Below are positions 1-64,000 of a stretch of DNA of 64,000 nt, in pieces. The stretch is from Megasphaera paucivorans. GTDB lineage: Bacteria > Bacillota > Negativicutes > Veillonellales > Megasphaeraceae. Both the position numbers and the translations under genes were made by a program. The notes below the pieces were generated by a model that had not been told where the DNA came from, made no database searches, and saw only the letters and a list, made by a program, of their open reading frames with translations. The stretch is from positions 62,001-126,000 of the forward strand of contig NZ_FNHQ01000003.1 in the NCBI RefSeq assembly GCF_900103535.1. Direction: 5' to 3'. How positions within the stretch are numbered: position 1 is the first letter of the stretch; every line of letters starts with the position of its first letter.

Positions 1-883
1 CAGTAAATGCTAAAGTGACTGTTTGTTCATATTTAAAATTTGCTTTATATGATATATAAAAACTAGAAAAAAACATAATCACAAAATAAATTAAAAGCGG
101 GATAGCTATACGAACAACATTTATCGGATTATCAATAATTTCACTACCTTTGGTCATAAACATAATAACAATGGTATACAACAACGCAATTAAAGCCAAC
201 GGTGAAATTGTAGGTATAAAAACTTGTTCATACCATTTTTGTGTTTTTGCTCGTATAAGTCCAAATCTTGTAAAAAATCCTGCAACGAACGGGATTCCTA
301 GATAGATTAACACACTTTTAGCTACATCTATCATTGATATTGTAATATTCTGCTCTCCCCAAGACATGCCCAACCATGCGGGAATAAGTGTCACAAATAA
401 ATATATATACACCGCATATAACAAAATTTGGAAAATAGAATTGAGTGCTACCAGCGCCGCACAATACTCATTATCCCCATTAGCAAGTGTATTCCATATA
501 ATGACCATTGCAATACACCTTGCCAATCCAATGACAATTAATCCGATAGCAAATCCGGGCATATCGCCCAAAAATAATACCGCCAAAATAAACATTAAAA
601 CAGGACCTATAATCCAATTCTGAAAAAGTGAAAACACAAATATTCTTTTATTTTTTATGACTTTCCCAATTTCTTCATATTTAACTTTAGCAAGCGGTGG
701 ATACATCATAACGATAAGACCTATTGCAATGGGCCATGATATTGTCCCTGTACTAAAAGCACTTAATGATTCTGCTAAATTAGGAGATAAATAGCCACAA
801 GTTACACCTAATCCCATAGCAATAAAAATCCACAGTGTAAGAAATCTATCTAAAAAAGATAACCTATTTTTTTGTATTCCCAT
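1..883 (-). CDS. acr3: ACR3-family arsenite efflux permease (partial, C-terminus outside window)
   Basis: Inner-membrane carrier that expels arsenite; about 294 residues are present of a usual 350, because the gene runs off the left edge. The translation starts [18 protein letters not shown] and shows successive hydrophobic helices. It contains the ACR3 hallmark [13 protein letters not shown] with the conserved membrane cysteine, which separates it from ArsB. The start ATG at 883 lies inside the 3' end of arsM (20-bp overlap) and is preceded by GGAGAAA, so the two genes are probably translationally coupled. It is the last visible gene of an arsR-D-A-M-acr3 operon. Together with ArsA it could form an ATP-assisted pump, although ArsA is classically paired with ArsB. 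The family assignment is secure; the completeness of the gene cannot be judged here. Confidence 0.9.
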
Positions 884-2150
884 CGTATTTTTTCTCCTTA
901 CTCAAATTCAAATACATACAAGTGCTAGTTTTAGGACATATATTTCCCAGAGAAGATGTTTCTAAAATATCAACTGGTACAGCATCACGCGATATGGAGA
1001 TAAAATCATATCTACTTAAATAAGTTTCCGCTGTATTAGTTAATAAGTAAACTCCTTTACATCTTTGTTCCCTCAATATATTTAGAACATACTGTATTAA
1101 TTTACTGGCAATCCCTGATTTTTTAAACTTAGGACAAACGGCCAATGAACGCAACAAAGCAACATCATTGTAAATTTCAAAACCCAATACTCCCATAATA
1201 GAAGTACCTTGTGCAATATAATATTTTCCCGTATCATCACTGACTCCACTAACAGGTAATCCACTATGCTCTAACAAATTATATATTTGTGGAAAATCTT
1301 TTTGTTCAGCAATTTTAATATTGAAATCAGCCCCCTCTACTAAAGATTGCGCAGGTTTTTTTGCACGAATAAATGCACTAATCAATGCCCCATTCCATTC
1401 TTCAATTTCGTTCGTTATGTTTGATGATACTCGCTGTTGCATAAATAGTTCTGTTAAATCATACGTTCGAGTTGTTCGAACTTCAATGTTTTCGAACCCT
1501 GCCTCTTTTAATTTTTTTTCATATTCTGTATGTAATAACGCACCGGATATGCACCCAGCCCATGAAAATAAATCACGTCTTATAGTATCAGGTAATGGTT
1601 TTGTAATAACAATATCAGATACAGCTATGCGTCCTCCCGGCTTGAGAACTCGATATATTTCTCTAAAAACTTGATCCTTATCTCCTGACAAATTAATAAC
1701 ACAATTAGAAATAACAGCATCTATTTCTCCATCCGGCAAAGGAATTTCTTCAATATATCCTTTTAAAAACTCGGCATTGGCTATATTAGCCTTATTTTTA
1801 TTAGCGTTAGCTTCAGCCAACATTTCATCTGTCATATCAAGTCCATATGCTTTACCGGATGGACCAATTCGACGTGCAGAAAGCAATACATCCAGCCCAG
1901 CACCGCTTCCCAAATCAAGTACAGTTTCTCCAGCATGCAAGGAACCTAATGCCGTAGGATTGCCGCAACCAAAAGAAGCAGCTATCATGTCTTGCGGCAA
2001 TCCTTGTATCTCCTCTGTTGAATATAACCCGCCCGTAATCGTATTTTTAGAATCATTGCTGCATGAATCACCGCAACATACACGATTCGCACCCACTATT
2101 GCCTTAGCATATTTTTCACGAACAACCTCTCGCAATTCATTATCTTTCAT
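864..2150 (-). CDS. arsM: Arsenite S-adenosylmethionine methyltransferase fused to an ArsN2-like GNAT domain
   Basis: 428 aa in two domains. Residues 1 to about 270 are ArsM, a class I methyltransferase that methylates As(III) with SAM. They carry the SAM motif VLDLGSGAG (77-85), [13 protein letters not shown], and the cysteines Cys62, Cys150 and Cys200 expected to hold arsenite; Cys25, Cys26 and Cys30 form an extra N-terminal cluster. Residues from about 275 to 428 form an acetyltransferase ending in [11 protein letters not shown], with [20 protein letters not shown] as the acetyl-CoA region. This matches the ArsN2 group linked to resistance to organoarsenicals. ArsM proteins are usually 260-280 aa, so the C-terminal domain is a genuine fusion and not a start error. 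The gene sits 121 bp downstream of arsA in the ars operon. Domain calls are from motif recognition; activity of the acetyltransferase part is inferred. Confidence 0.9.
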
Positions 2151-2271
2151 AATATTTTCTCCTCATGTTGTTAAATCAACGTAAAAATATTGTTTATGTG
2201 ATAAATCAAATTTATTTCACTACAAATCCTTGTGTTTAATAATAGATACAGTATTTAATTTAGAATTGAGA

Positions 2272-4023
2272 TTATAACAATTCCAACAATTTTTCACCTT
2301 TTACTTCAAACGGTTTCCATGGAATAACCGCATATTGACCATCGGATATGTTATCTACTTCATGGATCCATTGCAATTCAGCTGCGGCTTTTGCCTTCAA
2401 AAAATCACTTTTTGTGTCTGCCATTGAGTAACTGGCATTGATTACCCACCATTTTACGGCAAGCCCTGCCCGCTTTAGATCATCCAATAATCGCTTTGCT
2501 TCATAAAACGGAGTCGTTTCTGCAAGTGTTACAATAATAACTTCGGTTTCATTGGGATCTTTTAATCTGGGAAGCAATTCTTTTTCTGCATCCGATACAG
2601 CTCCCCCGGAATTTTCTATCTGCTGATTGTAATTTTGGGTAGATTCCAGTAAAAGGATCGTATGTCCTGTCGGTGCTGTATCCAGTACAACGATTTCGTC
2701 CCGACTCTTTGCAACAATATCGGCAAATGCACGAAATACGGCGATTTCCTGTGTACACGGCGACCTAAGATCTTCCTTGACATATTCAAGATCATCCTCC
2801 GGCATAGTCTGGCGTGCTTTCGCAAGTACTTCTTCCTGATATTTCTTCAATTCGCCCTTTTCATTGATATGACTGACAGATATATCTTTTTCCTGTCCCA
2901 TGACAAGGTTTAAATGATCAGCCGGATCCGTGGTAGCAAGACGCACCTTTTTCCCTTTACGATGCAGTCCCAGAGCGATAGCCGCTGCGATTGTCGTCTT
3001 TCCGACTCCGCCTTTCCCCATTGTAAAGATTACTTTTTTATTTGACGCTTCAATTTCATCTACTACATCCGAAAGCGTGTACGCATTTGAATGCTGTAAA
3101 GTGGACACAACAGGGGTATGTCCGGAATAGGAAAGCAGATGTCTGACATTATCCAACCCAGTAATATTATACGCGCGCAACGGTACCATCGTGACAGATT
3201 GTCTTACTAAACTCTGGGGTATTTCCTGCAATGCCTCTTGTTGTTTTTTAAATAAAGCGGTTTCAACTGTATCATTTGCATCATATGTTTCCAAAAGACC
3301 ATTTATTACAAGCACTTGATTACGGATTTCTAATGCTTCCAGTTCATGAGAAGCCCGCTGTGCTTCCCGTATCGGTGCCGTTTCCGGCCTGGTAACAAGG
3401 ATGATCGTAGTGAGACGGTTATCTGCCAACGTATGAACCGCTTTCTTGTACATTTCTTTTTTATCCTCTAAACCGGACAGTTGTCCGAGGCAAGAAGCCC
3501 CATGTTTGCTTTCGCTGATAAAACCGCTCCATGCAGACGGAAGCTGGAGCATGCGGAGCGTATGTCCAGTCGGTGCCGTATCAAAAATAATATGATCGAA
3601 TTCTTCTGCTTTTTCCGCATTTGTCAAAAATTCAGAAAATGCGTTAAATGCTGCAATTTCCACCGTACAAGAACCAGATAGCTGCTCTTCTACATTTTTA
3701 ATGGCAGAATCCGGTAATTTTCCGCGATATGCACCAATCACTGATTCCCGGTATTCCGCAGCAGCCGTCAGCGGATCCAGATTGGCAACAACCAAACGTG
3801 GGACATCCGCAATAGCAACACCCGCATCATTCAACGGGATACCGAATACATCCTGAAGATTAGAGGCAGGATCCGTACTGACAAGCAGTATCTTTTCCCC
3901 TGCATCCGCCAATGATACCGCAGTCGCACAGGCAATAGAAGTTTTTCCCACACCACCTTTGCCTGTAAAAAATAGATATTTCGTTGCTGCTGTTTCCGCC
4001 GGATCATATAATGCTATTTTCAT
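2272..4023 (-). CDS. arsA: Arsenite-transporting ATPase ArsA
   Basis: Cytosolic ATPase that energises arsenite efflux. It is 583 aa with the classic duplicated A1/A2 layout: a GKGGVGKT P-loop at residues 21-28 and a second one about 315 residues later, each followed by a DTAPTGHT signature. The three metalloid-binding cysteines are visible in SGSCTVEIAAF, HGASCLGQL and LRSPCTQEIAVF. The longest open frame begins 13 codons earlier, but the ATG at 4023 is chosen because AAGGAGGAA lies directly upstream of it. It follows arsD by only 14 bp, so ArsD should pass As(III) to it. It would energise the ACR3 carrier encoded two genes downstream. Confidence 0.96.
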   Translation of the reverse strand: MKIALYDPAETAATKYLFFTGKGGVGKTSIACATAVSLADAGEKILLVSTDPASNLQDVFGIPLNDAGVAIADVPRLVVANLDPLTAAAEYRESVIGAYRGKLPDSAIKNVEEQLSGSCTVEIAAFNAFSEFLTNAEKAEEFDHIIFDTAPTGHTLRMLQLPSAWSGFISESKHGASCLGQLSGLEDKKEMYKKAVHTLADNRLTTIILVTRPETAPIREAQRASHELEALEIRNQVLVINGLLETYDANDTVETALFKKQQEALQEIPQSLVRQSVTMVPLRAYNITGLDNVRHLLSYSGHTPVVSTLQHSNAYTLSDVVDEIEASNKKVIFTMGKGGVGKTTIAAAIALGLHRKGKKVRLATTDPADHLNLVMGQEKDISVSHINEKGELKKYQEEVLAKARQTMPEDDLEYVKEDLRSPCTQEIAVFRAFADIVAKSRDEIVVLDTAPTGHTILLLESTQNYNQQIENSGGAVSDAEKELLPRLKDPNETEVIIVTLAETTPFYEAKRLLDDLKRAGLAVKWWVINASYSMADTKSDFLKAKAAAELQWIHEVDNISDGQYAVIPWKPFEVKGEKLLELL

Positions 4024-4037
4024 AGCCACATTCCTCC

Positions 4038-4418
4038 TTAACAACAATCGTCCGAACCACAATTACAGGTGGAATTCTGTACCGTATCCGTTTTTGATTG
4101 TACTATATCAATACCCACCTGAAGATATTCCGCAAATTCCGCATTGGTAAGATACCCACCTTCCTTAACAATCGCGCCGTCCACCATAGTTACCGGAAGT
4201 ATTTCCATTCCTTTGTCATTCAGTACTGTATTGATAATTGTATTTTGTACAAATGCCTGCGGTTCAGAAGACAAATTATGCCTTATAATATGAATTCCTT
4301 CTTTTTTTAAATTTTCAACAACTGCTGCCACCCGGATTAATTCTGGATTCACGGAAGGACCGCATACCCCTGTCGAACAACACATTGCCGGTTCAAAAAT
4401 TTCAATTTTTTTCATCAT
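4038..4418 (-). CDS. arsD: Arsenite metallochaperone ArsD
   Basis: 126 aa. ArsD binds trivalent arsenic and hands it to ArsA; it is also a weak repressor in some systems. The fold start KKIEIFEPAMCCSTGVCGP carries the three essential cysteines (Cys13, Cys14, Cys19), and the tail NCGSDDCC carries the additional vicinal pair found in longer ArsD proteins. ATG-ATG at the start follows AAAGGAG. The gene overlaps the 3' end of arsR by 17 bp and precedes arsA by 14 bp, the usual arsRDA arrangement. Assignment is firm. Confidence 0.95.
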   Translation of the reverse strand: MMKKIEIFEPAMCCSTGVCGPSVNPELIRVAAVVENLKKEGIHIIRHNLSSEPQAFVQNTIINTVLNDKGMEILPVTMVDGAIVKEGGYLTNAEFAEYLQVGIDIVQSKTDTVQNSTCNCGSDDCC

Positions 4419-4779
4419 TACTCACTCCTTTAATAGAATTATCACAAACGTTGTTTTCTTCCTGTATCCACTTATGCAGATTATCCATATCTTTTTGATA
4501 TAATTTAATTGTTCGCAATTTATCATAAACTAAGCTGTCCAGAAATTTCTCTTTTTTATCTTTTTGCATGGAATAATAAGACCACTGTGCTTGTTTTCTA
4601 TCTTTTACTAAACCAACATTCTTGAGATAAATAAGATGGCGGCTTGCTTTGGCCTGCGTAATTTGCAAAAGTTCCATTATAACACAAACACAAAGTTCAT
4701 TTTCATATAATAGATTTAAAATTCGCAAACGAGTTTCATCTGATAGTGCTTTTAATTCATCTATCAATTTTTCTTCCAT
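4402..4779 (-). CDS. arsR: ArsR/SmtB-family arsenic-responsive repressor
   Basis: 125-aa winged-helix repressor and first gene of the ars operon. The segment LSDETRLRILNLLYENELCVC is typical of the family. The ELCVC motif supplies the pair of cysteines in the DNA-binding helix region that sense As(III). The helix LQITQAKASRHLIYLKNVGLV is the recognition helix-turn-helix. It should bind the palindrome just upstream of its own start and release it on arsenite binding. The ATG follows AAAAGGTGAAAAT. The 17-bp overlap with arsD supports a single transcript. Confidence 0.95.
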   Translation of the reverse strand: MEEKLIDELKALSDETRLRILNLLYENELCVCVIMELLQITQAKASRHLIYLKNVGLVKDRKQAQWSYYSMQKDKKEKFLDSLVYDKLRTIKLYQKDMDNLHKWIQEENNVCDNSIKGVSNDEKN

Positions 4780-4796
4780 ATTTTCACCTTTTCTCT

Positions 4797-4832
4797 ATTG
4801 TATATTTGTATAATCGTTTATACGAATATAAT
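4797..4832 (-). promoter_or_regulatory. Palindromic operator/promoter of the ars operon
   Basis: A 30-bp near-perfect inverted repeat spans 4801-4830, centred between 4815 and 4816; 26 of 30 positions are symmetric. The half-site reads TATATTCGTATAA on the better arm. It lies about 20 bp upstream of the arsR start codon, where ArsR repressors autoregulate. Function is inferred from position and symmetry. Confidence 0.75.
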
Positions 4833-4940
4833 ATACCATTTTTTTTAGAAATGCAAGCAACTATTTTAAGTATATTCAACATACATTAACAAATATCAAT
4901 ACCAATAGATATAAAAACCGCACTAAATAGATAGCTGTAA

Positions 4941-4973
4941 CAAAAAAGGTTCTGCTCCAGAGCAGAACCTTTT
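4941..4973 (-). terminator. Rho-independent terminator of the EamA gene
   Basis: Perfect 14-bp inverted repeat (4944-4957 with 4960-4973, core GGTTCTGCTC/GAGCAGAACC). On the minus strand it is followed by a T-run. It sits 67 bp downstream of the EamA stop codon and separates it from the ars operon. Confidence 0.85.
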
Positions 4974-5039
4974 GCATGTAACATACAAGTATAAATTTTC
5001 CTGTTTTTTTATTTCACAGCTCTATGCTTTCGGATAAAG

Positions 5040-5921
5040 TCATTCGTCAAATCGTATGCGTTTCTTATGAAACAACGGACATAATTCGGCAAAAACAACG
5101 CCTCCTAAAATCAAAACCGCTCCTAAAATCTGCAGCAATGATAATATCTCTCCCAAAAAAACTGCAGCAAAAATCAATGCAGAAAACGGTTCTAAATACC
5201 CAAAAATCGACACAGTTTGAGCTGGTAAATATTGCATAGCCGAAAAATACAGATAACAGCCGATTCCCGTGTTGATAACACCCAGTACGATAACAGCCAG
5301 TACACTTTCCAATGAAAGTACTCCTATCTGCGGATGCATGCTAAACGTTACTGCCCCGACCATTACACCTCCTATGAGCAATTGACAAAGAGTCCCTTCT
5401 AATCCATCCACTCCCTTCATCTTTTTATTAATAATGACCAGCAGAGCAAAACATACCGCGGATAATATACCGCTCATCAGTCCCCATGATACTCCCTGTG
5501 ATTGCACACTGACACCATTGACGCACAGCATTCCCGCGATGACCGTCACCATTCCTGCCGCTTTTATTACAGTAATGCGTTCATGAAATAACGGTACGGA
5601 CAATAGAAGTACCATCACAGGACCACTATAACAAGCAAGTGTTGCCAAGCTTACGCCTATCTGCGTATATGATTCATACAGAAACAGCCAATTTCCACCC
5701 AGCGCTAATCCGGCTAATATAAGTTTGCCCCATACCCTTCTCGGAGGACCCGTCCATATTTTTTGCTGTCGCCACATCAGCAGCAGCAACAGAAATATGC
5801 TTCCCATAACCATACGGCTTAGAACAATAACATAACTATCCAGCGCAATATAACTGGCAATAATGCCATTGGAACCAAACAGTAGTACTGCCGCTAAAAA
5901 CTTTATGTAATTCCGGTTCAT
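5040..5921 (-). CDS. EamA-family (DMT superfamily) transporter
   Basis: 293 aa, about ten predicted transmembrane helices made of two EamA repeats, the standard size for drug/metabolite exporters of this superfamily. Diagnostic stretches are FGSNGIIASYIAL near the N-terminus, LACYSGPVMVLLLSVPLFHE ending the first repeat, and FGYLEPFSALIFAAVFLGE ending the second. The ATG follows GGAAGGAGC. It is monocistronic, with its own terminator. The substrate cannot be told from sequence; relatives move amino acids, metabolites or drugs out of the cell. Confidence 0.9.
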   Translation of the reverse strand: MNRNYIKFLAAVLLFGSNGIIASYIALDSYVIVLSRMVMGSIFLLLLLMWRQQKIWTGPPRRVWGKLILAGLALGGNWLFLYESYTQIGVSLATLACYSGPVMVLLLSVPLFHERITVIKAAGMVTVIAGMLCVNGVSVQSQGVSWGLMSGILSAVCFALLVIINKKMKGVDGLEGTLCQLLIGGVMVGAVTFSMHPQIGVLSLESVLAVIVLGVINTGIGCYLYFSAMQYLPAQTVSIFGYLEPFSALIFAAVFLGEILSLLQILGAVLILGGVVFAELCPLFHKKRIRFDE

Positions 5922-6008
5922 GCCATGCTCCTTCCCATATATCTTTTTTGTTATATTACTTTATTTTTGTGTTCGTCGTCAACGTATACCGGCCAAAATA
6001 ATAAACGC

Positions 6009-6056
6009 AAAAGGAAGAGAAAAAAGGGTATTTTCCCTCCCGTCTCTTCCTTCTGC
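6009..6056 (-). terminator. Hairpin downstream of glnB, probable terminator
   Basis: Inverted repeat AAGGAAGAGA ... TCTCTTCCTT encloses a short GGG/CCC inner stem. On the minus strand the distal arm runs into CTTCCTTTTG, a modest T-rich end. It lies just downstream of the glnB stop codon. Confidence 0.55.
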
Positions 6057-6094
6057 CAGTTAATTATTACTAATTAACACCGAAAAACAGTATT

Positions 6095-6490
6095 TTATTC
6101 TTTTATGATCGAATTTACAATATCTGTTTCATCATTTCGGTCACGTATCGCATCAACACCGGATTCACCGGTTCGGATACGAATTGCATTGTCAACAGTA
6201 GTAACAAAAATCTTTCCATCGCCAATATGACCTGTGCGGCAAGCTTTTTCCGCTGCTTCTATCACTTTTTCAACAGGTATTTCACTCACTACGATCTCTA
6301 CTTTTATTTTTGGCAATAAATTAATCGACATTTCCTGCCCACGGTATATTTCCGTATAACCATGTGAAAGACCGCAGCCATAGACTTGCATGACAGTCAT
6401 ACCGGTAACGCGGATAGCATACATCGCTTCTTTTAAATCATTCAGTTTTTCCGGTCTTGTAATGATTTCTATTTTATTGATCTGCCCCAT
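6095..6490 (-). CDS. glnB: PII nitrogen regulatory protein (GlnB/GlnK type)
   Basis: 131 aa, slightly longer than the usual 112 because of a C-terminal extension. PII trimers read 2-oxoglutarate and ATP/ADP and control AmtB and nitrogen enzymes. The T-loop GYTEIYRGQE has Tyr49 at the position uridylylated in enterobacteria. KACRTGHIGDGKIFV is the B-loop with nucleotide contacts, and IRIRTGE is the C-loop. It lies 50 bp downstream of amtB in the same direction. Because of this linkage it probably acts like GlnK, plugging the AmtB channel; whether it is covalently modified is not known from the sequence. The ATG follows GGAGGAATATT. Confidence 0.95.
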   Translation of the reverse strand: MGQINKIEIITRPEKLNDLKEAMYAIRVTGMTVMQVYGCGLSHGYTEIYRGQEMSINLLPKIKVEIVVSEIPVEKVIEAAEKACRTGHIGDGKIFVTTVDNAIRIRTGESGVDAIRDRNDETDIVNSIIKE

Positions 6491-6540
6491 AATATTCCTC
6501 CATTCACCAATCCGTACATGGCCAAACTATATGTCGTGCA

Positions 6541-7926
6541 CTACGACTTGTTTTTGGTAACCGACGGATGATTTGTCGATGCAATCATGGCACCAAAACT
6601 ATCCATCATAACATATCCACGTTCACCATGTTCTGTAACATCAAGTCCAACAATTTCCTTTTCAGGACTTACTCTGATTCCGATAAGAGTATCCACAATT
6701 TTAAGAATGATAAGTGTCATAACAATACCGAAAACGATACAGGAAAGAGCGCCGATTGCTTGAATGCCAACCTGTGCAGCATTACCGGCAAATAAGCCAT
6801 TAGCTCCATCCGGGTTGACCATAGTAGTGCAAAACAATCCCGTTGCAATAGCTCCCCACAAACCACCTACACCATGAACACCAAATGCATCCAAAGAATC
6901 ATCATATCCAAAATGCTGTTTTACAACAGCAACAGCAAAGAAACATAAGACACCTGCAACCAGACCAATAACAAGACCTGCCAAGGGTGTTACAAAACCG
7001 GCAGCAGGAGTGATTGCAACTAATCCGGCAACAACACCGGAAGCTCCGCCTAAAACAGTCGGTTTGTCATGAACAATAGCTTCCACGGCTACCCATGAAA
7101 CAGCTGCACCGGCGGCAGCTACCTGAGTAGCGGCAAACGCATTAGCTGCCAGGCCGTTCGCCCCTAGTGCACTGCCGGCATTAAAACCAAACCAGCCTAC
7201 CCAAAGCATCGCAGCGCCAAGAACAGTCATAGGCATATTATGTGGTATCATAGCTTCTTTTCCGTACCCTTTACGTGTACCAATATACAAACATGCTGTC
7301 AAGCCGGAAACACCGGATAAAATATGAATACACGTACCTCCTGCAAAATCAAGGCAGCCAAGAGCTCCCAGCCAGCCGCCGGCGCCCCAAACCCAATGTG
7401 CCGCCGGAGAATATACAAAAAGACTCCAAAGAGCAGTAAAAAGAACAAATGCCGAAAATTTTACACGTTCTGCGAAAGCCCCTGTAATAAGAGCAGGCGT
7501 AATCACGGCAAACATCATTTGGAAACAAGCAAAAGCCAGATGCGGCACCGTTTTAGCATAATCTGCACTCGGTTCCATTCCAACACCTTGGAAACCAATC
7601 CAGTCCAATCCACCAATCAAGCCTCCGTGGTCTGGTCCAAATGCCAGTGAATACCCTACCAATATCCATAATACAGAAACGAAACAAACAATAAAGAAAC
7701 TCTGCATAATCGTAGCCAATACATTTTTGTTCCGTACCATCCCCCCGTAAAATAAGCCAAGGCCCGGGGTCATCCACATGACCAGTGCTGCTGAAATCAG
7801 CACCCATGCCGTGTCGCCCGTATCAATGGCAGAAGCTCCATCGGCAGCCAAGGCTGGTACGGCAGCTAAAGCAAAAATAAATGATAATGCCAAAATACCC
7901 CTGATTTTTTCGACTAAAGTATTCAT
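6541..7926 (-). CDS. amtB: Ammonium transporter AmtB
   Basis: 461 aa: an N-terminal signal-like helix (cleavage plausible after AAVPALA) followed by eleven transmembrane helices. Conserved features include the ammonium-binding vestibule and WVLISAALVMWMTPGLGLFY. The pore twin histidines are in AAHWVWG and FGVHGVGGLWGA. The C-terminal cytosolic tail SPEKEIVGLDVTEHGERGY is the PII docking region. The gene leads an amtB-glnB operon, the reverse of the enterobacterial glnK-amtB order. A terminator hairpin from the upstream typA lies about 40 bp before the start, so its promoter must overlap or lie within that short gap, or some readthrough occurs. Confidence 0.97.
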   Translation of the reverse strand: MNTLVEKIRGILALSFIFALAAVPALAADGASAIDTGDTAWVLISAALVMWMTPGLGLFYGGMVRNKNVLATIMQSFFIVCFVSVLWILVGYSLAFGPDHGGLIGGLDWIGFQGVGMEPSADYAKTVPHLAFACFQMMFAVITPALITGAFAERVKFSAFVLFTALWSLFVYSPAAHWVWGAGGWLGALGCLDFAGGTCIHILSGVSGLTACLYIGTRKGYGKEAMIPHNMPMTVLGAAMLWVGWFGFNAGSALGANGLAANAFAATQVAAAGAAVSWVAVEAIVHDKPTVLGGASGVVAGLVAITPAAGFVTPLAGLVIGLVAGVLCFFAVAVVKQHFGYDDSLDAFGVHGVGGLWGAIATGLFCTTMVNPDGANGLFAGNAAQVGIQAIGALSCIVFGIVMTLIILKIVDTLIGIRVSPEKEIVGLDVTEHGERGYVMMDSFGAMIASTNHPSVTKNKS

Positions 7927-7962
7927 AGTATTCCCCCTCTAAATTTACTTCACCGGAAATAA

Positions 7963-8003
7963 TAAAGCCCCTGTATTTGTGTTTAACAAATACAGGGGCT
8001 TCA
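7963..8003 (-). terminator. Terminator of typA
   Basis: A 16-bp perfect inverted repeat (7965-7980 with 7986-8001, core GCCCCTGTATTTGT) with a 5-nt loop. It lies about 100 bp past the typA stop and just before amtB. On the minus strand the stem is followed by TTATTA. Confidence 0.8.
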
Positions 8004-8103
8004 TTGCCAGTTAAATTAAATTTAAGCTCATTCTACATTAAATATTTGCGGCTGTCAATAAATATTTTTTGTATACATTAATGTTTTCACCGCAAATTCA
8101 TTT

Positions 8104-9912
8104 TTATTTATTACGAGCTGCCTTTTTACGATCATGCTGATCAAGAATAGCTTTACGCAAACGTATGCTTTTCGGTGTTACTTCAACCAATTCATCATCA
8201 TTAATCCATTCTAAGGATTGTTCCAAACTCATAACCCGTGCCGGAACCAAACGCAATGCTTCATCGGCAGAGGAAGAACGTGTATTACTCAAATGTTTCT
8301 TTTTACAAGGATTGACATCAATATCCACATCACGATTACTTTCGCCGATAATTTGACCTAAATAAATTTTCTTGGTCGGCTGAATAAACATGGTTCCACG
8401 ATCCTGGAGGTTAAAAATACCATAGGCTGTTGTTTCTCCTGTTTCGAATGCAACCAGAGATCCCCGTGTACGTCCAGGAATTTCGCCCTTCCAAGGTGCA
8501 TATCCGTGAAAAACATGGTACATAATGCCGTTTCCCTTCGTACCGGTAAGAAATTCCGAACGGAAACCAATAAGACCTCGGGCTGGAATGATAAATTCCA
8601 AGCGTGTATATCCTGCAAGATCTACCATATTTACCAGCTCAGCTTTACGAGTCCCCAGTGATTCCATAACAGCCCCCATAAATTCCTGAGGCACATCAAT
8701 TGTCAATTGTTCCAATGGTTCACATTTACGGCCGTTGATTTCTTTAAGAATGACACTGGGTTTACCAATCTGCATTTCATACCCTTCACGGCGCATTTCT
8801 TCTATAAGAACTGCAATATGGAGTTCCCCGCGTCCAGATACCTTAAACGCATCTGCACTGTCCGTTTCTTCTACACGCAGACTAACATTGGTTTGTACTT
8901 CGCGGAAAAGCCGATCACGCAGATGGCGGCTGGTTACAAAATCTCCTTCTTGTCCGGCAAAAGGACTATCATTCACATAGAAAACCATAGACAATGTCGG
9001 TTCATCAATGTCGATAGTAGGCAAAGCTTCCGGGTTTAATGGATCTGCCACCGTTTCCCCAATTTTGATATCTTCAATACCAACAATAGCCGCTATTTCT
9101 CCCATGTAAACTTCTTCTGTTTCAGATCGCTTCAATCCTTCATATGTATATACCCGGCCAATTTTTGCTTTACGCTGGCTTTCACCATCTGTAATAACAA
9201 CCTGCTGATTTGTTTTCATTTTGCCGCGTACAATACGTCCAATCGCAATTTTCCCAACGTAATCATCATAGTCAAGTGTTGTCACCATAAATTGTAGGGG
9301 ACCTTCCGGATCTCCTTTAGGGCACGGACAGTTTTCAATAATACATTTAAAAAGAGGTTCTAAATTATCACTTTCGTCCTCCATATGTGCTTTAGCGATG
9401 CCATCACGTCCGTTAGCATAAATGACAGGAAAATCAAGTTGATCATCATCTGCTTCCAGTTCCATAAATAATTCCAACACTTCGTCTTCTACTTCTTCAA
9501 CACGAGCATCCGGTTTATCAATTTTATTAATGACAACGATGGGTTTTAATTTTTGTTCCAACGCTTTTCGCAGCACAAACTTTGTCTGCGGCATAGGTCC
9601 TTCAAATGCATCGACAAGAAGCAATACGCCATCAACCATATTTAATACTCGTTCAACTTCGCCGCCAAAATCGGCATGCCCCGGAGTATCAACAATATTA
9701 ATTTTCACACCTTCATGCATAACCGATGTATTCTTAGACAAAATTGTAATGCCACGTTCACGTTCAATATCACCAGAGTCCATCACGCGTTCAGCTACTT
9801 TTTCATTAGCACGAAAAACATGGCTCTGTTTCAACATAGCATCGACTAAGGTTGTTTTACCATGATCGACGTGGGCAATAATCGCTATATTACGTATATC
9901 CTTACGTTCCAT
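8104..9912 (-). CDS. typA: Ribosome-associated GTPase TypA/BipA
   Basis: 602 aa, normal length for this translational GTPase, which helps 50S assembly and stress or cold growth. G-domain motifs: AHVDHGKTT (G1), RGITI (G2), DTPGHADF (G3), NKIDK (G4). Domain order is EF-Tu-like G domain, beta barrel, EF-G-like III and V domains, and the BipA-specific C-terminal domain with [12 protein letters not shown] and [18 protein letters not shown]. The ATG follows AGGAG. It is monocistronic with its own terminator. Confidence 0.97.
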
Positions 9913-10019
9913 CCTGCAGTCCTCTCCTGTTAACTAACACTATAAATAGATTATAATAGATTAAATTGTAACTTAATAATTATATCACATGAACCGGATG
10001 TTGACTACTATTTTTTTAC

Positions 10020-10056
10020 AGAAAAAGAGGCTCTATAAAAATAGACCCTCTTTCTT
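10020..10056 (-). terminator. Terminator of the ylbF-murB unit
   Basis: Stem AAAGAGG/CCTCTTT with one internal mismatch and a short A/T loop. On the minus strand it is followed by TTTTTCTG. It lies about 50 bp downstream of the murB stop. Confidence 0.7.
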
Positions 10057-10104
10057 TTACCGAATAAACTTATATTGCATACTCACTATCGTATACTCCA
10101 AGAA

Positions 10105-11037
10105 TTATTTTCTCGATTCGCCAATAACCCGGACCTCTGGTTCCAAACACACTCCATGGGCAGATTGCACCCGTTTTTGTACTTCTCGAATCAAATTTAA
10201 TATGTCTTCGGCCGAAGCATGCCCCATATTAACAACAAACCCGGCATGTTTTGTTGATACCTGGGCATCACCGACAGAAAATCCTTTAAGTCCTGTTTGT
10301 TCGATCAAGGTCCCGGCAAAATGTCCGGCTGGCCGCTTAAATGTGCTTCCTGCACTGTGCATTTCCAATGGCTGCTTACTGCGCCGACGGCTCATAAGCA
10401 CATCAATGCGTTCAGCAATTGCCGCCTTATCATCTGCCGTAAGTGCAAGTTCCACTTCAACAATCACTTCCTGTGTCAGTTGAAATCTGCTGTGCCGGTA
10501 TGAAAATTCAAGTTCTGCCGCATCATATGTGTGAACGATTCCGGCATCATTGATTGCTTGGACTCGGGAAACGATTTTGCTCATTTCACCATCGTACGCA
10601 CCAGCATTCATAAACACAGCGCCGCCCAAGGTTCCCGGAATCCCACAGGCAAATTCAATTCCCGCCAGACCGTTTTGCTGCGCAAATGCGCAAACATCTC
10701 CCAGCATAAGCCCTGAACTGGCCCGCAGTAATAAACCATCACATTGCAATACCTTATTTAGCTCATTAAGTTGAATAACTACACCGCGTATTCCGCCATC
10801 TAGCACTAAAACATTAGACCCGCCCCCTAAAACCGTCAAGGGAAGCAACAGCTCTTTTGCTGACCGTATGGCTACCGCCAGTTCCTGAACAGTGTGAGGA
10901 AGGACAAGCACATCGGCAGGTCCGCCTACGGCAAATGTCGTATGCCGGCTCATCGGCTCATCTATCAACAGCCGTTCACCGGGAATGATCGCATTCAATT
11001 GTGAAATAAAACTTGTAAACGCATACTTATTTATCAA
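10105..11037 (-). CDS. murB: UDP-N-acetylenolpyruvoylglucosamine reductase MurB
   Basis: 310 aa. This FAD enzyme reduces UDP-GlcNAc-enolpyruvate to UDP-MurNAc, the second committed peptidoglycan step. Visible motifs: HTTFAVGGPADVLVLP and LGGGSNVLV (FAD binding), ACGIPGTLGGAVFMNAGAYD, and HSAGSTFKRP, whose serine is the proton donor of type II MurB enzymes. YRHSRFQ is the type II substrate loop. Translation appears to start at a TTG 11 bp inside the upstream ylbF-like gene; the only nearby ATG is out of frame. The overlap implies coupling. Confidence 0.95.
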   Translation of the reverse strand: MINKYAFTSFISQLNAIIPGERLLIDEPMSRHTTFAVGGPADVLVLPHTVQELAVAIRSAKELLLPLTVLGGGSNVLVLDGGIRGVVIQLNELNKVLQCDGLLLRASSGLMLGDVCAFAQQNGLAGIEFACGIPGTLGGAVFMNAGAYDGEMSKIVSRVQAINDAGIVHTYDAAELEFSYRHSRFQLTQEVIVEVELALTADDKAAIAERIDVLMSRRRSKQPLEMHSAGSTFKRPAGHFAGTLIEQTGLKGFSVGDAQVSTKHAGFVVNMGHASAEDILNLIREVQKRVQSAHGVCLEPEVRVIGESRK

Positions 11038-11377
11038 GGATACTCATTCCTTCAGCCATAGATTCTTGAATGATTTTTAATACATCGCCGGCACAAGTCT
11101 GCCATTTCCTATACGCTTGCAAATAATCAACGGCCATTTTATTTCCTTTGATAACTTCTGCTAATTTATTTAGTTCTTCTACCTTGGCTTTATCAGGTTG
11201 TCCCCCCATTGCCCCGGCATATTCCAACTGCACTTGTTTTATGAGAAATTCTTGAACCATTTTTTTCGATGTCTCATTTGTGGAAAGAACCTTTCCCGCA
11301 TCTACCAGAGCCTTATATTCTTCCGACTCACGAATAGCTTTTGCCAGTTCATGGGCTTTATCATATATATTCATCAT
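11027..11377 (-). CDS. YlbF/YmcA-family protein
   Basis: 116 aa, all-helical, with the family pattern IYDKAHELAKAIRESEEYKAL at the N-terminus and a QVQLEYAGAMGG stretch in the middle. In Bacillus, YlbF and YmcA form a complex with YaaT that modulates RNase Y and sporulation or competence development. A comparable RNA-decay role is possible but not shown here. The gene precedes and overlaps murB, and no partner ymcA or yaaT is visible in the window. ATG-ATG at the start follows AAAGGGG. Confidence 0.8.
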   Translation of the reverse strand: MMNIYDKAHELAKAIRESEEYKALVDAGKVLSTNETSKKMVQEFLIKQVQLEYAGAMGGQPDKAKVEELNKLAEVIKGNKMAVDYLQAYRKWQTCAGDVLKIIQESMAEGMSILDK

Positions 11378-11388
11378 TTATTTCCCCT

Positions 11389-11877
11389 TTATTTCAAATT
11401 TTTAATGCCAATCCCGCATTTAGACATATCGGGAAAATCTAATTGACGCAGCGCTTCATAGGAAACAATAGCAACAGAATTAGATAAATTCAAACTACGA
11501 GCCTTATCCGCCATGGGAATCCGAAAACAAAATTCGGGGTACTGTTTAAGTAACCGTTCCGGCAGTCCCTTAGTTTCTTTGCCGAAAACCAGCAAATCAT
11601 CTTTTTCAAACCGGATATCAGCATAACACTGTTCCGACTTAGTCGTCAAATAAAAAAATCGGTGACCTTCGTATTTTTTCTGCACTTCTTCAAAATTTTC
11701 ATGAATTTTTACATCAACTAACGGCCAGTAATCTAATCCTGCTCGTTTTAAATACTTATTCTCCAAAGAAAATCCTAATGGTTTAACTAAATGCAGCATA
11801 ATATGATTAGCTGCACATAACCGTGCGATATTTCCTGTATTGCCGGGAATTTCCGGTTCCACCATAACAATATGCAT
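11389..11877 (-). CDS. trmL: tRNA (cytidine(34)-2'-O)-methyltransferase TrmL
   Basis: About 162 aa, SPOUT-class methyltransferase that 2'-O-methylates the wobble base of tRNA-Leu isoacceptors. Motifs: HIVMVEPEIPGNTGNIARLC at the N-terminus, FGKETKGLP (motif 2), and RIPMADKARSLNLSNSVAIV (motif 3, the SAM-binding knot). Several starts are possible within 9 bp (GTG 11886, ATG 11883, ATG 11877). The last is chosen because it is best spaced from GGAG. It is followed 11 bp later by the ylbF-like gene. Confidence 0.93.
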   Translation of the reverse strand: MHIVMVEPEIPGNTGNIARLCAANHIMLHLVKPLGFSLENKYLKRAGLDYWPLVDVKIHENFEEVQKKYEGHRFFYLTTKSEQCYADIRFEKDDLLVFGKETKGLPERLLKQYPEFCFRIPMADKARSLNLSNSVAIVSYEALRQLDFPDMSKCGIGIKNLK

Positions 11878-12029
11878 AATCATCACTCTCCTGTAACATT
11901 GTACAAGATTTTTTCATGTCCTTCAAGTGACAGAGATGCATAGATAATATTGTTTAATTGAATTTTATCTTCAAATATGTTTTAATATAGGTATTAGGGA
12001 AAGTATATATTAAGAAAGAGGTGTTCATC

Positions 12030-12431
12030 ATGGATATGGAAAACAGAGACAATATTGCACAATGGCCGATTTATTTCGCTCCAGGCTGTAAGCTGCTGCA
12101 GTTGGAACCGCAGACAGTGTCTCAGCTATATGATTATTTACATCAACTATTTGGTACTATTCACTTATATACTCGCTGCTGCGGCCTGGACGATGCTCGT
12201 CAGCACGATGAAGAAGCGGTTTTTATTACGCTGTGTTCTTCTTGTTTTAAAGTATACGGAGATACGTATGCTAACCTCCATATGAGAGATTTCTGGGATA
12301 TTTATACTGATTATAAAGACATCTACCCACTAAAAGATGAAAAAGAATTACATAAAAAATTGGATACTGCCATGGAAGGGGCTTTTCCAAAAGAAGGACT
12401 CGATAAATGGTACCATGCATTAAAAAAATGA
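12030..12431 (+). CDS. Small cysteine-rich protein resembling a shortened CCG (HdrB/GlpC-type) domain
   Basis: 133 aa counted from ATG 12030, which is 8 nt after AAGAGG. I do not recognise a named family. It has FAPGCKLL (Cys20), YTRCCGLDD (Cys50, Cys51) and LCSSCFKVYGD (Cys69, Cys72), i.e. C-x29-CCG-x17-CxxC. This resembles one CCG domain of heterodisulfide reductase HdrB or glycerol-3-phosphate dehydrogenase GlpC, but the gap between CCG and CxxC is about half the usual 35. An Fe-S or zinc site is plausible. The gene is 9 bp upstream of a UPF0173 metallo-hydrolase, so the two are probably co-expressed. Function unknown. Confidence 0.75.
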   Translation: MDMENRDNIAQWPIYFAPGCKLLQLEPQTVSQLYDYLHQLFGTIHLYTRCCGLDDARQHDEEAVFITLCSSCFKVYGDTYANLHMRDFWDIYTDYKDIYPLKDEKELHKKLDTAMEGAFPKEGLDKWYHALKK

Positions 12432-12440
12432 GGCAACATT

Positions 12441-13106
12441 ATGAAATTTACCTATTACGGACATTCCGCTTTTTTACTTACAGAAAAGAATACCGCCATT
12501 TTATTTGATCCGTTTATTACGGATAATCCTTGGACATCAATTAATCCGGCATCTATTTGCTGTCAGTACATTTTTATTTCTCATGCCCACAGCGATCATT
12601 ACGGAGATGCTGAAATCATAGCTAAAACCAACAACGCTACCATTATCAGCACAGCAGAAGTAGCTGCTAAAGCTGCAAATGCAGGCTGTAAGACGCATGC
12701 CATGCACATTGGCGGCAAAGCTTTTTTTCCTTTTGGCTATATCCGCCTGACCCCCGCTCTTCATGGTTCCGGTATAGCAGGCGGGCTCGCATGCGGCTGT
12801 ATCATTCAAATAAATAATAAGCTTATTTACTTTGCCGGTGACACGGGGCTATACTCAGACATGAAACTCCATAGCCGCTTTTCACCTATTGATTACGCGA
12901 TTCTTCCTATTGGCGACAATTTCACAATGGGCATTGAAGATGCTGCCATTGCAGCGTCTTGGATCCAACCGGGTTTAGTGATTCCCATTCATTATAAAAC
13001 ATGGCCGATCATTGACAAGGATCCTATGGAATATAAAAATTTAGTTGAAAAAAATTTCCATATTCCAGTCCAAATCATCGCGCCCGGCACAACCTATGAA
13101 TTTTGA
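12441..13106 (+). CDS. UPF0173-family metal-dependent hydrolase (metallo-beta-lactamase fold)
   Basis: 221 aa, usual length for the YtkL/UPF0173 group. It carries the metal-binding signature SHAHSDHYGDAE, then AGDTGLYSDM and a late histidine in IPIHYKTWP. Members are soluble zinc- or manganese-dependent hydrolases of unknown substrate. It lies 9 bp after the cysteine-rich gene, and a strong hairpin follows. Fold assignment is secure, substrate open. Confidence 0.92.
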   Translation: MKFTYYGHSAFLLTEKNTAILFDPFITDNPWTSINPASICCQYIFISHAHSDHYGDAEIIAKTNNATIISTAEVAAKAANAGCKTHAMHIGGKAFFPFGYIRLTPALHGSGIAGGLACGCIIQINNKLIYFAGDTGLYSDMKLHSRFSPIDYAILPIGDNFTMGIEDAAIAASWIQPGLVIPIHYKTWPIIDKDPMEYKNLVEKNFHIPVQIIAPGTTYEF

Positions 13107-13108
13107 TT

Positions 13109-13162
13109 AAAACGGAACAATTCCCCTGATTCATTCATGGATCAGGGGAATTGTTCCGTTTA
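13109..13162. terminator. Bidirectional terminator between UPF0173 gene and alcohol dehydrogenase
   Basis: A 21-bp perfect inverted repeat (13110-13130 with 13141-13161, core CGGAACAATTCCCCTGAT) with a 10-nt loop, lying between convergent genes. AAA/TTT ends on both sides allow use in both directions. Confidence 0.85.
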
Positions 13163-13203
13163 TATATTAATGAAAATATTATATTATTTTACTTAATCAA
13201 AAT

Positions 13204-14355
13204 TCACAAAATGGATTTGTAAATTTCAATAATTTCGTTCTTGACAACATCTCTTGGATTACCTGGTGTACAAGCATCAGCAATCGCTGATGCAGCAAGA
13301 AAATCAATATCTTTCTCTTTAACTCCCAGTGTACGAAGCTGCCGCGGTATATGAACATCATCCGCCAATTTTTGCACAGCATCTATACAGGCCTGTCGAT
13401 ATTCCTCCTGGCTCATGTCATCTACTCCGGACACCCCCATAGCCCGTGCCACTTCGCGATAACGTTCCCCTGTCGCCGATGCATTAAATTTTAATACCGG
13501 CGCTAATAAAACAGCACAGGCAACCCCATGCGGAATGTCATAAAAAGCACTTAATGGATGTGCCATGGAATGATCGATCCCCAAGCCAACATTAGAAAAT
13601 CCCATACCTGCAATGTACTGGCCAATTGCCATTTCTTCACGTGCCTTCATATCACCTTCTACCGATTGGCGCAGCCATTTACTGATCATTTCAATAGCCT
13701 TTAAATGCATCATATCAGTTAATTCCCAGGCTCCTTTCGTAATGTATCCTTCAATGGCATGAACTAATGCATCCATTCCCGTAGCGGCACAAAGACCGGC
13801 AGGCATGGAAGCACTCATCTGCGGATCTATAATCGCAACAACCGGTATATCATGAGGATCTGAACAAACAAATTTGCGATGTTTTTCCACATCTGTGATA
13901 ACATAATTAATAGTAACTTCTGCCGCTGTTCCGCTAGTCGTCGAAACAGCAATAATCGGCATTGCCTTATTTTTGGTCGGTGACGCCCCTTCTAAGCTGC
14001 GGACATCATAAAAATCCGGATTTGTCATAATAACAGCAATAGCTTTTGCCGTATCAATAGAAGAACCTCCGCCAATAGCAACAATAACATCAGCTTGTTG
14101 TATCCGGCAAAAATCAACACCTTCTTGTACATTTTGAATCGTGGGATTGGCTTTGATATGATCATATACAACATAATCAATATCCGCACTATCCAGTAAA
14201 TCTGTCACTTTATCGGCAACTTTAAATTTTAATAAATCGGGATCGGTTGCAACCATGACTTTTTTTAACCTGCGATTTTGCACTTCATTAATAATTTCCT
14301 GAATAGCACCTTCACCAAAATATGAAGTTTCATTTAACGTAATTCTGTTACTCAT
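13204..14355 (-). CDS. Iron-containing (group III) alcohol dehydrogenase
   Basis: 383 aa. NAD(P)-dependent dehydrogenase of the FucO/1,3-propanediol/butanol dehydrogenase family. Motifs: AIGGGSSIDTAKAI (nucleotide site), ATGMDALVHAIEGYI and GIDHSMAHPLSAFYDIPHG, which contain the Asp and three His residues that hold the Fe2+. The ATG follows AAGGAGG. Upstream lies a sigma-54-type promoter and a sigma-54 activator gene in the same direction, so expression is probably inducible. Exact substrate (ethanol, butanol, lactaldehyde or a diol) cannot be assigned. Confidence 0.93.
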   Translation of the reverse strand: MSNRITLNETSYFGEGAIQEIINEVQNRRLKKVMVATDPDLLKFKVADKVTDLLDSADIDYVVYDHIKANPTIQNVQEGVDFCRIQQADVIVAIGGGSSIDTAKAIAVIMTNPDFYDVRSLEGASPTKNKAMPIIAVSTTSGTAAEVTINYVITDVEKHRKFVCSDPHDIPVVAIIDPQMSASMPAGLCAATGMDALVHAIEGYITKGAWELTDMMHLKAIEMISKWLRQSVEGDMKAREEMAIGQYIAGMGFSNVGLGIDHSMAHPLSAFYDIPHGVACAVLLAPVLKFNASATGERYREVARAMGVSGVDDMSQEEYRQACIDAVQKLADDVHIPRQLRTLGVKEKDIDFLAASAIADACTPGNPRDVVKNEIIEIYKSIL

Positions 14356-14400
14356 ACTAGTATGCCTCCTTTTATAAAAAAGAACTATACTATCTAGTAT

Positions 14401-14416
14401 GAAATAACTGTGCCAA
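14401..14416 (-). promoter_or_regulatory. Putative sigma-54 (-24/-12) promoter of the alcohol dehydrogenase
   Basis: The minus strand reads TTGGCACAGTTATTTC. The TGGCAC -24 element is complete and the spacing to TTTC is right; the -12 element has T in place of the usual G of TTGC. It sits about 45 bp before the dehydrogenase start and downstream of a sigma-54 activator gene, which supports the call. Confidence 0.6.
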
Positions 14417-14538
14417 AAAGCGATATATTCATCAAATCTATTTTTTTATTTGTCTATTTTCTCTCTATAATGGAAATATGTTTTATTATTCACCCTATTT
14501 AGTCAATAAAAGCTTCTTTTCTGTGATTTTTCATGTCA

Positions 14539-14589
14539 ATCATATGTATCAAATTTATCAAAATTATTGATACATATGATACATATGAT
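14539..14589. promoter_or_regulatory. Putative upstream activating sequence for the sigma-54 activator
   Basis: Perfect 14-bp inverted repeat ATCATATGTATCAA (14539-14552) / TTGATACATATGAT (14567-14580). A third directly abutting half-site, ACATATGAT, ends near 14589. It lies roughly 130-180 bp upstream of the putative -24/-12 promoter, a normal distance for an enhancer. No T-run follows it, so a terminator is less likely. Confidence 0.6.
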
Positions 14590-14606
14590 AATTTTAAATC
14601 TGACTG

Positions 14607-16541
14607 TCATTCTAAGCCCCGCCGTATTTTTTTTGGTATTATATCATATTGCTTACAAATACGATAAAAGGTAGGTATACTCACGCTTATACGGTGAGCA
14701 GCATCGGCTACATTGCCCCCGGAGTTTTTAAGAATACGTACATATGTCTGTTTTTCGCTTTCTTCTCTTGTTTCACTCGGTACGACTGCAGCAACATCAT
14801 CCATAACATAGCAAAAATCATGGGATGAAATCACCGGAGACTCGCTCGTGTAAAAAACTCTTTCAATACTATTTTGCAGTTCCCTGACATTCCCGGGCCA
14901 ATCGTAGTGTTTTAGAGATAATAAAAAATCTGCAGAAAATTTTCTTTTTCTATCCGGATATCGCAAATTAAACCGCTGCAAAAATCGATTGGCACAAAAT
15001 TCTACATCATCTGGACGTTCCCGCAGAGGCGGAATATCTAATCTCAATACATTGAGTCTATAATAAAGATCACTGCGAAATAACCCTAACCGGACTTGTC
15101 TCTTTAAATTGCGATTGGTCGCGGCAATAACACGCACATCCAGTTTTTTTTCCTCTTTACCGCCAATACGGCGAACTTGCAATGTTTCAACCACTCGCAG
15201 TAACTTAGCCTGAAATTCCAATGGCATTTCTCCGATTTCATCAAGAAACAACGTACCATGGTCGGCTAATTCAAATTTTCCCGGATTCCCTTCCTTGAGA
15301 GCTCCTGTAAAAGCTCCTTTTTCATAGCCAAAAAGTTCACTTTCTATCAAATCCCGCGGCAAAGAAGCACAATTTACCGCAACAAAAGGTCCTTCTGCTC
15401 TACAGCTTCCCGTATGAATGGCTTGAGCAAATAGTTCTTTTCCCGTACCGCTTTCACCTTCTATGAGGATGCTTCCATCATATCGGGCATACTGCCGTGC
15501 TCTTTCTATCACTTGTTTCATCATGGTATCCGCAGTAAAAATATTGTCAAAGCTATATGCAGCTTGATTTCCGGACACACGATTCACTGACCGTATAAGA
15601 TGTTCTTGCTTACGAAGAATCACGGTGATTGTCCGTCCGCTCGTATTTACGGTTAATGAAATAGTAGCACTAAAACGCCGCACTTTTCCCTTAATAAAAA
15701 AACGCATGTCATCTATATATAACGGTGCATTTTCCTTTTGCATCGTTATAACGCTATTCCAATCTACATCCGGCATAACACTTCTAAAATCAATCATTGC
15801 CATTTTAGGAAAACAAATCGATAATTCCTTTTTTGCTGTATTATTTATCCATCGCAATTGAAATGTATCATTGAGCAAAAGGATGGATTCGTGTAGTCCG
15901 TTGGCTGCTGAACGCATAAGCAGCGACTGATGATAACTTGCCAGCATACTTTCCACACTAAACGCGCCGGCTACAACAAGTGCCAGTGTATGCGGATGAG
16001 CGGCTTCCACAGCACCGGACAAATCCAGACAACCGATTACTTGACCGTTCAACCCATGAATCGGCGCCGCGGAACAAGTCCATCCATGCTGAGACATACA
16101 ATAATGTTCCGGGCCATTCATTTGAATCGGCATGTCATATTCCAATGCAATTCCCGGTGCATTACTTCCTACTCCCAGATTAGTCCATACAGCTCCCTTA
16201 TGAAACAATATGTTTTCGGACCTTTTTAAGATAGAATCATCCCCGATTGTTTCTAAAACATACCCATCCCTATCAGTTAATACCAGTAAAAAGTGTGACT
16301 CTTTAATAATTTGGTATACACTTTGTATAATAGGGGCTGCTATTCGAATCAATTCTTTGTTTTTCTTCAATACCTTTTGAAAGACGATATCATCTACCTG
16401 TGTAACATTATCACTATATGGATTTACTCTCATCTCCCGGCACTTTAACCAAGACCGTGCAACAGCAGGCTGCATCTTTTCATTTAAGGTACCATCAGAC
16501 ATAAATTTTTGCCACACAGCTTTTGCTTCACCTATTTTCAT
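14607..16541 (-). CDS. Sigma-54-dependent transcriptional activator, AcoR type
   Basis: 644 aa. Domain order: an N-terminal helical segment with AVARSWLKCREMRVNP (AcoR-like), a GAF sensor at about 60-200, and a PAS-like linker. The AAA+ sigma-54 interaction domain carries Walker A GESGTGKE, GAFTGA, LFLDEIGEMP (Walker B) and RLNVLRLDIPPLRERPDD. A Fis-type HTH ends the protein (GGNVADAAHRISVSIPTFYR). Such proteins need a small-molecule signal to open sigma-54 promoters. The adjacent alcohol dehydrogenase, with its -24-like element and upstream inverted repeat, is the obvious target. ATG 16541 is preferred over GTG 16550 because GGGAG is 8 nt upstream. The effector is unknown; acetoin or an alcohol/aldehyde would fit the family. 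Confidence 0.93.
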   Translation of the reverse strand: MKIGEAKAVWQKFMSDGTLNEKMQPAVARSWLKCREMRVNPYSDNVTQVDDIVFQKVLKKNKELIRIAAPIIQSVYQIIKESHFLLVLTDRDGYVLETIGDDSILKRSENILFHKGAVWTNLGVGSNAPGIALEYDMPIQMNGPEHYCMSQHGWTCSAAPIHGLNGQVIGCLDLSGAVEAAHPHTLALVVAGAFSVESMLASYHQSLLMRSAANGLHESILLLNDTFQLRWINNTAKKELSICFPKMAMIDFRSVMPDVDWNSVITMQKENAPLYIDDMRFFIKGKVRRFSATISLTVNTSGRTITVILRKQEHLIRSVNRVSGNQAAYSFDNIFTADTMMKQVIERARQYARYDGSILIEGESGTGKELFAQAIHTGSCRAEGPFVAVNCASLPRDLIESELFGYEKGAFTGALKEGNPGKFELADHGTLFLDEIGEMPLEFQAKLLRVVETLQVRRIGGKEEKKLDVRVIAATNRNLKRQVRLGLFRSDLYYRLNVLRLDIPPLRERPDDVEFCANRFLQRFNLRYPDRKRKFSADFLLSLKHYDWPGNVRELQNSIERVFYTSESPVISSHDFCYVMDDVAAVVPSETREESEKQTYVRILKNSGGNVADAAHRISVSIPTFYRICKQYDIIPKKIRRGLE

Positions 16542-16720
16542 GTTATGCACTCCCTACAACGAACGAATAGTATATATATTAAAAAAACAGACAAACCATC
16601 CTATATGAATAGTATATCATCAATCATCATATATTACGCTTACTTTTAAACGGTATATGAATTTATGTATTCATTTGCAAGAAGTGTATAACATACCGAT
16701 GAAACGCATGTAATTTCAAT

Positions 16721-17791
16721 TTATTTAATATATTGCAATACAACTTCCGTCATTGTATTTGTATCAGCCTTTTTAAATCCATCCTTATATAAATCGGGAG
16801 TGCGCCAGCCCTCTTCCAAAGCAGCATCAACAGCTTTTTCAACAGCACAGGCCGCTGACTCTTCCTCTAACGAATAGCGAAGCAGCATAGCAGAAGAAAG
16901 AATCGTTGCCAAGGGATTGGCAATACCCTTGCCGGCAATATCCGGTGCCGATCCATGAATAGGTTCATAAAGGCTTGTAAGTTCTCCAATACTAGCCGAT
17001 GGCATCATTCCAATGGATCCTCCCAATACAGCCGCTTCATCGCTCAGTATATCGCCAAACAAGTTTCCTGTTACAATCACATCAAACTGTGTCGGCCTGA
17101 TGGCCAGCTGCATCGCACAATTATCTACATACAGATTATCTACTAATATATCGGGATTCTGCGCGGCAATTTTAGTGACTGTCCGCCGCCATAAGCGAGA
17201 CGTTGCCAATACATTGGATTTATCGACGGAGGTGACCTTATTTTTCCTCTTGCGTGCAGCTTCCATCGCAAATCGTGTAATTCGTTCTACTTCCGGTACA
17301 CTATAGTTTTCCAAATCCCATGCACGTTCAACACCATTATGTATTTCCGATTCGCATTTATCACCAAAATAAATCCCGCCAATAAGTTCGCGAACAATAA
17401 GAATATCTGAACCGGTCACAATTTCCGGTTTCAGCGGAGAATATTCACAAAGTTCCTTCTGCACTTTTACTGGACGCAAATTAACATATAATCCCAAGGC
17501 TTTTCGCAATCCTAAAACCGCTTTTTCAGGCCGCAGTGCTGGTTCCACACTATCCCACTGCGTGCCGCCTACTGCACCAAATAAAACAGCACTCGCTTTT
17601 TTTGCAGCCTCAATCGTATTTTCAGGAAGCGGGGTTCCAAATTTATCATAGGCCGTTCCCCCTGCATATTGATATTCAAAGGTAAGCCCTATATGATATA
17701 TCTCATCAATTTTTTTCAGCACCTTCACAGCCGCTGTCGTAATTTCTTTTCCAATCCCGTCTCCCGGGATGACAACGATATGTTTTTCCAT
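16721..17791 (-). CDS. leuB: 3-isopropylmalate dehydrogenase LeuB
   Basis: 356 aa, cytosolic NAD-dependent oxidative decarboxylase and third step of leucine synthesis. Motifs: VVIPGDGIGKEIT at the N-terminus, LGLRKALGLYVNLRPVK (substrate arginines), and VTSVDKSNVLATSRLWR. NLFGDILSDEAAVLGGSIGM holds the metal aspartates, and EPIHGSAPDIAGKGIANP is the NAD loop. Immediately adjacent to leuD (no intergenic base) and last gene of the leuACDB operon. Confidence 0.97.
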   Translation of the reverse strand: MEKHIVVIPGDGIGKEITTAAVKVLKKIDEIYHIGLTFEYQYAGGTAYDKFGTPLPENTIEAAKKASAVLFGAVGGTQWDSVEPALRPEKAVLGLRKALGLYVNLRPVKVQKELCEYSPLKPEIVTGSDILIVRELIGGIYFGDKCESEIHNGVERAWDLENYSVPEVERITRFAMEAARKRKNKVTSVDKSNVLATSRLWRRTVTKIAAQNPDILVDNLYVDNCAMQLAIRPTQFDVIVTGNLFGDILSDEAAVLGGSIGMMPSASIGELTSLYEPIHGSAPDIAGKGIANPLATILSSAMLLRYSLEEESAACAVEKAVDAALEEGWRTPDLYKDGFKKADTNTMTEVVLQYIK

Positions 17792-18280
17792 TTATTTTTT
17801 CTCCTTTACATATTCAATTAACCCGCCGGCTCTGGCAATATCTTGAATAAATCCAGGCAGCGGTGCTGCTTGAAATATATCTCCTGTTGTACTATTTTCA
17901 ATACATCCTGCCGTCAAGTCAATCCGAAGGATATGACCGGCTTTAATCTTTTCTACATCACTGCCGATTTCCAATACAGGTAATCCTACATTAATACTAT
18001 TGCGATAAAAAATACGAGCAAAACTAGCTGCAATAATAACCGGGATTCCAGAAGCTTTAATAGCTATCGGAGCATGTTCACGCGAGGAACCGCAGCCAAA
18101 ATTCTTGCCTCCTACCATGATATCTCCTGTTTGTACTTCATGAGAAAATGTTTCGTCTATATCTACCATACAATGGGACGCTAATTCTTGTGGATCAAAA
18201 CTGTTCAAATAACGGGCAGGAATAATAACGTCTGTATCTATATTATCGCCATAACGCCAAACTTTTCCTTCTATTTTCAT
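17792..18280 (-). CDS. leuD: 3-isopropylmalate dehydratase small subunit LeuD
   Basis: 162 aa. It forms the swivel domain of isopropylmalate isomerase with LeuC. The N-terminus VWRYGDNIDTDVIIPARYLN and the GKNFGCGSSREHAPIAIKA motif are diagnostic. The longest frame starts 15 codons earlier, inside leuC. ATG 18280 is chosen because AAGGAGG lies just upstream and the family begins at this point. It is tightly placed between leuC and leuB. Confidence 0.96.
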   Translation of the reverse strand: MKIEGKVWRYGDNIDTDVIIPARYLNSFDPQELASHCMVDIDETFSHEVQTGDIMVGGKNFGCGSSREHAPIAIKASGIPVIIAASFARIFYRNSINVGLPVLEIGSDVEKIKAGHILRIDLTAGCIENSTTGDIFQAAPLPGFIQDIARAGGLIEYVKEKK

Positions 18281-18281
18281 T

Positions 18282-19541
18282 TCAATATACCTCCTTAGGT
18301 GCTGCAATTTTCCCCAAAATAGCACTGGCTGCCGCTACTTGCGGACCCGCCAGATATACTTCACTATCTACGTGTCCCATCCGGCCGCGGAAATTACGGT
18401 TCGTTGTAGAAACACACTTTTCTCCGGCTGCAAGTATCCCCATATATCCCCCCAGGCAAGGACCGCATGTAGGCGTAGATACAGCCGCTCCTGATTCAAT
18501 AAATATTTTAATATATCCTTTTTCCATCGCTTCCATATAGATTTTCTGACTGCCTGGAATAATAATACAACGCACATCAGGATGAATCGTATGCCCTTGC
18601 ATAATAGATGCTGCAATTTTCAAATCTTCTATTCGGCCATTTGTACAAGAGCCAATCACAACTTGATCAATTTTAATATCTCCAAATGTTCCTACTACTT
18701 TCGTATTTTCCGGCAGATGCGGGAACGCAACTACTGGCTTCAATTCTTCAAGATTGATTGAAACTACACGTCGATACGACGCATCATCATCCGCTGTCAC
18801 TATATCATACGGCGTAGTGACACGATTCTTAATATATTGCATAGTTTGATCATCTACAGGAAAAATGCCATTTTTAGCTCCTGCCTCAATAGCCATATTG
18901 GCAATAGTAAACCGATCTGTCATCGACAATTCTGCAATACCGCTGCCCATAAATTCTAATGATTGATAAAGTGCTCCGTCCACTCCAATCATACCTATTA
19001 AAGTCAACATTACATCCTTGCCGGTAATATCATCTGGTTTTTTACCTGTAATATTAACTTTAATCGCCTCCGGAACTTTAAACCAGGCCTCTCCCGTCGC
19101 CATGGCCACTCCGAGATCGGTTGAACCGACACCTGTAGAAAAACCGCCTAACGCTCCATAGGTACAAGTATGAGAATCGGCTCCGATCGTAACCATCCCC
19201 GGCGCTACTAATCCTTGTTCCGGAAGCAGAACATGTTCAATCCCAACACGCCCAACTTCATAATAATGCTGAATGTTATTTTCTCTGGCAAAATCACGTA
19301 CAATCTTTGCAAGTCCTGCAGATTTGATATCTTTATTAGGGATAAAGTGATCCGGTACCAAAGCAACCTTTGTACAATCAAAAACCGGTCTGCCTATTTT
19401 TTTATATTCAGCAATCGAAGGAGGTGCCGTAATATCATTCGCTAACACCATATCCAGTTTACAATTAATTAAGTCACCGGCCTTAACAAAATCCAATCCT
19501 GCATGTCTGGCTAAAATTTTTTGTGTCATCGTCATTCCCAT
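18282..19541 (-). CDS. leuC: 3-isopropylmalate dehydratase large subunit LeuC
   Basis: 419 aa, the length of the LeuC2/homoaconitase-like subfamily found in Firmicutes and archaea (E. coli-type LeuC is about 466). [4Fe-4S] cluster ligands are in VIGSCTNGR and PTCGPCLGG. Other family motifs are [30 protein letters not shown] and [10 protein letters not shown]. The ATG follows GGAGGG. Second gene of the leu operon; it pairs with the downstream LeuD. Confidence 0.96.
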
Positions 19542-19571
19542 AATATATTCCCTCCAAAATTATAACAGTTA

Positions 19572-21314
19572 CTAATGTTGTGCAATTCCATCTTTATATA
19601 TGTCTTTTTCATATGCAGCTTCTCGTTTTTGACAAAATTTAACTTTTTCTTTGATTCCTTCCATTTGATTTACAGCACTGATAAAAGCAATAACGGAAGC
19701 GGTGATAATATCGGTATCTACTCCTACTCCCCAAGCAGTCTTCCTATCATCATAGGTCAATCCAAAATAAGCCATTCCCCGCGAATTGGATCCGCTATCT
19801 AAATCGTGCTCATTATAAACTAAATTATATATATGTATGCCATACGTGCTGCAAATAGCATTACTCACAGCATCTAACTGTCCATTTCCGCTGCCTTCCA
19901 AAATCGTTTTCTTCCCGTTTACCATAAGAACAATTTGTCCATACCATTTCGTCTCTTCTTTTTTAAGTGAAAAATCCTCTAATTGGAAAGGTGAGATTAT
20001 ATTAACATAATGCTGCACAAATATATGATACATATCCTCCGGCTTTAATTCACGATGTTTATGATCTGAAATTTCTTTTACAAAATAACTAAAATCTTCA
20101 CGCATTTTTTTAGGCATGCAAACGCCATACTGTTGTTCCATTACATATCCCACACCCCCTTGACCTGATTGACTGTTAATGCGGATAACATCCGCATCGT
20201 AATGGCGTCCCAAATCTTCCGGATCAATAAGCAGATATGGCACAGACCATTGCTTTTGACACGTATCGGCATGATATTTCATTCCTTTTGCAATGGCATC
20301 CTGATGAGATCCAGAAAAAGCGGCAAAAACAAGTTGTCCGGCATACGGTTGTCTGGGAGGAACATTCATACGCGTCACCCGTTCATATACTTCTATCAAT
20401 TCCGGCATATTAGAAAAATCCAAACCAGGATCAATCCCCATGGCATACATATTTAACGCAATCGTTACAATATCGACATTACCGGTACGTTCTCCATTGC
20501 CAAACAAAGTACCTTCAATACGCTCTGCACCCGCCAACAATCCCAGTTCTGCATCAGCAACACCGCATCCTCTATCATTATGAGGATGCAGAGATAATAC
20601 AATGTTGTCTCGATAATTCAAATGTTGAGACATGTACGCAATCTGTGAAGCATACACATGGGGCATAGACATTTGCACAGTAGAGGGTAAATTGATAATA
20701 GCCTTACGATCACTTGCAGGCTTCCAAACGTTAAGAACCGCATTGCAAACCTCCAGTGCATATTCAGGCTCTGTCCCGGTGAAACTTTCAGGAGAATATT
20801 CGAATCGATACTTAGAACCGTTTCGATCAGTTAATTCTTTCAACAATGCTGCTCCTTCAACTGCTATTTGTTTAATTTCCTCCTTTGATTTATGAAACAC
20901 TTGTGTTCGCTGTGCTGCAGATGTTGAATTATATACATGCACAATTGCATTTTTTACTCCCTCTAACGCTTCAAACGTTCGTTGAATAATATGTTTCCGT
21001 GCCTGTGTTAATACTTGTACAGTCACATCATCAGGAATCAGATCTTTTTCAACTAGTGTACGTAAAAATTCATATTCTGTTTCTGACGCTGCCGGGAAAC
21101 CAACTTCGATTTCCTTGAAACCCATTTGTACCAATTTTTTATAAAATTCTATTTTTTCGGTAAGATTCATAGGGATAATAAGAGCCTGGTTACCATCTCG
21201 CAAATCTACGCTGCACCAAGTCGGTGCTTTTTCGGCACAATCCTTTGCCGCCCAGCTTACATCTGTATACGGCGGCATATAATACCCTTTCTTGTATTTT
21301 TTTACGTTCATCAT
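19572..21314 (-). CDS. leuA: 2-isopropylmalate synthase LeuA (long, type II form)
   Basis: 580 aa. It condenses 2-oxoisovalerate with acetyl-CoA and is the committed, leucine-inhibited step. This is the long actinobacterial-type form: an N-terminal extension (PPYTDVSWAAKDCAEKAPTW), then the TIM barrel with SVDLRDGNQALI. SLHPHNDRGCGVADAELGLLAGA holds the metal histidines, and NGERTGNVDIVTIALNMYAMG follows. The C-terminal LeuA regulatory domain begins around residue 440. First gene of the leu operon, 126 bp after the T-box terminator. The first of two adjacent ATGs is used. Confidence 0.96.
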   Translation of the reverse strand: MMNVKKYKKGYYMPPYTDVSWAAKDCAEKAPTWCSVDLRDGNQALIIPMNLTEKIEFYKKLVQMGFKEIEVGFPAASETEYEFLRTLVEKDLIPDDVTVQVLTQARKHIIQRTFEALEGVKNAIVHVYNSTSAAQRTQVFHKSKEEIKQIAVEGAALLKELTDRNGSKYRFEYSPESFTGTEPEYALEVCNAVLNVWKPASDRKAIINLPSTVQMSMPHVYASQIAYMSQHLNYRDNIVLSLHPHNDRGCGVADAELGLLAGAERIEGTLFGNGERTGNVDIVTIALNMYAMGIDPGLDFSNMPELIEVYERVTRMNVPPRQPYAGQLVFAAFSGSHQDAIAKGMKYHADTCQKQWSVPYLLIDPEDLGRHYDADVIRINSQSGQGGVGYVMEQQYGVCMPKKMREDFSYFVKEISDHKHRELKPEDMYHIFVQHYVNIISPFQLEDFSLKKEETKWYGQIVLMVNGKKTILEGSGNGQLDAVSNAICSTYGIHIYNLVYNEHDLDSGSNSRGMAYFGLTYDDRKTAWGVGVDTDIITASVIAFISAVNQMEGIKEKVKFCQKREAAYEKDIYKDGIAQH

Positions 21315-21439
21315 CCACCATGCATCTCCTTTTCCCTTCTGATTACAAGCAAACGCTGATTTTTATCAAGATTTTGCTATCTGTACACATGAACCCGTTT
21401 TCATCCTTTTTACTAATCCCGGGTTGTTACATCAACAGA

Positions 21440-21713
21440 CAACAAAAAAAGTCTTCCATCTCTTTGAAGAGACGAAAGACTTTGCTCACGCGTTACCACT
21501 CTAATTCATACCAAAAAAGTATGCTCTTATATCAGGTACGGATTTTCATCGATACCCTCCTGTTTGTTAACGGCCAGGCCCCGGCTCCACCTACTTGATT
21601 CAGCGAGCAGCTTAAAGATGAGTTCGCTTCCGTTCCGCTACTGTTTCACACCACCCAACAGCTCTCTGCAAGCTTTCCGGACACTACTAATTCTTATCAA
21701 CGCATTTGTATTT
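21440..21713 (-). ncRNA. T-box riboswitch leader, leucine-specific (CUC specifier)
   Basis: The minus-strand leader shows the standard T-box order. Stem I has GGGTGGTGTGAAA and the specifier loop GAACTCATC (about 21621-21629), where CTC is a leucine codon. This is followed by the T-box sequence AGAGTGGTAACGCG (about 21487-21500), then a terminator stem with AAGTCTTTC / GGAAGACTTTTTTT. Uncharged tRNA-Leu should pair with the CUC and with the TGGT bulge, favouring the antiterminator and readthrough into leuA. Placement immediately before leuA fits the specifier. Confidence 0.92.
21441..21483 (-). terminator. T-box regulated terminator
   Basis: Hairpin AAGTCTTTCGTCTCTT / AAGAGATGGAAGACTT on the minus strand, followed by seven T residues. 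It is the attenuator part of the leucine T-box. Confidence 0.88.
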
Positions 21714-21729
21714 TTGCTTGTTGAATGAT

Positions 21730-21758
21730 ACTTTATCACAACATTCTTCTTTTGACAA
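21730..21758 (-). promoter_or_regulatory. Sigma-A promoter of the leu T-box leader
   Basis: On the minus strand TTGTCA (-35) and TAAAGT (-10) are separated by exactly 17 bp. Transcription would start about 10 bp before the T-box stem I. Confidence 0.65.
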
Positions 21759-21833
21759 GAGGGTAAAATTAAATTAAACGTTTGACTATATTGTATTTTT
21801 TTGTAAATTTATGTTCAGCGTCACAAAATACTA

Positions 21834-22787
21834 TTACTTTTTATATCCTGTCATAAAATCAACTTCATTTTTCAGTGGAACTCCGCAGATATATGACCGC
21901 AGATTAGCTGCTGCTATTTTTACGATATTGTCATGTGTAGCTGCTAAATGAAATCCGCCGGATACATGCGGCGTTATATGGATACCCGGAATACTCCATA
22001 AAGGATGATTTTTCGGCAACGGCTCCGGATCCGTCACATCAAGTGCAGCACCTGCAAGATGTCCGTTTTTTACTGCATTGCACAGATCCTCACTAACAAC
22101 CGCCGTACCGCGTCCTACATTAATAAAATAAGCCCCCTGCTTCATCGCTTGAAAACGTTCTTTATTATACAAACCCGTTGTTGCTTTTGTTCCTGGAAGA
22201 CTGGAGACTATAACATCAGCACGAGCCAAATATTCATCCAGCCTTTCCATCGTTCCCATTTCATCCGCATAATCTGGAATAACAGTGCTGCGCCGCCGCA
22301 TCCCAATGACATGTGCTCCCATCATTTTGCAAAGTCGGGCAAATCTGCCGCCTATATCACCCAGACCAATCACCAGAACGGTAGCACCCGATACAGAAGT
22401 AACGGGTCCTTCATCCTTCCATAAACATTGTTTTTGATTTGCCTCATACACATATAATTTTTTCATCATTGCTAACAGCACTGCCAACATATGTTCCGAA
22501 ATAGCCAAGCCATACGCACCGGTTGCATTCGTTAACATAACACCGTGCTGAAGCACACCTGGTTTACAATATTCACTGGCACCCGCACTGAACAATTGCA
22601 CCCATCGCAGTTTTGATGCTGTCGATAAAAGTGCCGGTGCTATATTTCCAATAATAACTTCCGCATCAGATACATCCTGTATAGTCACATTCGCTGCTGG
22701 AATATAAACAATTTCATTATCTCCTGCAGCCTCCTCCAACCATTTTTTATGGGTATCCAATAAATCCATTACTGCCAGTATTTTCAT
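21834..22787 (-). CDS. D-2-hydroxyacid dehydrogenase family protein
   Basis: 317 aa NAD-dependent enzyme. Rossmann motif VIGLGDIGGRFARLCKMMG, followed by INVGRGTAVV (active-site Arg region) and ALDVTDPEPLPKNHPLW (catalytic Glu). TPHVSGGF holds the catalytic His and is the common variant in the YcdW/GhrA-like group. Members reduce glyoxylate, hydroxypyruvate or other 2-oxoacids. It stands apart from the leu operon behind AAGGAG and is probably monocistronic. Substrate not assignable. Confidence 0.92.
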   Translation of the reverse strand: MKILAVMDLLDTHKKWLEEAAGDNEIVYIPAANVTIQDVSDAEVIIGNIAPALLSTASKLRWVQLFSAGASEYCKPGVLQHGVMLTNATGAYGLAISEHMLAVLLAMMKKLYVYEANQKQCLWKDEGPVTSVSGATVLVIGLGDIGGRFARLCKMMGAHVIGMRRRSTVIPDYADEMGTMERLDEYLARADVIVSSLPGTKATTGLYNKERFQAMKQGAYFINVGRGTAVVSEDLCNAVKNGHLAGAALDVTDPEPLPKNHPLWSIPGIHITPHVSGGFHLAATHDNIVKIAAANLRSYICGVPLKNEVDFMTGYKK

Positions 22788-22810
22788 AATAAAAAACTCC
22801 TTTTTATGTA

Positions 22811-23092
22811 TTATTTTTTTCCTTTCATTCGCATTGCAAAACTTCCGATCAGGACAGCCGTAATAAATGCCAGTAAAAAATAATCATCAATACTTCCTTT
22901 TTCTAATACCATGTAATACGACCAGATAAAAGCTGCCACCCCCAGCACATAAGTAAAACGTGTTTTATTATCCATTTCAATTAAAACTTGTTTTACGCTT
23001 TTTGGTTTTTTCTCTTGTTGTTCTTTAACTTTATTCGTTTTTTTAGGTATTGCAGAATTTGTTTTTTTTGTTGGTTTTTTACTCATTGCCAT
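22811..23092 (-). CDS. Small membrane protein with lysine-rich N-terminus
   Basis: 93 aa, unrecognised. Residues 1 to about 38 are strongly basic (SKKPTKKTNSAIPKKTNKVK). Residues about 48-66 and 70-86 form two hydrophobic helices (FTYVLGVAAFIWSYYMVLEK and FLLAFITAVLIGSFAM), ending MKGKK. This suggests a small inner-membrane protein with a cytosolic basic tail. Weak RBS GAAGGC; either Met1 or Met3 may be the start. It is 23 bp upstream of the hydroxyacid dehydrogenase, possibly co-transcribed. Confidence 0.7.
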   Translation of the reverse strand: MAMSKKPTKKTNSAIPKKTNKVKEQQEKKPKSVKQVLIEMDNKTRFTYVLGVAAFIWSYYMVLEKGSIDDYFLLAFITAVLIGSFAMRMKGKK

Positions 23093-23310
23093 GCCTTCTT
23101 TTTGTTAGTAATCGTACTGGATCATATCGTATATTTCTATTTTATATGAACACCGGTCCCTTGGCAAGTGATAGTATACCGCAACTATTTTACAAAACCA
23201 GACAGACCTGTTAAAATATACATTATAAAATTAAATGCATGCCATCTATCAATACGCGGGATGGTGTGCTTTTTTTCTATATATTTTCATATAAAAGGAG
23301 ATACGTCATT

Positions 23311-23976
23311 TTGACTCGCACACAAAACATAATAATTCGTTATATAATTTTATTTACAGGGTTACTTATTATGGCCTTTGGGATCGCGGTAGTTGCAAAA
23401 TCAAATTCAGGTACTACGCCCATTTCCAGTGTCCCATTCGTTTTAAGCCTTATTTTTCCAATTACCTTCGGACAATTTACCTGCCTGCTCAGTATCCTGT
23501 TCATGATAGCGGAGTTTGTTATATTAGGCAGAGACTTTCCAAAAGCACAACTTTGGCAAATTATTATCGGTCCTTTTTTTGGCTTTTTTACAGACTTGGG
23601 AATGTATATTTTCTCGCCCCTGAATCCAAGTGCCTATTGGGCCAGAATGTTGGCCCTGCTTATCGGCAGCATTCTGATGGCATTGGGAATCTATCTGCAA
23701 GTAGCAGCAAATGTCATCATGAATCCCGGAGAAGGTGCGGTAAAAGCGCTGGCTTACAAATTCAAAATTCGCTTCGGCAGCGTAAAAGTAGTATTTGATG
23801 CTGTATTAGGCATAACCGCTTTGCTGATTTCCGTTGTTTATTTCGGGGATATACGAGGCATTCGTGAAGGCACTATTGTTTCTATTTTTCTGGTTGGTTT
23901 CCTGGTCAAAATTTGGAGTCGTATTGCCAATTATTTCGATTTCGAAAAAAAACTATACCCTATAAAAATGAAGTAA
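23311..23976 (+). CDS. YitT/YczE-family membrane protein
   Basis: 221 aa with about five or six transmembrane helices. It begins IIRYIILFTGLLIMAFGIAV and contains the family-typical KSNSGTTPISSVPFVLS. The long frame starts at 23239, but a TTG at 23311 placed 10 nt after GGAG is the likelier start, because the family begins with the helix encoded just after it. Related proteins (YczE/YyaS) are of unknown transport or regulatory role. Followed by a strong terminator. Confidence 0.85.
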   Translation: MTRTQNIIIRYIILFTGLLIMAFGIAVVAKSNSGTTPISSVPFVLSLIFPITFGQFTCLLSILFMIAEFVILGRDFPKAQLWQIIIGPFFGFFTDLGMYIFSPLNPSAYWARMLALLIGSILMALGIYLQVAANVIMNPGEGAVKALAYKFKIRFGSVKVVFDAVLGITALLISVVYFGDIRGIREGTIVSIFLVGFLVKIWSRIANYFDFEKKLYPIKMK

Positions 23977-24020
23977 TAAAATACGTTACCTGCAGATATT
24001 TCTGCAGGTAACGTATTTTT
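23977..24020. terminator. Bidirectional terminator
   Basis: A 19-bp perfect inverted repeat (23978-23996 with 24001-24019, core CGTTACCTGCAGA) with a TATT loop. It ends in TTTTT on the plus strand and AAAA/TTTT on the other. It sits between convergent genes. Confidence 0.9.
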
Positions 24021-24057
24021 AACTTTAAATATAATTCACATGCTCCACTGTCAGGCT

Positions 24058-24477
24058 TTATTTTTTATCAACTTGCATCCGTGTAAAAGCGAAACTTTGA
24101 ATACCATTTTTTCCATTGGGACCAAACGTAATCACAATTCTAACCAATTGATTCGCGCCGTAGTCTGCCATATAAGTCAACCGGTCTCCCTGATCAAATT
24201 TTTCCAAGACAACTAATTTCATACTTTTATATCGTCCAAATTTATTTTGAATTTGCTTTTGCAATTCTCCAAAGTTCTGCGTGTTGATTTTTTCTGCCAA
24301 AGAATCTGCCATACTGCTTTTGGCAGATCCATAACCATTATCCGTATATAACGCTGTCATGAAAGTTTGTACTTGACTTTCTTCTTTTGTCAATACAGCA
24401 CCATTATCAGCGGCTATACCCATATTACTTAAAGAAATCGCAAAAAAGACAGTACATATAATTTTTTTAAATTTCAT
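24058..24477 (-). CDS. Small exported protein of unknown function
   Basis: 139 aa. Signal peptide KFKKIICTVFFAISLSNMGI with probable cleavage before ADNGAV. The mature part (about 117 aa) looks like a small alpha+beta domain of the DUF3887/DUF4019 kind: EESQVQTFMTALY at the start, then KFGRYKSMKLVVLEKFDQGDR. That family link is a suspicion only. The ATG follows AGGAG. It lies 185 bp downstream of the giant adhesin gene on the same strand and may be translated from its transcript or independently. Confidence 0.75.
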   Translation of the reverse strand: MKFKKIICTVFFAISLSNMGIAADNGAVLTKEESQVQTFMTALYTDNGYGSAKSSMADSLAEKINTQNFGELQKQIQNKFGRYKSMKLVVLEKFDQGDRLTYMADYGANQLVRIVITFGPNGKNGIQSFAFTRMQVDKK

Positions 24478-24661
24478 ATATTCCGCTCCTCTTATACATT
24501 TTTAAAATACACTAAAAGTGACGAGCTACTCTTTTGGGAAACAACATACCTGTATCGGCATTTTACATTACCATGGATATGCAATGATATAGCATAAAAC
24601 AACCAAACTGCCCCCCTGTATCATTTCATCTATACCGCGTGCTTTCTCAAAAAATAAAATC

Positions 24662-27600
24662 TTAATATACTGTATTTACCCGAACTCGTTCAATCGTCGG
24701 ATTTCCGTTTTTATCTTTCGATATGGTATCCACGCGAATCCGTTCCAATTCCGGTTTAAATTCACTAACGAGTTTGCTGTCTACGGGAATCCCTTTCTGC
24801 AGTACCCGATAAATAATCTGGGCAAATTCATATCTCGTCATTGTACGATCCCCGCCAAAGGTACCGTCCGGATATCCTTCGATAAGTCCCTGAGCTGCCA
24901 TCGCTTTAATGGTTTCATAGGCCCAATGATTTTCCGGAACATCAGGGAACATCACCGTTGAATTAGGTTTTACTGCCTGCATGCCTACCAACGTATTCAC
25001 AACAGCCGTCAATTTTTGTATTTGTTCTGCCTGCTGTGCTACGACAGCACGCATATCCTTTAATTCTTTCGCCATGGCAACACGGGAAGTGGAAATATGA
25101 TTTCCCTGTCCTAATTTGAAGCTGACACCCGCATTGATCATGTTTTCTCCATTGCCGATACTGCCGCCGATACTGAACATAGTATCTTCATTCGGTCGAT
25201 AATATGCACCTATAGCAGCTGCGCTCGCACCGCTGTAATTACCATATCCAGCGGCAAAATCCCACTTATCATCCGGATCAAAATCGAGAGGATGCAGTGC
25301 GGCAAGAGCTGCTGCACCGGCGCCCACTTTGTCAACACGAGTATCCAAATTACTGATGGAATTCCCGAGAATACTAATATTTTGACTATTGTTAGTGACC
25401 GCTTGATTCGTTGCATACAGTTGGCTGCCATTGACAGCATCAGTGGAATCAGATGATAATTTTCCAGCAGCCACATTGGTAATTGTAGTCCCCTGAGAAC
25501 CACCTAACGTAATTTTACTGTTGTCTACGCTGCCGTCACTGTTGAGATTATATTGCACTGTTCGAGAATCCAGAACTTTTAACTGATCTTCTGTCGCCCC
25601 CTGTCCGCTGGTGTAGTTACCCGGATCCCAAGTTTTATTTGTCAGTCCATTGATCGTACCGGTAGAACCACTACCATTAATCGTCACATTACCGATCTTT
25701 CCGGTTCCGTTTGCTCCATCCAAAGACACCGTCGTACCGGCCTGAATCGTACCATTGCTACCATTCATAGTTACTGCATTATCTCCGGTTCCAGCAGTAA
25801 CCGTTCCTTTAGTACCATCCATGGTAACCGCATTAGCACCACTTCCCAATGTCACCGTATCATTCAACGCCACATTATAATTCGTATGTCCGTCTGTTCC
25901 ATCTACCGTAGGTGTAACCGTAATGTTCTTTCCTGCAGATACAGTTGATTTTGCTGCTGCGGCTGCTTTATCCACCGTATCATTTAGTTGGTCTACATTA
26001 ACTGCGTCCGTTCCATCCACCCCGGCTGCTACATTCGTTATCTTGTTGCCGCCGTTATCCAAACCGCTGCTGGTCAAAGATACATTTTTACCGTTGGAAC
26101 CGGCAATGCTCACTCCATTTCCGGTGACTGACGTCGTATTGCCGGCAGCATCTTTGGTAGTCATACCTGTTGCAGTAACAGACGTGCTGTTTCCCTTGCC
26201 GTCTGCCGTAGTCAGACCATTGGTATCCATCTTGGTATTCCCAGCCGTCACGCTTTCCACATTGATATCCTTATTCAGATTTACCTGATAGTCCGTATGA
26301 CCGTCCATTGGATCTACACTCAATGACACGGTTGTATTCACACCATTGGATACCGTTGTTTTTGATCCGGCTGCCGCTTTATTCAATTGGCTGACATTCA
26401 CGGCATCGTTATCTGCTGTCCCATTTGCTACATTGGTAATCTTGTTGCCGCCGTTATTCAGGCCCGTATTGGACAAAGACACTGCCGTATCCCCCGTGCC
26501 GATGATTACACCGTTCGTATTCATCACCGTGTTGCCTGTAGTAAGGCTGTTGAACACCGCGTCGTCGGCCATCTGGATTTCCAAATCACCGTTTTGGTTC
26601 CTTACCGTCTTGATATTTTTCGACGAAGTCGTGCCGCTTCCTGTATACCCTCCTACAATATTCAGTCGGTCTCCCAGATTCTTATGGATGACCGTACCGT
26701 CATTGCCGGCAAAGTCTAATCCTGCACTTGTTACAGTAGAGGCTGCCAGTTTCAGCTGATCTTCCGTTGCCGCTTGACCACTTACATAGTTGTTAGGATC
26801 CCAGGTTTTGTTGGTCAACCCATTCACGGTTCCTGCGGAATCATTCCCATTAATGGTCACATTGCCTATCTTTGCGGTTCCATTGACCCCATCCAGCACC
26901 ACATTTGTACCTGCCTGAATCGTACCTTTCGTACCATCCAGGGTAACCGCATCGGCACCGCTTCCCAGCGTCACCGTATCATTGAGATTCACTTGATAGT
27001 CTGTATGACCGTCTGCCGCGGTGAAAGAGGTCACGTGCGTATTGGTACCATCAGACACAGTAGTCGCAGCTTTGGCGGCCGCCGTATTCAGCTGGCTCAC
27101 ATTGACCGCATCGTTATCTGCTGTCCCGTTTGCTACATTGGTAATTTTCTGTCCGCCGTTATTCAGACCTGTATTGGTGAGGGATACCGCAGATGATCCG
27201 CTACCTATGGTAATACCGCTGTTATTCATCACCGTGCTGCCTGTAATAAGGCTGTTGAACACCGCGTTATCGGCCATTTGGATTTCCAAATTTCCATCAT
27301 TGTTCTTGACTGTCTTAACATTAGTTGAAGAAGTAGTTCCCGTACCGTTGTAACCGCCTACAATATTTAACTGATCTCCCAAATTCTTATGGATTACCGT
27401 ACCGTCATTACCGGCAAAATTCAATCCTGCCCTTGTTACAGTAGAGGCTGCCAGTTTCAGCTGATCTTCCGTTGCCGCTTGACCACTTACATAGTTGTTA
27501 GGATCCCAGGTTTTGTTGGTCAACCCATTCACGGTTCCTGCGGAACCATTCCCATTAATGGTCACATTGCCTATCTTTCCGGTTCCATTGACACCATCCA

Positions 27601-30600
27601 GCACCACGTTTGTACCTGCCTGAATCGTACCTTTCGTACCATCCAGGGTAACCGCATCGGCGCCGCTTCCCAGCGTCACCGTATCATTGAGATTCACTTG
27701 ATAGTCTGTATGACCGTCTGCCGCGGTGAAAGAGGTCACGTGCGTATTGGTACCATCAGAAACTGTTGTTTTTGATCCAGCTATCGCCGTTTGTAGTTGT
27801 CCTACATTTACCGCATCTGTTTGATCTTTTCCGGCCGCTACATTGGTAATCTTATTACCGCCGTTATTGAGACCGCCATTGGTCAAAGAGACCGCTGTAC
27901 TACCAGTACCAATAGTCACACCATTCGTATTTACCACTGTATTACCCGTGGTCACGCTATGTAAAACTGTGTCATCCGCCATTTGAATTTCCAAATTACC
28001 ATTGGCATCCTTCACCGTTTTTAAATTTTTGGAGGACGTTGTTCCGCTGCCGCTATAGCCGCCGACAATATTTAACGTATCTCCTAAGTTCTTATGAATA
28101 GAATTACCATCATTTCCTGCAAAATTCAGCCCATTATTGGTAAGCGTATTGGAGGCCGACTTTAACTGATCTTCCGTTGCCGCCTGACCAGATACGATGG
28201 CATTGGGATCCCATGCTTTATTAGTCAATCCATTTACGGTGCCCGTTGAACCACTGCCGGTAATAGTAACGTTGCCAATAACTCCGGTACCGGTACTGCC
28301 ATTTAATGATACTTTTGTCCCTGCATTGACTGTTCCTGCTGTACCATCTGCAATAACTGCCCCGGACCCGCTTCCTAACGTAAGTTTCGATGCCAAATTC
28401 ACTTTCACTGCATTCCCGGTATTGCTGATTGTAACATTGCCATCGGTATTGCTGAAATCTACTGTACTGCCAGGTGCCACATTACTCTTAGAGCCGGCTG
28501 CCCCATTTGAGGTTAAATTCCATCCTTCATTCGCAACGGTACTGACCGCATTGAGCTGGCTGCCATTTACCGCATCCGTCGAAGTCGCTGACACAATGCC
28601 GGCCGCCACATTGGTAATCTTATTACCACCCGCATTGATGCCGCTGGCCGTAACACTCGGCCCTCCTGTAATACTAAGTCCGTTCGTATTTACCGTGGTG
28701 TTGCCAGTGGTTAAACTGGTGGAAATTAAATTTGGATTAGTAGCAATCGTCAAATTAGTACCATTCTGGGTAATAGCAATATTATTTCCTGCCGTGGTCG
28801 TAACTGTTGCACCAGGAGCTACATTTGCCGTACTGCTGCCGCTTACCGTACCCGTACCCGTCGCTGCCGCAGTGGTATTCCATCCTTTATTGGCAACGGT
28901 ACTAACCGCGTTAAGCTGGCTGCCATTTACCGCATCCGTCGAAGTCGCTGACACGGTACCAGCCGCCACATTGGTAATCTTTTCATTACCCGCATTAATG
29001 CCGCCGGCCGTAATGCTCGGACCATTCGTAATGACCAGGCCGTTGGTATTCATCACCGTATTTCCCGTTGTAACACTACTCAGCCCGGTCAAGTCTTTCG
29101 CCAGCTGAACCGCCAGTGTGTTGGTAGATGTATTAGCCGTCACTCCTATATTATTGGAAGAAAGGTTCGTTGCAGAAGCTCCTCCGATAATTTGTATCGC
29201 TTGGTCAGAACCGCGCTGTATCACATTCTTATCAGAACTGCTGGCCGCAGAGGTATTGCTTACAGTAGAATTGTCACCAGCAAAACGAAGCGGCTGCGTC
29301 AAGGCATACAATTGACTGCCATTTACCGCATCCGTACTGGAAAGCGATATTAAACCAGCAGAAACATTTTGAATCCGCCGAGTCGAACCAACGGATCCCA
29401 CAGTTACCACACCTGCAGGCGCAGTTCCTGAAAAAGTATAATTTCCATTGCCAATAGTAACCCCGTTATAAGTCGATATGCCTTCTGTGGTATTGCTTGC
29501 ATCAGAGGCTGCTACATAAGCTGAACCGGTACCAAGATATACAGAATTTCCCATCCCTGCCGTAACACTGTTGCCTAAAATAAATACATCCGACAAATCA
29601 GATACAACGTTGTTATTCCCAATGATGCGGTCGTTGCTTCCCGTCAAGGTATTACTATTGCCCAAAATGCCTGATCCTGTGGCATAATCATATGAAGTTG
29701 CATAGGTAGTATCCACCTTGCCAACTATATTTGAATTTCCAATAACATCTGAATTCAATGCGGTTACTGTATTGCTGTTTCCCACTATACTGGAATTTAC
29801 AGTACTGATGGTAGCATAGTTAAGCCCTGTATTATCTGTCGGCACTATTTGGCCTATGCTGTTGCTATTTCCGGTAATACTGGAATTATTAGAATACACC
29901 GTGCTCGCATTTCCCACAACACTGGAATTAGCCGCTGAAATAGTATCTCCATTGCCAATCGCATACGTATCGGCCCCACTCAAAGTAGTTCCATTCGTTT
30001 TTCCAAGCATTGTGCTGCCTATGGCGCCGGAGTTTGAAGCAGATACGGTTACATATGAACCCAACGCCGTTGAAGAAGTTCCCGATGCCATGGTTCCTGT
30101 ACCCATTGCAATGGCAGATGTTCCCGTAGCACTGGCAGTATATCCTTGCGCAATTGCCTTTAAGCCTGATGCGTGCGCAGTTTGCCCTAGTGCAACGGCA
30201 GAATCCGCTGTTGCTTCCGCATAATCACCGATAGCAATAGCATTGTTTGACGTCGTCGTAGGACTATTCTGAAGACCTGTTTGTGCATATGTACCAATAG
30301 CAATAGAATTACTGCCCGTACTGCTCGCCGAAGTACCAATAGCCACTCCCGAAGTATCATAGGCTACAGTTTGTCTGTCCGTAGCCGATACGGCATTGCC
30401 TAAAACAATGGTATTATCTCCTTGTGCTTTTGTATTATAGCCCATGGATATACTTTCTGCCCCCACTGCGGTGACTGCCCCTCCAATTGCAATCGCATCT
30501 TTTCCTGTCGCACCAAGATTTCCTGAATTCCCTCCTACTGTTGAATTAACACTGAAGTACTTGGTACTGCTAGCTGCAATGGCACTTTTCATTTGTCCTA

Positions 30601-33037
30601 AATTTACAGCCTGGTCTGAGGTAACCGCATTTGCCACATTGCTGATGGTGGTGCCATTGGTTCCTGCCAGTTTAATATCAGCATTTGTATTATCCGAATA
30701 GGTAATTGTACCACTGGGGAGAAGATTTATAGTCCCTGAGCTAAGCGCATTTAATGCCGCCGCTACTGTTGAATATGTATAGGTTTGATTCTTGTTATCC
30801 GTCAGAGTGATCCCGCTATAGGTACCATTTGTATTTACTGTTACATTGCCGCCGATAAGATTGGCTACTCTGGTTTGTGCAGCCTGCAGCTGCTGTACAT
30901 TCACTGCATCATACGCAGAGGAACCGGCAGCTACATTAGTAATACGCCGCTGAAAAATCTGCCCATTTGCACCGGAAGATCCCACAGATACAACCCCGAC
31001 ACCGGAAGTGGTTCCCGTTAGATAGCCGTTTCCTGAAGAATCACTTGCAATGGCATAGGAATCATTTCCCAATGCTATGCTGCTATTATCGGCTGCTGTC
31101 GCATTAACTCCTATAGCAACACCGGAAGAAGTAAAGGAAGTAGATTGATAGCCAATTGCAATGGAATTATCTCCCGCTGCATTTGCTAAGTACCCTACAG
31201 CGGTAGCCCCTGAAGCAGCCGTAGTAGAAGCCCCGATCGCCGTGCTATGACTCCCCGTCGCATTTGTTAAATTAGCCTGCCATCCGATAGCAACATTGTT
31301 ATCACCGGCAGTATTACCGCCAGCACTGCTGCCAATCGCAATATTATAAGAACCACTCACGTTATTACCGGCACTTAAACCGATAGCGATATCTTCATTA
31401 CCACTTACATATTGCCCTGCATCTGTACCTAATGCGATACGATTCGCTTGATTTTTCGCAGTGCTTGTACCTGTGGATCCTAGTCCCGCAGAAGAACCAA
31501 AGGAAATATCGTTACTGCCGCTGGTACTGGCCGATGCCCCCAAAGCGATACTTGTATCTCCGTTAGCTGCAGCAGCTGTACCTAACGCAATTCCGTTGCC
31601 AGCACTAGCCGCGGTTCCTAAAACAATGGCATTGGTTCCAGCAGAAGCGGAAAGTCCCAAAGCAATGCCATTCGTACCGGCACTAGTTTTATCGCCTATG
31701 GCAGTACCATCCGTACCGGCTTTAGCCGATGTACCCAAGGCTACGCCGCTAGCACCACTAACTTGGGTTCCATCACCAATGGCAATCCCTGTTACACCAT
31801 CTGTAACAGCGGACAGACCAATCGCTATCGAATTAGCCGAGGTTGCATTAGCTGATCCGCCAAAGGCAATACTTCCCTCTCCACCGGCACTCGCGGTTGT
31901 TCCTAAAGCAATTGCATTATCGGCAGTGACACTGGCAGCATCACCTATGGCAATTCCCTGATTTCCTCCCGTGAGAGTGGTTACGCCATTCACTGTTTTC
32001 GAGCCAACCGTTGCCGCTGAGCCTAGCGCCAAAGAATTATCCGCTGCCGCTGCCGCACTATATCCCACAGCGACAGCCCCCGTACCACTGGACACTGCCG
32101 AAATTCCTGCTGCAATAGAGGCTGTCCCGCTGGATACAGCAGAACTGCCTACAGCAATCGCATCCGTCCCGGATGCACTTGCATCAATTCCCGTAGAATT
32201 TTCCCGAAAATACTTTACTCCTATACCCGTCGTTTGGAGCGCAGTTTGAAGTGCTGTTATATGAGTTGCATTGGTTGCTATATTCGTTTCATCTGTTGTA
32301 GCTCGTGTTTTTAAACCACTAATATCATTGGCATTCGCCGTTATCTTTGTTTCATCAGCCGTGGCCCGTGTTTTCAGACCGCTGATATCACTGGTATTCG
32401 CCGCAATAGTTGTTTCATCGGCCGCTGCTCGTGTTTTCAGACCACTAATATCACTGGTGTTCGCCGCAATAGTTGTTTCATCAGCCGCTGCTCGTGTCTT
32501 CAGACCACTGATATCACTGGTGTTCGCCGCAACGTTTTGGTTTGTTGCAAATAATTGTCCGCCATTTACCGCATCCATTGAAGTCACGGAAGAAATATCT
32601 CCTGCTGACACATTTGTGATTTTTTCTCCACCAGCCTTTATGCCGCTGACTTGTATGCTTGGACCACCGGTAATAGCAAGTCCGCTGGCATCTATCGTTG
32701 TATTGCCCACCGTTAGTGTATCTGCAGTTATGCTGGGGTTCACGCCAATGCTCAAGGTCGTGCCATCACTAGATTCTGTAAGGATTATATTACTGCCTTC
32801 TTGCACTTGGGTTATTCCGCTGATCGGCACAATGGTATCTGCAAATACCGGAGAAATCATGAATCCTGCCATTGCAGAAGCAAGCAGCAGTTTTCGTGCG
32901 TTTAATAATTGTAAAGCACATTTATCTTTCCGTTTGGCCGAGGGAGTTGAAGATTTGCTATGTCCTTTAGATAATTCAGATACCACTTGATATACCTGCA
33001 GTGCTTGATTAAATATAACCTTATATATTTTGTTCAT
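24662..33037 (-). CDS. Giant YadA-like trimeric autotransporter adhesin with C-terminal SLH domain
   Basis: 2791 aa, outer-membrane adhesin. The extended signal peptide MNKIYKVIFNQALQVYQVVS with cleavage near GFMISPVFA is the ESPR type. After a first HIM motif come about four 21-residue coiled-coil repeats (ANTSDISGLKTRA...). Then there are many YadA-head repeats of the SIAIGxxAxA type (roughly 270-1200), followed by a long stalk of HIM/neck (STDAVNGSQL), GIN and Trp-ring (NGLTNKTWDP) units. The four-strand YadA anchor barrel is near 2586-2645. Unlike classical YadA, a periplasmic coiled coil and one SLH domain follow the barrel (about 2696-2747, FPDVPENHWAYETIKAMAAQ). ATG 33037 follows GGAGG; the longer frame adds five codons. 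It begins 14 bp after an out-of-frame XRE gene. Confidence 0.95.
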   Translation of the reverse strand: MNKIYKVIFNQALQVYQVVSELSKGHSKSSTPSAKRKDKCALQLLNARKLLLASAMAGFMISPVFADTIVPISGITQVQEGSNIILTESSDGTTLSIGVNPSITADTLTVGNTTIDASGLAITGGPSIQVSGIKAGGEKITNVSAGDISSVTSMDAVNGGQLFATNQNVAANTSDISGLKTRAAADETTIAANTSDISGLKTRAAADETTIAANTSDISGLKTRATADETKITANANDISGLKTRATTDETNIATNATHITALQTALQTTGIGVKYFRENSTGIDASASGTDAIAVGSSAVSSGTASIAAGISAVSSGTGAVAVGYSAAAAADNSLALGSAATVGSKTVNGVTTLTGGNQGIAIGDAASVTADNAIALGTTASAGGEGSIAFGGSANATSANSIAIGLSAVTDGVTGIAIGDGTQVSGASGVALGTSAKAGTDGTAIGDKTSAGTNGIALGLSASAGTNAIVLGTAASAGNGIALGTAAAANGDTSIALGASASTSGSNDISFGSSAGLGSTGTSTAKNQANRIALGTDAGQYVSGNEDIAIGLSAGNNVSGSYNIAIGSSAGGNTAGDNNVAIGWQANLTNATGSHSTAIGASTTAASGATAVGYLANAAGDNSIAIGYQSTSFTSSGVAIGVNATAADNSSIALGNDSYAIASDSSGNGYLTGTTSGVGVVSVGSSGANGQIFQRRITNVAAGSSAYDAVNVQQLQAAQTRVANLIGGNVTVNTNGTYSGITLTDNKNQTYTYSTVAAALNALSSGTINLLPSGTITYSDNTNADIKLAGTNGTTISNVANAVTSDQAVNLGQMKSAIAASSTKYFSVNSTVGGNSGNLGATGKDAIAIGGAVTAVGAESISMGYNTKAQGDNTIVLGNAVSATDRQTVAYDTSGVAIGTSASSTGSNSIAIGTYAQTGLQNSPTTTSNNAIAIGDYAEATADSAVALGQTAHASGLKAIAQGYTASATGTSAIAMGTGTMASGTSSTALGSYVTVSASNSGAIGSTMLGKTNGTTLSGADTYAIGNGDTISAANSSVVGNASTVYSNNSSITGNSNSIGQIVPTDNTGLNYATISTVNSSIVGNSNTVTALNSDVIGNSNIVGKVDTTYATSYDYATGSGILGNSNTLTGSNDRIIGNNNVVSDLSDVFILGNSVTAGMGNSVYLGTGSAYVAASDASNTTEGISTYNGVTIGNGNYTFSGTAPAGVVTVGSVGSTRRIQNVSAGLISLSSTDAVNGSQLYALTQPLRFAGDNSTVSNTSAASSSDKNVIQRGSDQAIQIIGGASATNLSSNNIGVTANTSTNTLAVQLAKDLTGLSSVTTGNTVMNTNGLVITNGPSITAGGINAGNEKITNVAAGTVSATSTDAVNGSQLNAVSTVANKGWNTTAAATGTGTVSGSSTANVAPGATVTTTAGNNIAITQNGTNLTIATNPNLISTSLTTGNTTVNTNGLSITGGPSVTASGINAGGNKITNVAAGIVSATSTDAVNGSQLNAVSTVANEGWNLTSNGAAGSKSNVAPGSTVDFSNTDGNVTISNTGNAVKVNLASKLTLGSGSGAVIADGTAGTVNAGTKVSLNGSTGTGVIGNVTITGSGSTGTVNGLTNKAWDPNAIVSGQAATEDQLKSASNTLTNNGLNFAGNDGNSIHKNLGDTLNIVGGYSGSGTTSSKNLKTVKDANGNLEIQMADDTVLHSVTTGNTVVNTNGVTIGTGSTAVSLTNGGLNNGGNKITNVAAGKDQTDAVNVGQLQTAIAGSKTTVSDGTNTHVTSFTAADGHTDYQVNLNDTVTLGSGADAVTLDGTKGTIQAGTNVVLDGVNGTGKIGNVTINGNGSAGTVNGLTNKTWDPNNYVSGQAATEDQLKLAASTVTRAGLNFAGNDGTVIHKNLGDQLNIVGGYNGTGTTSSTNVKTVKNNDGNLEIQMADNAVFNSLITGSTVMNNSGITIGSGSSAVSLTNTGLNNGGQKITNVANGTADNDAVNVSQLNTAAAKAATTVSDGTNTHVTSFTAADGHTDYQVNLNDTVTLGSGADAVTLDGTKGTIQAGTNVVLDGVNGTAKIGNVTINGNDSAGTVNGLTNKTWDPNNYVSGQAATEDQLKLAASTVTSAGLDFAGNDGTVIHKNLGDRLNIVGGYTGSGTTSSKNIKTVRNQNGDLEIQMADDAVFNSLTTGNTVMNTNGVIIGTGDTAVSLSNTGLNNGGNKITNVANGTADNDAVNVSQLNKAAAGSKTTVSNGVNTTVSLSVDPMDGHTDYQVNLNKDINVESVTAGNTKMDTNGLTTADGKGNSTSVTATGMTTKDAAGNTTSVTGNGVSIAGSNGKNVSLTSSGLDNGGNKITNVAAGVDGTDAVNVDQLNDTVDKAAAAAKSTVSAGKNITVTPTVDGTDGHTNYNVALNDTVTLGSGANAVTMDGTKGTVTAGTGDNAVTMNGSNGTIQAGTTVSLDGANGTGKIGNVTINGSGSTGTINGLTNKTWDPGNYTSGQGATEDQLKVLDSRTVQYNLNSDGSVDNSKITLGGSQGTTITNVAAGKLSSDSTDAVNGSQLYATNQAVTNNSQNISILGNSISNLDTRVDKVGAGAAALAALHPLDFDPDDKWDFAAGYGNYSGASAAAIGAYYRPNEDTMFSIGGSIGNGENMINAGVSFKLGQGNHISTSRVAMAKELKDMRAVVAQQAEQIQKLTAVVNTLVGMQAVKPNSTVMFPDVPENHWAYETIKAMAAQGLIEGYPDGTFGGDRTMTRYEFAQIIYRVLQKGIPVDSKLVSEFKPELERIRVDTISKDKNGNPTIERVRVNTVY
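26346..27775 (-). repeat. Two tandem about 705-bp near-identical repeats in the adhesin stalk
   Basis: Blocks such as TCACGTGCGTATTGGTACCA and GTTAGGATCCCAGGTTTTGT recur exactly 705 bp apart (e.g. near 26761 and 27466; near 27006 and 27711). Each unit encodes 235 aa (HIM + GIN + Trp-ring stalk). Such long identity is expected to allow copy-number change by recombination. Confidence 0.88.
32280..32530 (-). repeat. 63-bp tandem repeats encoding 21-residue coiled-coil units
   Basis: About four copies; the most alike pair starts at 32401 and 32464. Each unit codes for 21 residues, i.e. exactly three heptads, so gain or loss keeps the coiled-coil register. Confidence 0.85.
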
Positions 33038-33051
33038 AATTTTTTCCTCCA

Positions 33052-33293
33052 TTATTTTCTATTTTTCATAAAAGAAAAAAAGGCTGTAAAATGAATCCCC
33101 AAGGCATTGGCAATATCTATGAGCATAGACAGCGAAATATTCCGATTATAGTTTCCACATTCGATTTTTCCGATGGAACTTCTGCTGATATGTGCTTTAT
33201 CCGCCAATTCTTGTTGGGTTAAATTTTTTTTTTTCTATAACTTGCAACTTGATATCCTATCTGTTTAAAATAAATTTCCTTGTCATCATACAA
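33052..33293 (-). pseudogene. XRE-family HTH regulator out of frame at an A11 tract (possible phase-variable gene)
   Basis: Start TTG 33293, 7 nt after AAGGAGA. The first part reads YDDKEIYFKQIGYQVASYRK and enters a run of 11 A (33224-33234 as T on the plus strand). In the present state it stops after 24 residues. In the next frame it continues NLTQQELADKAHISRSSIGK-IECGNY and ends MKNRK at 33052. With 12 A (or 9) the product would be a complete 80-aa (or 79-aa) HTH protein with the canonical LTQQELA...IGKIE recognition helices. It ends 14 bp before the adhesin ATG, and its stop codon is next to the adhesin RBS. It could be a decaying gene, a sequencing error in the homopolymer, or a switch. 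Confidence 0.8.
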
Positions 33294-33371
33294 AATTATC
33301 TCTCCTTTTTTATTATTTAGTTAAGAATATTAAGTTATATTGATTATTATTAACTTAATATATATATTTGT

Positions 33372-33400
33372 ATGTTATCGTTTCTTCTATTTTTTGTAAA
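33372..33400 (-). promoter_or_regulatory. Putative promoter of the XRE-adhesin operon
   Basis: The minus strand has TTTACA and TAACAT with a 17-bp spacer, about 75 bp before the XRE start. Confidence 0.45.
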
Positions 33401-33447
33401 GTATAATTATTCATAAAATAAATTAATAGTTTATATATTCGTCTTAT

Positions 33448-33513
33448 AATGTTCATAAATAAGAACATTATCATCATAAATAAGAACATTTGAATTGTAT
33501 TTATGATGATAAT
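33448..33513. promoter_or_regulatory. Operator-like repeat cluster upstream of the adhesin promoter
   Basis: The 16-mer CATAAATAAGAACATT occurs twice, at 33454-33469 and 33475-33490, i.e. 21 bp (two helical turns) apart. AATGTTC/GAACATT forms one inverted repeat (33448-33454 / 33463-33469). ATTATCATCATAAATA (33467-33482) pairs with 33498-33513 in a perfect 16-bp inverted repeat. They lie upstream of the putative -35, in an activator position. Confidence 0.6.
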
Positions 33514-33692
33514 ATAAACACTTTAAGCCTTTTTACGCTTATATTTTAAATAAATATTCATATTTTTTATAATACAAACGTAAAAATAAATAATTAGTCT
33601 TATAAAAAAATATTATTAACTAGTCAAGTGTTCACTTTTACATTTCTTCTATATATACATTTTAAAATACATAGATCATATTACTTCAACAT
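33514..33692. other. AT-rich gene-free stretch
   Basis: Very AT-rich DNA between the operator-like repeats and the NUDIX terminator. I see no coding frame, RNA gene or further clear repeat in it. Confidence 0.6.
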
Positions 33693-33752
33693 AAAAATCC
33701 CTGCTACATACCTATGAGTAAAAATCATCATAGGTATATAGCAGGGATTTTC
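33693..33752 (-). terminator. Terminator of the NUDIX gene
   Basis: Long imperfect stem: AAAATCCCTGCTA-x-ATACCTATGA pairs with TCATAGGTAT-x-TAGCAGGGATTTT. On the minus strand it is followed by TTTTTATG. It lies about 20 bp past the NUDIX stop. Confidence 0.8.
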
Positions 33753-33770
33753 TATATCCACACTATATAA

Positions 33771-34241
33771 TTAAACTAGTTTTTCTTTTCCATTAAGTAT
33801 CGCATGAACCAAGGTATTTCCCTTATAAATAACTTTAAGAGAAAAGAAGTCCTGTTTCTGCTGCATCAGTTTTAAAAATATTTTATCCCCTGCCCAAAGA
33901 GGTAAGTCATATATTTTTTCAATAGGAATCCACTGCAATACACCTTCATCACATTCCTGCAGCTCTCCAGAAAAAGAATCCGAACTATATAAATGCATAA
34001 GTTCTGTTTCATAATCATCACAAATAAACGTAATAATACCGCAATACCGCCAAGAGGACAATGTTAAACCTGTTTCTTCGTAAACTTCACGTAATACACA
34101 GTCTTCCGGACTCTCATGCTCTTCAAATTTACCGCCAATGCCAATCCATTTATCATGATTAATATCATTTTTTTTCTTAATGCGATGCAGCATTAAGTAA
34201 GAATTATTTCTTTCTATATAACACAATGTAGTATTTAGCAT
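33771..34241 (-). CDS. NUDIX hydrolase (MutT-like)
   Basis: 156 aa. The Nudix box is complete: GKFEEHESPEDCVLREVYEE followed by TGL, fitting G-x5-E-x7-REUXEEXGU. YIERNNSYLMLHRIKKKNDI and KWIGIGG precede it, as in 8-oxo-dGTP diphosphatases of Firmicutes. It probably cleanses oxidised nucleotides, but other nucleoside diphosphate substrates are possible. Monocistronic; ATG after GAAAAGAG. Confidence 0.9.
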   Translation of the reverse strand: MLNTTLCYIERNNSYLMLHRIKKKNDINHDKWIGIGGKFEEHESPEDCVLREVYEETGLTLSSWRYCGIITFICDDYETELMHLYSSDSFSGELQECDEGVLQWIPIEKIYDLPLWAGDKIFLKLMQQKQDFFSLKVIYKGNTLVHAILNGKEKLV

Positions 34242-34334
34242 ATATGTTCACTCTTTTCTTTTTATACCTTGTATTTTATTATTATAGCATAGGGTATACT
34301 GCTGTCTACTGCTATATATCCTACCTGCCGGTCA

Positions 34335-34387
34335 TAAAAAAAATGCTCTTCATAAGTTAAATTGCCGCATTCAGCTTATAAAGAGCA
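34335..34387 (-). terminator. Terminator of the exported BamE-like protein gene
   Basis: Stem TGCTCTT-x-ATAAG pairs with CTTAT-x-AAGAGCA. On the minus strand the distal arm is followed by eight T. It lies 41 bp past the stop at 34429. Confidence 0.85.
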
Positions 34388-34428
34388 GTCCTTGTATCGT
34401 ATAATCAATTAGCCAACAATTTAAATTC

Positions 34429-35169
34429 TTATCGATTATATACAGATAACTGCACATAATCTGATCCGAAAAACAGGAACTCGCCATGACCTATTTTATA
34501 TACTGGTGAGAGTTGTCCCCCTTGAGCAGGAATGCTGGGAAGATCCTCCATTCCATAGGCTTCTTTGTACGCAGATGGTGCGGAAGCAGCGCCAAGTCCG
34601 GATTTATCAAAATGTTTCGTACTATCTTCATATAACCGGATACCTACTACAATATTGCTTTTAAAAATAACATCAAATTTATTGGCATCATATTCCCATC
34701 GTTCCGTACCATTTTCGGCAATAATATTCGTCGGACGGGCATAGTGTTGCAATACATCTTCCTGCGTCATACCCAGATAGATGCCACCGGCAGATTCATT
34801 GTATTCCGGACGAGTAGAGCGGCGCAGTACCATATGATCATCGACAATAAGATATTGATGCACATTATTCCCAAATAAATCCATTTTTATATTACGATTC
34901 CCCGCAGCTTCAGCAACGCAAAAAGTACCGCTTCGCGGGTAATCATAGGTACAATTCTGTGCGCCAAGGACTTTGCAATTATTAATATAATCTCCTTGGA
35001 TCGTCAGCGTCAGATTCCCCTTGGTACTGTACCAATCGCCTTCGGCCGGTTCCAGCCATTGTAACATATTTTCCCGACTTTCCGTTCCTTCTCCTTTTGC
35101 TAAGCAATTCATTGATACTGCCATAAAAAAAACAAAACATACTGCAACTATAGATAATAACTTTTTCAA
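34429..35169 (-). CDS. Exported protein with SmpA/BamE-like segment
   Basis: 246 aa, starting with TTG 9 nt after GGGAG. The signal peptide KKLLSIVAVCFVFFMAVSMN has likely cleavage after NCLA. The cysteine there is not in a clear lipobox, so it is probably periplasmic rather than lipid-anchored. Mid-region GGIYLGMTQEDVLQHYARPT resembles the G-x-T-x-x-x-V-x-x-x-x-G-x-P turn of SmpA/BamE-type domains. The N-terminal half (GDWYSTKGNLTLTIQGDYIN) looks like a lipocalin-like or extracellular beta domain. Function unknown; typical of didermic Firmicutes envelope proteins. Confidence 0.7.
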   Translation of the reverse strand: MKKLLSIVAVCFVFFMAVSMNCLAKGEGTESRENMLQWLEPAEGDWYSTKGNLTLTIQGDYINNCKVLGAQNCTYDYPRSGTFCVAEAAGNRNIKMDLFGNNVHQYLIVDDHMVLRRSTRPEYNESAGGIYLGMTQEDVLQHYARPTNIIAENGTERWEYDANKFDVIFKSNIVVGIRLYEDSTKHFDKSGLGAASAPSAYKEAYGMEDLPSIPAQGGQLSPVYKIGHGEFLFFGSDYVQLSVYNR

Positions 35170-35281
35170 AATGGGTCTCTCCCTTATACTGGTTTCTTTT
35201 CAAACGAATATTATACGCTCATTCATGTAAGAAAACAATATATATTCACCCAATCATCAACATCTGTGCTATAAGTCCCAC

Positions 35282-35821
35282 TTATTTAAAATACGCCGAA
35301 AAAGATTTGCTTCGTTCCAATACTGCTCCCGCTGCAATAGCTGCTGCAATATTAACTACTCCTTCTAAAAAAAGTCCTGGCGCAGAGGTTAATCCAACTG
35401 CTATCCCTCCATATAGAATACTTCCGAATATAGTATATCCAATGACCATCCATCCACCTGATAAGCATAACCCGCAAAAAGCATAGGCAGACAAAACATG
35501 AATATCTGCTGCATGTTTTTTTACAATGTGCCAGAGAATAATCACCATACTATATTTGATAAGAATAGTCGGAAGAATCCATATAGGAAAACCTCCTAAA
35601 AAATCGGCAAATGCAGAACCAAGGCTGGCTGCCACAGCTCCTTCACGATGTCCGGCATATAAAACAACCAGAAAAATGGCAGCATCTCCTAAATGAGCAT
35701 ATCCCAAAGGAATTGGAATACGCGGAACAATTGTCATCATGCAGATAAATGCCGTCATAACAGCAGTTATGCAGATACTTCGTGACGCAGACATAGGTTT
35801 TGTCTTGTTATACTCCATCAT
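35282..35821 (-). CDS. ECF transporter S component, probable vitamin B6-related
   Basis: 179 aa, about six hydrophobic helices, of the ECF-type S-component group (ECF_trnsprt superfamily). Early helix ICITAVMTAFICMMTIVPRI is followed by the ligand-loop region HLGDAAIFLVVLYAGHREGA and the glycine-rich GSAFADFLGGFPIWILPT. S components give substrate specificity to the shared EcfAAT module, which is not in the window. ATG 35821 is chosen because GGGAG is 8 nt upstream. It is the last gene of a unit with pyridoxal kinase, so pyridoxine or another B6 precursor is the best guess; hydroxymethylpyrimidine or a thiamine precursor is an alternative. Confidence 0.8.
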   Translation of the reverse strand: MMEYNKTKPMSASRSICITAVMTAFICMMTIVPRIPIPLGYAHLGDAAIFLVVLYAGHREGAVAASLGSAFADFLGGFPIWILPTILIKYSMVIILWHIVKKHAADIHVLSAYAFCGLCLSGGWMVIGYTIFGSILYGGIAVGLTSAPGLFLEGVVNIAAAIAAGAVLERSKSFSAYFK

Positions 35822-35850
35822 GGCACACACTCCCATTCATATTCTCGTAC

Positions 35851-36510
35851 CTAATTTTCTTCGTACGCCCGTACACGCAGTGTTAATCCTCGTTGGGCAC
35901 ATACTGTTTGACAAGCTTTAATTTCATCATCACTTTCCACTTTATCTACGATCGTCATTACCACATGGGGAATATATCTCTTGCAATGACCTGCAAATGC
36001 AAGCATCGCTTCAAAGGATTCTGCGCCAAACTTACTTCTCGTAAGTGTTAAATACCGTTCTGCATTTGAAGCATTAAGACTGATAGAAATAGTATCTAAA
36101 ATATGATGGTCAAAGACGGACGATGTATCGTAACCATATTCCAAATCAGATAAACCATTTGTATTAATCCGTGTTTGTACGTGAGGATGCCTATGTTTTA
36201 CATAGGTTAAAAGCTGAACTACATCAGATAATCTCATCGTTGGTTCACCAAACCCACAAAATACAATTTCATTGATAACCGTCCATGGTGCTGTATCCAA
36301 CATATACTGTATTTCTTCTGCAGAAGGTTCTGTTTCCAACCAAAGTGTCGCTGTTTTATCCATTTTTTTTACGTTCCGCAAACAAAATGTACAAGCACAA
36401 TTACAACGATTCGTCATATTGATATAAACACTTCTCATGCCCTGCGGTTGTCGTTTTAAACTTTCCTCCAAACTTAAATACCGCCCCTTATCATACGTAT
36501 AGATAATCAT
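35851..36510 (-). CDS. Radical SAM protein (TatD-linked type)
   Basis: 219 aa. The [4Fe-4S] motif NRCNCACTFCLR gives CxxxCxxC. EIVFCGFGEPTMRLSDVVQL is the SAM-binding GGEP-like strand, and TRINTNGLSDLEYG follows. The short size and these motifs match the family often annotated as TatD-associated radical SAM, whose reaction is unknown. It is sandwiched between pdxY and the ECF S component with gaps of 13 and 29 bp. Co-transcription with vitamin B6 salvage genes is therefore likely. No tatD gene is visible. Confidence 0.87.
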   Translation of the reverse strand: MIIYTYDKGRYLSLEESLKRQPQGMRSVYINMTNRCNCACTFCLRNVKKMDKTATLWLETEPSAEEIQYMLDTAPWTVINEIVFCGFGEPTMRLSDVVQLLTYVKHRHPHVQTRINTNGLSDLEYGYDTSSVFDHHILDTISISLNASNAERYLTLTRSKFGAESFEAMLAFAGHCKRYIPHVVMTIVDKVESDDEIKACQTVCAQRGLTLRVRAYEEN

Positions 36511-36523
36511 ATTCCTGTCCTCC

Positions 36524-37348
36524 TCATTCCAATTCTGTCAAATATTCTTCAAATGCCAATCCATAATTCCAAGGCAATCCTAGTTTTTCAGTATATACCA
36601 ATGTTTTTACAATAAAATCCACTGCTTTTCTTACAGAAGGTATTAATGGTTCTCCTTTTACTAAGCAGGCAGAAATGATTGCGGTAAAAATATCTCCCGT
36701 ACCAGACCGGTTGCCGCCTATTTTCAACGTCTTGATAATCTGCGGTTCCTTTCCTCGTTCATATATATAATTACTAATTGTATTCTTCTCACCCACCCCG
36801 GTAATGATAACCTGGGAAGGTCCCTTGAAAGATAATGCCTCTGCCATTTGAAACAACGCTGTTTCACTCACTGTGCCTTCATCCGGATACGGTATGCAAA
36901 GCAATTCACAAGCCTCCGTAAGATTCGGCGTTATCGTATCAGCATACGTTAAGAGCCTTCGCATTTCATTGCAAATATCGGGAGTGTAGGATGCATATAA
37001 TGTACCATAATCTCCCATTACCGGGTCAAAAATAACTTGTGTATGTGAATGTTTAAAGTTTTTTATAAACTCAATAACAATGTCAATTTGTTTGACAGAA
37101 CTAAGAAATCCGGTACAAATCCCATCAAATTGCAATTGATTGTCCTTCCAGTTACGTATATACGGCCGCATATTTTCACTGTAATCACTCATATAATGAG
37201 CAGAAAAACCCGTATGAACGGAAAGTATGGCTGTCGGCAGCGGACATGCTTGTACTTTTAATGCGGAAATAAGCGGCAGTTCCACAGTAATTGAACATCT
37301 TCCAAATCCCGTTAAGTCATTGATTAAGGCAATTCGTTTTTGTCTCAT
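36524..37348 (-). CDS. pdxY: Pyridoxal/pyridoxamine kinase
   Basis: 274 aa, ribokinase-fold enzyme making pyridoxal 5'-phosphate from salvaged B6 vitamers. RIALINDLTGFGRCSITVEL is the family start. VIFDPVMGDYGTLYASYTPD carries the substrate and ATP elements, and GGNRSGTGDIFTAIISACLV includes the GTGD catalytic base aspartate. First gene of the pdxY-rSAM-ECF unit. An inverted repeat 28 bp upstream of the start may be its operator. Confidence 0.93.
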   Translation of the reverse strand: MRQKRIALINDLTGFGRCSITVELPLISALKVQACPLPTAILSVHTGFSAHYMSDYSENMRPYIRNWKDNQLQFDGICTGFLSSVKQIDIVIEFIKNFKHSHTQVIFDPVMGDYGTLYASYTPDICNEMRRLLTYADTITPNLTEACELLCIPYPDEGTVSETALFQMAEALSFKGPSQVIITGVGEKNTISNYIYERGKEPQIIKTLKIGGNRSGTGDIFTAIISACLVKGEPLIPSVRKAVDFIVKTLVYTEKLGLPWNYGLAFEEYLTELE

Positions 37349-37375
37349 TGTCTACTATCATCCCCAGTACCCATA

Positions 37376-37412
37376 TAGTTTTAGATTTCCCGCATCAGAA
37401 AATCTAAAACTA
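37376..37412. promoter_or_regulatory. Inverted repeat upstream of pdxY, possible operator
   Basis: Perfect 13-bp inverted repeat TAGTTTTAGATTT (37376-37388) / AAATCTAAAACTA (37400-37412). No T-run on the minus strand favours an operator over a terminator. Confidence 0.5.
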
Positions 37413-37481
37413 AGTATACATCAAATGTGTATTCATTAAAATATACAAAAATAAAATATTTTAGTGGTACAGATTGATAAA

Positions 37482-37520
37482 AAAAACAGCAGAAATACTG
37501 TATAACAGTATCTCTGCTAT
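37482..37520 (-). terminator. Terminator of the ClC gene
   Basis: Stem AGCAGAGATACTGT / CAGTATTTCTGCT on the minus strand with G-T pairing, followed by eight T. It lies about 20 bp past the ClC stop. Confidence 0.85.
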
Positions 37521-37539
37521 GTAACAGACATATAATTTA

Positions 37540-38847
37540 CTACTTTATAATATGGGAAAGAATATACGCCATATAAGGATGTCTTTGATTTTCTACCCAA
37601 TTTTTAGCTGGTACATCTGCAAACTGCAGTGCATTATACACAAGCAATGCAGTAGCTAAGCAAGCACACATCGGAAATAAGTAAGCAGGAGAAAAACGCG
37701 ATAATTCCAACAAAAATACGATGGCGGTAACTGGCATTTTTTGTGCCAAACCCAAGAAAATAGCAGCTCCAACAAAGGCAATAACAGCAACTGATACCGA
37801 AATACCCGGGAAAAGGATATTCCAAAAAATTGCTGAAACCATACCTATCATTCCTCCCAGCATCATCGAAGGTGTAATGCGGCCACCGTAAGCACCTGCA
37901 GCTGTTGCCAATATAACTGCCAGCCATTTAGTAGATAAAAGTCCCAAACCATATTGCCAACTGATCATATCTGTAAAACTAAGTTGATTGCCCGCTTTCC
38001 CATTACCTAGAATTTCCGGATAATACATGGATAATACCCCAATGAGAAAAAAAGATATGATAGCTGCCGCTATTATTTTAGGATTATTTCTGGAGATGAA
38101 AGGAAACGGCTTCAAACTCTTTTCAAAAACAATAACGGCAATCGCTATAAAAGGTCCTATAAGTGCTGCAAATAAAACGGTCGATTCACCGAATGCAACT
38201 TGTGGCAGAGGATATTGAACCAGATCACCCAATCCTTGCCGTACAACATAAACAGCAGTACCGCTGCATAGAAAGGCTGCACTAACAGATCGATAATCCC
38301 AGCGCATTAATAATGTTTCCAACGAAAATATGGCAGCCGCCAAAGGAACATTATACACTGCTGCCAAACCCGCCCCAGAAGCACAAGCTAATAATAATTT
38401 TCGTGTTTCTGTATCAACATGAAAAACCTGAGATAATTTCGTTGCAAAGGCTGCACTAATTTCTCTTGGAGCAACTTCCCTTCCCAGAGGTGAACCTAAT
38501 GCAACTGTTATAATTTGAAGGACAGCATGAACAACCGTTGTTTTCACCGGCATCTCCCGAGTTGGATCATCCACGGTTTGCTTGATAGAAACAAGAGGCG
38601 GACAAATTCGATGAATAACAAACCAAGCTCCTCCAACTAGCATGCCGCAAGCCGTCAGCACAATAAGCCGGCGTAAAGGCGATGCATATTCTACAACCTC
38701 CCGAAAAGATACTTCGCCATAAAAACCATATCCAAAAGCATAATGTTGTATCGTATGCATAAGTACAGTCAAAATAATACCTATAAATCCGGCTGCTGCG
38801 CCTATAATAAGCAAGTAAAGTATAACTTTTATATGTAATGATTTCAT
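37540..38847 (-). CDS. Divergent ClC-family chloride channel/antiporter
   Basis: 435 aa, about ten or more transmembrane helices with ClC topology. The region around the gating glutamate reads LGSPLGREVAPREISAAF (GRE kept, usual GREGP altered). FSLETLLMRWDYRS corresponds to the second glutamate helix. YGGRITPSMMLGGMIGM is the conserved pore segment near the C-terminal half. The usual GSGIP selectivity loop is not seen; the corresponding stretch reads CPPLVSIKQTVDDP. The ion may therefore not be chloride. ATG 38847 (8 nt after AGGAG) is preferred over a start 10 codons upstream. Confidence 0.88.
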   Translation of the reverse strand: MKSLHIKVILYLLIIGAAAGFIGIILTVLMHTIQHYAFGYGFYGEVSFREVVEYASPLRRLIVLTACGMLVGGAWFVIHRICPPLVSIKQTVDDPTREMPVKTTVVHAVLQIITVALGSPLGREVAPREISAAFATKLSQVFHVDTETRKLLLACASGAGLAAVYNVPLAAAIFSLETLLMRWDYRSVSAAFLCSGTAVYVVRQGLGDLVQYPLPQVAFGESTVLFAALIGPFIAIAVIVFEKSLKPFPFISRNNPKIIAAAIISFFLIGVLSMYYPEILGNGKAGNQLSFTDMISWQYGLGLLSTKWLAVILATAAGAYGGRITPSMMLGGMIGMVSAIFWNILFPGISVSVAVIAFVGAAIFLGLAQKMPVTAIVFLLELSRFSPAYLFPMCACLATALLVYNALQFADVPAKNWVENQRHPYMAYILSHIIK

Positions 38848-39193
38848 GTAGAACACTCCTGTTAGTGAATTCGCCATGTTTTATTGCAAGTGGCATTTGG
38901 TATACCATTATTGACAAAAAACAAATGACCTGCATGTATAAAATTACCATGTATTCATGAAAATGTCAACATGTATTTGAAATATTATATTAAGATAATT
39001 AAGATAAAAAATATATATAATTTTATTAATAGGATAACTATGTATTTCAAAAGTATTTCAAAAAAACGCGGTATATCCTCGCCGTTATTAACTAATTCAT
39101 TGTTATACATAAAACGATGTTTATTTTGCCAATTGACAATATTAAAAAATTAAAGTACGCTTAAGATATCAAAGATAAAGGAGGAAGATATAC
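38848..39193. other. Divergent intergenic region between ClC and glutaredoxin genes
   Basis: 346 bp, strongly AT-rich, no coding frame recognised. It contains an imperfect palindrome TTGCAAGTGGCATTTGGTAT at 38884-38903 that runs on to TACCATTATTG, and a TTGACA box at 39133-39138. The latter could be the -35 of the glutaredoxin gene (a weak -10, TACGCT, follows 17 bp later). Confidence 0.5.
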
Positions 39194-39475
39194 ATGAAAC
39201 CTATTACAGCTTTTTATCTCACACATTGCCCCTATTGCCGTAATGCGAAGGCTGCCATTGAAGAATTAATAACAGAAAACCAAGTTTACCGCACAGTTCC
39301 TATTACTTGGTATGAAGAAAGTGAAAACCCCGAAGCAGTGAAGGGTCATACGTATTACTATGTACCTTCCCTATTTATCGGGCATGAAAAATTATACGAA
39401 GCACAACCTGGGCAAACCTATGAAGAAATCAAAAAACACGTAAAGGCATCCCTTGATAAAGCGCTTGCCATGTAA
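39194..39475 (+). CDS. Glutaredoxin-like protein
   Basis: 93 aa thioredoxin-fold protein with the classical CPYC active site (Cys12-Pro-Tyr-Cys15) in TAFYLTHCPYCRNAKAAIEE. The cis-proline strand is YVPSLFIGHEKLYEAQPGQ. Cytosolic. Likely a thiol-disulfide reductant or a repair partner; no glutathione genes are visible. RBS AAGGAGG. Own terminator follows directly. Confidence 0.92.
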   Translation: MKPITAFYLTHCPYCRNAKAAIEELITENQVYRTVPITWYEESENPEAVKGHTYYYVPSLFIGHEKLYEAQPGQTYEEIKKHVKASLDKALAM

Positions 39476-39476
39476 A

Positions 39477-39527
39477 AAAAACTCCTTGAAAACACTCGTA
39501 ACATTCAGTGTTTTCAAGGAGTTTTAA
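39477..39527. terminator. Terminator after the glutaredoxin gene
   Basis: A 19-bp perfect inverted repeat (39478-39496 with 39507-39525, core CTCCTTGAAAACACT) ends in TTTT on the plus strand. Its symmetry may let it also serve the convergent APC permease. Confidence 0.88.
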
Positions 39528-39574
39528 ATTAAAAAATGCAGCCTTTATCACAACAATATAAACAATACCCTATG

Positions 39575-40885
39575 CTACAATGTATTGCTTTCCTTAATTA
39601 ATCCTTTACGCTTTTTACTTAGATAAATAAAGTAGAACGGAAGAACTACTATACATCCTCCAAATCCCCAGATCAATTGTGAAGTTTGAGCCTGAGACAA
39701 CATCCAAAGGCTGACAACGATAGCAATAACAGGAATAGTAACACCAAAAGGAATCATATACGGTCTTTCTTTATCTGCCCATTTCTTTCGGAAAATAATA
39801 ACAGAAATACAAGTTGGCAAATATTGGGTAAAACGCGACACCGCACTAATAGCTGCCAAAGTTGCAAAACTTCCCGTCCAAGTCAACAAGATACTGAAAA
39901 AAGCAGTTACAATAGCCGCCACATACGGAGTATTCCATGGTGTACGTTTAGAAAGTACTGACGGCAGCATTCCATCCTCCGATAAGGAAGTGCAGACACG
40001 CGGACCAAAAAAAGACTGTGCCATATTAATACCGCCCATAGAAAGCAATGTCCCTGCTAAAACAAAATATGCACCTGCTGGTCCAAGAATCATACCGAAC
40101 GCATCTTGAATCGGTGCCTGTGTATGTGCTAAATCAGTTCCCATAATACCGATACTGATACCTAAAATAAGCATATATAAAATAGAAACAATAATCATCG
40201 TCATAATAATAGCCCGAGGCAGATTTTTTTTTGGATTTTCCATATCTTCTGCAGCTACTGCAATAGCTTCAAATCCGGTATAGGCAAAAAACAATAAAAT
40301 AGCAGCACTGGCAAATGTGCCGCCTTGATACTCTCCGCCTGGAAATACAGGGGTAAAGTGAGAGCCATTGACAAAGAAAATACCAATCACAATAAATGCA
40401 ATAAGCGGAACCAGCTTAGATACTGTAATAAGATTACTCAAAATTTTTGTCGTGTTAACACCGATGATATTGATAATGGTCAGTACTAAAATAATAGCGG
40501 AAGCAATAATATTTTTCATCATTTCACCGGATAAAAAAGGAAAGGCCGCCCCTAATGCCGTAGCAAATCCTACAGCCATTGTAGCCCATGCAATCATGAC
40601 AACAATCCACTTCAAAACACCAACTTCATAGCCAAAAAAATTTCCCAATGAATATTTCGCATATAAATAAGGTCCGCCGTTACGCGTAAAAAAACCGGCA
40701 ACTTCCGCAAAACAAAGAGCCATACAACCAGCCAGAAGCGCATCAAAAAAAAGAACGCCTAAACTAGCCGACCCAATCAACGAATATGCTTTATTGGGCA
40801 AAAGAAATATCCCCGTACCGACAATACTGTTAATTCCCAGGAGAACAATACTCCAAAAACCAAATTTTCCCGATTTTTTATCCAT
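39575..40885 (-). CDS. APC-family amino acid/polyamine permease
   Basis: 436 aa, 12 predicted helices. SIVLLGINSIVGTGIFLLPN is the conserved APC helix 1 substrate loop, and FFAYTGFEAIAVAAEDMENP is the helix 6 region. The true start is probably ATG 40885 after GGAGGGAA, 20 codons into the long frame. It overlaps by 8 bp the end of the peptidase C26 gene. That partner degrades gamma-glutamyl compounds, so an amine, GABA or glutamine-type substrate is suspected. Confidence 0.9.
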   Translation of the reverse strand: MDKKSGKFGFWSIVLLGINSIVGTGIFLLPNKAYSLIGSASLGVLFFDALLAGCMALCFAEVAGFFTRNGGPYLYAKYSLGNFFGYEVGVLKWIVVMIAWATMAVGFATALGAAFPFLSGEMMKNIIASAIILVLTIINIIGVNTTKILSNLITVSKLVPLIAFIVIGIFFVNGSHFTPVFPGGEYQGGTFASAAILLFFAYTGFEAIAVAAEDMENPKKNLPRAIIMTMIIVSILYMLILGISIGIMGTDLAHTQAPIQDAFGMILGPAGAYFVLAGTLLSMGGINMAQSFFGPRVCTSLSEDGMLPSVLSKRTPWNTPYVAAIVTAFFSILLTWTGSFATLAAISAVSRFTQYLPTCISVIIFRKKWADKERPYMIPFGVTIPVIAIVVSLWMLSQAQTSQLIWGFGGCIVVLPFYFIYLSKKRKGLIKESNTL

Positions 40886-41621
40886 TATTTTTCTTCCCTC
40901 CTGCCGCTTGAATAAAATCATCAAATAAACATTTTGCTTCTCCATTATTTACAGTCATCATTTCAGGATGAAATTGATAGGTTTGTAAATACGGATATAC
41001 CGTTCCCTCCATTGCTTCAATAGTACCATCTTTGGCACGCGCAGCAATACGCAATCCCTCTCCCATTTTTTTTATTGTCTGATGGTGATGGGAATTGGTA
41101 ATCCACTCTGTGCACTTAATAATACCTGCTAATCGCGAATCCGCCTCCACAATAACGGTATGTGTCGCTGTTGCTGGATCTTGATTCTGTGCATGTTTAA
41201 TATAACATGCTGTATCATATTTTAAATCCTGATACAAAGATCCTCCATGATACACGTTAACAATTTGATGTCCCCGGCAAATAGCCATAATGGGGATATT
41301 TTTTTTCTCAGCCATTTCCAATAATAAAAAGTCAAAATGATCCCGTTCCGGCCAAACCGGGCCAATCCCTTGCATAGGCTCTTCATTATAACACAGCGGA
41401 TATACATCGTGCCCACCTGATAATAATAATCCATCAACGTGATTCATTGTTTCCGTAACAATCTCATCATTACTGGTAAAAGGCAATATAACCGGAATCC
41501 CTCCTGCCTCTGCCACAGATCGGACATAATCATCATTGACATAGGCACGGTGATATCCGGCAAAAGCACCATGATCATCAATCAAATGAGATCCTGAAAT
41601 ACCAATTACGGGTTTATTCAT
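40878..41621 (-). CDS. Gamma-glutamyl-GABA hydrolase-type class I glutamine amidotransferase (peptidase C26)
   Basis: 247 aa. The nucleophile elbow is MAICRGHQIVNVYHGGSLYQ with the catalytic Cys, LLLSGGHDVYP binds substrate, and TNSHHHQTIKKMGEG and TYQFHPEM supply the late histidine region. Resembles PuuD, which releases GABA from gamma-glutamyl-GABA in putrescine catabolism. ATG 41621 follows GGAGGGGAG. Linked to an APC permease by an 8-bp overlap. No other puu genes are present, so the physiological substrate is uncertain. Confidence 0.9.
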   Translation of the reverse strand: MNKPVIGISGSHLIDDHGAFAGYHRAYVNDDYVRSVAEAGGIPVILPFTSNDEIVTETMNHVDGLLLSGGHDVYPLCYNEEPMQGIGPVWPERDHFDFLLLEMAEKKNIPIMAICRGHQIVNVYHGGSLYQDLKYDTACYIKHAQNQDPATATHTVIVEADSRLAGIIKCTEWITNSHHHQTIKKMGEGLRIAARAKDGTIEAMEGTVYPYLQTYQFHPEMMTVNNGEAKCLFDDFIQAAGGKKNNG

Positions 41622-41743
41622 ATATCTCTCCCCTCCCAAAAAGATTCCTTGCTGTCATAAAATCGGAAAAAGCCATGCTTTATCCATACGCTCCATTCTA
41701 TAATACATAAAACACTACGTCAATAAAATTATTTTCTATACAA

Positions 41744-41778
41744 AAGGGCCTCAGACAAAAGACGCCCAAGACCCTTCT
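41744..41778 (-). terminator. Probable terminator of the 118-aa protein gene
   Basis: Stem AAGGGTCT / AGGCCCTT (one G-T pair) on the minus strand, followed by TTTTG. It lies about 25 bp after the stop at 41800. Confidence 0.6.
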
Positions 41779-41799
41779 AATTGTTATACCAGTATATTA

Positions 41800-42156
41800 T
41801 CAAAAAAACAAATTCTTTTTTTCCAGAATTGCCGCCGCTGCAGTACAGGCAGGACAATCACAATATTGTGCTCCGGCAGATTTAATTTGTTTGGCATGTG
41901 TCAAAATAGCCGCTGCCTTCTCTGTTCCAAAAATTTCGATTCCTTTAGAAGATTCTGCAAAGGCGATCAACATATCAATAGGCATAATGTCAGATTCTAA
42001 TTCAAGCAGATATTTTTTTGTGACTTCGGTTTCCTGTTCTGATCCAACTGTCTCCAGCCAATGCTGTGCCGCTTCTTTCGCTTCCCGGCTGCAGGATGGA
42101 GCACTTATCAATTCCTGTGTTTTTTCAATGATAAATTTCCGCGTTTCGTTTTCCAT
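41800..42156 (-). CDS. Small protein with C-terminal CxCPAC motif, function unknown
   Basis: 118 aa, mostly helical and acidic. The N-terminus FIIEKTQELISAPSCSREAK is followed by a middle ELESDIMPIDMLIAFAES and the ending GAQYCDCPACTAAAAILEKK. The CDCPAC group could bind metal. Similar small proteins from anaerobic Firmicutes carry the misleading label Hsp90-like; there is no Hsp90 domain here. The ATG follows AGGAGGG. Apparently monocistronic. Confidence 0.75.
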   Translation of the reverse strand: MENETRKFIIEKTQELISAPSCSREAKEAAQHWLETVGSEQETEVTKKYLLELESDIMPIDMLIAFAESSKGIEIFGTEKAAAILTHAKQIKSAGAQYCDCPACTAAAAILEKKNLFF

Positions 42157-42256
42157 ACATACCCTCCTCGCTTTCTTCTAGTATTGCTCGTATTCTATCA
42201 CAATACTTAACTGCGTGCAATGGCTTCAACGATACCATATAGTATATATACGTCCC

Positions 42257-42850
42257 TTATTTATTATCCGCAGCAAACGGATCGCAATTTTTATTTTCCT
42301 GCCAATTATACTCTATACTCTGAGCAATTTCTACGGCCTTTTTCCTTCCATATACATCACAAATAAATCCTAATGTCATATCGATGCCTGCGGATATACC
42401 GGATGACGTATAAAATTTCCCGTCAACAACCCATCGTGCCTTACCTTGCCACAAAACAGCAGTACGGGTAGTCTTAACCCAAGAAAAGGCTTTTTTATTT
42501 GATGTGGCCTTCCGTCCGTCCAGCCTTCCCGTTTGTGCAAGAAGTACGGATCCCGTACACACAGTAAGACAGTAGGCAGACATATCAACAACCGGAACCA
42601 AGGCCTTCAAAAAAGCTTTATCTGTTACCAGCGTCCGCGTTCCCATTCCACCGGGAATAAGAACAACTCCTCCACCGTTTACACTGTCTAATTTTTCAGT
42701 TATCACCGGGATGCCCTGGCGGCTAATCACTGTTCCCCCTGCATATGACACAAAATGCAGATGATATTCTCCAATGCGACCCAAAATTTCCACGGGCCCA
42801 AACGCATCCAACGTCTCAAAATCATGAAATAGTATAATATAAATTTCCAA
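42257..42850 (-). CDS. DJ-1/PfpI-family protein
   Basis: About 198 aa. IILFHDFETLDAFGPVEILG is the family start. YCLTVCTGSVLLAQTGRLDG holds the nucleophile Cys in the usual xC-T/G-x-G elbow. TSNKKAFSW and TSSGISAGIDMTLGF match isonitrile hydratase/transcription-factor-like GATase1 members, but there is no HTH. TTG 42850 is chosen because GGGAG lies 9 nt upstream and the family begins here. ATG 42859 abuts that RBS, and a longer frame opens at 42922. Substrate unknown. Confidence 0.85.
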   Translation of the reverse strand: MEIYIILFHDFETLDAFGPVEILGRIGEYHLHFVSYAGGTVISRQGIPVITEKLDSVNGGGVVLIPGGMGTRTLVTDKAFLKALVPVVDMSAYCLTVCTGSVLLAQTGRLDGRKATSNKKAFSWVKTTRTAVLWQGKARWVVDGKFYTSSGISAGIDMTLGFICDVYGRKKAVEIAQSIEYNWQENKNCDPFAADNK

Positions 42851-43010
42851 TATATCCATCTCCCATTTTTTACATTTATACGTCAGTACGTCTCCGGTGT
42901 ATAATAAAGCATTCTTATACAAACCTTATCTATAATACTATATCAAATCAAAGACAAAATCAAAACATTTTCTGTTATATCGTACAATAACCGAGATACA
43001 TAATGTAAAT

Positions 43011-43433
43011 TCATCTAAGAAGCGGCATATTTCCGGTCAATGTATTAATTTCTTTTTTAGAACCGCAAATAGCTATACCTAAATATTGCAGCGCTTGTTC
43101 AGGCATAGCTGCCATCTTCTCCTTATATTCATCATATGTTTTACATTCTTGTGCTAAATCAGAAAAATCCACCACTATTATGTCCTGAAAAAAAGGATCC
43201 TGCAATCTTTTTTTTATTTCTTTTATTACATCTGATGATCCTTTTAATACAGGTACCGGAAACGCAATAATACCAAGATGGGGATTGCCATTTTGATCCA
43301 CAACATCTGTTCCGACAACTTCCGGCACAGTTTTCCCTAATGTGATCCCCAGAATCGCTGCTGTATTGGCAATTAATCCTAATGGCAATTTTTCATCAAT
43401 AATCATAACACACTTTTCTCTCATCCAATCCAT
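43011..43433 (-). CDS. DUF2000-family protein
   Basis: 140 aa. The opening CVMIIDEKLPLGLIANTAAI and GIIAFPVPVLKGSSDVIKEI fit the DUF2000 family, a small fold related to peptidyl-tRNA hydrolase II-like proteins with no known role. It lies 34 bp downstream of an AraC regulator in the same direction, a common neighbour for DUF2000. The ATG follows AAGGG. Confidence 0.85.
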   Translation of the reverse strand: MDWMREKCVMIIDEKLPLGLIANTAAILGITLGKTVPEVVGTDVVDQNGNPHLGIIAFPVPVLKGSSDVIKEIKKRLQDPFFQDIIVVDFSDLAQECKTYDEYKEKMAAMPEQALQYLGIAICGSKKEINTLTGNMPLLR

Positions 43434-43467
43434 ACTAATTCACCCTTCTTATATTCATTATTTTTTA

Positions 43468-44292
43468 CTATCTGTTCGGTTTATCAAAAAATATTTGATG
43501 ATATGCACCTGGAGACAATCCAATAAATTGACTAAAATAATTTGTAAAATGACTTTGATCTGAAAAACCAGTTTTCATGGCAGCTTCTAATGGTGAAATT
43601 CCTTGTTCAAGCAATTTTTTTGCCTCATTAATTCGCACAGTTTCCAGATAACGGTAGGGTGTCATCCCTTTACGTTTTGTAAATCCCCGTAATAAGGTAG
43701 ATTTACTTAAATTTACAAGCTGGCAAAGTTGTGACAAAGAAATTCGTTCCCTATAATGTACTTGTATATAATTAGAAATTTTTTCGATTTCCTCGGCATA
43801 TTCGGGCAAGCATATTGAAAAAGGCGATCCACATCTTTCATATAAAAGGGCAATTAAAAACATTAATTTTTCCTCTTTATTAAATTCTTCAAATCCATCC
43901 AGTATCATGCTATGCAATTCATGTAAAAGACAGGCCATTTCTTGATCCCTGATAACACTTTTCGAAAAATTAATGGCTTCTCGTTTTCCTATTGCCTCTT
44001 CTGCCAAATCCAGCATTCTATTTCGGGAAATATTAATGGCTCTATAACTCAATGTATGTCCATCATTTTGAAAACATAAATGACTATCTCCCGGATTAAA
44101 TAAAACAATATCATTTTTTTTCAATATATATTCCTGGTTCTTGCAGCACATGCATCGCTCTCCATCTTCCATTAAACCAATTACATAGCATTCATGGAAA
44201 TGATTGGGGAAAGACTGCACAATGCCCTTGAGATGATATGCTTCCAAATGTAACTCTTCATCATATACAATCGTACGTATTCCTTTATTCAT
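43468..44292 (-). CDS. AraC-family transcriptional regulator
   Basis: 274 aa. An N-terminal cupin with FPNHFHECYVIGLMEDGER is followed by two HTH motifs: SLSQLCQLVNLSKSTLLRGF and EAAMKTGFSDQSHFTNYFSQ, ending GLSPGAYHQIF. The long frame has 74 extra codons, but ATG 44292 with AAGGAGGG 8 nt upstream and the family start agree. It leads a unit with DUF2000. Ligand unknown. Confidence 0.92.
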   Translation of the reverse strand: MNKGIRTIVYDEELHLEAYHLKGIVQSFPNHFHECYVIGLMEDGERCMCCKNQEYILKKNDIVLFNPGDSHLCFQNDGHTLSYRAINISRNRMLDLAEEAIGKREAINFSKSVIRDQEMACLLHELHSMILDGFEEFNKEEKLMFLIALLYERCGSPFSICLPEYAEEIEKISNYIQVHYRERISLSQLCQLVNLSKSTLLRGFTKRKGMTPYRYLETVRINEAKKLLEQGISPLEAAMKTGFSDQSHFTNYFSQFIGLSPGAYHQIFFDKPNR

Positions 44293-44480
44293 CTCGCTAC
44301 CCTCCTTTAATAAGCTTATTGTACCATGGGTCTTATGGACAGGCTTGCAAAATATCGTCAATCTATCTGTATAAATAGCAATCTCGGTACTACAGGTTCC
44401 TCTCAGATGCATAATTACGTATATCTTATGCCTGTTGTTTTTCCAATAAACCACTGAACCAAAAACGCTTATACAGTAAA

Positions 44481-44530
44481 AACAATAACCGCTATGCGAT
44501 GTACCACATCGCATAGCGGTTATTGTTATA
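44481..44530 (-). terminator. Terminator overlapping the padR stop codon
   Basis: A 22-bp perfect inverted repeat (44481-44502 with 44506-44527, core ACCGCTATGCGATGT) followed on the minus strand by GTTTTTAC. Its proximal arm includes the last base pairs of padR. Confidence 0.9.
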
Positions 44531-44876
44531 ATTCAGTTTTATCAAGTTTTAATGTTTCATATGTATTTAAAAAATAATGCAATCGCTTACTTCGCTGCTC
44601 CATATCTGATTTCCAAAAGGCAAGCTGCTTATATCCGATAGGCGTAATACTATAAATCTTGCGCGCTGGACCTGCATGACTTGTATCCCATGAAAATATG
44701 ACCGCGTCTTCTTTTTCAAGCTGTTTCAATGTACGATAAATCGCTGCTGTATCACATTGAAAATCAGGAATATCCTGAATTAACGCATTGTATAACGCCC
44801 CCCCATGTGCACTATGCTGTGCCAATTGAAGTAAAATAAATGCTGGTAAATGTCTATGTTGCTGCGTTTTATTCAT
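44526..44876 (-). CDS. PadR-family transcriptional regulator
   Basis: 116 aa winged-helix repressor: FILLQLAQHSAHGGALYNAL, CDTAAIYRTLKQLEKEDAVI (wing and recognition helix) and a C-terminal dimer helix. It is divergent from a two-gene permease, with a shared 150-bp gap holding a 35-bp palindrome, so it very likely controls those genes and itself. RBS TAGGAGG. Confidence 0.93.
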   Translation of the reverse strand: MNKTQQHRHLPAFILLQLAQHSAHGGALYNALIQDIPDFQCDTAAIYRTLKQLEKEDAVIFSWDTSHAGPARKIYSITPIGYKQLAFWKSDMEQRSKRLHYFLNTYETLKLDKTEL

Positions 44877-44920
44877 ACGTTATAACCTCCTATATGTTAT
44901 ATACACCTTACTGCTTTTCT

Positions 44921-44955
44921 TACTATTCTGTCAATATTCAATTGACAAAACAGTA
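44921..44955. promoter_or_regulatory. Probable PadR operator
   Basis: Imperfect 35-bp palindrome with outer arms TACT-x-TT-x-TGTCAAT and matching complement. It lies between padR and the divergent permease genes. Confidence 0.65.
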
Positions 44956-45026
44956 AATTAGCTTTATATTGATACTGTATTATACATCATGATGTTAATA
45001 ACATTTATATTGAAAGGACACTATTT

Positions 45027-45506
45027 ATGATGACAATTATTTTTTACGCCGCAGTATTTTTCTTAATTCTGTGGTCCGCACACAAAAGTATGTCTAAAAC
45101 AAAGCAAGCTTTATTAAAAAGCTGGAATTCCTTTAAAAATATGTTGCCGCTGTTTTTGGCTATTGTGTTCATCGTCGGCATCATTCTTTCTTTTTTAACA
45201 CCAGAAACAATCGCTTTATTATTAGGAGGTGATTCCAATTGGTATAGCATTGTATTAGCCGCCATAATTGGCTCCTGTACTATTATACCCGGCTTTGTAA
45301 CATTTCCACTGGCCCATACATTACTGGAAAACGGCGCTGGTTTTTTTCAAATTACTGTTTTTATTTCAACATCCGTAATGGTCGGCGTCCTTACTATGCC
45401 AATAGAAATTCAATATTTTGGAAAAAAAGCTGCATATATCCGCAACATGTCCGCTATATTTTTTTCTTTTTTGATTGCATGCATAATGGAGGCGTTATTA
45501 AAATGA
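45027..45506 (+). CDS. Permease, first half of a split PF03773-like pair
   Basis: 159 aa, about four or five helices. GSCTIIPGFVTFPLAHTLLE is the glycine-proline motif of the DUF318/ArsP-type permease superfamily, which normally has two such halves in one protein of about 300 aa. The downstream gene supplies the other half and overlaps by 4 bp. Under PadR control. Substrate unknown. Confidence 0.8.
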   Translation: MMTIIFYAAVFFLILWSAHKSMSKTKQALLKSWNSFKNMLPLFLAIVFIVGIILSFLTPETIALLLGGDSNWYSIVLAAIIGSCTIIPGFVTFPLAHTLLENGAGFFQITVFISTSVMVGVLTMPIEIQYFGKKAAYIRNMSAIFFSFLIACIMEALLK

Positions 45507-46039
45507 AGTATATCCTATACCGATACAAATTCGTACTACTACTCATACTTATAAATGCATGCTTATATATCATTTCTCCTGAATCTGGGATAAAATCAAT
45601 ACATGGAACAACACAAAATTTAAAAGAAATGATGTTTATCATGCCACCTATTTTTATTTTAATGGGGTTGCTGGATGTATGGATCGACAAAAAAACAATG
45701 ACAAAATTCATGGGTGAACATGCTGGAATGCGAGGAGTTATAACAGCACTCTTTATTGGATCCGTTGCTGCCGGTCCCGGCTATATGGCGTTTCCCTTCA
45801 CTGAAGTGCTGATGAAAAAAAATGCAGCTTTCACCAATATTCTTATTTTCGTAGGTGCATGGTCTGCTACAAAAATTCCCATTTCATTATTTGAAGCCTC
45901 TGTAATGGGTTGGCCATTTATGATATTACGTTATATTCTGGATATCCCTGCCATAATAATAATAGCAAAAATAACAGATATTTTACTGTCAAAACACGAA
46001 AAAATACAGTTATATCAAGCCAGAAAAAAGGAGATATAA
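45503..46039 (+). CDS. Permease, second half of the split PF03773-like pair
   Basis: 178 aa membrane protein. GSVAAGPGYMAFPFTEVLMK mirrors the motif of the upstream half, so the two proteins look like an ancestral internal duplication kept as separate chains. The start ATG is in the ATGA overlap with the upstream stop (45503-45506), with GGAGG 10 nt before. The longer frame to 45479 lacks an RBS. Confidence 0.8.
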   Translation: MKYILYRYKFVLLLILINACLYIISPESGIKSIHGTTQNLKEMMFIMPPIFILMGLLDVWIDKKTMTKFMGEHAGMRGVITALFIGSVAAGPGYMAFPFTEVLMKKNAAFTNILIFVGAWSATKIPISLFEASVMGWPFMILRYILDIPAIIIIAKITDILLSKHEKIQLYQARKKEI

Positions 46040-46074
46040 CTGTACAACCTCATCATGTAATGATGTTTATTATA

Positions 46075-46557
46075 TTATAATTTTTTTTCCATATAAATGG
46101 TAGAAGCAACGGGCGAATCGTAGTATTTAGGTATTTCATAAAAGCCGTACTTTTCATACATTTTAATAGCTTCTTTAAGAAAAGGCAGCGTATCAAGAAG
46201 AAAAATCTTATAGCCAATTTCTTTGGCTTCCTTCATAATTTTTTCCATAAGCAGCGTTGCAATGTGCTGTCCGCGATATTGCGGACGCACATAAAGGCGC
46301 TTTCCCTCGCAGCGAACAGCATCATAACGATGAAACGCTGCACACCCAGCAGGAATCCCTTCCACATAGGCAATATAAAGTCTTCCATCCGGCATTCCAT
46401 ATTTGTCATGTAAATGCTCTATTTCTTCTTCATATTTTTGCATTTTTAGAGAAGCCGCAAAAGTTGAATCGTTTGCAACAAGCATATCCGTATATTCTGT
46501 AAATAATTTTTTTAAATCATTTTTTTTATCATATCCTAATACAATATCTGCTGCCAT
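46075..46557 (-). CDS. GNAT-family N-acetyltransferase
   Basis: 160 aa. The acetyl-CoA loop is KRLYVRPQYRGQHIATLLME (Q/R-x-x-G-x-A) and the end KMYEKYGFYEIPKYYD is typical of the family. ATG 46557 is chosen over the long frame because GAGGGG is 9 nt upstream. Acceptor unknown. Convergent with the permease pair. Confidence 0.88.
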   Translation of the reverse strand: MAADIVLGYDKKNDLKKLFTEYTDMLVANDSTFAASLKMQKYEEEIEHLHDKYGMPDGRLYIAYVEGIPAGCAAFHRYDAVRCEGKRLYVRPQYRGQHIATLLMEKIMKEAKEIGYKIFLLDTLPFLKEAIKMYEKYGFYEIPKYYDSPVASTIYMEKKL

Positions 46558-46627
46558 ATATATCATCCCCTCGTAACCCATATTTTTAAAACACTCCGGC
46601 ATATGTACAATACTACATCATATGCTT

Positions 46628-47320
46628 CTATTTCAATATCATATCAATTAGTGTTTCCATATGTATCTCCATCGCATCTAATACCGGAATCGGCAAATTC
46701 GTCGACTGGAAGAGTAGCGGTATTTCTGTACACCCTAATACAACGGCATCTATAGAATCGTTATCAACCATATCTTCTATAATATGAATAAATTGCTGTC
46801 TTGTATCATCAAGAACGATTCCATTTTCCAATTCGCGGGAAATTTTATCGTTAATATATTCCATAGCAAAGCATTCAGGTGTTATAATTTCTATTCCACT
46901 TGCCTCAAATGGTTTTTGAAAAAAAGAACCGGTCATAGTCGCTTTAGTTCCTAAAAGACCTATTTTCTTGTATTGACAGCATTTCGCTTTATTACACGTT
47001 GTATCTATCATACTAACAAGAGGAATAGCTGATTTTTTCTGTACTTCATCAAATACTATATGAGGAGTAATACCAGTAAAAGCGGCAAAATCACAACCGG
47101 CAGCAGCAAGACATGAAATTCCGGCAGCCATATATTCTGCAAGTCCCATATAATCACCTATGGCACATTTGTTAAGAACTTCAAATACATTTAAGCTTTC
47201 TATGGTTATGTTCGGGAAATACTCTTTGCCGACTTTATGCTTAACACCAAATACAATATTTCGATAATACGGTATAGTAGACTCAGGTCCTGTACCGCCA
47301 ATCAATCCTAATTTTTTCAT
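46628..47320 (-). CDS. Aspartate/glutamate racemase-family protein
   Basis: 230 aa. The N-terminus KLGLIGGTGPESTIPYYRNI and LNVFEVLNKCAIGDYMGLAE place it with YgeA/L-DER type amino acid racemases. The second catalytic cysteine is present (AVVLGCTEIPLLF). The first active-site segment reads FTGITPH (81-87) where relatives have LCTNTMH, so the usual first Cys is Thr82. Substrate could be a non-canonical amino acid; a hydrolase or isomerase role is possible. RBS GAAAGGA. Confidence 0.87.
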   Translation of the reverse strand: MKKLGLIGGTGPESTIPYYRNIVFGVKHKVGKEYFPNITIESLNVFEVLNKCAIGDYMGLAEYMAAGISCLAAAGCDFAAFTGITPHIVFDEVQKKSAIPLVSMIDTTCNKAKCCQYKKIGLLGTKATMTGSFFQKPFEASGIEIITPECFAMEYINDKISRELENGIVLDDTRQQFIHIIEDMVDNDSIDAVVLGCTEIPLLFQSTNLPIPVLDAMEIHMETLIDMILK

Positions 47321-47398
47321 TTTATACGATCCTTTCTATTAAACAATATTGCAAGCAGATACTCTCGCATCTATCTCTTTAATTCTCAACCTTACCCA

Positions 47399-48070
47399 TC
47401 ACCTAGCTGATATAATCTGCTGCTGTTCTACCACTGCCTCTGGATAAACCATTTTAACATAAGTATACATATCCGTCAGATGATTATGAATCATACTATC
47501 AGAAATACCCGGTGGCGCATAAATAACAAATAATGCAGTCTTCGTTTCAGGTACAATACGCGTCCGTTGGTCTGGTCCATAGATAATACTGGAAATAACA
47601 CCACATTGATCACATAGTATCATATCCTCATTCTTCGGTTGCTGTATATTGCGGCTCATCAACGTATATGACTCCGTTCCCTGTGCCGTATCCAGATACA
47701 GCGGTAGTTTTAATGCATCATAATCATGGCCGGCTGTCAACAAACCATTCTTGAGTTCAGCCATAAACATAGCTTCCACTATGGGAATAGATTGTGGAAT
47801 TGATTTTCCCTTAAAAGCAACCGACTCTTGCTGCTTTAAAACATGGTAGGTTTTCTTAAAATGCTTATAATATTTTACATAGGCAGCAATCGCGGGTTGT
47901 CCTTTTAATGAAGTACTATCTGCAAAAGAATTTCTAAGTAGTTGTTCTACTTTTTCCTTTTCTGCATCCAAAATTTCTGTCCCCATGCCATACATGAGCT
48001 GATTCATTACCATAAAACCCATTTTGGCATCTGGATGTCTTTCCTTCCATTTTTCTGTTGCTTGTATCAT
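47399..48070 (-). CDS. B3/B4 tRNA-binding-domain protein
   Basis: 223 aa, a stand-alone version of the B3/B4 domain of phenylalanyl-tRNA synthetase beta chain. Supporting stretches: KERHPDAKMGFMVMNQLMYG, PIVEAMFMAELKNGLLTAGH, YDALKLPLYLDTAQGTESYT, and ETKTALFVIYAPPG near the end. Such proteins may edit misacylated tRNA or metabolise amino acid derivatives; function is not established. It is 44 bp downstream of an AraC regulator. RBS AGGAGG. Confidence 0.82.
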   Translation of the reverse strand: MIQATEKWKERHPDAKMGFMVMNQLMYGMGTEILDAEKEKVEQLLRNSFADSTSLKGQPAIAAYVKYYKHFKKTYHVLKQQESVAFKGKSIPQSIPIVEAMFMAELKNGLLTAGHDYDALKLPLYLDTAQGTESYTLMSRNIQQPKNEDMILCDQCGVISSIIYGPDQRTRIVPETKTALFVIYAPPGISDSMIHNHLTDMYTYVKMVYPEAVVEQQQIISAR

Positions 48071-48114
48071 ATGCTCTCGCCTCCTAAAATAATATCGCAG
48101 AAGATTGCAGCGAT

Positions 48115-48972
48115 TTACTTTATTTTAGCTTTTCTCCCTGCTATTTCTTGTATACTATTGCTGTATTTTTTAGGTGTAATTCCGGTAATTTGTTTAAATT
48201 GCTTTGTCAAATGACTTTGATCTGTAAAACCTGTTTCTTGAGCTGCCGATAACAAAGAGTATCCTTTTCCCAATAAATCCTTCACTCTATGTATTCGAAC
48301 CTGCTTCAAATACATATGCGGCGGCACACCCATACATTCATGAAACATACGAATTAAGTAATACGGACTTAAGTGGCATACATCGGATAATTCTCGAATA
48401 GAAATATTTCTCATATAATTTTCTTCTATAAAAGACACCGCGGACCTAACCATTTTTTTCTCTTTTTCTATCCGTCTTACACAAGGTTTTTCTTCTGCAT
48501 ATCGAGAAATAAATACAGTCAGCATTGTCAGCAATAAGGATTCTTGTTCTATCAGGGATATGCCCTGTGGTTCTGATAACGCTATGTGCAGATTTCGAAT
48601 GTATGCCGCCAAAAATTTATTCTGTATCACTCCGGCTTTAAAATATGGCAATTGGTGTATTCGATCTGACATATAATACATTACTTTTTCCATCATTTCA
48701 GGGTAAATATAAAACATGCGGTATGTCCATCCATTCTGTGAAGCGGCATACCCATCATGTGCCTCTCCCGGAACGACTAAATTAATGCTTCCGGGATAAG
48801 AAACAAGCCGTTCCCCATGATAAGAAAAACCAAGTGCTCCCCGTTCCACCACTCCAATCGCATAATTTTCATGAATATGTTTGCTAAAAGTATAATTTCC
48901 ATAAGCAGCATGAAGTAATTCAAGATTATGCAGCTGAGGAATTATTGTAAATTTAATTTGTTCCTTATTCAC
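48115..48972 (-). CDS. AraC-family transcriptional regulator
   Basis: 285 aa. Cupin N-terminus (FSKHIHENYAIGVVERGALG) and C-terminal double HTH: SIRELSDVCHLSPYYLIRMF and SAAQETGFTDQSHLTKQFKQ, then GITPKKYSNS. Probable GTG start 10 nt after GGAGG. It precedes the B3/B4 gene and is probably its regulator. Confidence 0.92.
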   Translation of the reverse strand: MNKEQIKFTIIPQLHNLELLHAAYGNYTFSKHIHENYAIGVVERGALGFSYHGERLVSYPGSINLVVPGEAHDGYAASQNGWTYRMFYIYPEMMEKVMYYMSDRIHQLPYFKAGVIQNKFLAAYIRNLHIALSEPQGISLIEQESLLLTMLTVFISRYAEEKPCVRRIEKEKKMVRSAVSFIEENYMRNISIRELSDVCHLSPYYLIRMFHECMGVPPHMYLKQVRIHRVKDLLGKGYSLLSAAQETGFTDQSHLTKQFKQITGITPKKYSNSIQEIAGRKAKIK

Positions 48973-49119
48973 CTCAAGAAATCCTCCTTACCCCCAGCTG
49001 CTACTATACATCACATAATAAGTTATTCATTATAAAGCACAAAAATTAGTCAAAAAGCATCTGCAATGATTTTAAAATTATAATTGCAGATATTTTCTCT
49101 TTTAGAAAAATAGATTGCT

Positions 49120-49515
49120 TTATGTATTAAGTGCATTTTCAACGGCTTTTTCCAAAACAATACTTGAATTAGTTGCCCCTGATACAGCATCTACTTTAAG
49201 TTTTTGTTCCTTGATTATTCTATCTAAAACAGCTTCTGCCGGTTTACCTCGTCCATTTTTATGCTGCAGAATATTGATTTTCGTAATCTCCCCATTATGG
49301 ACCGTAACTTCAACCGTTGCAGAAATAAGGTCAACATCACACTTTCCAGTATATACTCCATCCGCTTTTGCTGAAATATCCACATTATGAATAACAATAT
49401 GCTGTACTTTTTCTTGATAATTCATAACTTTTTTCATATATATTGCTCCACCGGCCAAAAGAATAATTAAAACTATGACTCCAGCCTGTATCCATTTTTT
49501 CTTATTTCTTATCAT
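49120..49515 (-). CDS. Membrane-anchored FMN-binding domain protein
   Basis: 131 aa. One N-terminal helix (IQAGVIVLIILLAGGAIYMK) anchors an extracytoplasmic FMN_bind domain: ADGVYTGKCDVDLISATVEV and the ending DAVSGATNSSIVLEKAVENA. The SGAT motif is the type of site to which ApbE attaches FMN through the threonine. It may carry electrons in an extracytosolic flavin pathway; no ApbE or partner reductase is in the window. RBS CGGAGG. Confidence 0.87.
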   Translation of the reverse strand: MIRNKKKWIQAGVIVLIILLAGGAIYMKKVMNYQEKVQHIVIHNVDISAKADGVYTGKCDVDLISATVEVTVHNGEITKINILQHKNGRGKPAEAVLDRIIKEQKLKVDAVSGATNSSIVLEKAVENALNT

Positions 49516-49556
49516 GCGATTCCTCCGCGCAAATGCAGCGATTTAATTTTTTAATT

Positions 49557-50141
49557 CTATGCTTCTATAACACCATCGATAAATTCATCAATGTACTGCC
49601 ATCCTTTATTTGCTTGTTCTTTATCATAACTCTCGCTATACATATCAAAAAATCCATGCGCAGCAGGAAATATCATAGATTTTACTCTTTTTTTTGAAAA
49701 TACAGCCTGCTGCACTTCAGTAACATGAAAAAAATCCTTTTCCGCAAAAAGCAACAGCGAATCACACCGCGGCTCTACCTCCAGATAATCTCGAATACGG
49801 GAACCGTAACAAGCAACAATTCCGTCAACGTGCCCTCGCCCACTGCACCGCCAAGCTAATGTTGCTCCGACGCTAAACCCTAATATAATAACTTTTTCAT
49901 AAGAAGCTTGCAACTCTTCCATTAAATAATCCACATCTTTATATGCCCCAAACCCTATATGATTTTGAAAAAACAGATATGCTTCTTCCCGTTCCGTATA
50001 AGGAAAATAAGAACGCAATAATAAATTAGGAGAAAAAACATGAAAGCCTAATGCCTGATATTTTCTCTTCACGGTTTCGATGAATGGATTAATACCGTAA
50101 ATTTCCGGTAAGATAACCAATGCCACTTTTTTTTCAAACAT
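49557..50141 (-). CDS. Dienelactone hydrolase-family alpha/beta hydrolase
   Basis: 194 aa. Starts VALVILPEIYGINPFIETVK as in DLH proteins. The nucleophile elbow is GFSVGATLAWRC, with serine instead of the cysteine of classic dienelactone hydrolases. LLFAEKDFF gives the acid and FPAAHGF the histidine. Probably an esterase of unknown substrate. The ATG follows AAAAAGGTG; 41 bp downstream of the FMN-binding gene. Confidence 0.85.
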   Translation of the reverse strand: MFEKKVALVILPEIYGINPFIETVKRKYQALGFHVFSPNLLLRSYFPYTEREEAYLFFQNHIGFGAYKDVDYLMEELQASYEKVIILGFSVGATLAWRCSGRGHVDGIVACYGSRIRDYLEVEPRCDSLLLFAEKDFFHVTEVQQAVFSKKRVKSMIFPAAHGFFDMYSESYDKEQANKGWQYIDEFIDGVIEA

Positions 50142-50333
50142 TTTTTCACCTTTTTATCCAATATATTTTACATCTGTACGAGGTTGTAAAACCAGACTTT
50201 AAAACCTGTGTATTCTATTGTATGCACAAGAAATATTCTTGTCAATCTATTATTATGGTAATGGGTCCCAAAAAATTCAACATCTGAAAACGGCACTTTA
50301 CAATAAAATTTTCCATTGCGGCTGATGTCTATA

Positions 50334-50362
50334 CAAAAAAGACGCCAACCGGCGTCTCTTTA
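50334..50362 (-). terminator. Terminator of the glycosyltransferase-like gene
   Basis: Stem AGACGCC-AACC-GGCGTCT; on the minus strand followed by six T. It lies about 40 bp after the stop at 50400. Confidence 0.85.
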
Positions 50363-50399
50363 GAAAATGGCACTGTATTTTATTTTTCGTATATTCATT

Positions 50400-51632
50400 T
50401 TATAATGTTTCCAATATACGGGACCATATCAATTTATTATTTTCAAACTGTGTATACTGTTTACCAATTGTATTATCATACTTCTTTAATTCCCGCAGCA
50501 CCATCATAAACATATCCGATTTAAAATAACGGCAAATAACCGGTAATGTTTGTTCTAGATTTTCAGTCATTTCGTCTATTCGACTGTAATAGTGCGCTCT
50601 ATCCGTAATATATATGTACAACGGCTTATATCGTACCCAGCCTACACAGGCCGCATAAAAACGTTTGAGCACTCGTGAAGAATCAGCTCGTATCATCTTC
50701 ATTCGTACAGGCAGAACACCCGCCAGCATATAACGATATGCGCCAAATCCATCATGAAAGGTATAGCAGGGAATCTGCAGTACCTTGCGTTCTGTCAGAC
50801 AGGTACTTAAAAAAGTATCTTCCCCGCGTGCCCCTGGCGGATTGTAAAAAGGGAATACTCGCTTCGGATTTTGTAAATTAATACAAAGGTTGGAACCGGA
50901 AATAAACTTAGCTCCATTGCTTTCCTGTATTGTTTTTACTTCCTTACGCAATAAAATCTGCTTATCTGCATATGTGACTCCGCCATTTTTCATCACACTG
51001 CAGATAGTATCCCAATTTATGATATCATTACTTAACGCCTGAATAAATTTTTTAAATATGCTTTCAGGAAAAGAACGTGAAAATTCCATATAGGGAATCG
51101 GTGATATGTAACCACAATGATGTCCGCAAGTAATATCTGCCTCCTTGATATATTTAAGATGTGACTGAATAACACGCTGCCCACCCCATAAATCAGTTTC
51201 GATACTTTTCGTCAAAGCCACCGGATATTCATCGTCGTCGAGAAAAAGTAAGCAGTCCATATGATTTTCAATTGCTTTATACAAAATAATATTCCGCTGC
51301 AATGCATACCCGCGCCGAAAAATAACACTCGCCTCCGTTTTAGTAAGAATGCCTCGTTTTAACATATTTTGTTTTTCTGCTAACATCTCTTGTTTACCAA
51401 TAAAATGAACACTGTCCAATAATTTTGAAATTTCCGGATTTATCGAAACGAAGTCAGCCTTACGCGTATGACGATACTCAAGATCATATGCAACAAACAA
51501 ATTTAATCCTACATCTTTATTATCAAGTAATCCTGATTCAAAGCAATTTAATACATAACTTCGCAGGATACGATAAAAATTTTTTCTCCCGGTTGCAAAG
51601 CCGATCGCCACATTCCATTTTTTTCGGTCCAT
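50400..51632 (-). CDS. GT-A type glycosyltransferase-like protein
   Basis: 410 aa, soluble. An acidic metal-binding triad appears in CLLFLDDDEYPVAL, and FISGSNLCINLQNPKRVFPF plus GARGEDTFLSTCLTERKVLQ resemble the acceptor and ED segments of inverting family 2 glycosyltransferases. I do not recognise a named subfamily. It follows a radical SAM/SPASM gene by about 100 bp on the same strand. Donor and acceptor unknown. Confidence 0.65.
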   Translation of the reverse strand: MDRKKWNVAIGFATGRKNFYRILRSYVLNCFESGLLDNKDVGLNLFVAYDLEYRHTRKADFVSINPEISKLLDSVHFIGKQEMLAEKQNMLKRGILTKTEASVIFRRGYALQRNIILYKAIENHMDCLLFLDDDEYPVALTKSIETDLWGGQRVIQSHLKYIKEADITCGHHCGYISPIPYMEFSRSFPESIFKKFIQALSNDIINWDTICSVMKNGGVTYADKQILLRKEVKTIQESNGAKFISGSNLCINLQNPKRVFPFYNPPGARGEDTFLSTCLTERKVLQIPCYTFHDGFGAYRYMLAGVLPVRMKMIRADSSRVLKRFYAACVGWVRYKPLYIYITDRAHYYSRIDEMTENLEQTLPVICRYFKSDMFMMVLRELKKYDNTIGKQYTQFENNKLIWSRILETL

Positions 51633-51666
51633 ATATCATCACCTTCTTTTTCATGCCATTAACCCA

Positions 51667-51701
51667 GAAATCGATGTTTTAAATCAAAAAACATCGATTT
51701 C
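51667..51701. promoter_or_regulatory. Inverted repeat between radical SAM and glycosyltransferase genes
   Basis: GAAATCGATGTTTT pairs with AAAACATCGATTTC around a 7-nt A/T loop. No following T-run on the minus strand, so terminator or operator is undecided. Confidence 0.4.
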
Positions 51702-51739
51702 CGAGATATCATACGTCATACCGACGCACCTATAACCAA

Positions 51740-53158
51740 TTATGATACGCGATTGCCGCTATGTCCGCTATGTCCGCTATGTCCGCTTTCCATCCATAAT
51801 GTATCTGCCGCGGCTTGCCAGTCTTTCGCATATTTTTTGCATTTTGCACATAAATGTTCTGCCGATTCAGGAGATTGCAAATCAGTAGAGGGGGCTTTAG
51901 ATTCACGAATAATTTCCGGCAATATCGATGGATTTTCCAACATCGGACAAGGCTGCAGTAAATTTTCATTAAACGGCTGCCGCGTATGATATGCCATAAA
52001 CAAAGGATTTTCAAGCGCCTCCATTACTGTACCTGTATGAATATTAGTATCTGAATAATGGATAAAAACGCAAGGTTCAATATCCCCATTGGCATTAATA
52101 TGCAGATAAGCTCGTCCGCCGGCAATGCATCCATCAATAAACTCTCCATCATTTTGAAAATCAATGGCAAAGAATAGTTTATCACACTGTTCTGAACGAA
52201 TTTCCCGCACACGATGATACATATAGGTTCGTTCATCCGGAGACAAAAGTAAATCCGGAACCGCTTCATTTCCTACCGGCATATAATGAAAATACCATGC
52301 ATATTTACAGCCTTTTTCAATAACCATATCCAAGAACTCATCCGACGTTACATTCTTATAGTTTAATTTAGTATAACACACAGAAATACCGAATAGCAGG
52401 CGATTACGGTGCAAAATATCCATAGCCTTCATAATCCGTCGAAAACTTCCTTTACCTCGTCTTTCATCATTAGCCTTTTCAAATCCTTCTATGCTTAATG
52501 AAAAAGACAAATTGCCTACAGCTACTGCCGCCTGGCAAAATTCGTCCGTAATCAAAGAACCATTTGTAAAAATATGAAATTCACTTGTAGGATGTTTTCG
52601 TGCCAAAATGATAATATCATTTTTTCGCATCAATGGTTCACCGCCTGTCAGCAAATAAAAATGACAGCCTATTTTTTCTCCTTGCCGTACAATAGCATCC
52701 ATATCTTCGTTACTCAAGTTCAGCATATGTCCATACTCTGCAGCCCAGCATCCCGTACAATGCATATTACACATAGATGTTGGATCAAACAAAATCGCCC
52801 ACGGTATATTACATAACTTTTGTTCCATTAATTGGTGCCGCAGGTTATTTCCTTTGTATCCTGCTTCATACGCCGAATTTAAGATAAACGTTTTCAGTAC
52901 ATTTTTATCTATATCCCGCAGCAAATCTTCCGCATAACGCCGCCATTTTGATTGTGGGTTCCTTAGATACTGTTCCATATATGAAAATGTATTCTGTCCC
53001 ATCTGATTCCGATCATATGGTGTAGGCTTAAAATATTTATTTACCAGCATTGCTACATCCTGCATACCTGTTTCTGGATTTTTTTCCATATGATGTATTG
53101 CCAGATCTAAGCCTTCCTTTAACAACATACGTGTCATTTTATTTTTGATCGTACTCAT
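51740..53158 (-). CDS. Radical SAM/SPASM-type protein
   Basis: 472 aa. Residues about 1-125 are a helical domain. SMCNMHCTGCWAAEYGHMLN carries the CxxxCxxC cluster motif, FYLLTGGEPLM binds SAM, and FHIFTNGSLI and SFSLSIEGFEKAN follow. INANGDIEPCVFIHYSDTNI and a cysteine group near the C-terminus (HLCAKCKKYAKD) suggest a SPASM-like auxiliary cluster. The tail is SGHSGHSGHSG. Unknown reaction; possible peptide or glycan modification given the glycosyltransferase-like gene next to it. A TetR-type gene lies upstream. Confidence 0.87.
   Translation of the reverse strand: MSTIKNKMTRMLLKEGLDLAIHHMEKNPETGMQDVAMLVNKYFKPTPYDRNQMGQNTFSYMEQYLRNPQSKWRRYAEDLLRDIDKNVLKTFILNSAYEAGYKGNNLRHQLMEQKLCNIPWAILFDPTSMCNMHCTGCWAAEYGHMLNLSNEDMDAIVRQGEKIGCHFYLLTGGEPLMRKNDIIILARKHPTSEFHIFTNGSLITDEFCQAAVAVGNLSFSLSIEGFEKANDERRGKGSFRRIMKAMDILHRNRLLFGISVCYTKLNYKNVTSDEFLDMVIEKGCKYAWYFHYMPVGNEAVPDLLLSPDERTYMYHRVREIRSEQCDKLFFAIDFQNDGEFIDGCIAGGRAYLHINANGDIEPCVFIHYSDTNIHTGTVMEALENPLFMAYHTRQPFNENLLQPCPMLENPSILPEIIRESKAPSTDLQSPESAEHLCAKCKKYAKDWQAAADTLWMESGHSGHSGHSGNRVS
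51754..51784 (-). repeat. 9-bp tandem repeat in the C-terminus of the radical SAM gene
   Basis: Three copies of CCGCTATGT on the plus strand encode the His-Ser-Gly repeats of the tail. A perfect short tandem repeat like this can change length by slippage without losing frame. Confidence 0.75.
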
Positions 53159-53234
53159 ACTGAATCACTCCTACTCGCTTGTAAAAACATGCTCTCATTT
53201 CAAAAATGAAATGTTATACATTATACGGCATTGT

Positions 53235-53801
53235 TTATATATCTTTTTCCTCAATAAATCCCCGGGTAAGGATTTTCGACAAGGATACCACCGCATCATA
53301 ATAGGTCATATTATTTTCCACGAGAAAAGTGTGGTCAAACAAATCATTCATGGAAAAAAAGACCAGCTGTTTCAATACACTAAAATTAATAGGCTTTATT
53401 TTTCGGGAAGAAACTCCTTTTTCGAGTAATGCAATCAATCTGTCCAAACGCTGCTGTCGAAAATTTTCCACATTACGCCATTGTTCCGGATATGTCGTTT
53501 GCAAATCATAATAAATACTGTCACTGCTTGGCCCCACTAACGCCGGACTCACAGACATCACTGCTTGGAATTTATCTTCAATGCTGCGTTCTGAATCGTT
53601 GTAAATATCTTCTTCCTGCCGCTGCACATCTTCCTGTACCATTTTAATAACAGCAGCGACTAATGCACTTTTTGAAGGGAAATATCCATATAATGAAGTC
53701 TTGCTTATATGCAATCTTGCGGTTACATCATTCATTGTAAATTTAAATCCATGCATCTTGATTTCTGCGGCAGCTGCCATAATAATTTGTAATCGAATAA
53801 T
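53235..53801 (-). CDS. TetR-family transcriptional regulator
   Basis: About 188 aa. HTH at the N-terminus (FTMNDVTARLHISKTSLYGY, FPSKSALVAAVI) followed by a helical ligand domain. The nearest ATG in the right place (53780) has no RBS at proper distance. A strong AGGAGG at 53808-53813 is 6 or 9 nt before two ATT codons (53801, 53798), which fit the family N-terminus RLQIIMAAAAEI. Upstream ATGs (53855, 53885) exist but lack a good RBS. The start is therefore uncertain. It is likely to regulate the radical SAM gene 76 bp downstream. Confidence 0.87.
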   Translation of the reverse strand: MIRLQIIMAAAAEIKMHGFKFTMNDVTARLHISKTSLYGYFPSKSALVAAVIKMVQEDVQRQEEDIYNDSERSIEDKFQAVMSVSPALVGPSSDSIYYDLQTTYPEQWRNVENFRQQRLDRLIALLEKGVSSRKIKPINFSVLKQLVFFSMNDLFDHTFLVENNMTYYDAVVSLSKILTRGFIEEKDI

Positions 53802-53911
53802 ATTTCTCCTCCTCCTCAGTACCCAATAACACAAATTCAGTATCCTCGTTATCATTATTATACTCTTTTTGTCAGCAGATAACAATACAGGACGCTTTCC
53901 TTAAAATAAAA

Positions 53912-53953
53912 AGACATCATACCGGAGTATTATGCCGCCAGGTACGATGTCTA
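53912..53953 (-). terminator. Terminator of the sugar acetyltransferase gene
   Basis: Stem AGACATCATACC / GGTACGATGTCT (one mismatch), followed on the minus strand by TTTTTATTTT. It lies 43 bp after the stop at 53996. Confidence 0.8.
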
Positions 53954-53995
53954 TGTTTTTTCAAATAAAATTATACTTCACAAATGATACTTATT

Positions 53996-54643
53996 TTATT
54001 TATGACATAAATTATGAGCAAAATAATCTCGGTCTTCCTCCAAAATAAGATGAGCTTTCGTGTCCGCTGCCGTAATTTTTCGATATGGGCGGCAAGGATT
54101 TCCAAAAGCCAAATATCCTTCCGGAATGTCTTTTGTTACAACGCTTCCCGCACCGATAACAACATTATTACCAATATGCACGCCTCCCAAAACCACCACA
54201 TTACAAGCCAGCCAAACATTATCTCCAATATGAATAGAATCGGCATATTCGGCCATCGTCATGGTGCCATCTTTATCCAAGCCCAAACGTTCTTGCGCGA
54301 TAAGCGGATGATTGGTCGCCATAAGAGAGACATTGGGACCAAAGCAAACATTATTTCCTATATAGATACACCCATCATCCATAATTGTTAAATTAAAATT
54401 AGCAAAGAAATTTTCTCCGATAAATGTATGACAGCCATAATTAAATTGCATAGGCCCTTGAAAATAGTATGTATTCCCAATATCTCCAATAAATTCTTTT
54501 ACAACAGACGGCCGAAGGGGATCAGATTCATCCATCGCATTATATCTTTTACAAGCATCATGCGCTTTATGTTTAATATCTACAAGTTCTTTAGTCCGGT
54601 TGTTGAATATATATCCTGCAAAAATTTTTTCTTCTTCCTTCAC
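53996..54643 (-). CDS. Maltose/galactoside O-acetyltransferase family protein
   Basis: 215 aa left-handed beta-helix acyltransferase. The Mac N-terminal domain (EEEKIFAGYIFNNRTKELVD) is followed by hexapeptide repeats with FGPNVSLMATNHPL, where the catalytic His is in TNHPL. IHIGDNVWLACNVVVLGGVH and the ending GNPCRPYRKI follow. It acetylates sugars with acetyl-CoA. GTG 54643 after AGGAGG is the preferred start. Probably co-transcribed with the DJ-1-like and nitroreductase genes upstream. Confidence 0.92.
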   Translation of the reverse strand: MKEEEKIFAGYIFNNRTKELVDIKHKAHDACKRYNAMDESDPLRPSVVKEFIGDIGNTYYFQGPMQFNYGCHTFIGENFFANFNLTIMDDGCIYIGNNVCFGPNVSLMATNHPLIAQERLGLDKDGTMTMAEYADSIHIGDNVWLACNVVVLGGVHIGNNVVIGAGSVVTKDIPEGYLAFGNPCRPYRKITAADTKAHLILEEDRDYFAHNLCHK

Positions 54644-54735
54644 AAGATTTCCTCCTATCCCCACCTACAATAATATATTTTATTGCAAGCAATATAAACT
54701 TCTTACTATTTTCATTTCTGCAGTATTAATGTATA

Positions 54736-55347
54736 TTACCGAAAGGGTATATCTATCCCTCTTTTGAGAGATTCATACAGTCCATTTTTCATAAAGTAAT
54801 AGTAATCATCTACTTGTTTTCCCTGCAATATATGCAAGGCTTCCAACATTAATTTTGTAAATTCCAAAGCAGCCGTTCCATTCGCCGTAATAATAGTATT
54901 ATCGGCAACAGCTTGCTCATCTACATACTCATTTTCATTATTATATCGTTCTTTGGCGTATGATTTTAATTCGGTTAATGCATTACTCGTATGCTTTACA
55001 TTGTTCAAAATACCATGTGCTCCTAAAAATACGGTAGCATCGCAAATGGCACCTATAGGAACTGCATGTTTTACTGCAATATGTACCAGTTTCATTACTT
55101 TTTCGGCTTCCTGCGTTCTCCATGAATTTCCTCCTGTCAAAACTAGTCCTGAAAAATCTGCAGGAGCATTTTCTATTGTATAATCAACCGCAGCATGTAA
55201 TCCTCCGATAGAAGTACATAGTCCAGGTTCAATGCCAACATATTTAATTTGATAATCAGAATCAATGCTCTTAACTGCTGCGGTAAGAAAAGCAGCTTCC
55301 CAATCTGCAAATTCCGGCAATATAACGACCAACAGAAGTTTTTTCAT
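54736..55347 (-). CDS. DJ-1/PfpI-family (type 1 glutamine amidotransferase-like) protein
   Basis: 203 aa. LLLVVILPEFADWEAAFLTA at the start, LVLTGGNSWR, and the nucleophile elbow GAICDATVFLGAHGIL with the reactive Cys. ATG 55347 after GGAGG is used instead of a start 13 codons earlier. It could be a deglycase, protease-like or chaperone member; unknown. Neighbours (nitroreductase, MerR-type regulator) point to an electrophile or redox-stress unit. Confidence 0.87.
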   Translation of the reverse strand: MKKLLLVVILPEFADWEAAFLTAAVKSIDSDYQIKYVGIEPGLCTSIGGLHAAVDYTIENAPADFSGLVLTGGNSWRTQEAEKVMKLVHIAVKHAVPIGAICDATVFLGAHGILNNVKHTSNALTELKSYAKERYNNENEYVDEQAVADNTIITANGTAALEFTKLMLEALHILQGKQVDDYYYFMKNGLYESLKRGIDIPFR

Positions 55348-55395
55348 AAAATGCCTCCAGACTGTCTCACGATAACTCCATTCCATATAGTTAAA

Positions 55396-55989
55396 TTACT
55401 CCATCCACTCTACAACTTCCGCTATCTTCTTTCTTGGCCGCGGTTCCGGCTGCTCCTCAGAATACCCTAAAGCAATAGCTGCCAGCAATTCTCCATCACG
55501 GTCCATCCATTCACATAATTCCTGATAAGCAAAATAAATATCACATATCCAAAGACTGCCGATTCCTCGCTCTGTAGCTGCTAACAACATATTTTGCACA
55601 GCTGCACTAACGGATTGGATATTGCACACCTCAAACACTCTATCTTCATCCGTCATAGGAGCAAACATGTTTTTCCCCATCGTATTGAGAACAAAAATAA
55701 TAACTGGAGCTTGTTTCATTATTTCTATAGTATGCCGCGCCCCTTGAATAAATTGTACACTGCCAGGCAAACACGCCGGCCCCTTTTCCTCGCGCTGCAC
55801 TCCGTTACAAAAAGCCTGCAGCATCTTCTCTTTCGCAGTTCCCTGAATAACGATAAACTTCCAAGGCTGTCTGTTTTTAGCTGATGGTGCTTTTATCCCA
55901 CTTTCTATAATATATAAAATGTCTGTTTTGTCTATTTGACGGGGTAAAAATTTTCGAATACTTCGCCTCTCCATGATCTCTTTAATCAT
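55396..55989 (-). CDS. Nitroreductase-family flavoprotein
   Basis: 197 aa, FMN-dependent NAD(P)H oxidoreductase fold. IMERRSIRKFLPRQIDKTDI carries the RRS(I)RKF FMN-phosphate motif, and APSAKNRQPWKFIVIQGTAK and RGIGSLWICD follow. ATG 55989 is chosen, with AAGGA a little upstream; a longer frame starts 11 codons earlier. It is downstream of the MerR-type gene and upstream of the DJ-1-like gene. Confidence 0.92.
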   Translation of the reverse strand: MIKEIMERRSIRKFLPRQIDKTDILYIIESGIKAPSAKNRQPWKFIVIQGTAKEKMLQAFCNGVQREEKGPACLPGSVQFIQGARHTIEIMKQAPVIIFVLNTMGKNMFAPMTDEDRVFEVCNIQSVSAAVQNMLLAATERGIGSLWICDIYFAYQELCEWMDRDGELLAAIALGYSEEQPEPRPRKKIAEVVEWME

Positions 55990-56067
55990 TTGGCAGCACG
56001 TCCTTTCCAAGTTATATTTCAATCAGACTCTATGCTGCAGTTGGCATATATCGCAAAATACAGCATA

Positions 56068-56454
56068 TTATGCGTGAATTGTTGACATAGTATTCATTTT
56101 CTCAATTTTTTGACAATACATATTAATTTTATCGTTTATTTTAGACATATGCTCTTGCAGTTCCATTATTTGATCGCTAAGATACTGCCTGTGCTGTATC
56201 AGCATTTCTTTTCGTTCTAAAAGAGTATCCTCTCCCTCAGCACGTAATCCGGCATAGCGGGCAATTGTTTTTACAGGCATCCCGGTGGCTTTCAATCGCT
56301 TTATAAAATCAATCCACAATACATCCGTTTCTAAATAATACCGGCGTTTATTGAAATGACGCCTTGGCTTGATCAACTGCTCCTTTTCGTAATATCGCAA
56401 TGTGTGAATACTTAACTCTGTACGCTTCGAAAATTCTCCTATAGAATATTCCAA
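56068..56454 (-). CDS. MerR-family transcriptional regulator (AdhR-like)
   Basis: 128 aa. HTH plus wing YSIGEFSKRTELSIHTLRYY and EKEQLIKPRRHFNKRRYYLE, then a dimerising coiled coil. No metal-binding cysteine pattern at the C-terminus, so it resembles the aldehyde/redox-responsive AdhR/YraB-type group. Likely TTG start 7 nt after GGAG. Divergent from a short-chain dehydrogenase whose promoter has a 19-bp spacer and a central palindrome. Confidence 0.92.
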   Translation of the reverse strand: MEYSIGEFSKRTELSIHTLRYYEKEQLIKPRRHFNKRRYYLETDVLWIDFIKRLKATGMPVKTIARYAGLRAEGEDTLLERKEMLIQHRQYLSDQIMELQEHMSKINDKINMYCQKIEKMNTMSTIHA

Positions 56455-56475
56455 GAAAATTCTCCCCCTTTCCTA

Positions 56476-56506
56476 TTGACATAGAGTTTACTCTACATTA
56501 TATAGT
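56476..56506 (+). promoter_or_regulatory. MerR-type promoter with 19-bp spacer and central operator
   Basis: TTGACA (56476-56481) and TATAGT (56501-56506) are separated by 19 bp. The spacer contains the palindrome TAGAGTTTACTCTA (56482-56495). An over-long spacer with a central dyad is the hallmark of promoters untwisted by MerR activators. Confidence 0.88.
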
Positions 56507-56538
56507 TGGATTATACCAAATAAAAAGGAGTGATTCAA

Positions 56539-57366
56539 ATGAATACCAAGAAATATACCGTTATCACAGGAGCTAGTTCCGGCATTGGATATGCAGCAGC
56601 AATTGCTTTTGCCGGACGTAATAAAAATATGATTTTAACCGCCCGCCGCAAAAAAAATCTCGAGCTCTTAAAAGATGATATTTTAAGAACACACCCTGCA
56701 CTAGATATTATAATTAAACCCAGTGACTTATCCCAGACCTCAAACATATATCAATTTTATGAAGATACAAAAAAATACCAAATAGAGACTTGGATCAATA
56801 ATGCCGGATTGGGTAATTATGACAGTGTAGCAAATCAAAATTTGAAAAAGATTGAAACAATGCTGCATGTAAATATTGAAGCGCTTACCCTTTTTTCCTC
56901 TTTATTCGTTCAAAAGTATAAGGACATTGAGCAGACACAGCTCATTAATATTTCGTCATGCGGCGGCTATATGATTGTTCCCAATGCCATAACCTACTGC
57001 GCTGCAAAATTTTTCGTCAGTGCCTTTACGGAGGGACTTGCCAGAGAACTGCAATCAAGCAATGCTAAAATGCAAGTAAAAGTATTAGCCCCTGCAGCAA
57101 CAAAAACGGAATTTGGGAAACTAGCAAACAATGTTAGTGAATACAGCTATGACAACGCATTTGCTACCTATCACACAAGTCAAAAAATAGCAGAATTTCT
57201 ATTACAATTATATGACAGTCATAAAGTAGTAGGCATTGTCCATAGAGAAACCTTTGCATTTAATCTTTGCGATCCATTATTTGATTATGCAGGAAACTCA
57301 GTCTGTAATCAAAAACTAACGCAGGATACCATACAAAAAGACACAAGAATTATCAAATGTCCCTAA
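56539..57366 (+). CDS. Short-chain dehydrogenase/reductase
   Basis: 275 aa classical SDR. ITGASSGIGYAAAIAFAGR is the TGxxxGxG coenzyme motif, WINNAGLGNYD the NNAG motif, and INISSCGGYM with TYCAAKFFVSAF the Ser-Tyr-x3-Lys catalytic set. Cytosolic NAD(P)H enzyme of unknown substrate. ATG 56539 follows AAGGAG. Probably induced by the divergent MerR-type regulator in response to an aldehyde or electrophile. Confidence 0.93.
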   Translation: MNTKKYTVITGASSGIGYAAAIAFAGRNKNMILTARRKKNLELLKDDILRTHPALDIIIKPSDLSQTSNIYQFYEDTKKYQIETWINNAGLGNYDSVANQNLKKIETMLHVNIEALTLFSSLFVQKYKDIEQTQLINISSCGGYMIVPNAITYCAAKFFVSAFTEGLARELQSSNAKMQVKVLAPAATKTEFGKLANNVSEYSYDNAFATYHTSQKIAEFLLQLYDSHKVVGIVHRETFAFNLCDPLFDYAGNSVCNQKLTQDTIQKDTRIIKCP

Positions 57367-57488
57367 GAAGATGATATCCCTAAGAACTTCATGACTCCTG
57401 TATCTTTTTGTATCCCTTTATTCCTTACCGTATACTTAATTGTGCAGCACTTTTCCATACTTCAAAAAAATATGCCCGCTGCCAGCCG

Positions 57489-58073
57489 CTACTGTATATA
57501 TTGATAAAACAATCCATGATTTGTACAATACCAAAGAAGGGTTCCCTGTCCGCGTTTAGGAATCCGTACTTCCACATTCCATTCCGGATACTGCTTCATA
57601 ACTTGGATCATGTCTCCTCTGACAAACACTATAAACGAAATATAATGATCCTTTGTCATCGGATGAGCTGTTGAAATATACCACTCATCCTCCACCGTTT
57701 CAACAGATAGTTGTTCCTCATCGGATGCCTTTTTTAATTCTTGCGGCGCTAATATTTTTCCACAACAGGAAATATCTGCATTACCTGTGCACAATGTAAT
57801 ATTATGACAGCTCGGACATACATAATACATTATGTTTTTCATATTTCCATTTACATCTGTGCTGGGTATCAAATCGCCCGCCAAAAGCCGCTTCATATCT
57901 ACCCCTAGACACTCCGAAAGTGCAGAAAGCAGAGATACATCTGGATATCCAACACCTCGTTCCCACTTCGAAATAGTCTTATCACTGATATTCAACTTAT
58001 CTGCCAACTGCTTTTGTGTTAAATTTCGTTCATACCGGACAGTCCGTATACTATTTCCAATGTTATTATTCAT
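57489..58073 (-). CDS. XRE-type HTH fused to a desulfoferrodoxin-like (desulforedoxin + SORL) module
   Basis: 194 aa. Residues 6-62 are an XRE HTH (RNLTQKQLADKLNISDKTIS, KWERG). Residues 84-108 reproduce the desulforedoxin iron site: CPSC (86-89) and CC (103-104). Residues 115-192 match the superoxide-reductase-like domain: AHPMTKDHYISFI (His137, His143) and YCTNHGLFYQ (Cys183, His186). The first His ligand of true superoxide reductases appears replaced by Gln121. This suggests an iron-containing redox sensor coupled to DNA binding. ATG after AGGAGG. Confidence 0.85.
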   Translation of the reverse strand: MNNNIGNSIRTVRYERNLTQKQLADKLNISDKTISKWERGVGYPDVSLLSALSECLGVDMKRLLAGDLIPSTDVNGNMKNIMYYVCPSCHNITLCTGNADISCCGKILAPQELKKASDEEQLSVETVEDEWYISTAHPMTKDHYISFIVFVRGDMIQVMKQYPEWNVEVRIPKRGQGTLLWYCTNHGLFYQYIQ

Positions 58074-58472
58074 ATTTTTATTTCCTCCTGTATATTAAAT
58101 TATACGGAGAGGTGTCAGAAAATACAATCAACGTTTCGTAGAGTCTGCAACATACGATTCATCCAAAACAATATATGCGATAGGTCTTGCTGCAAATGAT
58201 ACACCTGATTTTTTCATATATTGCATTGCAGACAAATACCATATGTAATTATATGTTTTACAGTAAAAATATTTTTATAATTGTCTATATACTATAAAAA
58301 CTATGCCTTCTGTATAGTTTTTTATTCGTATTTTAAAAATATTATTGCAATGGTATTTGGTATATAAAATACCATTGCAATAATTGAACAGTAATGATAT
58401 AATATGTATTATAAAAGGGTTGTAGATCATGTCACATATACCAGATATGATTTTTACTTACTGTTCCTTTTC
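58074..58472. other. Gene-free region between antiporter and XRE-SORL genes
   Basis: 399 bp, AT-rich, with no coding frame I can support. It holds a perfect 18-bp inverted repeat ATTATTGCAATGGTATTT (58341-58358) / 58367-58384 with an 8-nt spacer. A weaker hairpin AAAACTAT/ATAGTTTT lies near 58296-58323. These may end the antiporter transcript or act as operators. Confidence 0.6.
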
Positions 58473-58492
58473 TTACCGGAGAGAAGGAACAG
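58461..58492 (-). terminator. Weak hairpin at the end of the OFA antiporter gene
   Basis: CTGTTCCTT pairs with AAGGAACAG across the stop codon region; there is no clear T-run on the minus strand, so it is uncertain as a terminator. Confidence 0.35.
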
Positions 58493-59762
58493 CCTTATTA
58501 AAATGAGAATTGCTTATTTTTTTCTTTGGTTTCGTCAGTCTAGGTAATACAACAGACATAACAGATGCATACAAAGAAAGCAGCGCAGCAGCTGCAAAAA
58601 CAATGCTCCAGCCAAAGGAGCTAGCAAGCAAGACACCTAATCCTCCGCCGAAGAGGGACGCGGTCCCTTTGGCACTGTTTAAAATTCCATAATTTGAAGC
58701 AGAATAGGTTGTCCCAAACAAATCGGCATTCACTGCCGGGAACAAAGAAAAAGCTTCTCCAAAGGTAAACATAATTCCTGCTAGGCAGGTTACATATACG
58801 ACACTGCTGTGTCCTCCCAAAAATGGCAATAAAAATAAAAAAACTGCATTTAATCCAAAACTGATGTTCATCGTTTTATATCGTCCGACTTTATCCGAAA
58901 TCCATCCCCAGAAAATTCTGGAGATGCCATTTGCAAAAGAATTAAGCGTAACCGCTAACATAATATAGGTAGTAGCTATTCCCATTTCCTTGCCAAACGG
59001 TGTGGTATTGGCAGTAACTATTAGTCCCCCCACAGTAATACCGAAGAACATAGACCAAATAAGCCAAAAATGAGGCGTTTTTACCATTTCCGACGGTTTA
59101 AATCCGATTTTTTCAGGATCTACAGAGGTATCTTGCTTAGCGGGGGCTTTTGAGTTTATAGGATAACGCAAAAGAAATGATGCAATAATGAGCACCACTC
59201 CTTGTAATATCCCCAGCCGCATAAAAGGAATGCCTATATCTCCCAATTCCAGCATACCAGAAATCCAGGGAATAAAAGGCATACAACCCATACCATACCC
59301 TGCCACAACTAATCCCGAACAAAACCCTCTTCTATCGGGGAACCATCTAACCGCAGCACTGACACTGCCTCCATATACAATACCGGCACCGGCTCCAGCT
59401 AAAGCGTAGAAAAAGTAAAGAGAAGCTACACTATGTGCTTGTCCCATCATCCCCCAGCCAACACCAACAAAAATCCCGGCCAACGCAAACATTCCCGATT
59501 GTCCCATTCTGTCAAACAAATACCCGGCAACCGGCTGAGAAAAAGTCTGCATGATAACATATATGGTAAAAGCATACTGTACAATAGATAAGGTACTGCC
59601 AACATTTTTAGCTACAGGAATTGCAAACAACGTCCACGCATATTGAAGATTCGCAATCATAACCATTGATACCAAGGCTACAATGAGCTGAAACCAACGA
59701 TTTCCGATAACAGGACCATATGCCTTTAAATTTTCAGCTTTTATTTTATAAATATCAGACAT
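58473..59762 (-). CDS. OFA-family (OxlT-like) oxalate:formate-type MFS antiporter
   Basis: 429 aa, 12 transmembrane helices. Family motifs: WFQLIVALVSMVMIANLQYA, GYLFDRMG, and GAGAGIVYGGSVSAAVRWFP. Arg282 (NGISRIFWGW) and Lys365 (LNSAKGTASLFGG) are 83 residues apart, exactly as the OxlT substrate-binding Arg272 and Lys355. OxlT of Oxalobacter exchanges oxalate for formate. Here the upstream genes encode a probable oxalate oxidoreductase that releases CO2, so exchange with formate, or simple uptake, is open. ATG after AAAGGAGG; 182 bp downstream of the beta subunit across a large hairpin. Confidence 0.85.
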   Translation of the reverse strand: MSDIYKIKAENLKAYGPVIGNRWFQLIVALVSMVMIANLQYAWTLFAIPVAKNVGSTLSIVQYAFTIYVIMQTFSQPVAGYLFDRMGQSGMFALAGIFVGVGWGMMGQAHSVASLYFFYALAGAGAGIVYGGSVSAAVRWFPDRRGFCSGLVVAGYGMGCMPFIPWISGMLELGDIGIPFMRLGILQGVVLIIASFLLRYPINSKAPAKQDTSVDPEKIGFKPSEMVKTPHFWLIWSMFFGITVGGLIVTANTTPFGKEMGIATTYIMLAVTLNSFANGISRIFWGWISDKVGRYKTMNISFGLNAVFLFLLPFLGGHSSVVYVTCLAGIMFTFGEAFSLFPAVNADLFGTTYSASNYGILNSAKGTASLFGGGLGVLLASSFGWSIVFAAAALLSLYASVMSVVLPRLTKPKKKISNSHFNKAVPSLR

Positions 59763-59812
59763 ATATGTTTCCTCCTTTGTACATTATTCAATTAATATGC
59801 AGTAACATAGTG

Positions 59813-59892
59813 ATCCCGGATCAATTTGCAGTACACATTCAAGATAAAATCACTTTACCATTGAATGTGTACTGCAAACACTATTCCGGGAT
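59813..59892. promoter_or_regulatory. Large nested inverted repeat between oxidoreductase beta subunit and antiporter
   Basis: Inner perfect 18-bp repeat TTTGCAGTACACATTCAA (59825-59842) / 59861-59878. An outer 8-bp repeat ATCCCGGA (59813-59820) / TCCGGGAT (59885-59892) encloses it. It may attenuate, stabilise mRNA ends or act as an operator. No T-run on the minus strand. Confidence 0.65.
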
Positions 59893-59944
59893 TAAATATA
59901 TGATATTGCATCTATAAATTACATTTATATTTTATTCCCTTTCC

Positions 59945-62100
<2,156 letters not shown>

Positions 62101-62132
62101 CGTTTTATTTCACCTCCTGAATGGTATGCAGC

Positions 62133-62426
62133 TTACTCTTCAAAATCAAGTTCAGGGACTAAACTGATAGCTCCCACTGGACACATTTCAGCACAAAGAC
62201 CGCATCCTTTACAATATTTAAGATTGAAAGTAATCGGACTCGTTTCAGTCATAAGATTGACACAGGAATCAGGACAACTGATCCAGCATAGCTGACATTC
62301 CATACATTTTTCAGCATCTAGTATAGGTCTTCTTGTACGCCAATTTCCGGTAATCATGCCTTCATTTTCTTTTTGCGGTGATTTTACAGTTCCTGCAAAG
62401 GGAATTTTTTCATATGCGATAGCCAT
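62133..62426 (-). CDS. 2-oxoacid:ferredoxin oxidoreductase delta subunit (2[4Fe-4S] ferredoxin-like)
   Basis: 97 aa electron-transfer subunit. Two cluster motifs: CMECQLCWISCPDSC and YCKGCGLCAEMCPVG, each CxxCxxCxxxC. The N-terminal arm GMITGNWRTRRPILDAEKC is typical of PorD. It passes electrons from the TPP site to ferredoxin. Placed 27 bp after gamma and 32 bp before alpha. RBS AAGGAGG. Confidence 0.93.
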   Translation of the reverse strand: MAIAYEKIPFAGTVKSPQKENEGMITGNWRTRRPILDAEKCMECQLCWISCPDSCVNLMTETSPITFNLKYCKGCGLCAEMCPVGAISLVPELDFEE

Positions 62427-62453
62427 GTTACAACACCTCCTTCAAAATTATGT

Positions 62454-63107
62454 TTATGCATACGTCTTAATCAAATCATGCACATTAGCAATAATAGCTT
62501 GGTCATATGCTTTTCGTGCAGCACTTTTATTCACAATGATATCCAATAAGTTGTTAAAACTTACAATACCCGTCGCTTTTACTATGGCCGCTGCCAATGG
62601 AGCTCCGATGCCTTTGCCGATTCCCGAAGCATCTGTAGCTCCTTCTGCTCCGGATAACGTGATAACGGATGTTGATAAATTGTTTGCATCTATTGTCACA
62701 ATTTTAGCAAGATTTTCCGTATTGCTTTTTATAAATTTAAACAGATATTCCGGCGCTCTTTTACTATTGATGATCAAAGTGGCATTCGGTTTAATTCCGG
62801 CTAATATATCAACACCTTTTACCAACGTTTCTTCTGTAAGAACAACGATATCAGGAGCTTCGTTTTCATAAACATATTTAGACTCAATTGGATTGCTGCT
62901 GATTTTCCCATAAGCCCTTACCGGAACATATATACGATCGGGAAGGTCGACATAGTTTTCCCAGGCTTGAACATATTTACCTTCTAAAGCAGCTGCTTCA
63001 GTTAAGGAAACCACAACATCGCGGGCTTCTTTGTTTTCGTACACGCCTCGTCCCCAAACAGTAATTTGTTTTAATCCCGGTTCTGCAAATAAATCTTTTT
63101 TTATCAT
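62454..63107 (-). CDS. 2-oxoacid:ferredoxin oxidoreductase gamma subunit (divergent)
   Basis: 217 aa. Family pattern is recognisable in TVWGRGVYENKEARDVVVSL, EAAALEGKYVQAWENYVDLP, and PDIVVLTEETLVKGVDILAG, with ITLSGAEGATDASGIGKGIG then GAPLAAAIVKATGIV. The usual GRGGQG and ERRGAPV motifs are replaced (GRGVYENKE; DLPDRIYVPV), so it is an outlier among pyruvate-type gamma subunits. That fits a specialised enzyme. First subunit gene of the cluster, 96 bp after the AAA+ gene. RBS AGAAGGTGG. Confidence 0.85.
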   Translation of the reverse strand: MIKKDLFAEPGLKQITVWGRGVYENKEARDVVVSLTEAAALEGKYVQAWENYVDLPDRIYVPVRAYGKISSNPIESKYVYENEAPDIVVLTEETLVKGVDILAGIKPNATLIINSKRAPEYLFKFIKSNTENLAKIVTIDANNLSTSVITLSGAEGATDASGIGKGIGAPLAAAIVKATGIVSFNNLLDIIVNKSAARKAYDQAIIANVHDLIKTYA

Positions 63108-63203
63108 AATTTCCCACCTTCTTTTTTAAAATTATATAGTGTAATCTAGGAACAGTAACCTCAACGTTCGCCTCCTCCGCTATGAGCATATCCACGTAAA
63201 TAT

Positions 63204-64000
63204 TCACCTCCTTCGCTTCTTCTCATCGACCACTTGAGCTACTGCCTGAGCGAAAATTGGATACTCTATCTTGGTTTTAGTTCCTGTTTCTACTGTTTTT
63301 TTAAGTGCTATAAATGCAGCTTGATGACATATCTTAGCTAACTCAGCACCATTCATGCCGGCCGTTTCAACGGCTAATTTCTTAAAATCCATAGTAGAAG
63401 CAATCGGCAGTTTCCCGGCATGTATTTTCAATATAGCTTCCCGTGCTTTTAAATCAGGAAGCGGTATATGAATCACATATTCAAATCTCCCTTCGCGTAA
63501 TAAATCCGCAGGAATCAACTCTATTTTGCTTGTCGCCGCTAATACAGTAACTCCCATCGTATTTTCAAAATTATCGAATTCGTTTATAAGTTGTCCGATA
63601 CATGAATTAATAACTTCTTTTCCCCCATCAAAATAATGACAGCATACCCTATCAATTTCGTCAAAAAATATGATGCAGGGGGCACATTGTTTTGCTTTGA
63701 TGAATATATCATGAAGAATCTTCTCTGCTCTGCCAGTCCATTGCGAGGTCAACGTAAGCCCGTTTACAGTAATAAAGTTTGCTTTAGTAAAATTGCCTAC
63801 GGCTTTGGCAAATAAAGTTTTACCGCTGCCTGAAGTACCTGTGAGCAATACCCCTTTAGGAAGTGTAATATTATATTCATTACATAAATTAGGGTGATGC
63901 AGCGGTTCTTCAAATAAAATGCGCAAAACATTTTTAATGGACTCAAAGCCGCCAATATCTTCCCATCTTGCAGTCGGCGTATCCGTACAATATTCGCGTG
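63204..64000 (-). CDS. AAA+ ATPase of the Cdc48/FtsH type (partial, N-terminus outside window)
   Basis: About 265 residues are visible. The frame is open to the right edge, with RWEDIGGFESIKNVL before the Walker A motif, so an apparent TTG start at 63926 is not real. Walker A is GTSGSGKTLFAKAVG, Walker B IIFFDEIDRVC, then sensor 1 VTVLAATSKIELIPADLLRE and the arginine-finger region GRFEYVIHIPLPD. No protease domain follows; it ends DEKKRRR. It is on the same strand 96 bp before the oxidoreductase. A remodelling or assembly role for that enzyme is a possible but unproven reading. Confidence 0.88.
   Translation of the reverse strand, partial: REYCTDTPTARWEDIGGFESIKNVLRILFEEPLHHPNLCNEYNITLPKGVLLTGTSGSGKTLFAKAVGNFTKANFITVNGLTLTSQWTGRAEKILHDIFIKAKQCAPCIIFFDEIDRVCCHYFDGGKEVINSCIGQLINEFDNFENTMGVTVLAATSKIELIPADLLREGRFEYVIHIPLPDLKAREAILKIHAGKLPIASTMDFKKLAVETAGMNGAELAKICHQAAFIALKKTVETGTKTKIEYPIFAQAVAQVVDEKKRRR

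Follow-up and report, generated by a model that had tools for sequence, protein, structure and literature searches.

In Citrobacter rodentium, the tssM1 gene carries a stop preceded by a run of eleven A's, and the interrupted frame is restored by transcriptional slippage, so that cDNA with 10-15 A's is obtained and the complete protein is made (PMC4256274). Genes broken at runs of nine A's have been described as 'pseudo pseudogenes' (PMC1088944). A related phenomenon is found at the DNA level in Listeria monocytogenes, where poly-A variation at the 5' end of inlA occurs about 1000-fold above the point mutation rate (PMC2831843). The locus described here, in a 64-kb stretch of DNA (the window), combines such a run with a small regulator gene and a giant surface adhesin gene.

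The regulator gene (33052..33293, minus strand) begins with a TTG codon at 33293-33291, behind the sequence AGGAGAG in its ribosome-binding region (33294..33310, minus strand). Its upstream frame reads (TTG) LYDDKEIYFKQIGYQVASYRKKKI and is then closed by a stop at codon 25. Directly before this in-frame TAA is an A11 tract (33224..33234, minus strand; T11 on the plus strand), which is the sole lesion of the gene. The remainder of the gene past the tract lies in the -1 frame relative to the TTG-started frame, reads KKKNLTQQELADKAHISRSSIGKIECGNYNRNISLSMLIDIANALGIHFTAFFSFMKNRK and runs for 60 codons without a stop to a TAA at 33054-33052. The first-pass annotation had described a short HTH gene that is broken exactly at the A11 run and ends 14 bp ahead of an 8.4-kb adhesin gene. 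Its coordinates and description are right, and the spacing was likewise confirmed, the last base of the regulator stop being 33052 and the adhesin start 33037.

The predicted product is a genuine small DNA-binding regulator of the XRE family (Cro/CI-type). The slipped-frame protein, canonically of 80 residues, matches HTH_3 with an E-value of 4.6e-15, a match that requires this frame, and the invariant residues of the family are kept in the frame after it. It shares 51-57% identity with five paralogues and orthologues from the two genomes of its genus, and three intact relatives are encoded elsewhere in its own genome. Across 380 genomes of the class, a search at E below 1e-22 detected the family in 70, and no other copy among the matches listed from these 70 genomes contains a stop. 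Orthologous paralogues at two loci (L090 and L091) have in-frame A9 runs near their 3' ends. Among described small XRE regulators, SinR, C.AhdI/C.BclI and CylR2 share the HTH_3 domain and the size, as judged by sequence profile, but the present regulator is not orthologous to any of them. Plasmid and phage searches returned only remote XRE proteins, below 46% identity among the matches listed, a scan of viral contigs with a 16-mer flanking the tract gave chance matches only, and an Rfam search gave no match.

Comparison of the coding DNA of 91 copies of the family defines how the frame would have to be restored. In all 90 intact homologues (83 scored by pattern and seven by eye), exactly four residues separate the conserved arginine from an L-T-Q-like motif. 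The family spacing, as R-KKKN-LTQ, would be regained if the gene gained one base net, if its mRNA carried an additional A or if the ribosome shifted by -1. Loss of two bases, considered as an equivalent restoring event, would give a three-residue spacing, which occurs in none of the 90 homologues. The earlier proposal that either A12 or A9 restores the HTH protein thus stands for the added A, but not for the removal of two. Initiation at a downstream TTG was also considered and rejected, since the resulting protein would lack helix 1 and some of helix 2 and should therefore not have a functional HTH domain. The longest run in the 90 other copies is nine, and only the copy beside the adhesin exceeds this length.

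The explanation favoured here, at roughly even confidence, is that the regulator gene yields some protein through transcriptional slippage on the A11 tract and can regain its frame through replication slippage there. Ordinary translation of the A11 allele would end at codon 25, while addition of one A by RNA polymerase in a fraction of transcripts would give the canonical regulator; replication slippage, in turn, should raise the frequency at which the DNA frame reverts. A run of at least nine A's stands at the frame break, and a full open reading frame follows from one added A, as expected of a pseudo-pseudogene. A less likely route to the same 80-residue protein would be for the ribosome to slip by -1 on the heptamer A AAA AAA. 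Despite this slippery heptamer, no significant structure was detected where a stimulatory hairpin was sought downstream of it (z -0.2), which makes programmed ribosomal frameshifting less likely. The likeness to tssM1 is close, as in both genes a stop lies just past an A11 run and a transcript lengthened by one A encodes the full protein; tssM1 has no ribosomal-frameshift signals nearby, and here no stimulatory structure was detected beside the slippery heptamer. However, tssM1 encodes a secretion-machine protein and its slippage was established with mass spectrometry on cDNA, whereas here the gene encodes a small regulator and slippage is predicted (PMC4256274). With inlA the locus shares a poly-A run near the 5' end and a frameshift that leads to a short peptide, and inlA changes frame at high frequency; in Listeria the tract lies in the gene of the surface protein itself, whereas here it sits in an upstream regulator (PMC2831843). 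In view of tssM1 and inlA together, the locus is best read as one of leaky or switchable expression. The first-pass suggestion that RNA polymerase slippage on the A11 run could yield functional protein appears realistic in the light of tssM1 (PMC4256274). The break, the otherwise undamaged gene, the single frame that restores the spacing and the operon-like arrangement are evident from the sequence; that slippage takes place at the tract, that the protein functions and that it controls the adhesin or its own gene are inferred. Against the slippage explanation, a recently dead gene would look identical, and an A11 run is expected from base composition and codon choice.

The gene downstream of the regulator encodes a giant trimeric autotransporter adhesin (24662..33037, minus strand), with an ESPR, a YadA head, stalks and a YadA anchor, to which a C-terminal SLH domain is added. 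A C-terminal SLH domain after the YadA anchor has been described for trimeric autotransporters of Veillonella and other Negativicutes, and the domain order of the Veillonella proteins is the same as that found here (PMC7549365). Such SLH-bearing autotransporters, with the general gene content, suggest that the DNA comes from the Negativicutes, probably from the Veillonellales. The adhesin open reading frame spans 24662-33052 (8.4 kb). Its canonical start, MNKIYK, is at 33037 behind GGAGGA, 14 nt past the regulator stop; a second possible start, an in-frame ATG at 33052, shares bases with that stop (TAATG). The spacing is operon-like, and the two genes are probably co-transcribed. A second ESPR-bearing adhesin gene begins at the end of another contig of the same genome (L177, C42), where it is cut by the contig end.

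The intergenic region upstream of the regulator contains two tandem 21-bp repeats ending ATAAATAAGAAC (33446..33487, minus strand). The repeats are GTTCATAAATAAGAAC-like, one copy having GTTC-N8-GAAC ends, and are spaced by about two turns of the helix. They lie 150-190 bp ahead of the regulator gene and overlap a promoter-like -10 hexamer. Exact copies of the 13-mer CATAAATAAGAAC occur in the genome only within these two repeats. On this evidence the repeats are a candidate operator. The same intergenic region also holds a perfect inverted repeat of 16 bp, ATTATCATCATAAATA / TATTTATGATGATAAT, whose arms are separated by 15 nt (33467-33513).

The first-pass annotation had the regulator as possibly controlling the giant adhesin, and this idea is not borne out by conservation of the pairing. 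The present locus departs from the Veillonella-type comparison (PMC7549365) in having a regulator in front of the adhesin; none of the other 29 ESPR loci fetched from the family has a copy within its flank of up to 1.5 kb. Among the regulator homologues compared, no other precedes an adhesin gene. At L155 and L157, in two genomes of the order, a relative of the regulator points towards the end of a gene for a trimeric autotransporter, the two genes being convergent. The one other genome of the genus that was compared carries an orthologous adhesin (C46), seen as its C-terminal 1411 residues, with a main DNA match 87% identical. The flanking genes there are in matching order, with the NUDIX side on a second contig (C79). 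One of these contigs ends inside the adhesin gene and the other just past the NUDIX gene, with the regulator and the 5' end of the adhesin falling between them. The conserved association expected of a dedicated adhesin regulator was thus not found, and as far as the genomes compared show, the pairing appears local to the lineage.

The tract itself, at 33224-33234, is the longest homopolymer of the window, the runner-up being a T9. An order-1 Markov model of the window predicts about 0.5 A/T runs of at least 11 for a window of this size and about 23 for the genome. Only four were observed in the genome against these 23, indicating that long runs are depleted, as is known for slippage-prone sequences (PMC1088944). 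The tract codons are AGA-AAA-AAA-AAA-AAT (R-K-K-K-N), and AAA and AAT account for 73% of lysine and 81% of asparagine codons. Ordinary AT-rich coding of R-K-K-K-N therefore yields an A11, and the tract need not be a selected repeat. With 0.5 runs expected per window and homologues that are without the tract, it is neither over-represented nor conserved beyond composition, as a contingency locus would require. As a run, the A11 is unsurprising; that the gene's only lesion coincides with the window's only long run is noteworthy.

Homopolymers longer than ten are also the commonest place for errors of assembly or sequencing, and the genome is a draft of 76 contigs, so that the regulator gene might simply be intact in the organism. 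This is unlikely in view of the other long runs. The genome has 22 runs of at least ten A or T, of which nine others, in eight genes whose identities were read by eye, are coding A10-A12 runs and all in frame; one, the only other coding run of at least 11, is an A12 in a gene for a 586-residue phosphoesterase-like protein (L141, C55:226762). The assembly is hence not generally unreliable at such runs, and gross sequencing error is improbable, although one error among the ten runs may still have occurred. A dnaX-like gene carries an A10 towards its 3' end (L124, C23:21859); dnaX is known elsewhere for slippage or frameshifting. Another doubtful reading is that of an ordinary recent pseudogene, in which the frameshift is a fixed, functionless loss in this strain. 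In its favour are the divergence of this paralogue (51-57% identity), the three intact relatives elsewhere in the genome and the fact that frameshifts arise at slippery runs; against this, the 80 codons contain no second lesion, and the ribosome site and conserved residues are retained.

Selection of the tract as a dedicated contingency locus, in which replication slippage changes tract length, toggles the XRE regulator and so phase-varies the adhesin, is plausible but carries little of our confidence. The layout noted in the first-pass annotation is real, as the tract falls within the first third of the regulator gene, directly upstream of a surface adhesin, and comparable events are the high-frequency poly-A variation of inlA (PMC2831843) and a homonucleotide switch in the Staphylococcus aureus regulator agrA (reviewed in PMC7911514). 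Neither conservation nor composition helps this interpretation, however, since the 29 other ESPR loci and the other regulator homologues fail to repeat the arrangement and the tract is compositionally ordinary. The frame might instead act in cis, instead of or besides encoding a DNA-binding protein: translation of the full frame as far as TAATG would open a stem that hides the adhesin Shine-Dalgarno sequence, and so set adhesin translation by coupling. The stop-start overlap, the gap of 14 nt before MNK and a marginal 13-bp stem (33038..33084, minus strand), which joins the regulator 3' end to GGAGGAAAAAA, fit such an effect. The stem, however, is nearly all A-U and G-U and reaches only -8.4 kcal/mol, a stability equalled in 8 and 14 of 200 shuffles (4-7%), and it is without comparative support; we consider the cis effect quite improbable.

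The preferred explanation, leaky and revertible expression by slippage, can be extended to a poly-A slippage rheostat, an idea that is speculative and improbable as it stands. RNA polymerase slippage on the A11 tract in the first gene of the operon would set a low, noisy dose of the regulator, and indels in the tract would switch the regulator. If true, one giant adhesin would vary both heritably and non-heritably in a diderm Firmicute, a group in which the regulatory circuits of trimeric autotransporters are said to be largely undiscovered (PMC7549365). A regulator interrupted at an A-run is also a warning against annotating such genes as dead. Should the tract set the dose of a regulator of the giant adhesin, it would offer a simple, testable handle on cell-to-cell variation in adhesion.

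Follow-up and report, generated by a model that had tools for sequence, protein, structure and literature searches.

Superoxide and oxygen sensing in strict anaerobes is poorly mapped. The proteins closest to the one described here are found in the superoxide reductase (SOR) database SORGOdb of 2011, which placed 19 of 325 proteins in an HTH-Dx-SOR class (PMC3116461). Its description defines the desulforedoxin (Dx) motif as CX15CC and suggests new functions for multi-domain SORs; in the parts of that text available to us, the HTH-Dx-SOR class is named without a regulator function, an operator, or a target, and the word "transcription" has 0 occurrences in the main text (PMC3116461). A role for Glu47 and Lys48 of the active-site loop of the D. 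baarsii SOR is named in the title of a reference cited in the same source (PMC3116461). No functional study of the HTH-Dx-SOR class was found in the literature searched. The second point of reference is the Isf family of flavoproteins, whose cysteine motif is CX2CX2CX5-7C. According to the available parts of the source (PMC3164229), reduction of O2 and H2O2 is their proposed role; oxidative stress induces some of them in Entamoeba, where silencing of two Isf genes left H2O2 tolerance unchanged. TrtA of Treponema denticola was considered as a relative and rejected, as the portion of its description consulted gives a 104-aa XRE protein with no recognized domain in the rest of the chain.

The window, by which we mean the whole stretch of 64,000 nucleotides that was analyzed, contains a gene for a protein with this architecture. 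We propose that it is probably an autoregulated XRE-type transcription factor in which a modified SOR iron site serves as the redox sensor. The gene and its parts are as follows.

57489..58073, minus strand: coding sequence of the HTH-Dx-SORL protein, 194 aa (ATG-started open reading frame and domain matches)
58084..58089, minus strand: Shine-Dalgarno sequence AGGAGG, 10 nt before the start
57894..58049, minus strand: HTH_3 (Cro/CI-type) DNA-binding domain, residues 9-60 (Pfam and structure matches)
57762..57818, minus strand: desulforedoxin-type Cys4 site, C86-x2-C89-x13-C103-C104 (family alignment, codons)
57507..57716, minus strand: SOR-like (SORL) domain, residues 120-189, with ligand residues H137, H143, C183, and H186
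57714..57716, minus strand: Glu120 codon, in the column of the first catalytic His (family alignment)

The preliminary description had read an HTH, a desulforedoxin site, and a SORL domain in one chain, and Pfam, a 31-member family profile, and an AlphaFold2 model all confirmed this. The HTH_3 match at residues 9-60 (E 1.9e-14, 53.8 bits) lies well above its curated cut-off of 23 and places the protein in the XRE/HTH_3 family. The C-terminal part matches Desulfoferrodox (PF01880) at residues 135-189 with 22.4 bits, barely above the 22.2 cut-off, and TIGR00320 (dfx_rbo) at residues 83-189 with 29.3 bits (E 8e-7), which is below the 146.9 cut-off. The family profile matched desulfoferrodoxin structures over residues 81-191 (E 1e-13). 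The AlphaFold2 model of the 194-aa protein, built from an alignment of 3 sequences only, has a pLDDT of 80; it matched desulfoferrodoxin structures in Foldseek (E 7e-8). In structural comparison, 114-115 residues aligned with the T. pallidum SOR and with desulfoferrodoxins at Z about 12, and about 66 residues aligned with Cro/CI-type HTH domains (P22 c2, 434-type) at Z 9.6 to 11.7. The VIA-align list was mostly filled by HTH matches, and absence from it carries no meaning. The fusion is real, and a chance match is excluded by the profile and the model comparison. The CPSC...CC site is likewise present, and its CX2C...CC arrangement makes the protein a desulforedoxin-type Cys4 protein with CX13CC spacing.

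Metal ligands were compared in two alignments, one with 49 and one with 74 family rows, each including three ordinary desulfoferrodoxins (SORs), in the larger one those that are encoded elsewhere in the window genome. The counts are based on 75 rows minus the stop-cut and gapped L083, giving 74, and on 73 rows at C183 and H186, where L024 is cut; 29 partial matches were left out. Among the Dx cysteines, the first three are present in all 74 rows and the fourth in 73 of 74; H137 is kept in 74 of 74, H143 in 72 of 74 (Glu in 2), and C183 in 73 of 73. The first-His column holds His in 52 rows, Glu in 18, Pro in 2, and Asp and Asn in 1 each (n = 74), and the last-His column (H186) holds His in 63, Asp in 8, and Cys and Gly in 1 each (n = 73). 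Conservation of the iron ligands, put forward earlier as a check, therefore holds for the Dx cysteines, H137, H143, and C183, which are invariant or nearly so, but not for the first and last His, which vary.

The earlier claim that a catalytic His had been replaced stands as to the loss of the first His, but the replacing residue is Glu120 and not Gln121, which follows it. In the family alignment, Glu120 falls in the His column, where His-keeping members have their His, and there is no gap within the family between this column and H137. The distance from the first-His column to H137 is 3 residues shorter in the family than in ordinary SORs, and the Dx loop is x13 in the window protein vs x15 or x16 in the SORs of its own genome. 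Where those SORs read EKH, the window protein reads Asp118-Glu119-Glu120 and lacks the Glu-Lys-His active-site-loop motif of superoxide reductase enzymes; the SOR-type Lys beside the first His occurs in only 2 of the 74 family rows. A complete center II, Fe(His)4(Cys), is also missing, with Glu120 in place of the first His and the other four ligands present. Most replacements at the first and last His are residues able to bind metal, and poor ligands (Asn, Pro, Gly) account for 4 of the 32 departures in the two columns. This pattern fits a site that holds metal and is no longer obliged to be a SOR catalyst, which is an argument, and not a proof, that a metal site has been retained.

Inside otherwise unrelated intergenic DNA, the upstream regions of the family genes share an operator-like block. 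It was spotted by reading these regions and then tested by pattern counts; exact-dyad enumeration gave a weak signal, with the best dyad in 6 of 75 regions and up to 4 in shuffles. The element has the core CTCTACG-N3-CGT. Its right half differs by protein group (CGTTTATTG vs CGTAGGTAG), such that the group A element is CTCTACG-N3-CGTTTATTGA and the group B element CTCTACG-N3-CGTAGGTAG, with a true palindrome, CTACG-N3-CGTAG, in six rows of the latter. The window form is CTCTACG-N3-CGTTGATTG at 58125-58143, and the operator pattern has a single match in the window at up to 3 mismatches, that one exact. The promoter features are as follows.

58125..58143, minus strand: predicted operator CTCTACGAAACGTTGATTG, exact pattern match, conserved upstream of family genes
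58122..58127, minus strand: -35-like hexamer TTGTAT, overlapping the predicted operator
58099..58104, minus strand: -10 hexamer TATAAT, 17 nt from the -35

Across the family, 63 of 75 genes have CTACGNNNCGT within 150 bp when 1 mismatch is allowed, 47 of them exact, against means of 2.12 (up to 1 mismatch) and 0.06 (exact) in shuffled upstream regions. The 12 element-free genes include seven that lie inside operons (L091, L094, L086, L089, L085, L087, and L075); there, the element is found ahead of the GIY-YIG-like gene of the operon and has no more than 2 mismatches to CTCTACGNNNCGTNGATTG. Five of them (L089, L075, L085, L086, and L087) were read through the longer stretches L130, L137, L142, L143, and L144. 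A weaker element with 2 mismatches precedes L052, L054, and L092, and none was seen in the upstream regions of L059 and L060.

The position of the element within the promoter is fixed. Counted from it, the TA of the -10 falls at positions 37-38 in all but one promoter of each group (47 of 48 in group A, 14 of 15 in group B), with a free spacer, and the TTG of the -35 is present in group A and less so in group B (mean match 4.27 vs 3.07 of 6). The center of the palindrome is near -43, which we take to be where class II activators sit. This class II-like position slightly favors activation over repression, and a repressor overlapping the -35 would fit too. The fixed promoter position lends good support to the earlier proposal that a SOR module has been converted into a transcription factor, as does the recurrence of the element before a redox flavoprotein gene, described below. 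Judged from these sequence patterns, a regulatory role of the HTH-Dx-SORL protein is well supported, with binding itself predicted. Between the MFS gene and the predicted operator, the window also has a perfect 18-nt inverted repeat at 58341-58384 (ATTATTGCAATGGTATTT, with an 8-nt loop), which is A+T-rich.

Because the pattern was defined from the upstream regions of the family, its presence at a family gene is no independent evidence; this comes instead from sites before unlinked flavoprotein genes and from genomes without the gene. In 40 gene-carrying genomes, CTCTACGNNNCGTTKATTG at up to 1 mismatch gave 59 sites in 39 genomes, and a reversed control pattern gave 3 sites in the same 40. Forty of the 59 sites lie 46-145 bp before the match to a family gene, across 39 genomes. 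Another 40 genomes in which our searches found no family gene contained 3 sites, two of them at gene remnants. The group B pattern had 9 sites in 9 of 26 genomes, all just upstream of a family gene (control, 1). In G583 (L197) and G584 (L198), genomes otherwise without the regulator, the operator survives before decayed remnants of the regulator gene.

Two recurrent kinds of likely target emerge from the 19 sites that are not at a family gene. Seven of them (L178, L179, L180, L182, L184, L185, and L188) precede an FMN-reductase gene whose product carries CX2CX2CX7C, and five (L177, L181, L183, L186, and L195) precede a gene for a GIY-YIG-like protein of about 115 aa. The remaining seven lie inside long reading frames and are taken as chance. 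Decayed pieces of HTH genes lie between site and target at L184, L177, L181, and L183, and a short intact HTH does so at L195, so these five loci descend from operons. No HTH remnant was seen between site and target at the other six flavoprotein loci. The intact HTH of L195 (G335, contig C5) is a stand-alone protein of 74 aa that lacks a Dx-SOR part. It stands under the same operator, with the GIY-YIG-like gene behind it, some 1.8 kb away from the operator of the full-length regulator.

The flavoprotein gene is also found directly downstream of the regulator and co-oriented with it at 11 of 55 loci, a count that leaves out L116, L122, L047, L132, L056, and L138 from 61 because the gene was uncalled. 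Its start lies 11-18 nt past the regulator stop at L107, L109, L131, L139, and L140, 22 nt past it at L054, 42 nt at L052, and 107 nt at L119, and the called start overlaps the regulator at L112, L129, and L141. In G016, a congener of the window genome, the flavoprotein is broken in two pieces (L112). Adjacent flavoprotein genes occur at 8 of 15 Glu-clade loci vs 3 of 37 others (Fisher p 0.0009, a guide only, as kinship is ignored); this test omits L113, L114, and L115, where the stretch holds no gene downstream of the regulator. The linked flavoprotein has an FMN_red domain, and CX2CX2CX7C is present in 18 of 18 proteins; this combination of an FMN-reductase fold with a compact CX2CX2CX5-7C motif is that of the Isf family. 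The only solved structure found for it by sequence is "Cd1" (7d38), not an Isf entry.

The second kind of target is more difficult to place. For the protein of about 115 aa, Pfam gave no hit with E up to 0.01, and relaxing this limit to 10 added only weak, unrelated hits, but the protein matches a PADLOC homing endonuclease (E 2.2e-7), and its single-sequence model (pLDDT 69) has its best matches to I-TevI (E 3.6e-3). This target class has no obvious link to oxidative stress and counts against the redox-sensor reading, as does the unchanged H2O2 tolerance after Isf silencing in Entamoeba. At L094, L130, L137, L142, L143, and L144, a second form of the regulator ends an operon under the same operator; the other genes of the operon are the GIY-YIG-like gene, an AAA_5 + VWA gene, which is split in L143, and, at five of the six loci, a DUF6530-type gene. 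The gene of about 680 aa upstream at several loci had been a candidate for FeoB and was rejected, since it is an AAA_5 + VWA protein.

A maximum-likelihood tree of 72 rows (L083, L023, and L024 excluded) places the rows with Glu, Asp, or Asn in the first-His column in one group of 18 with support 98/92. By this topology, the His-to-Glu change is a single event that defines a clade. The H186 His-to-Asp change appears in five separate places (L015-L017, L057/L058, L092, L025, and L047). The window protein pairs with a protein of G510, from another class of the phylum, and the congener G016 is placed elsewhere in the same clade, which suggests horizontal transfer of the regulator gene. Near-full-length members are present in 48 of 380 genomes of the class of the window genome, in 11 of 199 genomes across the phylum, in 14 of 82 genomes of the class of G382 (some partial), and in 1 of 10 genomes of the class of G510. 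Named carriers in Bacillota are Acetoanaerobium noterae, a Monoglobus plasmid, and an Oscillospiraceae MAG, and a few close relatives are found on viral contigs. One such contig, L093 (MT835563.1, a "Bacteriophage sp." clone), encodes at 8001-9143 a 381-aa HTH-Dx-SOR protein whose extra C-terminal half looks GNAT-like by eye.

In the window genome itself, the search for a second operator site, with 1 mismatch allowed, found none. The flavoprotein has no orthologue there: the best matches elsewhere in the genome are 31-33% identical over the N-terminal half, and a scan of their surroundings with 3 mismatches allowed showed no operator. The place of the flavoprotein is taken by a convergent short-chain dehydrogenase gene. 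Only self-control is thus supported in the window genome. Genes in a row for a MerR regulator, a nitroreductase, and a DJ-1/PfpI protein occupy 54736-56454 (minus strand), next to a short-chain dehydrogenase gene; they look like a redox-stress cluster of their own, and the operator is absent from it. Among the three ordinary SORs, L009 and L011 (contigs C29 and C41) have a C-terminal tail with two extra cysteines that ends in GGCSPEFGGCKLE.

Desulfoferrodoxin dimerizes through its Dx-SORL unit. In the mechanism that we propose, the XRE-type factor would dimerize in the same way, and its C-terminal sensory part would be a desulfoferrodoxin with a rubredoxin-like Cys4 site and a remodelled SOR-type site made of Glu120, H137, H143, C183, and H186. 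It would bind 58125-58143, at the -35 box of the promoter from which it is itself expressed, and in this way control its own gene; in relatives, its control would extend to the Isf-type flavoprotein and to the GIY-YIG-like gene or operon. DNA binding may change when the iron module is oxidized or when an O2-derived species binds to the module. We infer from the patterns above that the protein binds the element, that the module is occupied by iron, and that the signal is O2 or ROS; the metal, the signal, and the direction of control are all presumed here. Oxygen or ROS is a plausible signal given that the linked target in relatives has the Isf-type CX2CX2CX7C. A more specific version, which we put forward tentatively and hold to be doubtful, is that the SOR became a direct superoxide- or O2-sensing factor by dropping the Lys and by using a clade-specific Fe(His)3(Glu)(Cys) site to gate an activator upstream of the -35. 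If it were true, strict anaerobes would possess a counterpart of SoxR that senses directly, acts at an operator of its own, and has an Isf-type O2/H2O2 reductase as a target.

Other readings share much of this evidence. The Dx and SORL sites might report iron or zinc occupancy, as in Fur or Zur, with redox incidental. The ligand columns, kept or replaced by other possible metal ligands, would suit such a metal-homeostasis regulator, and on the Monoglobus plasmid the gene is followed by one for a ZIP-family metal transporter. We think this rather unlikely, since the ZIP neighbor occurs at one locus only, the recurrent neighbor and the unlinked sites involve the flavoprotein, and no iron-uptake gene was recognized at any operator site examined. 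Ferrous SOR sites bind NO as a superoxide analogue, and NO on the ferrous SOR-type site might therefore release or engage DNA, with the recurrent redox flavoprotein as a sensible target. Nothing here separates NO from O2-derived signals, yet no NO-detoxifying gene (flavodiiron protein, Hcp) was recognized at the operator sites, and we regard an NO sensor as unlikely.

The protein could also be a working superoxide reductase, tethered to DNA or self-regulated through a chance fusion, for which sensing is not the job. It retains the fold and four of the five center-II ligands, and 52 of 74 family members keep the first His. Given that the catalytic Lys is missing in 72 of 74 rows, that the window protein has lost the first His, and that an operator and regulon pattern exists, this is very unlikely; a purely enzymatic role is not needed in a genome that already has three ordinary SORs. 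Finally, the element might belong to another regulator, with the HTH-Dx-SORL gene merely one of its targets, since in group A the element overlaps the -35 box, where any factor might recognize it. This is highly improbable: the element is present in 39 of 40 genomes with the gene vs 3 of 40 without it (two of the 3 at relics), its right half changes with the protein group, and all occurrences of the group B form (9 of 26 genomes) are at a family gene. We retain the autoregulated redox sensor built on a SOR site as our preferred reading. It would reuse the anaerobes' own superoxide-scavenging fold, and the operator, the promoter geometry, the likely targets in relatives, and the natural His-to-Glu swap make DNA binding, metal, and signal testable.

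Compared with known systems, the window protein is by architecture a member of the HTH-Dx-SOR class of SORGOdb, with the same order of N-terminal HTH, Dx, and SOR domain, but it has no intact SOR site: it differs by Glu120 in place of the first His and by a Dx loop of x13 instead of x15. With desulfoferrodoxin/2Fe-SOR (PF01880, TIGR00320; 1dfx, 2ji1), it shares the fold over residues 79-193 (Z 12), the Cys4 site, and H137, H143, C183, and H186, whereas it lacks the first His and the catalytic Lys and has gained a DNA-binding domain. It resembles XRE/Cro-CI regulators (HTH_3; P22 c2, SinR, ImmR) in its HTH fold and palindromic operator-like element and differs from them in having a Dx-SORL module for sensing; within the material seen here, the five-residue half-sites CTACG/CGTAG are confined to the HTH-Dx-SORL family. 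The linked flavoprotein has the same FMN_red domain and compact cysteine motif as the Isf family and is Isf-like by sequence, and the window genome differs in having no orthologue of it. The architecture was already known; within what was searched, the operator, the likely targets, and the Glu clade appear to be new.
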